This document shows positions 1-31,085 of a stretch of 31,085 nt of DNA, one piece after another. Origin of the DNA: a virus. The notes under the pieces were generated by a model that saw nothing but the letters and a program-made list of their open reading frames with translations, had not been told where the DNA came from and searched no databases. Location: positions 1 to 31,085 of IMG/VR virus record IMGVR_UViG_3300021138_000117, one strand, 5' to 3'. The position numbers and the translations under genes were made by a program. How positions within the stretch are numbered: the first letter of the stretch is position 1; every line of letters starts with the position of its first letter.

Positions 1-112
1 GGTAGGACTGACTGATGAAGAGATACAAGAATGTCTGCAAGGTTTGCCAACACAGACTATTGATGTTTATGCAAGACGCATTGAAGCCAAGCTGAAGGAG
101 CGCAACACATGA
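1..112 (+). CDS. Small phage protein, 5'-truncated, paralogue of the 246-482 gene
   Basis: The reading frame is open from base 2 to a TGA at 110-112 and is cut by the window edge, so only the last 36 residues are seen. They begin VGLTDEEI and end ARRIEAKLKERNT. The complete gene at 246-482 has the same start (VGLTEEDL) and the same end (ARDIEAKLKERNI) in its C-terminal half, so the two are tandem paralogues. The family is one of the many short unnamed phage ORFs, and I know no function for it. The stop overlaps the ATG of the next ORF (ATGA), which indicates translational coupling. Confidence 0.6.
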   Translation, partial: VGLTDEEIQECLQGLPTQTIDVYARRIEAKLKERNT

Positions 113-249
113 GACTCAGCATTAAACTTTTTGACACACGATATGTATTGAAAGTATATTTTCCGACAGAGCGTCCTATAAAGTGGTTGCCTGCAATATT
201 TTGGGCAAAAGTTGGTCGTGCCATGAAACCAGAGGAGAAGAACATATGA
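109..249 (+). CDS. Small basic hypothetical protein (46 aa)
   Basis: This 46-residue ORF starts at an ATG that overlaps the upstream stop (ATGA) and ends in a TGA that overlaps the next ATG in the same manner. The overlaps at both ends are the main reason to think it is translated. The product starts MRLSIKLFDTRY, is basic, and has one short aromatic/hydrophobic stretch (WLPAIFWAKV, about residues 26-35), too short for a confident membrane span. It lies between two paralogous genes, so it may have been copied or carried with them. Function unknown. Confidence 0.5.
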   Translation: MRLSIKLFDTRYVLKVYFPTERPIKWLPAIFWAKVGRAMKPEEKNI

Positions 250-482
250 TAAAACCAATGTGGGACAGTAAGGCTGTAAAAGCCTATGAAACTGGCCAGG
301 GCGTGGAATTAGTCAATGAACCATATCCACACTATGCTCCTAGTCAAAAAAAGCGTGAATGGGTAGGACTGACTGAAGAAGATTTAAAACTGCTTTCTGC
401 TGAATGGCGAATTGTTTATGGTGCATGGATGGACGACTTTGCTAGAGACATTGAAGCCAAGCTGAAAGAACGCAACATATGA
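246..482 (+). CDS. Small phage protein, second copy of a tandem paralogue pair (78 aa)
   Basis: I chose the ATG at 246 (MIKPMWDSKAVKAYE) rather than the longer frame from 183, because 246 gives an ATGA overlap with the upstream ORF and follows an AGAGGAGAAG Shine-Dalgarno stretch at about 231-240. The product has 78 residues. Its C-terminal half (WVGLTEEDL to IEAKLKERNI) matches the truncated gene at the window start, also at DNA level in two blocks. The sequence is acidic and Trp-rich without a recognised domain. Its stop overlaps the next ATG at 479. Function unknown. Confidence 0.65.
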   Translation: MIKPMWDSKAVKAYETGQGVELVNEPYPHYAPSQKKREWVGLTEEDLKLLSAEWRIVYGAWMDDFARDIEAKLKERNI

Positions 483-592
483 CTTACATGACAGCAGTTA
501 TCGTTGTGTTGGCTCTAGCGATTGCTGTTGTCAATGCATTATTGTTTTTGGTTCTTGGATTTATTTTTTATGGGTTGATGCAAATTGATTAA
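479..592 (+). CDS. Single-pass small membrane protein (37 aa)
   Basis: The ORF starts at an ATG overlapping the upstream stop and encodes 37 residues, MTYMTAVIVVLALAIAV followed by a further hydrophobic run ending FYGLMQID. Nearly the whole length (residues 4-34) is hydrophobic, so it should be a one-span inner-membrane peptide with very short tails. The length, composition and overlaps at both ends support a real gene. Holin-like, superinfection-exclusion or regulatory roles are possible, but nothing here decides between them. Confidence 0.5.
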   Translation: MTYMTAVIVVLALAIAVVNALLFLVLGFIFYGLMQID

Positions 593-926
593 AGAAAAAG
601 ACATAAACGACGCGGTGGATTATCTCTACACACACGGTAGGAAATATGCCGAAGCAAAAGCTCATCGCACTTACCTTGAAGAGTATCGAAAATCGCAAAA
701 GGCCATGCTGATGAAGGCGGCCATGTCAGGAGGCATTAAAACGGTCGCGGCGGCTGAAATTGAAGCCTATTCTGACCCGAGCTACATTGAGCTGTTAAAA
801 GGGCTAGAAGCGGCCGTAGAAGCCGAGGAAACGTATCGGTGGGGGTTGATATCGGCTCAAGCCAGAATCGACGTATGGCGCTCGCAAGAAGCTTCCAACA
901 GGACTATGGATAGGGCGGTGGCATGA
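585..926 (+). CDS. Conserved phage hypothetical protein upstream of HNH nuclease (113 aa)
   Basis: The start is a TTG at 585, overlapping the end of the membrane ORF; it gives the N-terminus MIKEKDINDAVDYLYTHG. No ATG occurs in this frame before about position 705, which would remove a third of the protein. The product is almost entirely helical and charged, with AEAKAHRTYLEEYRKSQKAMLM at about residues 22-43 (a long helix) and EIEAYSDPSYIELLKGLEAA further on. It resembles an unnamed family often found beside a small HNH/Ref-like gene in phage genomes. It overlaps that gene by ATGA and may act with it in recombination or repair. This is inferred from position only. Confidence 0.7.
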   Translation: MIKEKDINDAVDYLYTHGRKYAEAKAHRTYLEEYRKSQKAMLMKAAMSGGIKTVAAAEIEAYSDPSYIELLKGLEAAVEAEETYRWGLISAQARIDVWRSQEASNRTMDRAVA

Positions 927-1195
927 ACGGCTCTTACACGGCAAAAGAGAAATGTTGGGTTGGCAAGGTTAAAGAGCAACCTTGCTCTGTATGCGGACAA
1001 GCAGGCCCAAGTGACGCACACCACATCAAGCAAGGCAAACACTTCACTGTGGTGGCTCTATGCAAGTCCTGCCATCAAGGCTCAATGATGGGTTGGCATG
1101 GACAGAAACGTGCATGGGCTATAGCTAAGATGGACGAGCTAGACGCCTTGAACATAACAATCAAAAACGTATTTACTAGTTTAACTAGTAGTTAA
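923..1195 (+). CDS. HNH/Ref-like zinc-binding nuclease (90 aa)
   Basis: The 90-residue product has a compact Cys/His set: C21-x2-C24, HH at 33-34, C47-x2-C50-H51 and H59 within GWHG. This spacing is typical of small HNH nucleases of the phage P1 Ref/recombination-endonuclease type, where the HH motif and the LCxxCH motif form the zinc site and the later His belongs to the catalytic beta-beta-alpha-metal fold. Ref proteins cut DNA in a RecA-dependent way; that role is known for the family, not shown here. The gene overlaps its upstream partner by ATGA. Its last codons (TSLTSS) are encoded by a copy of the 17-bp palindrome repeated elsewhere in the window. Confidence 0.7.
   Translation: MNGSYTAKEKCWVGKVKEQPCSVCGQAGPSDAHHIKQGKHFTVVALCKSCHQGSMMGWHGQKRAWAIAKMDELDALNITIKNVFTSLTSS
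1174..1190. repeat. 17-bp interrupted palindrome, copy 1
   Basis: TACTAGTTTAACTAGTA: two 8-nt arms around a central T. It overlaps the 3' end of the HNH gene, supplying the codons for TSLTS just before the stop. Identical copies lie at 7818, 7847 and 22147. Confidence 0.8.
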
Positions 1196-1240
1196 TTTGC
1201 AACATTAGGGTTTGTCCCTACAAAATAATTTAAATAGTTA

Positions 1241-1268
1241 TTGCAAGACTCTAACTTTGAGTTATACT
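1241..1268 (+). promoter_or_regulatory. Promoter P1 with internal dyad
   Basis: A TTGCAA box (1241-1246) and a TATACT -10 box (1263-1268) are separated by 16 bp. A 24-nt block (1245-1268) is repeated exactly at 4059-4082 before the 4121 gene. Inside it lies a dyad TAACT-TTG-AGTTA (1252-1264), placed where a repressor or activator could act between the -35 and -10 boxes. The predicted start is at about A1275, the first base of a hairpin. Confidence 0.65.
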
Positions 1269-1274
1269 TTCCTT

Positions 1275-1293
1275 ACCGCAACAGATAGCGGGT
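1275..1293 (+). promoter_or_regulatory. 5'-terminal leader hairpin 1
   Basis: CCGC (1276-1279) pairs with GCGG (1288-1291), followed by GTTTA. It begins 7 nt after the -10 box, so it should form the very 5' end of the transcript. The same layout with different stem bases precedes the genes at 4121, 4993, 5874 and 13757. Confidence 0.6.
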
Positions 1294-1314
1294 TTAACCA
1301 AAAAGGAAATTATC

Positions 1315-1671
1315 ATGATCACTGAAGTCCAAGCAACTATCCAAGCTCTCGCTACTGTCGAGTCTCTCGTAAATCCAATTGATCGTTTTGCTGTTTTAGA
1401 TCGTCAGATCAAAGAACTCGAAGCACAGCGTGAAGAGCTCAAGAACAACTTGATCAATGAGTTGGGCGAGGGCAAGTTCCGTGGCGAACAATATGGCGTT
1501 GAGCTAAAGCTCACACAACGTATTGGCAATGTCAACTATGCAAAATTGTTTGCAAGCTTTGGCATTGAAGAGAAAGCATTCAAAGAGCGTCAAGAAGAAA
1601 AGAACAACGACGGTACTCATGTATACCGTGGCTCTGCTACTGCTTATTTCACCGCCAAGCCAATCGTTTAA
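1315..1671 (+). CDS. Phage hypothetical protein with coiled-coil N-terminus (118 aa)
   Basis: The first gene after promoter P1, with an AAGGAAA Shine-Dalgarno stretch at about 1301-1309. The 118-residue product has an amphipathic helix at about 25-50 (VLDRQIKELEAQREELKNNL), then a mixed segment GKFRGEQYGVELKLTQRIG and a C-terminal stretch ending YRGSATAYFTAKPIV. The helix-then-beta layout resembles small phage proteins annotated only as hypothetical. Having its own promoter and a leader hairpin suggests strong early expression. Function unknown. Confidence 0.75.
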   Translation: MITEVQATIQALATVESLVNPIDRFAVLDRQIKELEAQREELKNNLINELGEGKFRGEQYGVELKLTQRIGNVNYAKLFASFGIEEKAFKERQEEKNNDGTHVYRGSATAYFTAKPIV

Positions 1672-1676
1672 TCAAC

Positions 1677-1690
1677 GGGGCTTCGGCCCC
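1677..1690 (+). promoter_or_regulatory. Intergenic UUCG hairpin
   Basis: GGGGC-TTCG-GCCCC forms a 5-bp GC stem capped by the very stable UUCG tetraloop, in the 33-nt gap between two genes and just before the next Shine-Dalgarno site. There is no T-run, so it is not a standard terminator. It could protect the upstream mRNA 3' end after processing, or weaken read-through. Confidence 0.5.
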
Positions 1691-1704
1691 ATAAGGAGAA
1701 CATC

Positions 1705-1896
1705 ATGGAAGACATATTGATCAAAGCAGAAAACGGTGCCAGAGTTGGATTAGACCCTTGGGAAGATGGTGGTGTATGGCTTTATGTAGCTGTTAAAGGT
1801 AGCTCAACAAGCTGTGTGATACCAAGAGACCAAGCTAAGTTAATGCTTGAAGTTTTGCAAAATATTCTTGAAGCTGAATCATGTCAGAACAGCTAA
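1705..1896 (+). CDS. Small acidic hypothetical protein (63 aa)
   Basis: The ATG at 1705 follows AAGGAG at about 1693-1698 and a UUCG hairpin. The 63-residue product (MEDILIKAENGARVGLDPW) appears to hold four or five beta strands and a C-terminal helix (AKLMLEVLQNILEAE). No catalytic pattern is visible. Its last 16 bases overlap the next gene, so translation of the two is probably coupled. Function unknown. Confidence 0.65.
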   Translation: MEDILIKAENGARVGLDPWEDGGVWLYVAVKGSSTSCVIPRDQAKLMLEVLQNILEAESCQNS

Positions 1897-2837
1897 ATCT
1901 TTTTAATGATTTAGAAAAGCCAGTGAGCAAATTCACTGGCAACATTCTGGTCATAGACAGCCACAAGGCTAGTCATGACGGCCCAGTAGAAAACCTTCAC
2001 TGGCAGAACTCACGCATGATTGCAGACGTTTTGGGCGCCGATTTGATCTGGTCATACCCAAACGTCAACGATCACGTTAGAGGCGGATATGACGCGATTA
2101 TCTTCGTCCACGCAAGCCACTATGCCTACACCGACTATGCATGGATTGAGCAGTCTCCCAATGCCAAGCTTTACTACGTCACTAATGAGTACAACTTGGG
2201 TGAGCCTAGAACGCTCTGGATGGCCGCCAAAGCAGGCCGCAAGTACACAGTGTTGGCTAACCATCCACACCGCGTCAGCAAGGTTGTGATGAAATATGTG
2301 GACGATTGGATTTTGACCAATCTCAACTCACTGGTGTTCAACAACTACACGCACGTCAACCAAGGTGGCCAAGAATGCATTTACTATGGGTCTTACAGAG
2401 ACGATAGAAAAAAATATTTTAAGAAGTATTTTGATGGTATGACCGTATCGACTCACATGAAGAATAGGCCCAAGATCGATGCACTAGGTGTGATGCCTAA
2501 ATACATCAACAGATTGAACATTCAGAAGGGAGATCTGGCCAAGTATGGGTTTTCGTTATACATTGAAGATGAGAAAACTCACTCTGCGTACAACTATCTG
2601 GCTAATAGATTTTATGAGTCACTCAACAGCGGAACCATCTGTTTATTTGATGAATCATGTGAGAACACATTGGCATTGAGCGGATATCCAATCGATAACA
2701 GTTTCATTGTTAGGGATAGCGCAGATATGGTTGCGGCCACGCAAAACATCAACATGGGTTGGTCTGACGCTGTGATCATGAAAGCGGCAGAAGATAAAAG
2801 GGCAACACTAAGTCAAATCAAGGAGATCATTAAATGA
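1881..2837 (+). CDS. Putative GT-B-type glycosyltransferase (318 aa)
   Basis: The first Rossmann-like half opens with GNILVIDSHKASHDG (20-34) and has a second strand YDAIIFVHASHY (70-81), followed by LYYVTNEYN. The C-terminal half has FSLYIEDEKTHSAYNYL (224-240), then NRFYESLNSGTICLFDE (242-258) and SFIVRDSADM. This late 'N/R-x-x-E-x-L-x-x-G-x-x' segment, followed by a strand and an acidic residue, is what the sugar-nucleotide-binding half of GT-B enzymes usually looks like. Phages use such enzymes to glycosylate modified bases, or virion or host components. I see no base-hydroxylating partner in the window, so the target is unknown. The fold assignment is my inference from the pattern. Confidence 0.45.
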   Translation: MSEQLNLFNDLEKPVSKFTGNILVIDSHKASHDGPVENLHWQNSRMIADVLGADLIWSYPNVNDHVRGGYDAIIFVHASHYAYTDYAWIEQSPNAKLYYVTNEYNLGEPRTLWMAAKAGRKYTVLANHPHRVSKVVMKYVDDWILTNLNSLVFNNYTHVNQGGQECIYYGSYRDDRKKYFKKYFDGMTVSTHMKNRPKIDALGVMPKYINRLNIQKGDLAKYGFSLYIEDEKTHSAYNYLANRFYESLNSGTICLFDESCENTLALSGYPIDNSFIVRDSADMVAATQNINMGWSDAVIMKAAEDKRATLSQIKEIIK

Positions 2838-3058
2838 CTATCAGACACGCGGCAAAGAGCGATTATGTCTATACCCCTGCGGGCACTGACATCACCATCA
2901 GATGGAGGGCTATGGGTTGGATACCACCATCAGAGTCGCCAGAGTACCAAGCCAAATGGAAGTATTACCAAGAGTTGCCCATGCGCAAGTTGGACGATCA
3001 CGCAAAGATTGAGTATGAAGCGGTCATGCGCAAAGCTAAAGTAGCAAGGATTAAATAA
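2834..3058 (+). CDS. Hypothetical protein (74 aa)
   Basis: It starts with an ATGA overlap on the glycosyltransferase-like gene and shares a TAATG junction with the next gene, so it sits firmly in a translationally coupled operon. The 74-residue product (MTIRHAAKSDYVYTPAGTDIT) carries an RWRAMGWIPPSES segment (about 24-36) and a basic, helical C-terminus. The 'GWxPPSE' stretch is common in short phage proteins but has no function I can name. Confidence 0.65.
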   Translation: MTIRHAAKSDYVYTPAGTDITIRWRAMGWIPPSESPEYQAKWKYYQELPMRKLDDHAKIEYEAVMRKAKVARIK

Positions 3059-3339
3059 TGGGCTTTTCATCCAGAATATCACCCACCAACAGAATCCGCG
3101 AACAAATCAATTTGAGGGATTTAATTGATAAGCATGGTTTGGCTCTACCCATTGAGCCGAACTTCGAAGAACCACAAGAGGATATTTCGGAAAGTCCACA
3201 ATTGGCTATCCATGCAAATCTTTATGTGTTCAGCGGTCACACATTGGCCAACCTAGTGGACGAAATTGTTGAGTTTGCCTACCAAGAGACATTCAGCATG
3301 ATCAAACGGAAAATGCAATTCATGGAGGAAAACGAATAA
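3058..3339 (+). CDS. Hypothetical protein (93 aa)
   Basis: TAATG junctions connect it to the genes on both sides. The product is 93 residues, mostly helical, with an acidic middle (EPNFEEPQEDISESPQ) that is probably disordered and a C-terminal helical half (TLANLVDEIVEFAYQETFSMI). No motif is recognised. The tight spacing argues that it is made together with its neighbours. Confidence 0.6.
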   Translation: MGFSSRISPTNRIREQINLRDLIDKHGLALPIEPNFEEPQEDISESPQLAIHANLYVFSGHTLANLVDEIVEFAYQETFSMIKRKMQFMEENE

Positions 3340-3593
3340 TGGAAAAGAAAGAACTAAGCCCACTGGCCAAGCAATTGTTGGGCGGCGCGGGCCACCTTGA
3401 AGTATTCACACAAGCTGAGTTTGATGACGCCCTTGCGGTCGCCAAAGCCGAGATCATGATGGTGGCCATAGAAACCACTAAAAAGGCCATACAGATCGAA
3501 AGAGACGCTTGTGCTGAACTTGCCCTTGAATGGAGCCAAGAAGAGCTCTCAGTGGCTATACGCAACCGTATGAAACCAAAGGAGACAACATGA
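3339..3593 (+). CDS. Hypothetical helical protein (84 aa)
   Basis: The ATG is in a TAATG junction and preceded by ATGGAGGAA, a good Shine-Dalgarno site inside the upstream gene. The 84-residue product is almost all helix: EFDDALAVAKAEIMMVAIETTKKAIQIERDACAEL is one long amphipathic stretch (about 27-61). It ends RNRMKPKETT and overlaps the next ORF by ATGA. Function unknown. Confidence 0.65.
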   Translation: MEKKELSPLAKQLLGGAGHLEVFTQAEFDDALAVAKAEIMMVAIETTKKAIQIERDACAELALEWSQEELSVAIRNRMKPKETT

Positions 3594-3709
3594 AGAAGTT
3601 TATCCAAGACATGGAAGAGCGCACAGGCATTCATTGGGGCTTGATGGTTGTATACATCATGGCCGCAACAGTGATTCTCATGGACATGATGATTTGGAGA
3701 CCAAATTGA
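3590..3709 (+). CDS. Single-pass small membrane protein (39 aa)
   Basis: A 39-residue ORF starting at an ATG that overlaps the upstream stop, with AAAGGAGAC at about 3578-3586 as Shine-Dalgarno site. It reads MKKFIQDMEERTGIHWG and then a hydrophobic run, LMVVYIMAATVILMDMMIW (residues about 18-36), ending RPN. The N-terminal half is a charged helix and the rest one membrane span, so the protein is probably anchored in the inner membrane with its N-terminus in the cytoplasm. Role unknown. Confidence 0.55.
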   Translation: MKKFIQDMEERTGIHWGLMVVYIMAATVILMDMMIWRPN

Positions 3710-4032
3710 GCAACGAAGAAGCCAATCTCAAAGTATTGGCCATTCTGGACGCCTTGGAGCCCGTCATAAAAAACAAGATTTTGGGATTGATCGAAGACCA
3801 AGGCGCCGAAATAGCTTTGAGCGTGGTGAGCAATGTGGCCACAAGCTTGCTGTGTACATCCATGATGATGGCCAATTCCAAAGAGTGGGACGTAAATAAT
3901 TACATGTCCCTTCTGATTGAGGAAACCATTAAGAAGTATCAGACGTTCACTCTGAAGATGGCCTCTGACCAAGTCATTAACAAAGCTAAATTTGGCGACG
4001 GCGACCCTTATACCTGCAAACCACTAAATTAG
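3706..4032 (+). CDS. Hypothetical helical protein with TTG start (108 aa)
   Basis: I place the start at TTG 3706 (MSNEEANLKVLAILDALEPV), which overlaps the upstream TGA and follows TTTGGAGACC at about 3693-3702. The frame continues upstream to 3634, but that part lies fully inside the membrane ORF and has no start signal. The 108-residue product is helical, with a hydrophobic/small-residue stretch AEIALSVVSNVATSLLCTSMMM. It is the last gene before promoter P2. Function unknown. Confidence 0.65.
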   Translation: MSNEEANLKVLAILDALEPVIKNKILGLIEDQGAEIALSVVSNVATSLLCTSMMMANSKEWDVNNYMSLLIEETIKKYQTFTLKMASDQVINKAKFGDGDPYTCKPLN

Positions 4033-4052
4033 GGTAAACATCTAGAAAATAG

Positions 4053-4082
4053 TTGACTAAGACTCTAACTTTGAGTTATACT
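4053..4082 (+). promoter_or_regulatory. Promoter P2 with internal dyad
   Basis: TTGACT (4053-4058), an 18-bp spacer and TATACT (4077-4082): the best sigma70-like site in the window. Bases 4059-4082 are identical to 1245-1268 in promoter P1, including the dyad TAACT-TTG-AGTTA (4066-4078). The predicted start is near A4089. Confidence 0.75.
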
Positions 4083-4088
4083 GTAGTC

Positions 4089-4105
4089 ACTGCAATGAAG
4101 CAGGT
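4089..4105 (+). promoter_or_regulatory. 5'-terminal leader hairpin 2
   Basis: CTGC (4090-4093) pairs with GCAG (4100-4103) around AATGAA and is followed by GTTTATA. It starts 7 nt after the -10 box, the same distance as hairpins 1 and 3. Compared with hairpin 1, a C-G pair is replaced by T-A. Confidence 0.6.
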
Positions 4106-4120
4106 TTATAGGAATTCAAC

Positions 4121-4936
4121 ATGACACACCCATTTGAAAAAGCAGGACTTGGCAAAGCACCCTTCTCATGCACAGGCGTGACTGAGAATGTTTGGGAAAA
4201 CGGCGACGGCACAACAAAGGGCGGCGGTGTTTGCGATTACTGCGGCACGGGCATTCGCTGGGAGTTTTGGATTAAAGGTTCTATTGCTGGAGCGAAACAA
4301 TTCAAAGTTGGTTGCGACTGTGTTGCTAAGACTGGCTGGGGTATTGATCGCTTTTTGGAAGTCCGCGCTGAGCACACACGCGCACGTCGTCAGGCTGGTG
4401 CGCAAAAGCGCCGCGATGCACGCAAGGCCCAAATCGAGTCAGAACGCGCCCAGCGCACTGCACAGCGCCTAGAGGCTACTCAGGCATGGCGCGATGCCAA
4501 CAGTCCCTTGGTGGCCCGTTTAGAGGCTTACAAGGGTGACAACGATTTCCTGCGTGGTTCCGCTCAGAACTTGGCTTACTGGGGCAACTTGACAGCCCGC
4601 CAAGTCGAGGCAGTGGAGTCCTGCTTTGCGGTGATCGACCGCCTCGAGGCCACACGCACCAATAGCCAGCATTTCGGCGTAGTGGGCGACAAGGTCACTC
4701 TGACAATCACCGTCGAGCGCATCATCGTGCTTAAATCCGAGTTTTATGGCGACAACTACATCACTATTGCCAGCGACGAGCAGGGCAACGCCATCACTTA
4801 TAAGGGCCGCTCTGACATCGGTGGCAAGGGAGAGACAACTACTATTAAAGCCATTATCAAAGAACATACTGTTTACAACGGTGTAAAACAAACTGTTATT
4901 CAACGTCCAAAGAAAATAATTGAAAAAACAATCTAA
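4121..4936 (+). CDS. Zinc-ribbon phage protein, possible nucleic-acid binder (271 aa)
   Basis: The only gene between promoters P2 and P3. Residues 1-75 contain a four-Cys site, C38-x2-C41 and C65-x-C67, within VCDYCGTGIRW and VGCDCV. A long, very basic Arg/Ala/Gln-rich helix follows at about 80-125. The C-terminal third is beta-rich (GDKVTLTITVERIIVLKSEF, then YITIASDEQGNAITYKG), like a small barrel. I have seen this Cys + helix + beta layout in unnamed proteins of several phage groups, and it suggests DNA or RNA binding, perhaps in replication or early regulation. That role is inferred. Codon choice is richer in G/C than in neighbouring genes, hinting at high expression or separate origin. 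Confidence 0.75.
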   Translation: MTHPFEKAGLGKAPFSCTGVTENVWENGDGTTKGGGVCDYCGTGIRWEFWIKGSIAGAKQFKVGCDCVAKTGWGIDRFLEVRAEHTRARRQAGAQKRRDARKAQIESERAQRTAQRLEATQAWRDANSPLVARLEAYKGDNDFLRGSAQNLAYWGNLTARQVEAVESCFAVIDRLEATRTNSQHFGVVGDKVTLTITVERIIVLKSEFYGDNYITIASDEQGNAITYKGRSDIGGKGETTTIKAIIKEHTVYNGVKQTVIQRPKKIIEKTI

Positions 4937-4950
4937 CATTGTGTTAGAAT
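4920..4950 (+). promoter_or_regulatory. Promoter P3 with perfect dyad
   Basis: TTGAAA (4920-4925) and TAGAAT (4945-4950) with a 19-bp spacer, overlapping the end of the zinc-ribbon gene. CTAACA-TTG-TGTTAG (4933-4947) is a perfect inverted repeat and matches the dyad of P1/P2, with the T:A pair next to the TTG centre changed to A:T. Predicted start near A4957. Confidence 0.55.
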
Positions 4951-4956
4951 CCAATC

Positions 4957-4973
4957 ACTGCAAAACTGCAGGT
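4957..4973 (+). promoter_or_regulatory. 5'-terminal leader hairpin 3
   Basis: CTGC (4958-4961) pairs with GCAG (4968-4971), followed by GTTTATAA, 7 nt after the -10 box of P3. The loop differs from that of hairpin 2 (AAAACT against AATGAA), while stem and tail are kept. Confidence 0.6.
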
Positions 4974-4992
4974 TTATAACAAGGAGTTAGAA

Positions 4993-5256
4993 ATGTCATA
5001 TATCGCAGAAATCGACGCAAGAATCGCAGGCATACCATGCAAGGTCGGTGTGACTCATTATCATAACCAAGCTGGCAACAGCCACGCTGATAGCGATTAT
5101 GATTACTACGGATACACCGATATCGAGTATGACGTGCTCGACCGCAATGGCCGCAAAGCACTGTGGCTTGAGCGTAAAGTCACTGATGAAGATGAATTGA
5201 ATGTTGAAAACAGCATTATCAAATATTTCCAAGAAGAGGCCGAATATGACTATTGA
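4993..5256 (+). CDS. Conserved small acidic phage protein (87 aa)
   Basis: The start follows AAGGAG at about 4981-4986 and leader hairpin 3. The product opens MSYIAEIDARIAGIPCKVGV and contains DIEYDVLDRNGRKALWLERKV. It belongs to a group of short, beta-rich, unnamed phage proteins with the pattern 'GIPC...V...Y' and 'V-LDRNGR-A-WLE', which I recognise only as conserved hypothetical. The middle is rich in Tyr and Asp (DSDYDYYGYTD). Its own promoter suggests strong expression. The following gene starts inside its last codons. Confidence 0.7.
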   Translation: MSYIAEIDARIAGIPCKVGVTHYHNQAGNSHADSDYDYYGYTDIEYDVLDRNGRKALWLERKVTDEDELNVENSIIKYFQEEAEYDY

Positions 5257-5515
5257 GGACTTTAAACCAATGATCAAGATGGCCGTGGAGGACACGGTCA
5301 AGTCACGCACAATGATCGCATATTGCGATTACATTGCGTACCAGATTCAAAAGAACCTGAAAGCTTTGGACGCTGTGCATGACAAGCTATTGGCCAGTGT
5401 AGGCAACATGAAGTTCGATGCGACAGACGACGGCAAGTTCCTATCAACAAAGAAAACCATCATGGTAGAAGACCGCTACGGTAAGAAGTACAAGATTACC
5501 GTGGAGGAAGCATAA
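5246..5515 (+). CDS. Hypothetical protein (89 aa)
   Basis: The start is ATG 5246 (MTIEDFKPMIKMAVEDTVKS), 11 bp inside the upstream gene and after CAAGAAGAGG at about 5230-5239. An open frame upstream of this to 5201 is only a shadow. The 89-residue product has a helical N-terminal two-thirds with Tyr/Cys residues (YCDYIAYQIQKNLKALDAVHD) and a C-terminal strand pair (KKTIMVEDRYGKKYKITVEEA). Function unknown. Confidence 0.65.
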   Translation: MTIEDFKPMIKMAVEDTVKSRTMIAYCDYIAYQIQKNLKALDAVHDKLLASVGNMKFDATDDGKFLSTKKTIMVEDRYGKKYKITVEEA

Positions 5516-5516
5516 A

Positions 5517-5708
5517 GTGGCCACGAAGAAAACAACAGAGCCCAAATTTGCAATGCCGCAAGAGGTTAAGGAATGGATTGATCGGGCTCATGCAACCATG
5601 AACCACCAGAAAGGTGAGATCGAACGATTGAAGGCTGAGAACAAAGAGCTCAAGAGCTACAAGAAGTGGGCCGAGAACCGCATATTGCGCAGTGACCAAG
5701 AGGAGTAA
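5517..5708 (+). CDS. Hypothetical coiled-coil protein with GTG start (63 aa)
   Basis: The GTG at 5517 lies one base after the previous stop and follows GTGGAGGAAG at about 5501-5510. The product is 63 residues: a Lys/Thr-rich N-terminus (MATKKTTEPKFAMPQEVKEW) and then a heptad-like helix from about 28 on (HQKGEIERLKAENKELKSYK). It should form a coiled-coil dimer. Nothing points to a particular function. Confidence 0.6.
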   Translation: MATKKTTEPKFAMPQEVKEWIDRAHATMNHQKGEIERLKAENKELKSYKKWAENRILRSDQEE

Positions 5709-5712
5709 TACA

Positions 5713-5784
5713 ATGAGACTGCACACGATCTGTGCATTCTTTGCAGTTGCCTTGGGTAAGGGCAATATTTATAAGGGGAGCTAA
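5713..5784 (+). CDS. Possible 23-aa peptide running into the terminator
   Basis: An ATG at 5713 follows AGGAG (5701-5705) at good spacing and encodes 23 residues, starting MRLHTICAFFAVALGKG. The stop lies inside the loop of the terminator hairpin. The ribosome site is good and the peptide hydrophobic, but its shortness means it could be a leader peptide or simply chance. Confidence 0.3.
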   Translation: MRLHTICAFFAVALGKGNIYKGS

Positions 5785-5801
5785 TCACTCCCCTTTTTTT
5801 T
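5773..5801 (+). terminator. Rho-independent terminator after the early region
   Basis: AAGGGGAG pairs with CTCCCCTT around CTAATCA and is followed at once by a run of eight T. It is the strongest terminator in the window and divides the small-gene region from the packaging genes. Confidence 0.9.
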
Positions 5802-5827
5802 GATTACCGTAAAAATCAACAATAAGT

Positions 5828-5862
5828 TACACTCTGGACAATGCGCTGAAAAGATCGCGCGA
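5828..5862 (+). promoter_or_regulatory. Promoter P4 (-10) and leader hairpin 4 before terS
   Basis: AAGTTACACT at 5824-5833 resembles the P1/P2 end GAGTTATACT; the -10 box is TACACT (5828-5833). No good -35 box lies at the normal distance. Starting at A5841, 8 nt after the -10 box, GCGC (5843-5846) can pair with GCGC (5857-5860) around TGAAAAGATC. The 13 bases ATGCGCTGAAAAG are identical to those in hairpin 5 at 13706. Here the GTTTA tail is missing. Confidence 0.5.
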
Positions 5863-5873
5863 AAGGAACAGAG

Positions 5874-6386
5874 ATGACAAAACGAAAAGATCCTGCAGAC
5901 TTCAAACCAAATGGACGACCATCAGGATACTCACTAGAGAAAGCACAAGCACTGTGTGAGAGGCTTGCACTAGGGGAGAGCTTAGCTCAGATTTGCAGGG
6001 GCGATGATATGCCCAGTCACGCTACGATTTATACATGGTTACGGAACCATCCAGAGTTCCTTGAGCTATACACGCGTGCGCGCGAAGAGCAGGCTGAGAC
6101 TCACGCTGACGAAATCGTGTCCATTGCGGACGAGACGCCTGAGACGGCGCCAGTGTTCGACAAGGAAGGTAAGCAGATCGACATCAAGTTGGACTCGGCT
6201 TACATCCAGTGGCAGAGACAGCGCATTGATGCAAGGAAGTGGAACGCCGCCAAACAGCGCCCACGCAAGTACGGCGAGCGCATCACGCACTCTGGCGACG
6301 ATACGAGCCCTGTAGTGGTGGAGAACAACATGAACGTGTTCGGCGAGCTCCTCAAGGCCATCAAGATGCAAAGGCAAGCTGAATGA
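5874..6386 (+). CDS. terS: Terminase small subunit
   Basis: The DNA-recognition subunit of the packaging motor: it binds the phage packaging site and regulates the large subunit encoded just downstream (ATGA overlap at 6383). The 170-residue length fits Sf6-type small terminases. After a basic N-terminus (NGRPSGYS), residues about 20-62 form a helix-turn-helix region (AQALCERLALGESLAQICRG, then MPSHATIYTWLRNHPEF). Long helices for oligomerisation follow (YTRAREEQAETHADEIVSIA), then a W-x3-R patch (QWQRQRIDARKWNAAK) and the KYGERI motif commonly seen in this family. AAAGGAACAG precedes the ATG. The gene is the first of the late cassette. Confidence 0.88.
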   Translation: MTKRKDPADFKPNGRPSGYSLEKAQALCERLALGESLAQICRGDDMPSHATIYTWLRNHPEFLELYTRAREEQAETHADEIVSIADETPETAPVFDKEGKQIDIKLDSAYIQWQRQRIDARKWNAAKQRPRKYGERITHSGDDTSPVVVENNMNVFGELLKAIKMQRQAE

Positions 6387-7813
6387 GTGTCGTTGACGCG
6401 ATACTAGATGACGAACCAACTCTTTTTGAAGAGTATAAAAAACTCACCCCTACAAATCAGATTGCTTTTAATTGGCAAGCGAAGTGGCAAATCCAAGCGC
6501 ACAAGCACCAGATTGAGCCTCCAGGCGATTGGTGGGCCATCTGGCTCATGCTCGCAGGCCGTGGAGCAGGCAAGACCCGCGCGGCGGCGGAGACCTTAGC
6601 GTCATGGGCGTGGAACCAACCCAACACGCGGTGGCTTGTATCGGCCCCTACCAGTGGCGACGTTAAGGGCACATGTTTTGAAGGTGATTCTGGCCTGCTT
6701 TCCATTATCCCCAAGGAGCTCGTGGCCGACTACAACAAAGCCCTCCATGAGATTAAGCTAGTCAATGGCTCATTCATCAAGGGCATCCCTGCATCAGAAC
6801 CAGAGCGCTTCCGTGGCCCCCAGTTCCACGGTGGATGGTTGGATGAGTTGGCCGCGTGGGAGTACCTCCAAGACTCGTGGGATATGATTCAGTTCGGCAT
6901 CCGATTGGGTAAGCACACCAAGCTGATTTGCTCTACCACGCCAAAGCCTAAAGATTTGATCCTTGATCTGGTGGGGCGCGAAGGCGACGACGTGGTGGTG
7001 ACCAAAGCATCGACCTACTCCAATATTGCCAATCTGGCTCCATCGTTCCAGAAGCAGATTCTTCAGTATGAAGGCACCAACCTTGGCCGCCAAGAAATCC
7101 ACGCCGAGCTCATCGACATGGAGGAGTCAGGCATCGTCAAGCGTACATGGTTCCGACTCTGGCCTGATGGTAAGCCCTTCCCCAAGCTTGAATACATCAT
7201 TCAGAGCTATGACTGCGCTACATCCGATAAGACATACAACGACCCCACTGGATCGATCACTATGGGCGTGTTTAAGCCTATGGATGGCGGTATGTCCGTG
7301 ATGATCCTAGACTGTTGGCAAGAGCATCTCCAATACCCTGATCTGCGTCCCAAAGTGCTTGATGAGTATGAATCAGTCTTCGGCGAAGGACGGGACAAGA
7401 AGCTTGTGGACTTGGTTCTGGTGGAGGACAAGAGCGCAGGCATCTCACTCATACAAGACTTACAGAGGGCGCATCTGCCTGTGCATGCGTATAACCCTGG
7501 CAAGGCGGATAAAGTCCAACGCCTATCCATCGTGGCCAACATCATCAAAGCAGGGCGCGTGTGGGTGCCTGAGTCCAGTAAGCGCAAAGGCTTCGTCCGT
7601 GACTGGGCTGAAGGCATGGTGAGCCAGATCTGCTCTTTCCCTGAGACCGCACACGATGAGTTCGTGGACTGCATCAGCCAAGGGCTCCGATACCTGCGTG
7701 ATGCAGGATGGATCAGCATCGATGCGCCACCTCGTGAGGAGCTTATGCAAGAGGACATCGACGACGCAGAACTCTACAACAGGAAGGGTCGATCAAACCC
7801 CTACTCGCAGTGA
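6383..7813 (+). CDS. terL: Terminase large subunit (ATPase and nuclease)
   Basis: The motor ATPase and headful/site nuclease that cuts concatemeric DNA and pumps it through the portal. The 476 residues carry a Walker A AGRGAGKT (58-65), a Walker B GGWLDE (150-155; D154, E155 catalytic), a coupling motif LICSTTPKP (181-189) and a C-terminal RNase H-like nuclease with acidic residues in QSYDCA (D277), LVEDKSAG (E348, D349) and HDEFVDC (D425, D429). The full set of motifs and the normal length argue for an intact enzyme. It resembles the large terminases of the COG5323 type. It overlaps terS by ATGA, and the tandem palindromes at 7818-7863 begin five bases after its stop. Confidence 0.95.
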   Translation: MSVVDAILDDEPTLFEEYKKLTPTNQIAFNWQAKWQIQAHKHQIEPPGDWWAIWLMLAGRGAGKTRAAAETLASWAWNQPNTRWLVSAPTSGDVKGTCFEGDSGLLSIIPKELVADYNKALHEIKLVNGSFIKGIPASEPERFRGPQFHGGWLDELAAWEYLQDSWDMIQFGIRLGKHTKLICSTTPKPKDLILDLVGREGDDVVVTKASTYSNIANLAPSFQKQILQYEGTNLGRQEIHAELIDMEESGIVKRTWFRLWPDGKPFPKLEYIIQSYDCATSDKTYNDPTGSITMGVFKPMDGGMSVMILDCWQEHLQYPDLRPKVLDEYESVFGEGRDKKLVDLVLVEDKSAGISLIQDLQRAHLPVHAYNPGKADKVQRLSIVANIIKAGRVWVPESSKRKGFVRDWAEGMVSQICSFPETAHDEFVDCISQGLRYLRDAGWISIDAPPREELMQEDIDDAELYNRKGRSNPYSQ

Positions 7814-7817
7814 GGAA

Positions 7818-7876
7818 TACTAGTTTAACTAGTAATCAATTAGTTTTACTAGTTTAACTAGTAATCAATTTGTATT
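7818..7876. repeat. Tandem 29-bp repeat carrying two copies of the 17-bp palindrome
   Basis: Two units of 29 bp (7819-7847 and 7848-7876) each begin with the palindrome TACTAGTTTAACTAGTA (counted from 7818 and 7847) followed by ATCAATT. They fill the gap between terL and the next gene. There is no T-run, so a terminator role is not clear; a binding or recombination site fits the arrangement better. Confidence 0.85.
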
Positions 7877-7887
7877 AAGAGGTGAAA

Positions 7888-8097
7888 ATGAATGGCCGAG
7901 ATCATCAAGACGATTGTTATAGGAAAGTCCTCCACATTGACGGAACGCGTATCACTTTGTCTGACCATAAGTTTGAGCTATCAGCAACCCCAAGGAACGA
8001 AGTGTGGGAACAGCAAGCAGTGCAAATGTTCAGAGAATGGATCAGATGGCGAAAGAGACAAGAGGAGTTGCGCGAGCTTGGGCCTATGTCAAGGTGA
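7888..8097 (+). CDS. Hypothetical protein (69 aa)
   Basis: I use ATG 7888 because AAGAGGTG lies directly upstream; a GTG at 7882 is inside that ribosome site. The 69-residue product has a mixed N-terminus (DDCYRKVLHIDGTRITLSDH) and a Trp/Arg-rich helix (FREWIRWRKRQEELREL). An overlapping frame at 7892-8131 (MAEIIKTIVIGKSSTL) is the alternative; it is less likely because of its odd Cys/Ser-rich tail, but I cannot rule it out. The two share nearly the same DNA, so only one is probably used. Function unknown. Confidence 0.45.
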   Translation: MNGRDHQDDCYRKVLHIDGTRITLSDHKFELSATPRNEVWEQQAVQMFREWIRWRKRQEELRELGPMSR

Positions 8098-8138
8098 TGC
8101 ACGTTGCGACGATTGTCCGAGCATAGGATAATGGCACG

Positions 8139-10904
8139 ATGAATAAGCCCAAACATAAATATCCTCTTAGCCACGCGCATGAACAAGCGCGTATCAATGC
8201 TATTAAGACACTTGGTTTGCATGAACATAATACAGCGGAAGATCGAGCAAAAGCTTTGGGTTTTGATTTAGAAACATTTCATGGTACGGATGCGCCAGAT
8301 ATTGAATCATTAGACCCTGAACGAACAAAAATCATTAAGGGTGTATTTTCAACAACAAACCCTAAGATGGCATCTAGGTATGCGGAAGACGAAAGAAAAC
8401 GAGCAAAAGAAAAAACAGCACCAAATGTTTTGCCTCTTCTTGTTAAGTCTGCGTCACATGAATCCATCCCTAAATACGATATAAACACCATTAACGCCTA
8501 TAAAAATCGTGGTGCAAAAGGTGTATATCGTCCTGAAATGCAAACCGCAGTTACGTTTGACCCATCACAAATAAGATCAAGGTTTGCCGCATTTGATCCA
8601 CATAGAGTTCATGAAAACGATTTACTTGCCGCAAGGGGCGGTGAAATAAAACACAAAGCAACTGGAGGCTCCATGCAACCACAATCAGAACCCACACTAG
8701 CCCAAATGCGCTTAGAGGTTGCTCGTCACAGCAACCCCGCAGTGATGAACAACATCGGCGTCAATGAAGCCGTGGACATCGATCCCAAGATGTTTGTTAA
8801 CCCCAATCCCAATTCATCTGGATTGCCTGATGTGGGTGGCGTGAAGACTGACAAAGGCGCTTTGCCTGTTGGTGGCGTAGACGTTAATCCAATGATGGCG
8901 GGCACACAGTTCATGCCCCAACAACCACAGCAACAGCCACCACAAGGCCAACAAAGCCCATTCCCTAGCATGGCTCCTTCTGGCTCTGGCATGCCACAAA
9001 GTCCAAGCAATATCTTGAACCTGACGCCTCAAGGTCAAGCCATGAGCGCCATCAAGCCACCGATGCCGAATGCGGTTCCACAGCCACCTAAGATGGCCAA
9101 GGGTGGATCTATGCATCACTTTGCTAAAGGCGGAAGCCAGAAAGAAAAAGCAGAAGAGTCTAAGCGTATTCTGGTAGAAGCCACAGGGCCAAATGGCATC
9201 AAGGGTATTGTTATTCCACGTCACATGTTGGAAGGCAAGACCTATGGTGGTACTGGGCCTAAAGCAGGACAGAAAGTTGAAGGACTGCACGATCTAAACA
9301 AAGCAAGAGCTAAAGTCTATGGATCAGAAAATCGTCCACCGTTAAACATTGGACAGATGGGCAGAATTCACAAGCAAGTATTGAGTGATCACTTTGCCAA
9401 ACCAATTGATGAGCAAACAAAAGCCGAAAAAGAAGCTTTAGAAAGATTGCGCGAAGCCAAGCACATTGGATCTAAGGCAAACACATTGGATGAAAGCGAG
9501 AAGCTTGATACAGTGCGCCATGAGACCGATGACCAAGGACGTACTCATGTGGGTTATGCGGCCAAGGGTATTGCAGGCCATGCGCTGTATTCATCTGGCG
9601 ATGGCAAGAATGAAAAGTTGCATGTGTTGAATACATGCCCTGGTCAAGTTGATGGGTGTGGTGGTGGCATTGATCAGAATGGAATCGTGGATACCAAACG
9701 TGGCTCATGCTTTGCCCCCAATGCTGAATCACAATACGTCAACGCGGCAGTACGTCGCGCCGCTCATGCCCAAGCCAAGCATGACCCTGCTATGACCCGT
9801 GATTGGGTTCTGGCTCATACTGGCTCATTGCGTGAAGCCGCTGATGAAGCCGATCAGAACAATCAGCGTTTATTGTTCAGACCCAATGTGGTGGATGAAA
9901 GCGATACATCATCACGTCATGTATTGCGTGGATTAAATGAACAACGCAAAAAAGAAGACAAACCACCAATTATTGCTAACAGCTATGGTAAGACTAATGA
10001 GTTGCACGATCCTGAAAATCATTACCATGTGACCCATTCCAATGTTGGCCCCAAGACCAAACACGGAAAAGAAATTACTGAAAGTATCAAACGCGACAAA
10101 GCAAGAGTGCGTAATACGATTTTGGCTAGAGACAATCAAGGTGACTTTGTTAATGAGCAAGGCAACAAGACGCCACCTAAGAACTCATACATGGTGACCA
10201 ATGTAAAGCGTGGCTCACCATTCGACAAAAATATGCAGAACACCATCACGCATGCTAAGTATTGGTCAATCCCAAGGCCAATAAACGAGCTTACAGAGAT
10301 GGAAAAGGACGAGGGTAGTGAAGGCCACTATGATGGCAAAGGAAAAACCACAACCCCTGATAAATCTCATTATGGACATATGGTCATAGGAGATAACCGT
10401 TACGACTATCAAAAGCAACACATATTGCATCCAAGGCTAGTTCAAGTGGGTACAAACAATGATGGTACGCCCCACATGATTCCTACGGACTCACGCTTCT
10501 TGGACAACAAAGAGTTGGACAAAAAGATTCCACGAAGCAAGCAATTTAAGACTAAGAATGGTAAGCGCGCAGGCTTGATTTTGATGACGACTCCAACAGA
10601 GTCCACGCCTAATCATGAACATCATTCATCGTTTACGCATGATGTAAACCCAACGCACTTAGAATACGCCAAGAAAAATAACGGTGAATATGAAATTGAT
10701 CCACCATTGGCTCAAGAATTTGCAAGGGGCAAAGAGTATGTTGCACCTGAACCCATGAAGATGGTTAAGAAAACATGGGCTACTGGTGGAGCTGTACATT
10801 CATCATTAAAGCAGTTGGACTATAACGATGACTTCAATGCATTTCCTGAAACAAATTTTGCTTCACAGCACCATCTTGCAAAGCGCCGAGCAACTAAAGA
10901 ATAA
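8139..10904 (+). CDS. Large multidomain virion-associated protein with ART-like N-terminus (921 aa)
   Basis: It sits between terL and portal. Residues 30-155 resemble the ADP-ribosyltransferase domain of phage polyvalent proteins: NTAEDRAKALGF, then FHGTD with H48, a VFSTTNP strand (69-75), RYA, and AVTFDPSQIRSRFAAFDP (137-154). If active it would transfer ADP-ribose from NAD to a host protein after ejection. Residues 190-320 are a Pro/Gln/Met-rich linker (PQQPQQQPPQGQQ). KGGS motifs follow near 325-335. Residues about 340-890 form a large Cys/His region with C500, C507 and C524 (NTCPGQVDGCGGG, RGSCFAP) and several His-rich stretches; the Cys pattern recalls gp88-like phage proteins, but only weakly. 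It ends with another GG motif (ATGGAV). Activity and target are inference. Confidence 0.6.
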   Translation: MNKPKHKYPLSHAHEQARINAIKTLGLHEHNTAEDRAKALGFDLETFHGTDAPDIESLDPERTKIIKGVFSTTNPKMASRYAEDERKRAKEKTAPNVLPLLVKSASHESIPKYDINTINAYKNRGAKGVYRPEMQTAVTFDPSQIRSRFAAFDPHRVHENDLLAARGGEIKHKATGGSMQPQSEPTLAQMRLEVARHSNPAVMNNIGVNEAVDIDPKMFVNPNPNSSGLPDVGGVKTDKGALPVGGVDVNPMMAGTQFMPQQPQQQPPQGQQSPFPSMAPSGSGMPQSPSNILNLTPQGQAMSAIKPPMPNAVPQPPKMAKGGSMHHFAKGGSQKEKAEESKRILVEATGPNGIKGIVIPRHMLEGKTYGGTGPKAGQKVEGLHDLNKARAKVYGSENRPPLNIGQMGRIHKQVLSDHFAKPIDEQTKAEKEALERLREAKHIGSKANTLDESEKLDTVRHETDDQGRTHVGYAAKGIAGHALYSSGDGKNEKLHVLNTCPGQVDGCGGGIDQNGIVDTKRGSCFAPNAESQYVNAAVRRAAHAQAKHDPAMTRDWVLAHTGSLREAADEADQNNQRLLFRPNVVDESDTSSRHVLRGLNEQRKKEDKPPIIANSYGKTNELHDPENHYHVTHSNVGPKTKHGKEITESIKRDKARVRNTILARDNQGDFVNEQGNKTPPKNSYMVTNVKRGSPFDKNMQNTITHAKYWSIPRPINELTEMEKDEGSEGHYDGKGKTTTPDKSHYGHMVIGDNRYDYQKQHILHPRLVQVGTNNDGTPHMIPTDSRFLDNKELDKKIPRSKQFKTKNGKRAGLILMTTPTESTPNHEHHSSFTHDVNPTHLEYAKKNNGEYEIDPPLAQEFARGKEYVAPEPMKMVKKTWATGGAVHSSLKQLDYNDDFNAFPETNFASQHHLAKRRATKE

Positions 10905-10913
10905 GGATAGATA

Positions 10914-13373
10914 ATGGCAGAAGATATCAACATTGACGAACAGGAAGACGGATCTGCTGTTGTGGACATGCCAGAGATGGATGTCGATGAACTGCCAGAT
11001 GGTTCAGCGGTCATACAAATCGACGATGGCCCTGAGTTTAATCCTGACTTTTATGACAACTTGGCTGATTCAATTAGCCCGAGCGTTGTCAGTGATTTAG
11101 TTTCCAGATACCGTGATCTACTTGAGTCTGACAAAGAAGCTCGTGAACTGAGGGACAAGCAGTATGAAGAAGGAATCAAGCGCACAGGGATGGGGAATGA
11201 TGCGCCTGGTGGTGCAACCTTCATGGGCGCATCCAAAGTTGTTCACCCTGCAATGGCAGAGGGCTGTGTTGACTTTGCCGCTCGCGCCATTAAAGAGCTC
11301 TTCCCATCCGATGGGCCCGTTAAGTCGAAAATCATCGGGAAGCAAGACGACCTGAAGTCGGCCATTGCTGACCGTAAGGTTGACTTCCTTAACTGGCAGA
11401 TCACCGAGCAAATGGGTGAGTTCAGGGATGAGCTAGAGCAGTTGTTGACTCAGTTGCCTTTGGGTGGATCACAATACATGAAGCTGTGGTACGACGAAGA
11501 CAAGAAGCGTCCATGTATTGAGTTTTTGCCAATTGACCGCGTGATTTTGCCTTTCGCGGCGACTAACTTCTACACGGCACAACGTGCGGCTGAAGTGCAT
11601 GAGATCACTCAGTATGAGATGGATCGACGCATTGCTTCTGGCATGTACCGCGATATCAACTATGTTCAAGCCACCGAGAACATGGAAGAGGGAAAAGTTG
11701 CCAAAGCCAACAACAAGATTGAAGGTAAGCAGTTTGAAGCCAATAAAGATGGACTGCGCAAGGTTTACCACATTTACACATGGTTGGAGTTGGAAGACGA
11801 CAAGGAAACGCATGGTAAGAGCGCTCCCTACATCTTCATGATTGATGAATTAGACAATGAATGTCTAGGCATGTATCGTAACTGGGAAGAGAGCGATGAA
11901 ACCATGTCCAAGTTGGATTGGGTGGTTGAATTTAAGTTTATCCCTTGGAGGGGTGCATATGCGATTGGTCTCCCTCATCTCATTGGTGGATTGTCCGCCG
12001 CCCTCACTGGCTCGCTTCGTGCGCTCTTGGACTCAGCCCACATCAATAACGCGGCCACTATGCTCAAGCTTAAAGGAGCTAAAATTAGTGGGCAGAGCCA
12101 ACAGATCGACGTTACTCAAGTAGTTGAGATTGAGGGAGCGCCAGGCGTTCAGGACATCCGTCAAATCGCCATGCCCATGCCCTTCAACCCACCAAGCCCT
12201 GTGCTATTTGAGCTATTAGGCTTCTTGGATAAGGCTACAAGCTCCGTTGTGACCACAGCCGAGGAGAAGATAGCTGACGCCACTTCTCAAATGCCTGTGG
12301 GCACTACACAAGCTTTGATTGAGCAAGGTTCACACGTTTATTCATCCATCCATGCTCGCTTGCATGCATCGCAAGCTAGGGTGTTGAAGATTCTTTGCCG
12401 ATTGAATCGTTGGTACTTTGACGACATGCAAAAGGGTGAGGACGTATCTGACCTTGAAGTAACCCGTGAAGACTTTGCTCGCAACACGGACGTTGAGCCA
12501 GTATCAGACCCCAACATCTTCTCTGAGACTCAGCGCATGGCTCAGAACCAAGCGGTATTGAGTCTGGCACAACAACACCCTGATCAATTCAAGATGAGTG
12601 CGGTGTTGGCTCGTTTGCTTAAGCAAATGAAGATACCCAACATTGAGCAGATCATGGTGGATGTGCCCGCACCTGAACAACGTACGTCAGCGGATGAGAA
12701 CGCGGCCATGTTGTTGGGTCAGACTGCATATGCGTATGTACAGCAAGACCACATTGCGCACATCCAAGACCATCTGCAGTTTGGATTGAATCCATTCTTC
12801 GGCCAGTCTCCATTTGCAGATCCTAACTATTTAAACAACCTCATTGAGCACATTAAACAGCACATGACGTTGTGGTACATCAATAGGTCAAACGGATACG
12901 TTGAGGACGCAACAGGAAAGCCTGTGGACGACTATGACGACCCCAACTACACGCCGACTATCGACAAGATATACACGACGATTGGCGCGCATGTGATGAT
13001 TGATACACAACAAGTGTTTGGTCAATTTACACCTGCGTTTCAAAAGCTTATACAGATGTCACAGCAAGGCAAAGGGCCTGCACCTTTACCACCTGATGCA
13101 CAAGTCGTTAAAGACACAAGCACTGCTGAGACACAACGTAAGACACAAAAAGATCAGCAAGACTTCCAAATTGCACAAGCCAAGTTGCAAAAAGATATGC
13201 AAGAACACGCGATTGACAATCAGACAAAGATTCAGATTGAAAACGCAAAGTTGACGCATGAGACCGTTCAAACGGTGGCTCAAGCTCAAGCGCAGGCCCA
13301 ACCGCCTGCGATTCCTGCGGCACCCGCCGCTCCCGTAACCCCTGAACAAGGAGCTCCAAATGGCAACATCTGA
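10914..13373 (+). CDS. Portal protein
   Basis: The dodecameric ring at one head vertex through which DNA enters and leaves, and on which the terminase docks. At 819 residues it is long, as are P22-type portals. The acidic N-terminus contains DGSA twice (12-15, 29-32). The core follows: DLVSRYRDLLESDKEARELR, VHPAMAEGCVDFAARAIKELF (a wing region), LPIDRVILPF and GLPHLIGGLSAALTGSLRALL, then EKIADATSQMPVGTTQALIEQG, where the ring's tunnel-loop region would be. The last 100 residues are a Gln/Lys/Ala-rich coiled coil and an Ala/Pro tail, like the barrel end of long portals. The start follows AAGGATAG. Position, length and the conserved segments together make this call strong. Confidence 0.88.
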   Translation: MAEDINIDEQEDGSAVVDMPEMDVDELPDGSAVIQIDDGPEFNPDFYDNLADSISPSVVSDLVSRYRDLLESDKEARELRDKQYEEGIKRTGMGNDAPGGATFMGASKVVHPAMAEGCVDFAARAIKELFPSDGPVKSKIIGKQDDLKSAIADRKVDFLNWQITEQMGEFRDELEQLLTQLPLGGSQYMKLWYDEDKKRPCIEFLPIDRVILPFAATNFYTAQRAAEVHEITQYEMDRRIASGMYRDINYVQATENMEEGKVAKANNKIEGKQFEANKDGLRKVYHIYTWLELEDDKETHGKSAPYIFMIDELDNECLGMYRNWEESDETMSKLDWVVEFKFIPWRGAYAIGLPHLIGGLSAALTGSLRALLDSAHINNAATMLKLKGAKISGQSQQIDVTQVVEIEGAPGVQDIRQIAMPMPFNPPSPVLFELLGFLDKATSSVVTTAEEKIADATSQMPVGTTQALIEQGSHVYSSIHARLHASQARVLKILCRLNRWYFDDMQKGEDVSDLEVTREDFARNTDVEPVSDPNIFSETQRMAQNQAVLSLAQQHPDQFKMSAVLARLLKQMKIPNIEQIMVDVPAPEQRTSADENAAMLLGQTAYAYVQQDHIAHIQDHLQFGLNPFFGQSPFADPNYLNNLIEHIKQHMTLWYINRSNGYVEDATGKPVDDYDDPNYTPTIDKIYTTIGAHVMIDTQQVFGQFTPAFQKLIQMSQQGKGPAPLPPDAQVVKDTSTAETQRKTQKDQQDFQIAQAKLQKDMQEHAIDNQTKIQIENAKLTHETVQTVAQAQAQAQPPAIPAAPAAPVTPEQGAPNGNI

Positions 13374-13527
13374 TTACGAACAGAGAACCGCTAATGTGCC
13401 CCAACACAAGCGTATCGCTCAAGGCGAGAAGCTTGATGGCACAGCGATGGAACCAAAAGGTGGAAGTAAATCTTCATCTTCTGGCTCTAAATCTGGCGGA
13501 CTATCACACGCTAGTAAGAAGAAATGA
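13360..13527 (+). CDS. Small basic Ser/Gly-rich KGG protein (55 aa)
   Basis: The ATG overlaps the end of the portal gene by 14 bp in another frame and follows AAGGAG (13348-13353). The 55-residue product (MATSDYEQRTANVPQHKRIA) ends in a low-complexity basic tail with PKGGSKSSSSGSKSGG. This KGG signature is shared with several larger virion-region proteins in the window. The stop overlaps the next ATG. Function unknown; a minor virion or DNA-binding peptide is possible. Confidence 0.6.
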   Translation: MATSDYEQRTANVPQHKRIAQGEKLDGTAMEPKGGSKSSSSGSKSGGLSHASKKK

Positions 13528-13703
13528 TCGAAGCATTGATCCACAGGATCAAAATACGGCAAGCAGAATTGCAGGTTTCCTTGGCTCAAGGCATTCCGCA
13601 GAACTATGAGTCGTATCAACGCATGGTTGGTGAGTATGCAGGTGTGCAATACGTTTTGGATACCATCGACAACATGTTGGAAGAAGAGAAAGATTACGAT
13701 TAA
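13524..13703 (+). CDS. Conserved small phage protein downstream of portal (59 aa)
   Basis: Starts with an ATGA overlap. The product, MIEALIHRIKIRQAELQVSL followed by an AYAG-type segment (YQRMVGEYAGVQYVLDTIDNML), is a two-helix protein. Short ORFs of the pattern 'LI-RIK-RQAE...Y-RLVGEY-G...VLD-ID-ML' are common right after portal genes in podovirus-like genomes, but they have no assigned role. An antiparallel helical hairpin that helps portal or connector assembly is a reasonable guess. Its end overlaps promoter P5. Confidence 0.65.
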   Translation: MIEALIHRIKIRQAELQVSLAQGIPQNYESYQRMVGEYAGVQYVLDTIDNMLEEEKDYD

Positions 13704-13723
13704 CCATGCGCTGAAAAGCGCGT
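13695..13723 (+). promoter_or_regulatory. Promoter P5 (weak) and leader hairpin 5 before the co-chaperonin gene
   Basis: ATGCGC (13706-13711) and GCGCGT (13718-13723) form a 6-bp stem around TGAAAA, followed by TTAT. It begins 6 nt after a possible -10 box, TACGAT (13695-13700). I see no convincing -35 box. The 13 bases ATGCGCTGAAAAG are the same as in hairpin 4 before terS, so both head-cassette transcripts may share the leader. Confidence 0.5.
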
Positions 13724-13756
13724 TTATGCACCTGAGATATGGTGTGAAGGAAAAAT

Positions 13757-14209
13757 ATGACTGAAAGCAAGCCTATTCCCACAATCGAGGGAAGTAGCGG
13801 AACGCCCAATGCTGATGAATTAGCTTGGGCCTTTCCTGAAGTAAGCCCAGGGCAACGCCCCTTTGGCGGTCGAGTGATTGTCCAACTTCGACGAATCAAA
13901 AAGAAGTCTGGAATGATCATCATTGTTGATGAAACCAAAGAAAACGAGAAGTGGAACAACATGATCGGTAAGGTCGTGGCCATTGGCCCACTCGCGTTCA
14001 AGAACCGAGACACCATGCAACCGTGGGCTGAAGGCTCATGGGCTGAAATTGGTGACTATGTAAGGGTTCCGAGGTGGGGTGGAGACCGTTGGGAGCGCAA
14101 AGTTCCCACTGAAGACGGTGAAGATCCCGTTTTATTCATGACAATCAATGATCACGAATTGATTTCGGCCGTCACTGACGATCCGTTATCGTTTAAAGCT
14201 TACGTTTAG
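13757..14209 (+). CDS. GroES-like co-chaperonin (Cpn10)
   Basis: Phage co-chaperonins replace GroES on the host GroEL so that the capsid protein can fold (T4 gp31 is the classic case). Residues 35-142 show the GroES barrel: PFGGRVIVQLRRIKKKSGMI, then GKVVAIGP (71-78), IGDYVRVPRWGGD (98-110) and LFMTINDHELISAV (126-139), which match the GroES signatures 'R-V-V', 'GKV-AVG-G', 'VGD-V---K-GG' and 'i-ddeila'. The segment 49-63 (KKSGMIIIVDETKEN) takes the place of the GroEL-binding mobile loop; its III triplet stands where GroES has IVL. The N-terminal 30 residues are extra. The gene has a leader hairpin and sits directly before scaffold and capsid genes. Confidence 0.7.
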   Translation: MTESKPIPTIEGSSGTPNADELAWAFPEVSPGQRPFGGRVIVQLRRIKKKSGMIIIVDETKENEKWNNMIGKVVAIGPLAFKNRDTMQPWAEGSWAEIGDYVRVPRWGGDRWERKVPTEDGEDPVLFMTINDHELISAVTDDPLSFKAYV

Positions 14210-14218
14210 GAGTAAAAA

Positions 14219-15193
14219 ATGGCTGAAGTCAAAGAGAAATTAGAGGTTGAAGAGCAAAATGACGGCTCTGCAACCGTAGAGGTGCCTGAAAAAGACCTTG
14301 TACCTGACACTGTTGAGGAACAAAACGGTTTTGATCGTGCAAAAGAGTCAAATGACTCTAACGACGCTGATGCTGATCATCCAGATGACGATGAAGAGCT
14401 CAGAGCCGCTAAAAGAAACCGTCGTCGGGCTAAAAAAGACTTGGTTCGTAAGACAAACCAAGAAAAAGACGTCCGTCTACAAGCTTTACAGCGTGAAAAC
14501 GAAGAGTTTAAACGTCGTCTAAGCCAATTGGAGCGCAATACCAAGGCAGAACATGTCGTGCGTATTGATAAGAACATAGAGGACGCACAAACGCGCCTTG
14601 AATACGCCAAAATGAAGATTGCCGAAGCCACTCAAAACCAAGATGGCCAAGGTATGGTTGATGCACAGTTACTTTTGCAAAATGCGTCGGACGAAGTTCG
14701 TCAATTGAAGCAAATGCGTAATCAAGCTGACCAAGAATTGAAGCGTCCACAGCAAAATAATGCTCAAGACCCTGCTATTGCACGTCGTGCAAATGAATGG
14801 GTACGCCGTAATAGTTGGTATGACTCAAGCCTTCGTGACCCCGATAGTAAAGTGGCAAAGAAGGTGGATGAGCTGATGGTTGCACAAGGTTGGAACCCTA
14901 CAGATCCCGACTATTGGGACGAGCTTGATAGCCGTTTGCAAAAAGAACTACCTCACCGTTACAATGATCGCAATGACGACGAAAAACGTAATGTCAGACG
15001 ACCGAGGAATGTTGTGGGAAGTGCAGGACGTGAAGCATCAGCATCTTATGGGGGATCTAATCGCTCCCAGTTTGTACTTTCGCCTGAGAGGGTGAAGGCT
15101 ATGAAAGATGCAGGCGCTTGGGAAAATCCTGAACGCAAAGCCAAGATGATTAAACAATTCATGGCATATGACCGTGCCAACCGCAACAACTAA
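14219..15193 (+). CDS. Putative scaffolding protein
   Basis: A 324-residue, very charged, mostly helical protein just upstream of the decoration and capsid genes, the usual place of the internal scaffold. Its acidic N-terminus has EEQNDGSATVEVPE, closely like the portal N-terminus (DEQEDGSAVVDMPE). An Asp-rich disordered stretch (SNDADADHPDDDEELR) leads to a basic helix (AAKRNRRRAKKDLVRK) and a long coiled coil (about 85-180). The C-terminal part has NEWVRRNSWYDSSLRDPDSK and LSPERVKAMKDAGAWENPE, where a basic capsid-binding end would be expected. AGGAG precedes the start. Role inferred from composition and position; homologues are often called scaffold or hypothetical structural. Confidence 0.65.
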   Translation: MAEVKEKLEVEEQNDGSATVEVPEKDLVPDTVEEQNGFDRAKESNDSNDADADHPDDDEELRAAKRNRRRAKKDLVRKTNQEKDVRLQALQRENEEFKRRLSQLERNTKAEHVVRIDKNIEDAQTRLEYAKMKIAEATQNQDGQGMVDAQLLLQNASDEVRQLKQMRNQADQELKRPQQNNAQDPAIARRANEWVRRNSWYDSSLRDPDSKVAKKVDELMVAQGWNPTDPDYWDELDSRLQKELPHRYNDRNDDEKRNVRRPRNVVGSAGREASASYGGSNRSQFVLSPERVKAMKDAGAWENPERKAKMIKQFMAYDRANRNN

Positions 15194-15205
15194 GGGGAAA
15201 ACATT

Positions 15206-15751
15206 ATGGAATCACGTCTCAAAAAATCTTTGAATGCCAATGGCCGCCAAGACCGCTCGAACGGGGAAGCAAGCCATAAGGCACCAGAAGACAAGTTCAT
15301 TTCTGCGCAGGAACGTAAAAAAATGTGGAGCGAGGAGTGGACGCAATCAGCATTGCCAAAGTTACCCGAGATGGAAGGGTGGCATCCTTGCTGGCTTTCG
15401 ACAACCAACAGCTACGATTCAATCGATAAGCGGATTAGACTAGGGTACGTTCCTGTGAAAGCAGATGAGTTACCAGGCTACGAAGACTATCGCGTTAAAT
15501 CAGGTGAGCACGTTGGGTATATATCTTGTAACGAGATGTTGCTGTTTAAGATACCTATGGAAATTTTCCAAGACGTTATGACACACATGCATCACGACAA
15601 ACCTCGTGAAGAAGCAGAAAAGGTAATGATCCAAATGGAAAACCTACAGGGACAACGTGACAGTAACGGACGTCGCTTGATGGAGATTGAAGGCGAGGGT
15701 ATTGGCTCTATTGACAAGCAACCAAGCAAAATTCCCGTATTTTCGGGTTAA
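15206..15751 (+). CDS. Conserved structural-region protein between scaffold and capsid (181 aa)
   Basis: It starts after AAGGGGAAAA. The 181 residues begin with a disordered basic region (ESRLKKSLNANGRQDRSN), then have a conserved-looking core with SALPKLPEMEGWHPCWLSTT (about 49-68), SYDSIDKRIRLGYVPVKADE and GYISCNEMLLFKIPMEIFQD. The 'WH-CWLSTTN-YD-I--R-RLGY-PVK' pattern occurs in the same location in other uncultured phage genomes that I recall, always without a function. The C-terminal helix and acidic tail may contact the scaffold. Possibly a head-assembly factor. Confidence 0.65.
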   Translation: MESRLKKSLNANGRQDRSNGEASHKAPEDKFISAQERKKMWSEEWTQSALPKLPEMEGWHPCWLSTTNSYDSIDKRIRLGYVPVKADELPGYEDYRVKSGEHVGYISCNEMLLFKIPMEIFQDVMTHMHHDKPREEAEKVMIQMENLQGQRDSNGRRLMEIEGEGIGSIDKQPSKIPVFSG

Positions 15752-15769
15752 TCATTTAGGAGAAATCTT

Positions 15770-16360
15770 ATGTCAAGTACATCAGCTCCGTTTGGCTTGC
15801 GTCCTGCGTTCCACCCTTCTGGATTGGATCGCGCACAGGCGCTTGCTAACGGTATCACTTCTGGTTACAGCACCAACATTCTGAAGGGACAACCTGTTGC
15901 CTATTCAGCATCTGCAGGTGTTATTGTTCCTATTACTGCTAACAGCACTCAGGCCACATGGTCTGGCGCATTTGCGGGTGTTGAGTGGACAGATACTACA
16001 GGTCGTCGTCGCGTAAGCAACTACTGGCCTGCTAACACTGCCTACACAACTGGCTCATGCGTTGCTTATTTCTACAACGATCAAAACATTGTTTATGAAA
16101 TTCAAGCAGATGGATCTATGGCTCAAACTACTATTGGTAACGAGTATTTGTTCACTAACGTGACAAATGGTTCTACCACTACTGGTTTGTCACAAGCAAC
16201 TCTTGGCGCTTCTTCAGCCGTTGGTAATGCCCAACCTGGTCAAATGCGCGTTGTTGATTTGGGCCAAGGAGTGGACAATGCGTGGGGCGATGCCTACACA
16301 GTTGTTCGTGTTGTTAACTCAGCTTCTCAGTTCTTCGGTACTGTGAACGCTATTGCATAA
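15770..16360 (+). CDS. Putative capsid decoration protein (196 aa)
   Basis: Directly upstream of the major capsid gene and preceded by TAGGAGAAA. The N-terminus SSTSAPFGLRPAFHPSGLDR (residues 2-21) is the typical start of a family of beta-rich head proteins encoded beside the capsid gene. The rest is Gly/Thr/Ser/Ala-rich with regular short strands (YSTNILKGQPVAYSASAGVI; YNDQNIVYEIQADGSM), as in decoration or stabilisation proteins that sit on the capsid surface. No enzymatic motif. A very abundant virion protein is expected, which fits the strong ribosome site. Confidence 0.65.
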   Translation: MSSTSAPFGLRPAFHPSGLDRAQALANGITSGYSTNILKGQPVAYSASAGVIVPITANSTQATWSGAFAGVEWTDTTGRRRVSNYWPANTAYTTGSCVAYFYNDQNIVYEIQADGSMAQTTIGNEYLFTNVTNGSTTTGLSQATLGASSAVGNAQPGQMRVVDLGQGVDNAWGDAYTVVRVVNSASQFFGTVNAIA

Positions 16361-16370
16361 GGGGTAAATC

Positions 16371-17285
16371 ATGGCCGCACCAATGCGAAGTACGGACTTT
16401 AGATCAATCGTTGAGCCTATTCTTAACGAGTGTTTTGACGGAGTCTATGATCAACGTGCCGACGAGTGGAGCCGTGTGTTCCGCGAAGAAGACGGTATTC
16501 CCCGTAACTACCACGAAGAGCCTGTCCTTTATGGATTTGGCGCCGCTCCCCAGTTGCCTGACGGTACTCCCGTTACATATCAACAGGGCGGTGTGTTGTT
16601 CTTACAGCGTTACCTCTACAAAGTGTATGGCTTGGCCTTTGCACTGACTAAGGTTCTCGTTGAAGACGGCGACCACATCCGTTTGGGCCAAGTGTATGCA
16701 CGTCACCTTGCACAGTCTTTGGTTGAGACCAAAGAGTTGTTGTCAGCTAACGTGTTGAACACTGCGTTCAACTCTTCATACCCTGGCGGTGATGGTGTGT
16801 CTTTGATTAACACTGCACACCCAATCGTCAACGGTACATTCAGCAACCAATTGTCTACAGCCGCTGTGTTGTCTCAAACATCTCTTGAGCAGATGTTGAT
16901 TCAAATCCGCCAAGCAGTGGACAACAACGGCAAACGTATTCGCTTGGTTCCACGTCAACTGATCGTGGCCCCAGGCAATATCTTCCAAGCTGAAGTGTTG
17001 TTGAAATCAGTATTGCGTACTGGTAACGCAAACAACGACATCAACCCAATCAAGTCTATTGGCTTGCTTGACGAAGGTGCCGCTGTGTTGTCACGTTTGA
17101 CTTCTGCCACAGCATGGTGGGTTCAAACCGATGCTCCCGAAGGCTTCAAGCTTTTGATGCGTCGTCGTTTGGAGAAAACTATGGAAGGCGACTTTGAAAC
17201 TGACACAATGCGCTACAAGGCTACTGAGCGTTATGCAGTGGGCTTTACTGACCCACGTTGCGCTTACGGTACCCCAGGCGTTTAA
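16371..17285 (+). CDS. Major capsid protein
   Basis: The 304-residue product fits the HK97-fold capsid group that resembles the Mu gpT major head subunit: an N-terminal helix (FRSIVEPILNECFDGVYDQR), a P-domain stretch (YLYKVYGLAFALTKVLVEDG), LAQSLVETKELLSANVLNTA, and the characteristic LINTAHPIVNGTFSN (about 143-157) that corresponds to the 'LF-T-HP---G---N' signature. The A-domain follows with PRQLIVAPGNIFQAEVLLKS. The C-terminus TERYAVGFTDPRCAYGTPGV is typical too. It lies after the scaffold and decoration genes and is followed by a terminator, as expected for the most strongly expressed gene. Confidence 0.88.
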   Translation: MAAPMRSTDFRSIVEPILNECFDGVYDQRADEWSRVFREEDGIPRNYHEEPVLYGFGAAPQLPDGTPVTYQQGGVLFLQRYLYKVYGLAFALTKVLVEDGDHIRLGQVYARHLAQSLVETKELLSANVLNTAFNSSYPGGDGVSLINTAHPIVNGTFSNQLSTAAVLSQTSLEQMLIQIRQAVDNNGKRIRLVPRQLIVAPGNIFQAEVLLKSVLRTGNANNDINPIKSIGLLDEGAAVLSRLTSATAWWVQTDAPEGFKLLMRRRLEKTMEGDFETDTMRYKATERYAVGFTDPRCAYGTPGV

Positions 17286-17293
17286 TGAGTACA

Positions 17294-17322
17294 GGGTCGG
17301 CTTAAAACACCGACCCTTTTTT
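17294..17322 (+). terminator. Rho-independent terminator after the capsid gene
   Basis: GGGTCGG (17294-17300) pairs with CCGACCC (17310-17316) around a 9-nt loop and is followed by six T. It starts nine bases after the capsid stop and would limit the mRNA ratio between capsid and the downstream tail genes. Confidence 0.9.
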
Positions 17323-17356
17323 AAAATTTATTGTCAAACTTTTCAAGGAGCAGACA

Positions 17357-18604
17357 ATGCCTTTATTTTCAGATGATATCTTTCTAGGTTCAGGCGCAAC
17401 CTATATGGGTACAGGTAATCAGGCCGCAACATCGGTCATTACTGGTACTATTTCTTCAACAACACTGACCGTTCAAACAGTGCAGTCTGGCGACCCTTTG
17501 GTTGTTGGTCAGTACGTTTCAGGATCAGGCGTAACTGCAAACAGTTACATTACAGCATCACTAGGATTGAACTCTAGTGGTTTGAATCAATACACCTTGT
17601 CGCAATCATCTACTGTATCTAGTGCAGTAGTAATGTATGCGTCAGGCAATGCACTATTGGGCGATCCATCACCCATGTCATTGGGTGTTGGCCCATTAGG
17701 TCGCGTTTATGTTTGGGACACAATTCCCCAAGCAAAAGGCGCCGCTAACGTAGCCGCATCACAAACTCCTGCCGCCGCAGGTAATTTGACGTTGACAGCA
17801 GGCACAAATGTAACATCACAAACACGCAGTGACGGCACAACTGTTCTTCAGTTGGACGTACCCCGTGGTTTGCGTATTACTACTGCTACTGCCGCCGCAT
17901 CAACATTGTCAGGCGTAGCAATCACTGGTACTGGTGGTCAAATCTCTTACACATCACAAACTGGTTTAGTTTCAGGCCAATACCTAACTATTTCTGGTAC
18001 TTATGGTGGTACAGGTTCGATTACAGGTTACACAAACCCAACAACTTATATCTTGACAGCAGTTACTGCGACAACAGCAACTTTGACCACCACAGCAGGT
18101 GCGGCAGTTGTGACTACAGCAGGTACACCAACTGGCTTGACATACACATTGGGCGTAGCTCCTCAAGTAGCAACAATCTCTGGATATGATTATTACGGTC
18201 AAGCAATGACACAAGCAATCACAACCAGTTCATCTGTGTCTACTGCAGTAAATACAACCAAAGCTTTCTATCAAGTTTCTTCAATTTCAATTGCAGGAGC
18301 TACTGGAACAGCATTGACTGTTGGTACAACTGATGTTTTGGGTATGCCAGTTCGTGTAATTGACGGTTCTTACATCGTTAATGCAGGCTATAACAATACT
18401 GTTGGCTTTGATAGCCCCACAGCTTTTGTTAAAGCTGACATGACAAACCCTGCTACATCATCTACAGGTGATGTTCGCGGTACATACAATCCTTCAAGCG
18501 CACCAGATGGTACAAAACGCTTGGTGGTCGCAATTGCAGTGCCTGCGATTGGCTCTGGCCCCAACTCAACACGTCAAGGCTCTCTTGGCGTGACTCAAGC
18601 TTAA
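17357..18604 (+). CDS. Modular beta-rich virion protein (415 aa)
   Basis: Starts after CAAGGAG. The protein is Thr/Ser/Gly/Ala-rich throughout with few charges, like head fibres or decoration proteins. Two compact modules can be seen. Residues 28-94 (TGTISSTTLTVQTVQSGDPL onward, with GQYVSGSGV) belong to a small beta domain widespread in phage structural proteins. Residues 190-264 (TGTGGQISYTSQTGLVSGQY, then GTYGGTGSITGYTNPTTYIL) are a second widespread module. Both interrupt a base protein that reads DPSPMSLGVGPLGRVYVWDT and, later, VATISGYDYYGQAMTQAI. It is probably exposed on the particle; the modules may give variable surface contacts. Confidence 0.6.
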   Translation: MPLFSDDIFLGSGATYMGTGNQAATSVITGTISSTTLTVQTVQSGDPLVVGQYVSGSGVTANSYITASLGLNSSGLNQYTLSQSSTVSSAVVMYASGNALLGDPSPMSLGVGPLGRVYVWDTIPQAKGAANVAASQTPAAAGNLTLTAGTNVTSQTRSDGTTVLQLDVPRGLRITTATAAASTLSGVAITGTGGQISYTSQTGLVSGQYLTISGTYGGTGSITGYTNPTTYILTAVTATTATLTTTAGAAVVTTAGTPTGLTYTLGVAPQVATISGYDYYGQAMTQAITTSSSVSTAVNTTKAFYQVSSISIAGATGTALTVGTTDVLGMPVRVIDGSYIVNAGYNNTVGFDSPTAFVKADMTNPATSSTGDVRGTYNPSSAPDGTKRLVVAIAVPAIGSGPNSTRQGSLGVTQA

Positions 18605-18616
18605 TAGGAGGCTGTT

Positions 18617-20215
18617 ATGTCTAGTTTTAAACCAATGGTGAAAATGTACACCGATGAGCCTTCAGTATCACTGAAGCTCAAAAAAGGTGGAAAAGTTAAA
18701 GCCAAGCACCACAAAGAGCACGAAGAGCATGGTCACAAGAACATGCAACATCATGCTATGGGTGGAATGCATCATGCGTTTGAGTCAGAGGCAGGAAAAT
18801 CTCCTAAAAAGCCTTCTATGTCTGAGCGCCGTAAAGCCATGAACCCCAATTTGTACGCTAAAGGCGGCAAAGTGGCTCATAAAGGCATGGGCGGTGCAAT
18901 GATGAAGAATCCTCTTGCTATGGCAACACCTGCAATGGCCGCTAAAAAAGCCGCTATGGGTAACAAAATGGCAGGCATGGGTCAAAAAATGTATGCAAAA
19001 GGCGGTTCTGCTCACAAAGCTGAAATGGCTGAAATGCATAAGATTGAGAAAGAACTCAAGCATCATGAAGGCATGAAAGCTTCTAAAGCACATCACGGCT
19101 TGAAGCATGGCGGTAAAGTTCACCACATCAGCGGTCATCCCGTTGATTCTCTTGAGCATCACAAGCACATGGCTAAACACCATGCCAAAATGCACAAAGA
19201 AGGTGGCTCTGCGCATCACAAGAAGATGCATGAACATCACAAAGCCATGTGCAAAGGCGGTAGCTATGCTTCTGGTGGCGAGATCGACAAAGACATGACC
19301 AAAACGACTGTTGAAGGCAATGCTAAAAAGTTTGTCAACAATATTCATGATGGCGAGCATGCTGATCACACCAGTGGAAAAACTGGTGTTGTGAAGTTGG
19401 GCAACGCAGGTGGCTTCAAACACGGCGGTCACGCCCACAAGAAGTACGCTAAAGGCGGTCGTGCAACTGGTAGTTCTATTCCTAGCGAAACAAACGAGAG
19501 CGAAACTCGTGGTCGCACTGAAATGGGTGGAACTATTGAGGGCAACGAGCACTATTACGAAGATACCGACATGCACAGCGGTCGTCCATTCAGCGGTTCA
19601 AAGACCACTGGTGGCGTCAAGATGGCTAATGCAGGCGGTTTCAAGCGTGGTGGTAAAGCTCATCACATGCACCACAAAGCTGATGGCGGTGCTATTGATA
19701 AGTATGAGACTCGCAATTCTGTTGAAGGCGGAAATTGGGAAAATCGTCCTGCTGATACAACTCCTAAAGGCAAAACAGGCACCAAAACTGGTGAAGTAAA
19801 GCTTGCCAATGCGGGTGGTTTCAAGCGTGGAGGACATGCCACAAAAAAAGCCTACGCCACGGGGGGTAATGTAAATGCAATGGGTAAGCCAGTGGCTATG
19901 CCCAAGCATTTCGTGAGCCAACCCGTGGCAAATAGCTTGCAATCTGGCACCTTCAAAAGAGGTGGCAAGGTAAGGTTTGCAGATGGCGGTACAGAAGACC
20001 TTTCCAAAGGTGCATATGACGCTCATTATGCAGACGAGAAGAAAGAGAACGAAGCAATGCGCAATGCAGTTTTAGGTGCCCCAAAGCGCGCCTATGATGC
20101 TGTTAAGAGCATGTTTTCTTCTTCCAAGCCTCCAGAGGGTAGCGTAACAAAAACTGAAAAATCAGTTACTGTTGCGCCACCCAAAAAGCGTGGTGGCTCA
20201 TTGAGAAGTAGGTAA
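18617..20215 (+). CDS. His/Lys/Gly-rich repeat protein with many KGG/RGG motifs (532 aa)
   Basis: Preceded by the strong AATAGGAGG. The composition is extreme: His, Lys, Gly, Met and Ala dominate. KGG, HGG or RGG motifs followed by Lys, Ser or His appear all along (LYAKGGKVAH, MYAKGGSAHK, KRGGKAHHMHH). Three imperfect long repeats end with the same block, KTGVVKLGNAGGFKHGG and its relatives, with the NAGGF segment at residues 263, 338 and 398, spaced 75 and 60 residues apart. Residues 25-55 hold a dense His cluster (KHHKEHEEHGHK, MQHHAMGGMHH). No enzyme fold is visible. Possible roles are DNA binding inside the head, metal binding or an ejected basic protein. The C-terminal 80 residues are less repetitive (KRAYDAVKSMFSSSKPPEGS). 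I know of no characterised homologue. Confidence 0.75.
   Translation: MSSFKPMVKMYTDEPSVSLKLKKGGKVKAKHHKEHEEHGHKNMQHHAMGGMHHAFESEAGKSPKKPSMSERRKAMNPNLYAKGGKVAHKGMGGAMMKNPLAMATPAMAAKKAAMGNKMAGMGQKMYAKGGSAHKAEMAEMHKIEKELKHHEGMKASKAHHGLKHGGKVHHISGHPVDSLEHHKHMAKHHAKMHKEGGSAHHKKMHEHHKAMCKGGSYASGGEIDKDMTKTTVEGNAKKFVNNIHDGEHADHTSGKTGVVKLGNAGGFKHGGHAHKKYAKGGRATGSSIPSETNESETRGRTEMGGTIEGNEHYYEDTDMHSGRPFSGSKTTGGVKMANAGGFKRGGKAHHMHHKADGGAIDKYETRNSVEGGNWENRPADTTPKGKTGTKTGEVKLANAGGFKRGGHATKKAYATGGNVNAMGKPVAMPKHFVSQPVANSLQSGTFKRGGKVRFADGGTEDLSKGAYDAHYADEKKENEAMRNAVLGAPKRAYDAVKSMFSSSKPPEGSVTKTEKSVTVAPPKKRGGSLRSR
19403..19840 (+). repeat. Three coding repeats with the NAGGFK block
   Basis: DNA encoding NAGGFK(H/R)GG occurs at 19403, 19628 and 19808. 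The copies differ mostly at third positions while the protein is kept, so the repeats are old and under selection. Confidence 0.7.
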
Positions 20216-20221
20216 TTAAGT

Positions 20222-20250
20222 TGGGTGGGGCGTATGCTCCACCCACTTTT
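20222..20250 (+). terminator. Probable terminator after the His-rich gene
   Basis: TGGGTGGGGC (20222-20231) pairs with GCTCCACCCA (20236-20245) around GTAT, a 10-bp stem with one G-T pair, then C and four T. The T-run is short, so termination may be partial. Confidence 0.65.
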
Positions 20251-20263
20251 AAAAGGAAAAAAA

Positions 20264-22897
20264 ATGTCGCAACTTTCTGTTTACACAGGCCCAACGTCAA
20301 ATACCGACAATCAATTGCGTCTTCAGCAAGCGCAACGCTCTGGTGCATATGATCCTGTTGATAAAGTTCGTGTATCGACACCACAATCATTGATCGATAC
20401 TGACTTTGAGTATGGTCAACAACCTACAAAATGGGAACAAATTTCCCTGCAAAACAATCGTCAATCGCTTTACTATTTATCCAATTCTGCACTGCCAGTA
20501 TCTGCAATTACTGGTAATCAAAGTAACTTGTATCAATTGGTCGTGACGTTTTCTTCAAACGTGACCATTGCTACTGGTACTCCATTTTTTATTGAAGACA
20601 CAATTGATCCTAATGCTCAAGGTTGGGCATATGTGGTCGCAGGCGTGTCTGCAGGCACGTCAATTACTGTTCAAGTTCAAAATCAAGTAACAACAGTTAA
20701 TAACTATTCAGCCGCATCAACATATTGCTATCAAGGTTACACATACTCCAACTGTGGTATTGCATTAACTGGTACCACTGCATTTACTTTTGTTGGTTCA
20801 ACAGTTACTGTAACCACTTCTTTTCCACATGGATTATCAGCAAACTCTGCAATTTATATCCAAGGAACAACTGGCCCAACTACAGCAACTCAAATCAATG
20901 GCGCACAAGTAGTTGCAACTACGCCTACAGCAAATACCTTTACATTTACCAATGTAAATGGAACTCCATCTACGACAATTGCAAACACCGCAGGTCAATC
21001 AAACTTGTATGCACGTCCTGTAGGTTGGGTTGATTGCCATGCTTATGATGGCTCAGTTAACTTTACTGCGGGTGCATCTGTACCAAATCAACAGTTATTT
21101 CGTCAGACTCGCCGTTATTTCCGTTATCAATCAGGCAAAGGTATTCAGTTCTCTACTGGAACAATTTTAAAACCACAGATTGCATTTACAGCATTGACTG
21201 CATCTGGAACTACAGTAACTGTAACGAGCAAAACTCCTCACAATTTAACTGTAAATACTTATGTCCAAGTATCTGGTTTTGATCAGTCTGGATATAACGG
21301 AACTTTCAAAATTACAAGCGTTTCTAATGCTTTGACGTTTACTTACACTGCTTTGAGTGCGCCAACAGCGTCTCCTGCAACAAGTACAGCACCGTTGATT
21401 CCTCACGTTAGTCCATATTCATGGTACGGCAGTAGCAACAAAATTGGATTTTTTGACAGCCAAAACGGTATGTTTTTCCAATTTGATGGACAAACTTTGT
21501 ATTGTGTTCTTCGCAACAGCGTCAACCAAATTACTGGAACAGTAACAGCTACACAAACCAGTTCTTTGGTAACTGGAAGTCAAACACAATTTACAACTCA
21601 ATTGGTAGTTGGAGATTACATTGTTATTCGTGGTCAAACACACCGTGTAACAACAATCACTAGCGACACACAGCTGTACGTTACTCCTGAATATCGTGGA
21701 TCAACAATTGCAAATGCATTGGTATCCCGTATTGTTGAGGTAAAAATTCCTCAATCACAATGGTGGGATGTTTGCGACGGATCAAACTCTATTTCTAATC
21801 CTTCTGGATATAACCTTGACTTGACTAGAGTACAGATGTTTTACATCGACTACTCTTGGTACGGTGCGGGTGTAGCTCGATTTGGTTTCCGTGCAACAAA
21901 TGGTCAAATCATTTATGTGTATGGTTTCCAAAACAACAATGTGCAATATCAAGCTTACATGCGTTCAGGCAATTTGCCTTCACATTATGAGCAAAATAAC
22001 GTATTGCCTTTGACAACAATTACAGCAAATATTGGAGTTTCTGATACAACAATTAATGTATTGAGTACCTATGGATTTAATCCTGCGGGCGGTACAGCAA
22101 GAATCATTGGAAACGGTGTTTCTGGCGTAATTGAATACATTAGTTATACTAGTTTAACTAGTACTACGTTGAATGGAGTGACTCGTGGCGTTACAGGTGG
22201 ATCTGCCGCTACTGCATTCACTTATTCAGCCACTGCACCTATTGCTGTTGAATATGCATCTCCTGATGCCGCCGCTCAATTGTCTCATTGGGGTTCATCA
22301 GTAGTAATGGATGGTGGGTATACAAGTGATGTATCAGCTATTTATAACTACGGTATGACTTCGTCTGTTTCTACTTCAAGCACTACCGCTGTGCCAATCA
22401 TGGCCATTCGCGTGGCTCCTTCGGTGGATAACGGCACAGTGGGTACATTGGGTGTCAAAGAGATTATCAATCGCTTGCAATTGCAAATGCGTGAGATTGC
22501 TATGTTGACCACAACAAGTTACTTGGTTCAATTTATTTTGAATGGTGTTATTGGTGGAACAAGTGGATTTACTTCATTTGCATCTCCAACGCAAAATAAC
22601 ACCAACACAACATCGATTGTGCAAGTTGCGACAAACACTAATACAGCAACCACAATTAGTGGTGGTGAGTCTATTGCGGCATTTTTTACAAACACAGCAG
22701 GACAAACCACTTTAGATTTGACTTCTGTTGCTCCATTTGGAAACAGTATTTTGGGTGGCGGATTAAACAACACAGTGCCTACAAGTCAAGCAGGAACTTA
22801 TCCTGATGGCCCAGACATTTTGTATGTGACCGTCAGCCAAATTGGCTCAAACGGTACAGCGTTTGCTCGTTTATCTTGGCAAGAAAGTCAGGCTTAA
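20264..22897 (+). CDS. Large beta-rich virion protein with inserted modules (877 aa)
   Basis: I take ATG 20264, after AAAAGGAAAA; the frame extends upstream only through the terminator. The opening MSQLSVYTGPTSNTDNQLRL leads to a long base protein with SPYSWYGSSNKIGFFDSQNG, a WWDVCDGSN segment (with IPQSQ before it) and HWGSSVVMDGGYTSDVSAIY, found in large structural proteins of uncultured phages. At least four small beta modules are inserted: residues 168-235 (FPHGLSANSAIYIQG), 309-365 (TPHNLTVNTYVQVSGF), 422-480 (VVGDYIVIRGQTHRV) and 582-652 (TTINVLSTYGFNPAGG, ending GVTRGVTGG). The order and size suggest a tail or head-tail component, but the exact role is open. A palindrome copy lies in the last module. 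Confidence 0.65.
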   Translation: MSQLSVYTGPTSNTDNQLRLQQAQRSGAYDPVDKVRVSTPQSLIDTDFEYGQQPTKWEQISLQNNRQSLYYLSNSALPVSAITGNQSNLYQLVVTFSSNVTIATGTPFFIEDTIDPNAQGWAYVVAGVSAGTSITVQVQNQVTTVNNYSAASTYCYQGYTYSNCGIALTGTTAFTFVGSTVTVTTSFPHGLSANSAIYIQGTTGPTTATQINGAQVVATTPTANTFTFTNVNGTPSTTIANTAGQSNLYARPVGWVDCHAYDGSVNFTAGASVPNQQLFRQTRRYFRYQSGKGIQFSTGTILKPQIAFTALTASGTTVTVTSKTPHNLTVNTYVQVSGFDQSGYNGTFKITSVSNALTFTYTALSAPTASPATSTAPLIPHVSPYSWYGSSNKIGFFDSQNGMFFQFDGQTLYCVLRNSVNQITGTVTATQTSSLVTGSQTQFTTQLVVGDYIVIRGQTHRVTTITSDTQLYVTPEYRGSTIANALVSRIVEVKIPQSQWWDVCDGSNSISNPSGYNLDLTRVQMFYIDYSWYGAGVARFGFRATNGQIIYVYGFQNNNVQYQAYMRSGNLPSHYEQNNVLPLTTITANIGVSDTTINVLSTYGFNPAGGTARIIGNGVSGVIEYISYTSLTSTTLNGVTRGVTGGSAATAFTYSATAPIAVEYASPDAAAQLSHWGSSVVMDGGYTSDVSAIYNYGMTSSVSTSSTTAVPIMAIRVAPSVDNGTVGTLGVKEIINRLQLQMREIAMLTTTSYLVQFILNGVIGGTSGFTSFASPTQNNTNTTSIVQVATNTNTATTISGGESIAAFFTNTAGQTTLDLTSVAPFGNSILGGGLNNTVPTSQAGTYPDGPDILYVTVSQIGSNGTAFARLSWQESQA
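22147..22163. repeat. 17-bp interrupted palindrome, copy inside a coding module
   Basis: Identical TACTAGTTTAACTAGTA, read in frame as TSLTS within YTSLTSTTLNGVTRG. The length of the module appears normal for its family, so here the palindrome may arise from codon choice, not from insertion. Confidence 0.75.
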
Positions 22898-22898
22898 T

Positions 22899-23417
22899 AT
22901 GCCTAGCAAATCACCTGCACAACATAGGCTGATGGAAGCCGCCGCTCATACAAAAGGTGGATACGGCGGTGTTCCTCAAAAAGTCGGCAAAGAGTTTGTC
23001 AAAGCTGATGAGGAGAAAAAGATGGCAAAAGGCGGTTTGTATGCCAATATTCATGCTAAACAAGAGCGTATAGCTCATGGTTCTGGCGAAAAGATGAGAA
23101 AGGTTGGCTCTAAGGGTGCTCCCACTAAGGAAGCATTCAAAGAGTCAGCAAAGACTGCTAAACACAAAGAGGGTGGCCCATCACTTTCTGTTGGACGTGG
23201 CGAAAAGTTGCCTGTATCAAAAGGTGCAGGATTGACAGAAAAAGGCCGTGAAAAGTACAACAGAGAAACGGGCTCTCATCTAAAAGCACCACAGCCCAAA
23301 GGCGGTTCGCGTAAAGATTCATTTTGCGCGAGAATGTCAGGAGTGGTGAAACATTCAAAAGGTGACGCTGAGAGAGCTAAGGCATCTCTACGGCGTTGGG
23401 ACTGTCCTGGTTGGTAA
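22899..23417 (+). CDS. Basic KGG protein with DUF3008-like start and DUF6321-like end (172 aa)
   Basis: I use ATG 22899, directly after the previous stop; the extended frame from 22842 is inside the upstream gene. The N-terminus PSKSPAQHRLMEAAAHTKGG (2-21) resembles short phage proteins starting 'KSKAQQRFM' (DUF3008-like), continuing with VPQKVGKEFVKADE. The C-terminal part LTEKGREKYNRETGSHLKAP followed by SFCARMSGVVKHSKG and ending RRWDCPGW matches my recollection of DUF6321-type proteins, with a Cys pair near the ends. Between them lie Lys/Gly-rich stretches with KMAKGGLYA and KEGGPS. Highly basic. Two such domains in one protein suggest a fusion. It is probably a minor virion or DNA-associated protein. 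Confidence 0.65.
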   Translation: MPSKSPAQHRLMEAAAHTKGGYGGVPQKVGKEFVKADEEKKMAKGGLYANIHAKQERIAHGSGEKMRKVGSKGAPTKEAFKESAKTAKHKEGGPSLSVGRGEKLPVSKGAGLTEKGREKYNRETGSHLKAPQPKGGSRKDSFCARMSGVVKHSKGDAERAKASLRRWDCPGW

Positions 23418-23429
23418 AAGGAAAAAATT

Positions 23430-23702
23430 ATGGAACCATCTATAAATGCTCGCAGTTTGTACGCTAAAACTTATGCAAAGCATGGAAAAACAATTGGTCA
23501 ATCAAAAGATGCAGAAAGCAAAGCTTATGAGGCCGTTGAAAAAAAACACGGCAAAGAAATGCGTGAAAAGTTGAAATCTTTCCACAATAAAAATGCTTCT
23601 GATGATGGAGATTTTGATGCGTTTTCTCACCTAAAAAAAGCTAAAGGTGGAAAAATAAGCACTGCTGAACACGGAAATCCCAAGCACAAACACTGTTGGT
23701 AA
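23430..23702 (+). CDS. Small basic KGG protein (90 aa)
   Basis: Preceded by AAAAGGAAAA. The 90 residues open with MEPSINARSLYAKTYAKHGK and hold a helical middle (AYEAVEKKHGKEMREKLKSF), an acidic patch (ASDDGDFDAF) and a tail with KKAKGGKIS, ending HGNPKHKHCW. The AKGGK motif is the same as in the 532-residue repeat protein and the preceding gene, so this is a third member in a row of the basic KGG group. The C-terminal His/Cys/Trp could bind metal. Function unknown. Confidence 0.6.
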   Translation: MEPSINARSLYAKTYAKHGKTIGQSKDAESKAYEAVEKKHGKEMREKLKSFHNKNASDDGDFDAFSHLKKAKGGKISTAEHGNPKHKHCW

Positions 23703-23711
23703 GGATTAAAA

Positions 23712-24785
23712 ATGGCCTACAGCGGTACTGTTGGAACCACTGTTGTCACAGTACAGCAGTTTATTGACCAAGGGGCTCGTCTATCAGGCAAGCTCGCGGA
23801 AGAGCTCACCGTTGAACAAGTACAAGGATCACAGCAAGCGCTGTTCTTTGTACTTAGCAATTTAATTAACCAAGGTATCAACTATTGGGCTATTAACAAG
23901 CAAGTTTACGGCTTTCTGCCGAATCAATATGAGTACTTGCTACCTGTGGGTGGCGTTGACGTTTTAAACGCCTTATATCGCACTATGACGCGTCCTAGCG
24001 GTGCGTATTCAGCAAGCGATGGTAGTTCAACCAATAACATTGCTGACGGCAACATCACTACCTATAACCAGATGACAACGGCTAATGGGTCGTATCAGGT
24101 TTATTACGGCACAACCAATACTCAATATATTGGGTCTATTGGATTTATGCCCTACATTTCAGGAGGTGGTAGCGCAACTTGGAGCTACTACCTGCAATCA
24201 TCACCAGATGGCACGAATTGGACTACTCTGTACACAGCAACTGCAGTGACTGTGACAAGTGGGCAGTGGGTATTTCAGGATATAGACCCTGGTGCGAATG
24301 TAGCGTATTACCGCATACAAGCTTTTAATGGAACCACTTTGGCTTTGTATGAGTTTTATTTAGGTACAAATTCAACAGAAATCACGATGGCTCGTCTAAA
24401 TCGTGACGATTACACAAATTTGCCAAATAAAAACTTCACAGCCAATCAGCCTTATCAATATTGGTTTAACAGGACTTTGCCACAATCCAAGATTACATTG
24501 TGGCCAACGCCTTCAAATCCATTTGTACAAATGACCATTTGGTACTCACGACAAGTTGATGATGTGGGCACATTGACCAATCAATTAGAAATTCCACAGC
24601 GTTGGAATCAAGCTATTCAATACTTACTAGCTCACCAGATGAGCTTAATCTTGCCCCAAGTGGAGCAAGGCAGAATTGCATACTTGGAAACACAAGCTGA
24701 GAAGTATTTCATCATGGCTGAAAATGAAGAACGCGATAAGTCGCCTATTTACTTCAGCCCTAACATTTCTGTGTACACGAAGTAG
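23712..24785 (+). CDS. gp4-like head-tail adaptor with inserted discoidin-like domain (357 aa)
   Basis: Residues 10-92 and 222-357 together resemble the P22 gp4 / T7 adaptor family, which seals the portal after packaging. The N-terminal helical half has FIDQGARLSGKLAEELTVEQ and FFVLSNLINQGINYWAINKQ, then YEYLLPVGGVDVLNALYR. The second half has EITMARLNRDDYTNLPNKNF, LWPTPSNP, WYSRQVDDVG, IPQRWNQAIQYLLAHQMSLI and NEERDKSPIYFSPNISVYTK. Between them, residues about 98-218 look like a discoidin (F5/8 type C) galactose-binding domain: IADGNITTYNQ, YIGSIGFMPY, SYYLQSSPDGTNWTTLY and YYRIQAF. The base family lacks this domain, so it is an insertion that could bind sugar on the outside of the collar. 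The call is strong for the base family and good for the insert. Confidence 0.75.
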   Translation: MAYSGTVGTTVVTVQQFIDQGARLSGKLAEELTVEQVQGSQQALFFVLSNLINQGINYWAINKQVYGFLPNQYEYLLPVGGVDVLNALYRTMTRPSGAYSASDGSSTNNIADGNITTYNQMTTANGSYQVYYGTTNTQYIGSIGFMPYISGGGSATWSYYLQSSPDGTNWTTLYTATAVTVTSGQWVFQDIDPGANVAYYRIQAFNGTTLALYEFYLGTNSTEITMARLNRDDYTNLPNKNFTANQPYQYWFNRTLPQSKITLWPTPSNPFVQMTIWYSRQVDDVGTLTNQLEIPQRWNQAIQYLLAHQMSLILPQVEQGRIAYLETQAEKYFIMAENEERDKSPIYFSPNISVYTK

Positions 24786-24788
24786 ATC

Positions 24789-25175
24789 ATGCCAAAATGG
24801 TTAGACACCCGTGGAAACTCAACGATTGCAATCTTTATTTGCGACAGATGCAAGATGAAGAGACCAATCATAGAGGCGCAACCTGACCCAAATTTCCCTG
24901 GGCTAAAGGTGTGCGAGCAAGGGTGTGCCGATCAAAAAGATCCATATCGTTTACCTGCAAGACCAACTGAAAGGATTGCATTAAGATTCCCACGTCCTGA
25001 TGTCAGCGTTGCGACAGATGATAACGGGTTGGTTGTTACGCCTACTGGTACAAATATTCCTCAAGGTAATCCGACAGAAATTTATATCAGTACTCAAAGC
25101 GACAACACAACACCAAGTCAAAACGGCAATATCAACATCATTTCACCTAACCCAACGAACAATACATCAACATGA
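24789..25175 (+). CDS. Zinc-ribbon-like small structural-region protein (128 aa)
   Basis: Starts three bases after the adaptor stop. The N-terminal 50 residues carry C18-x2-C21 (FICDRCKMK) and C42 with C46 (VCEQGCADQ), which can form a zinc ribbon, and then DPYRLPARPTERIALRFPRP. This 'WLDTRG...C--C...YPGL-VC...DPYRLP-R-TE-I-L--PRPD' pattern is a family I recognise from uncultured phages next to the adaptor gene, but with no known function. The last 50 residues are Asn/Thr/Pro-rich and probably disordered. The stop overlaps the next gene by ATGA. Confidence 0.65.
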   Translation: MPKWLDTRGNSTIAIFICDRCKMKRPIIEAQPDPNFPGLKVCEQGCADQKDPYRLPARPTERIALRFPRPDVSVATDDNGLVVTPTGTNIPQGNPTEIYISTQSDNTTPSQNGNINIISPNPTNNTST

Positions 25176-27589
25176 GCGGACAAGTAACCATACTCCAATT
25201 ACCTACGGCCAGTGCTCTAACAGGTACTGAGTCGGTTCCTGTTGTTCAAAACGGGGTTACGGTACAAACAACGACAGGTGCTATTGCAGGTGCAGGAGCG
25301 CTTAATTATCCATTTTTGACTGTTAATTCAACAGCAGGATTAACACAAGCTAGATATATAGCTACTGGATCTGGTCTTTCAGTTACAGACAATGGTGCAG
25401 GTAGCACTTTACAAATTAACTTAATTGGCGCGGCCCAATCTTTGGATGGCGCATCTAACGGATTGTTGGTCAAAACAGGAACTACTACTGTTTCAAATAC
25501 TTCAATTGCAGTTGGAAGTGGACTGACTATTGCTAATCCAGATGGAACTACTGGTAGTCCAACGATTGGCTTAAATACTAATCTGCAAAATGTTGCAAGT
25601 TTAAGTGGTACTGGATTAGTGACTGTTAATGGCTCTACTTTCAGCCAAGTTACTTTAAGTGGAACGTCTGGACAAATTTCAGTTACTAATGGAAATGGAA
25701 CTGGAACTCCAACAATTTCATTGGTAGCAACTGCCGTAACTGCGGGTACTTACACTATTCCTGCAAGCGTTACTGTCGATGCTTATGGTCGTTTGACAAA
25801 CATTTCAAGTTCAACAACTACAGGTACTGGCGGTGTAGTTGTTTTACAGCAAAGTCCTTCATTTACGGGTACGCCTACAGCAGTCACTGCAAGCGCAGGA
25901 ACAAATACAACACAACTTGCTACTACAGCTTTTGTGACTAATGCTATTTCATCTGGCACTAATGTAGTTAATTCATTCAGCGCAGGAAGCACGGGATTAA
26001 CACCAAGTTCTGCCACATCTGGTGTTATTACTTTAGGCGGCACATTGGCTGTAGCAAACGGCGGCACGGGTGTCATTACAAGTACAGGCACAGGTAGCAA
26101 TGTTTTGAGCATAAGTCCTGCATTAACAGGAATACCTACTGCCCCGACTGCATCAAATGGAACTGCATCAACACAAATTGCAACAACACAATTTGTTCAA
26201 AATGCGGTGAGTTCATCTGGCGGCGGTACAGTTACAGCAGTTTCTGTTGTAAGTGCAAATGGTTTTGCAGGCACAGTTGCAAATTCAACGAGCACTCCTC
26301 AAATTACTCTTTCAACTAGCATTTCTGGTGTATTAAAGGGTAATGGAACAGCATTACAAGCCGCTACAGCAGGTACAGACTATCTTGCACCACCAAGCGG
26401 TACAGCCATACTTAAAGCAAACAGTGGTGGCGCTTTGGCCAATGCGGTAGCAGGAACTGACTATTTAGCACCACCTAGTGGTACGGCTTTGTTGAAAGCA
26501 AATAGTGGTGGAGCATTAGCAAATGCTGTTGCAGGAACGGATTATGCGGTTCCTACATCAGGCACTTCAATTCTTTATGGTAATGGCACTGGTGGATTCA
26601 GCAACGTCACTGTAGGTTCTGGATTGAGTTTTACAACTGGTACGCTGACGGCCACAGGTAGTGGCGGCACAGTGACTTCTGTAAATTTTACGGGTGGTTT
26701 AATTTCTGTTGCAACCGCAACAACAACGCCTGCTTTGACTGTTGCAGGAACTTCAGGCGGTATTGTTTACTTTAGTTCAGCAAGTACATGGGCATCTAGT
26801 GCTGTTTTGGCTTCTAATGCTTTGATGATTGGCGGTGGTGCAGGTACTGCACCTAGTACAACAACTACTGGCACTGGCGTTTTAACTGCTTTGGGTAACA
26901 CCACTAACGCCGCAAGTGGTATTGTTGTCAAAGATGCTAATGGAAATCTAAGCACAAATTTTGCATTTTTGGGATTTTCCAATGTTGCGGCCGCAGGTAC
27001 TACAACAACTCTTACAGCAAGTTCAATTCCAAATTTTGTAGTGACGGGCTCTGGAGGACAAACTTATAAGTTACCTGATGCAACAACTTTGTCTAATGGC
27101 GCAACTTATACGTTCAATAACAATCAAAGTTTTGGAACTATGGTTGTTCAAAATAATTCATCAACGACAGTTGTAACTGTTCAATCTGGTGCTTTTGTAG
27201 AAGTTATTCTATTATCTAATAGTACAGCGGCGGGTACTTGGGATTATCATGCAAACATACCTTCTGGTACATCTTGGTCTACCAATACTTTAAGTACAGG
27301 ATCGGCAATTACATCAACGCAAGCGGTTACTGGAAATACTCTTGTTTCGACTGTTGCTACAGGTACTGCTCCCCTGACAGTTACAAGTACAACGCAAGTG
27401 GCAAATTTGAATGCCGCAACCGCAGGAACGGCAACTAACGTGACTTTGGCGTCAGGTACTGGGGCAACTAACTATTTGACATTTTCAGCAACTGCAACAG
27501 GTAGTCAGCCCCTTACAACAAACACATCCCTGACATACAATTACACAAATAATGCCTTAACAGCAGGCATCAACGGAGGAACATTCTAA
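25172..27589 (+). CDS. Long repetitive tail-fibre-type protein (805 aa)
   Basis: Overlaps the upstream gene by ATGA and the next by TAATG. The 805 residues are almost only Thr, Ser, Gly, Ala, Val and Asn, as in beta-helical fibre shafts. Fibre repeats are visible: PSFTGTPTAVTASAGTNTTQ followed by LATTAFV, and again IPTAPTASNGTASTQIATTQ. Three 27-residue repeats of the type AGTDYLAPPSGTAILKANSG occupy 26369-26611. After them come LKGNGT- and GGIVYFSSAS-type segments usual for trimeric fibres, and a beta-rich C-terminal domain with PNFVVTGSGGQTYKLPDATT. It probably forms a trimeric fibre for host contact. The fold is inferred from composition and repeats. Confidence 0.8.
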   Translation: MSGQVTILQLPTASALTGTESVPVVQNGVTVQTTTGAIAGAGALNYPFLTVNSTAGLTQARYIATGSGLSVTDNGAGSTLQINLIGAAQSLDGASNGLLVKTGTTTVSNTSIAVGSGLTIANPDGTTGSPTIGLNTNLQNVASLSGTGLVTVNGSTFSQVTLSGTSGQISVTNGNGTGTPTISLVATAVTAGTYTIPASVTVDAYGRLTNISSSTTTGTGGVVVLQQSPSFTGTPTAVTASAGTNTTQLATTAFVTNAISSGTNVVNSFSAGSTGLTPSSATSGVITLGGTLAVANGGTGVITSTGTGSNVLSISPALTGIPTAPTASNGTASTQIATTQFVQNAVSSSGGGTVTAVSVVSANGFAGTVANSTSTPQITLSTSISGVLKGNGTALQAATAGTDYLAPPSGTAILKANSGGALANAVAGTDYLAPPSGTALLKANSGGALANAVAGTDYAVPTSGTSILYGNGTGGFSNVTVGSGLSFTTGTLTATGSGGTVTSVNFTGGLISVATATTTPALTVAGTSGGIVYFSSASTWASSAVLASNALMIGGGAGTAPSTTTTGTGVLTALGNTTNAASGIVVKDANGNLSTNFAFLGFSNVAAAGTTTTLTASSIPNFVVTGSGGQTYKLPDATTLSNGATYTFNNNQSFGTMVVQNNSSTTVVTVQSGAFVEVILLSNSTAAGTWDYHANIPSGTSWSTNTLSTGSAITSTQAVTGNTLVSTVATGTAPLTVTSTTQVANLNAATAGTATNVTLASGTGATNYLTFSATATGSQPLTTNTSLTYNYTNNALTAGINGGTF
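26369..26611 (+). repeat. Three 81-bp coding repeats in the fibre gene
   Basis: Units start at 26369, 26450 and 26531, exactly 81 bp (27 codons) apart. The first two encode nearly identical peptides (AGTDYLAPPSGTA, then KANSGGALANAV) but differ at many third bases; the third is more diverged. Confidence 0.85.
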
Positions 27590-28470
27590 TGGCTCAATCA
27601 GGTTTTACCCCAATCATTTTGTATCATAGCGATACAACAACCAATGTACCTACAACCATTGTTTCAGGCGAGTTGGCCGCAAACACTGTTGACGGAAAAT
27701 TGTTTCTTGGTACAGGAACAAATACTTACAAAACTCTGTTGAATGTTGGAAGTAGCACAATTACTGTTGGTGGGAATGTTACATTTTCAGGCGCTTTTTC
27801 TACAACCCTTACAGTAACAGGAACAACAACAGGAACACTTCCAACAAGCGGATACCTTATTTCTTCCGTTACTAACATGGCGGCCAATCCCGTAACTGGC
27901 ACACCATCGAGCACTACTTATTTGAGAGGTGATGGAACTTGGGCAACAATTGCGGTTCAAGTATATCCAAGCGCTGGTATCCCAAACAGTACAGGATCAG
28001 CTTGGGGAACATCTTACTCAACAACAGGTTCTGGTACGGTTGTTGCATTAGCAACCAGCCCATCATTTACAACGCCCGTATTGGGAACACCTACAAGCGG
28101 TAATTTAAGTAATTGTACTGCTGACGGCACTAATTCTGTTGGATTTTTGAATATTCCAATCAATAGTCAATCTACTGCTTACACATTGGTCTTATCTGAC
28201 GCTGGTAAAGCTATATTGCACCCATCAACAGATGCAAATGCTAGGACTTTCACTATTCCTGCCAATTCAAGCGTAGCTTATCCTGTTGGAACTGCAATTA
28301 GTTTTATAAATATGACTTCACAAGTTGTAAGCATTGCAATTACAACAGACACGATGTACTTGTCTAGTGCAGGTACAACTGGCACACGTTCTTTGGCTCA
28401 ATACGGTACTGCAACTGCCGTAAAAATGACTTCAACAACTTGGATTATTTCAGGGAGTGGTTTGACATGA
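27589..28470 (+). CDS. Tail-fibre-associated protein (293 aa)
   Basis: TAATG junction with the previous fibre gene. The opening AQSGFTPIILYHSDTTTNVP, followed by SGELAANTVDGKLFLG, is typical of a fibre family that begins 'MAQ-GFTPI-LY-S...GELAIN--DGKL'. The middle has the PVTGTPSSTTYLRGDGTWAT repeat seen in many fibres, and the C-terminal region LILHPSTDANARTFTIPANS (with K-A-I in place of the first L) leads to VGTAISFINMTSQ. It is probably a distal or second fibre protein, or the same fibre in two parts. The following gene starts four bases before its end. Confidence 0.7.
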   Translation: MAQSGFTPIILYHSDTTTNVPTTIVSGELAANTVDGKLFLGTGTNTYKTLLNVGSSTITVGGNVTFSGAFSTTLTVTGTTTGTLPTSGYLISSVTNMAANPVTGTPSSTTYLRGDGTWATIAVQVYPSAGIPNSTGSAWGTSYSTTGSGTVVALATSPSFTTPVLGTPTSGNLSNCTADGTNSVGFLNIPINSQSTAYTLVLSDAGKAILHPSTDANARTFTIPANSSVAYPVGTAISFINMTSQVVSIAITTDTMYLSSAGTTGTRSLAQYGTATAVKMTSTTWIISGSGLT

Positions 28471-29408
28471 GTGGTATACAAAATGCTTTTGGTTTTATGC
28501 GTACTGGAGCTGTAACAGGCTCTCAATCTTATACAACACCAGGCACATACACTTGGGTTGCACCTGCTGGAGTAACTAGTATTTCTTTTGTTGCCGTTGG
28601 TGCGGGGGGTGCTGGAAATAATTCATGGACTTGCCCTGGCGGTTGTTACTGTGGATGTGTTGTTCCGCCCCATGATGTCCCTGGCACATCAGGTGCTGGA
28701 GGCGGTTTAAGTTATTTCAACAATGTAACGGTTGTCCCAGGAAATTCTTACACAGTTGTTGTTGGCGCACCAAGAGCGCCTACCAATAATGGCTATGGTT
28801 ATTCTGGAAATTCTTATTTCCAAGGATACTGTGCTTATGGTCAGTACGCTGGAGGAGGCGGAAACTATCCAAATTCACCAAGTGTTGGTTGTTGCCCAAG
28901 GTATACAGGTGGCGCACTACCTGGAAATGGTAATGGCGGTTATGGTGGTTATGGCGGGCAAACTAATGGTGAAGGTGGAGGAGGCGGAGGTGGTGCTGGA
29001 GGATATGCTAAAGGCGCATACCCAGCTAATTGTTTTTGCTTTCCTAGTGGAGCAGGTGCAATTAGGTGGTGGTGCGGCGGTATTAGATTCTTTGGTCACG
29101 CAGGAACAAATGGAGGAGGCGGTGGTGGAGGCTCTTCCAATTGCTATCACTATACTGGTGGTGGTGGCGGCGGTGTGGGTTTATTTGGTATAGGATGTTC
29201 TGGTTATGGTGGTGGCTCTTCTGTTGGAGGGGGAGGTGGAAGCGGTGGATGCGCAGGAAGTTCTCCAACGGGTGGTAAATATGGTGGAGGCGGAGGCGGA
29301 GGAGGACTTTATTCTCGTGCTGGTGGATATGGTGGTTCAGGCGCAGTTCGGATTGTGTGGCCTGGAACAACTCGTCAATTTCCATCAACTAATGTAGGAA
29401 GTCCATAA
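28467..29408 (+). CDS. Glycine/cysteine-rich tail adhesin (313 aa)
   Basis: Start at ATG 28467 with an ATGA overlap and GGGAGTGG upstream. After a short N-terminus comes SYTTPGTYTWVAPAGVTSIS and VAVGAGGAG (about 20-50), the entry of glycine-rich domains found at fibre tips. The rest is Gly-dominated with runs of up to nine Gly (for example QTNGEGGGGGGGAGGYAKG) interrupted by aromatic and Cys residues; I count 13 Cys, an unusual number, including CPGGCYCGC. Glycine runs of this sort form packed polyglycine helices in phage adhesins of the S16 gp38 kind, with variable loops that bind the receptor. Here the Cys could cross-link or bind metal. It closes SGAVRIVWPGTTRQFP, the usual end of such domains. 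Confidence 0.75.
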   Translation: MSGIQNAFGFMRTGAVTGSQSYTTPGTYTWVAPAGVTSISFVAVGAGGAGNNSWTCPGGCYCGCVVPPHDVPGTSGAGGGLSYFNNVTVVPGNSYTVVVGAPRAPTNNGYGYSGNSYFQGYCAYGQYAGGGGNYPNSPSVGCCPRYTGGALPGNGNGGYGGYGGQTNGEGGGGGGGAGGYAKGAYPANCFCFPSGAGAIRWWCGGIRFFGHAGTNGGGGGGGSSNCYHYTGGGGGGVGLFGIGCSGYGGGSSVGGGGGSGGCAGSSPTGGKYGGGGGGGGLYSRAGGYGGSGAVRIVWPGTTRQFPSTNVGSP

Positions 29409-29878
29409 TGGAAAACTTGTACATTAAAATAAATAATGGTCAACCTGTAAACCATCCAACAACTGAAGAAAATCTTCTTCAAGCATTTGGCTCTATTCCA
29501 TCTAATTGGTCACCTTTTACAAGGATTCTTCAGCCACAAGATTTGTTAACTTCTCCGTTTCAAAAAGCAGTCAACACATACGGATTAAGTTCTGATGGTG
29601 TTACTTGGCAAGATGTTTGGACACCAGTTGAAATGACTAGTGATGAACAACAAGCTTTAATTGAAGAAACTCAAGCTCATCCTCCTTGGTTAAATGCTAT
29701 ATTAAATACAAAAACTTTAACTTGGAGATTGTCCGCACCGCCTAAAGATGGACAAAACTACTTATTTAATTTTTTGACCAATGCTTGGGAAGTTGTTCCA
29801 TTAAAACCAACTGATGGTCAAGAATATTATTTTGATTGGACAACAAAACAGTGGTTAGTAATTCCCTCAACAACATAA
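29408..29878 (+). CDS. Fibre-associated protein (156 aa), possible assembly factor
   Basis: TAATG junction with the adhesin gene. The N-terminus NLYIKINNGQPVNHPTTEEN followed by LLQAFGSIPSNWSPFTRI is a pattern I recall from proteins next to fibre genes, where a short first domain recurs with varied C-termini. Two related C-terminal segments, PPKDGQNYLFNFLTNAWEVV and KPTDGQEYYFDWTTKQWLVI, are an internal duplication of about 25 residues. It may be a fibre-assembly chaperone or a small capping subunit; the sequence does not decide. Confidence 0.6.
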   Translation: MENLYIKINNGQPVNHPTTEENLLQAFGSIPSNWSPFTRILQPQDLLTSPFQKAVNTYGLSSDGVTWQDVWTPVEMTSDEQQALIEETQAHPPWLNAILNTKTLTWRLSAPPKDGQNYLFNFLTNAWEVVPLKPTDGQEYYFDWTTKQWLVIPSTT

Positions 29879-29887
29879 AGGAAAATC

Positions 29888-30583
29888 ATGTCTGAGACAC
29901 AAGAGATATGTAAGGCTGCGGAACAAGTAGAGGAAGTTATACAAAATACTCAACTGCAAGTTGCGTATCATTTTCCTTGCCCAATTTATATAATCGAACG
30001 TCCTGATTTTTTAGTTTCAGTTAATCAAGTTTCAGAAGAAGCATTAGAAATGCAGCGTAAAGAACATGATTTGAATGAAATTTATCCTCTTTATATGACC
30101 AATAATTATTATGAAGATGAAAGAATTAGATCATTTGTTGAATTTGTTGGAGCAACGGCTTGGAATATCTTGAATGAACAAGGTTATGCTATGCAAAACT
30201 TTAACACTACATTCACAGAAATGTGGACACAAGAGCATCATAAGCATTCAGCTATGGATCAACATGTTCATGGATACGGTTCACAAATTGTAGGTTTTTA
30301 CTTTCTTGAAACTCCAGAAGATTGTTCAAGAATAGTGTTCCACGACCCACGTTCTGCCAAAGTACAGATTGACTTGCCTGAAAACGACATGACAATAGCT
30401 ACACCAGCAAGCAAGATGATTAACTTTGAACCCAAGCCTGGCATGATGATTTTTGCTAATTCATGGTTAGCTCATTCATTTACCAGACATGCAAGTGATA
30501 AACCTATTAAGTTTGTCCATTTCAATTTAACTGTTCAACACGCACCACCATCTCGTGCAATTTCTAACGCAGAAATTATTTAA
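29888..30583 (+). CDS. 2OG-Fe(II) oxygenase-like protein (231 aa)
   Basis: AAAGGAAAATC precedes the start. The central segment has H126-x-H128 (MDQHVHGYGS), then IVGFYFLETPEDCSRIVFHD, and later PGMMIFANSWLAHSFTRH with H196, then FVHFNL. This is the order of the jelly-roll iron site in the TIGR02466 / PF13759 type oxygenases, which use a His in H-x-H and a distal His, with 2-oxoglutarate held by a basic residue. Here K208 stands near where an Arg is usual. Such enzymes hydroxylate proteins or small molecules with oxygen and 2-oxoglutarate. Next to fibre genes the substrate could be a virion protein, but this is only a suggestion. The N-terminal 60 residues are acidic and helical. Confidence 0.65.
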   Translation: MSETQEICKAAEQVEEVIQNTQLQVAYHFPCPIYIIERPDFLVSVNQVSEEALEMQRKEHDLNEIYPLYMTNNYYEDERIRSFVEFVGATAWNILNEQGYAMQNFNTTFTEMWTQEHHKHSAMDQHVHGYGSQIVGFYFLETPEDCSRIVFHDPRSAKVQIDLPENDMTIATPASKMINFEPKPGMMIFANSWLAHSFTRHASDKPIKFVHFNLTVQHAPPSRAISNAEII

Positions 30584-30648
30584 TGAAAAAATTATGCATA
30601 ATTTATTCAATCTTATACTAATTCAATTAGTAATATTAAATAACTAAT
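30584..30648. promoter_or_regulatory. AT-rich intergenic region with two palindromes and a possible promoter
   Basis: AAATTATGCATAATTT (30589-30604) is a perfect 16-bp palindrome. TACTAATTCAATTAGTA (30616-30632) has the same 8+1+8 layout as the four exact palindromes elsewhere, with one symmetric G-C to A-T change. A TATACT box lies at 30614-30619, and ATTAGT (30626-30631) can pair with ACTAAT (30643-30648) right before the next ATG, so a weaker version of the leader-hairpin arrangement is possible. No -35 box is convincing. Confidence 0.45.
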
Positions 30649-30864
30649 ATGGACAAAATGGAAGAACTAGTTGCAGATACAGATAAAAGATTATCTGTGC
30701 ATGAAGCTATTTGCGCCCAAAGACACGAGAGTATCCAAAAGCGCTTTGATGATGGTTCAAAACGCATGCAAAGGATTGAGTACATGTTGTACTTGATTAT
30801 GGCCATCTCTCTCTTTGGAACAGAGAATGTTGCTGAATTGTTGAAGCGAATTGTTTTACATTAA
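30649..30864 (+). CDS. Small coiled-coil/membrane protein, possible lysis-region gene (71 aa)
   Basis: The ATG at 30649 has no good Shine-Dalgarno site and lies directly after a possible hairpin; ATG 30658 is an alternative start. The N-terminal two-thirds is a charged helix with heptad character (VADTDKRLSVHEAICAQRHE and IQKRFDDGSKRMQRIEY), then a hydrophobic stretch YMLYLIMAISLFG (about 45-57) that may cross or touch the membrane. This layout is like XhlA-type or holin-associated proteins and fits a lysis module beginning here, which could be confirmed only by genes beyond the window. Confidence 0.6.
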   Translation: MDKMEELVADTDKRLSVHEAICAQRHESIQKRFDDGSKRMQRIEYMLYLIMAISLFGTENVAELLKRIVLH

Positions 30865-30875
30865 GAGGTGTACAA

Positions 30876-31085
30876 ATTGATCCATTCACCCTTGTCGCTC
30901 TGGCTACTTCGGCCTTCAAGCTTGTCAAAGAATCCTGCGAGATGTACAAGGAGGGAAGGCAGTTTGTTGTTGATGCCAAGAAAGAAATTGATGGAGTTGT
31001 GGGGGATATCAAGGGTATCCAAAATGACGCAAAAGGGATATTTGGGTTTTTCTCTAAACTCTTCGGTGGTAAAGAAAAGCCACAA
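30876..31085 (+). CDS. Conserved phage protein, 3'-truncated, probable ATT start
   Basis: The frame runs open from 30876 to the window edge, giving 70 residues: DPFTLVALATSAFKLVKESC after the start, then MYKEGRQFVVDAKKEIDGVV and IFGFFSKLFGG. Relatives I recall start MDPFT, but here the codon before Asp is ATT, not ATG. AAGAGGTG lies 5-6 bases upstream at 30863-30870, exactly where a ribosome site for this ATT should be. No in-frame ATG, GTG or TTG lies between the previous stop and this point. The N-terminus is a hydrophobic amphipathic helix and the remainder a long charged helix. Function unknown; lysis-region position. Confidence 0.6.
   Translation, partial: MDPFTLVALATSAFKLVKESCEMYKEGRQFVVDAKKEIDGVVGDIKGIQNDAKGIFGFFSKLFGGKEKPQ

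Follow-up and report, generated by a model that had tools for sequence, protein, structure and literature searches.

Why should a phage carry a GroES-like gene of its own amongst the genes for its head, and for which protein would such a co-chaperonin be made? The question is raised by an open reading frame at positions 13757–14209 (forward strand) of the window, the whole stretch of 31,085 nucleotides of viral DNA that was analysed. The original prediction, made from the letters alone, described the product as a GroES-like co-chaperonin in the head cassette that may adapt the host GroEL to the capsid protein in the manner of T4 gp31. Phage co-chaperonins are usually discussed through T4 gp31, and otherwise as scattered finds. 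In the present case a freshwater phage has its own GroES lid beside its capsid genes, as do related phages of very different bacteria.

The reading frame begins with an ATG codon and encodes a protein of 150 amino acids, which passes the cut-off of the Pfam Cpn10 family (PF00166; 22.6 bits against 21.1) over residues 34–89 and matches PHROG_3188, ‘co-chaperonin GroES’, with an E-value of 2e-6. Relatives are encoded on 265 viral contig stretches when one query is used and on at least 593 with a profile, and hence the frame is not a chance ORF. A family profile built from 46 relatives of the protein returned solved GroES/Cpn10 chains from the PDB, with E-values of 4.6e-6 for Thermus and 1.1e-5 for Mycobacterium. 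When the single protein was compared with the PDB by phmmer the top matches were designed TIM barrels, but these were set aside as chance because they stem from one short KK-G-IIIVD-T stretch that is repeated in the designs, and the family profile returned GroES instead.

The fold of the protein was predicted with AlphaFold as a single chain, from the alignment of these relatives and without templates, giving a mean pLDDT of 80.6. The model matches GroES/Hsp10 chains, with Foldseek values of 7.6e-6 to 1e-4 and a Z score of 9.4 over 93 residues, and it also matches T4 gp31 (1g31 and 2cgt, with Z scores of 8.0 and 7.1). Oxidoreductases, which are unrelated but contain a similar barrel, score from 6.2 downward. 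Within a library of viral structures the best matches are annotated as GroES of uncultured phages. A fold other than the GroES barrel, set beforehand as the refutation of the prediction, is thus excluded by the matches to GroES and gp31, and together with the Pfam and PHROG matches the model bears out the assignment as a GroES-like co-chaperonin. The protein is a member of a group of phage co-chaperonins that is already known, as close relatives carry a GroES annotation, and GroES has been annotated in the pelagiphages HTVC023P and HTVC027P and in the Roseobacter phages CRP-901 and CRP-902 (PMC9599517, PMC10149686).

The protein shares with bacterial GroES the barrel fold, the mobile loop and the hydrophobic tripeptide, but is considerably longer than the approximately 96 residues of its bacterial counterpart. 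An N-terminal extension of about 30 residues had been foreseen and is confirmed (residues 1–32, positions 13757–13852, forward strand). It bears the conserved motif LAWAFPxVxPG, with its WAFP core, and residues 21–30 have a mean pLDDT of 87. Both the extra N-terminal and the extra C-terminal segments, absent from bacterial GroES, are conserved among relatives. In common with T4 gp31 the protein is a phage-encoded co-chaperonin of the same fold with a longer mobile loop and a tie to the capsid, although the two are only about 16–18% identical in structural alignments. The gp31 protein is without roof loops (PMC6318259), whereas the window protein shows no shortening between its two flanking barrel glycines, with 21 residues between them against 17 in cellular GroES, a segment that may or may not form a roof.

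The mobile loop had been called unusual, in part for having III in place of the IVL of GroES. This part of the claim fails. Alignment with the GIII, GIVI and GIVL forms places the tripeptide at Ile54-Ile55-Ile56 (13916–13924, forward strand), and the same GIII is the usual form in proteobacteria, found in 28 of 32 readable GroES loops (GIVI in three and GILL in one). These come from 34 sampled cellular proteobacterial loci that were taken as the best-scoring Cpn10 matches and are therefore biased towards typical GroES. What does set the loop apart is its C-terminal arm and the loss of a glycine. The arm that follows the tripeptide, up to the next barrel glycine, comprises residues 57–70 (13925–13966, forward strand); it is 14 residues long in all 170 distinct phage relatives and 10 residues long in all 32 cellular loops. 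Among isolates of the same capsid lineage the arm is again 14 residues, with 15 in one, and the Alcaligenes protein aligns poorly in this region. The mobile loop of gp31 is likewise extended, with 22 residues against 16 in GroES (PMC6318259), and on comparison of the sequences we take the longer loop to be a feature common to capsid-linked co-chaperonins. No description of a lineage-wide loop length was found in the limited open-access literature that was searched. In the model the loop is of low confidence (pLDDT 64–74).

A double glycine before the tripeptide is common in GroES but is not strictly defining, since SG is found in some cellular proteins. The pair is absent from the loop of the window protein. 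Of the 86 distinct proteins in the clade of the window phage, 85 have R, M, K, L or V in place of the second glycine, whereas all 84 proteins of the Caulobacter- and Roseobacter-phage groups, like the sampled cellular loops, retain it. An intermediate relative (L285, TAGRIILVEE) has the substitution without the one-residue deletion of the window protein, which indicates that the replacement arose without that deletion. In GroES itself the G24D exchange gives a temperature-sensitive mutant (PMC3514286), and by analogy the loss of the glycine may have altered the affinity of the clade's co-chaperonin for GroEL.

The lost glycine, the conserved terminal segments and the location among structural genes could also be read as signs that the protein has drifted away from co-chaperonin work, either to block or divert host GroEL or to serve as a virion or assembly protein built on a GroES barrel. 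However, almost every member retains a hydrophobic GroEL-contact tripeptide and the model shows an intact barrel, from which the GroEL-binding surface appears to be under selection, and a drift of this kind is considered very improbable.

The location itself is well supported. A terminase gene is found at 6383–7813, and the genes from portal to capsid lie on the forward strand. The portal gene (10914–13373; 819 aa, phrog_1216 portal with an E-value of 1e-22) is upstream of the co-chaperonin gene, with a small ORF of 59 aa (13524–13703) between it and the leader; a similar ORF precedes the gene in MW202545. Downstream are a scaffold-like gene (14219–15193; 324 aa), a conserved head-cassette gene of 181 aa (15206–15751) known from the conserved gene order, a decoration-like gene (15770–16360; 196 aa) and the gene for the major capsid protein (16371–17285; 304 aa, 33.7 kDa). 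The putative scaffold function is assigned by position and conserved gene order and the putative decoration function by position and conservation; the capsid protein is identified by matches to Pfam Phage_capsid_4 (1.2e-11) and Mu gpT (3.6e-6) as well as by the capsid annotation of relatives. The order portal, cpn10, scaffold, 181-aa gene, decoration and capsid is kept, as far as the contigs reach, in the first 84 loci except L004, which is the most distant of them and is only partly matched. A protein of 921 aa is encoded between terminase and portal (8139–10904 of the window) and shows weak matches to GP88 and to ART-PolyVal, the ADP-ribosyltransferase domain found in polyvalent proteins (the latter with E 0.0014, below the cut-off); it is perhaps a polyvalent protein delivered alongside the phage DNA.

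The association of the gene with this capsid extends well beyond the clade. A search with the capsid protein gave 21 phage records, and GroES occupies the same slot in all 16 of those checked that have a capsid identity of at least 31%, a count that covers the records opened or located. Two more records, H20 and H22, equal the Planktothrix phage in size. The hosts of the 16 are Caulobacter, Roseobacter, SAR11, Gammaproteobacteria, Planktothrix (cyanobacteria) and Alcaligenes, and some of the phages have no known host. In two records with capsids at 30% and 26% identity the slot is empty and a Cpn10 gene is found elsewhere in the genome. HTVC023P, HTVC027P, CRP-901, CRP-902 and the Caulobacter phages RW and KcrB carry genes already annotated as GroES and share the slot, the capsid lineage and the 14-residue loop arm with the window phage, but keep GG before the tripeptide. 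A further difference from bacterial GroES is that no partner groEL gene was found in the genomes of 11 relatives, some of which may be incomplete records, and the partner is thus presumably the GroEL of the host.

The constant slot in 16 of 16 records across such hosts, taken with the missing phage GroEL, supports a capsid-dedicated co-chaperonin of the gp31 kind that would work with host GroEL. It is likely, on the evidence of family, fold and position, that the protein acts as a GroES-like heptameric lid on host GroEL in the folding of the head proteins of this capsid lineage. In such a scheme the phage protein would assemble into a heptameric ring resembling that of GroES and cap the host GroEL, and the closed chamber would help to fold head proteins, most likely the major capsid protein encoded four genes downstream. 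The proposed likeness to gp31 stands as regards family, fold and position, but is weaker as regards the rationale of a larger cage for an oversized capsid protein. The T4 capsid protein gp23 is about 56 kDa (PMC6318259), whereas the capsid protein of the window phage, at 33.7 kDa, should fit the ordinary GroEL-GroES cage, and hence the T4 rationale does not transfer simply and it is not evident why a special lid should be needed.

This ordinary size would also fit a general extra supply of co-chaperonin for many phage proteins during infection, with the place by the capsid gene reflecting late expression only. GroES acts broadly and gp31 is able to replace it for E. coli proteins (PMC6318259), which would be consistent with such a role. 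A dosage gene should, however, be lost or moved more often, and general supply is an unlikely explanation for a gene that stays strictly linked to a single capsid lineage in hosts that are not related, and whose loop is lengthened throughout that lineage. With one capsid lineage that holds GroES in a constant slot, with a lengthened loop and in very different hosts, the question of whether the lid is made for the capsid becomes testable in the culturable Caulobacter and Roseobacter phages.

The gene is preceded by an intergenic leader of 53 nucleotides (13704–13756, forward strand), recognised by its fold, by covariation and with a covariance model. A single leader hairpin had been proposed; the hairpin is real but there are two of them, in tandem. 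The first (13706–13723) has a stem of 7 bp closed by a GAAA loop of the GNRA type, the second (13728–13745) has a stem of 5 bp and the conserved loop UGARAUAU, and a ribosome-binding site, AAGGA (13747–13751), follows 5 nucleotides upstream of the start codon. The predicted fold has a z score of -3.3 and its minimum free energy structure is the same as the centroid. In this fold the ribosome-binding site is unpaired and outside both hairpins, so that the leader does not appear to hide it, and an RNA thermometer was rejected as unlikely.

Both hairpins show covariation of base pairs as well as conservation of sequence. Across 52 relatives, standard pairs fill 98.5% of the pair cells, with 30 double-changed cells spread over six of nine pairs. 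All cells of hairpin 1 are paired, with compensatory changes in four of five counted pairs, and 96.6% of the cells of hairpin 2 are paired, with compensatory changes in two of four. These covariation values were reached by none of 500 shuffles, and the signal is lost when the partners are slid. Mean pairwise identity is 0.84–0.89 in the stems and loops, 0.50 in the linkers and 0.38 at the fourfold-degenerate sites of the same genes. The covariance model gives the leader of the window 71 bits, recovers members that were left out of its building and locates a single strong copy per genome in ten genomes of the clade.

The leader is, moreover, tied to a single gene. On the forward strand, 156 of 180 matches to the motif in 794 kb of relatives lie within 100 bases upstream of the cpn10 gene. 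When 2.9 million viral contigs were scanned, 79 stretches came up, and of 72 that were newly fetched a co-chaperonin gene with WAFP comes next in 70, a close variant in one and a copy cut by the contig end in one. By the covariance model the genomes of the Caulobacter and Roseobacter phages have no strong copy, nor was the twin-hairpin leader found in those checked of the pelagiphages, CRP-901/902 and RW/KcrB. Elsewhere, in 12 records searched, there are weak matches only, the best with an E-value of about 0.006, far below the true copies. A search of the whole window against Rfam 15 gave no match with an E-value of 1 or below, and no description of the leader was found in the limited open-access literature searched. 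The leader hence adds to the locus a conserved, strongly covarying RNA that is uncatalogued.

The first hairpin of the leader recalls the lambda-type boxB hairpin, with a short stem closed by CU-GNRA/GNNNA-AG, a resemblance that serves as a lead only; the window leader differs in being a tandem with a different second hairpin and in adjoining the start codon. The GNRA-type loop is equally a generic stable fold, and in some relatives the leader hairpins are followed by U-runs. Both hairpins could on these grounds be no more than weak terminators of transcription, or elements that stabilise the mRNA in a generic way, without a specific partner, which is a real possibility, if rather short of an even chance. 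A plain intrinsic terminator is, however, judged unlikely in the window, as the hairpins have no U-run and a terminator scan flagged neither. The loop of hairpin 2, with a mean pairwise identity of 0.87 against 0.38 at fourfold-degenerate sites, also argues against a generic element; its conservation favours recognition by a protein and suggests that this recognition is sequence-specific. Within the proposed mechanism the leader would set expression of the co-chaperonin apart from that of the upstream genes, by way of mRNA protection, mRNA punctuation or a protein-binding site. The binding protein might be, for example, the co-chaperonin itself, a protein of the capsid or the scaffold, or a factor supplied by the host. 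A more far-reaching proposal, that the leader is a new cis-acting RNA whose specific protein matches lid to capsid production and that the long loop is the sign of a lid adapted to a single capsid lineage, is tentative and on balance doubtful.

A degenerate version of the leader precedes the gene in L287, a relative at 48% identity, which implies that the leader predates the immediate clade. Upstream of position 8004 in L287 the place of the window leader is taken by a pair of nearly identical hairpins, GCGCCGAATGGCGC and GTGCCGAATGGCGC, with a T-run after each of them, hinting that the leader may derive from a duplicated hairpin. In the window itself a weak single-hairpin look-alike, GCGCTGAAAAGATCGCGC, is found at 5838–5876 directly before a gene starting at 5874, although with an E-value of about 0.3 it may be due to chance.

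Some relatives of the co-chaperonin fall in betaproteobacterial metagenome bins. One of these, G012, contains at its loci L289, L296, L299 and L300 a normal GroES together with three different phage-type Cpn10 genes, which means that more than one of these related phages is present in it, and for this reason a betaproteobacterial host is only a hint. A Cpn10 gene (42883–43134, 38 bits) is also found near a terminase gene in BK063670, a virus assigned to the methanogenic archaea of the Methanomicrobiales, and it would be interesting if a virus of archaea carried a group I lid.
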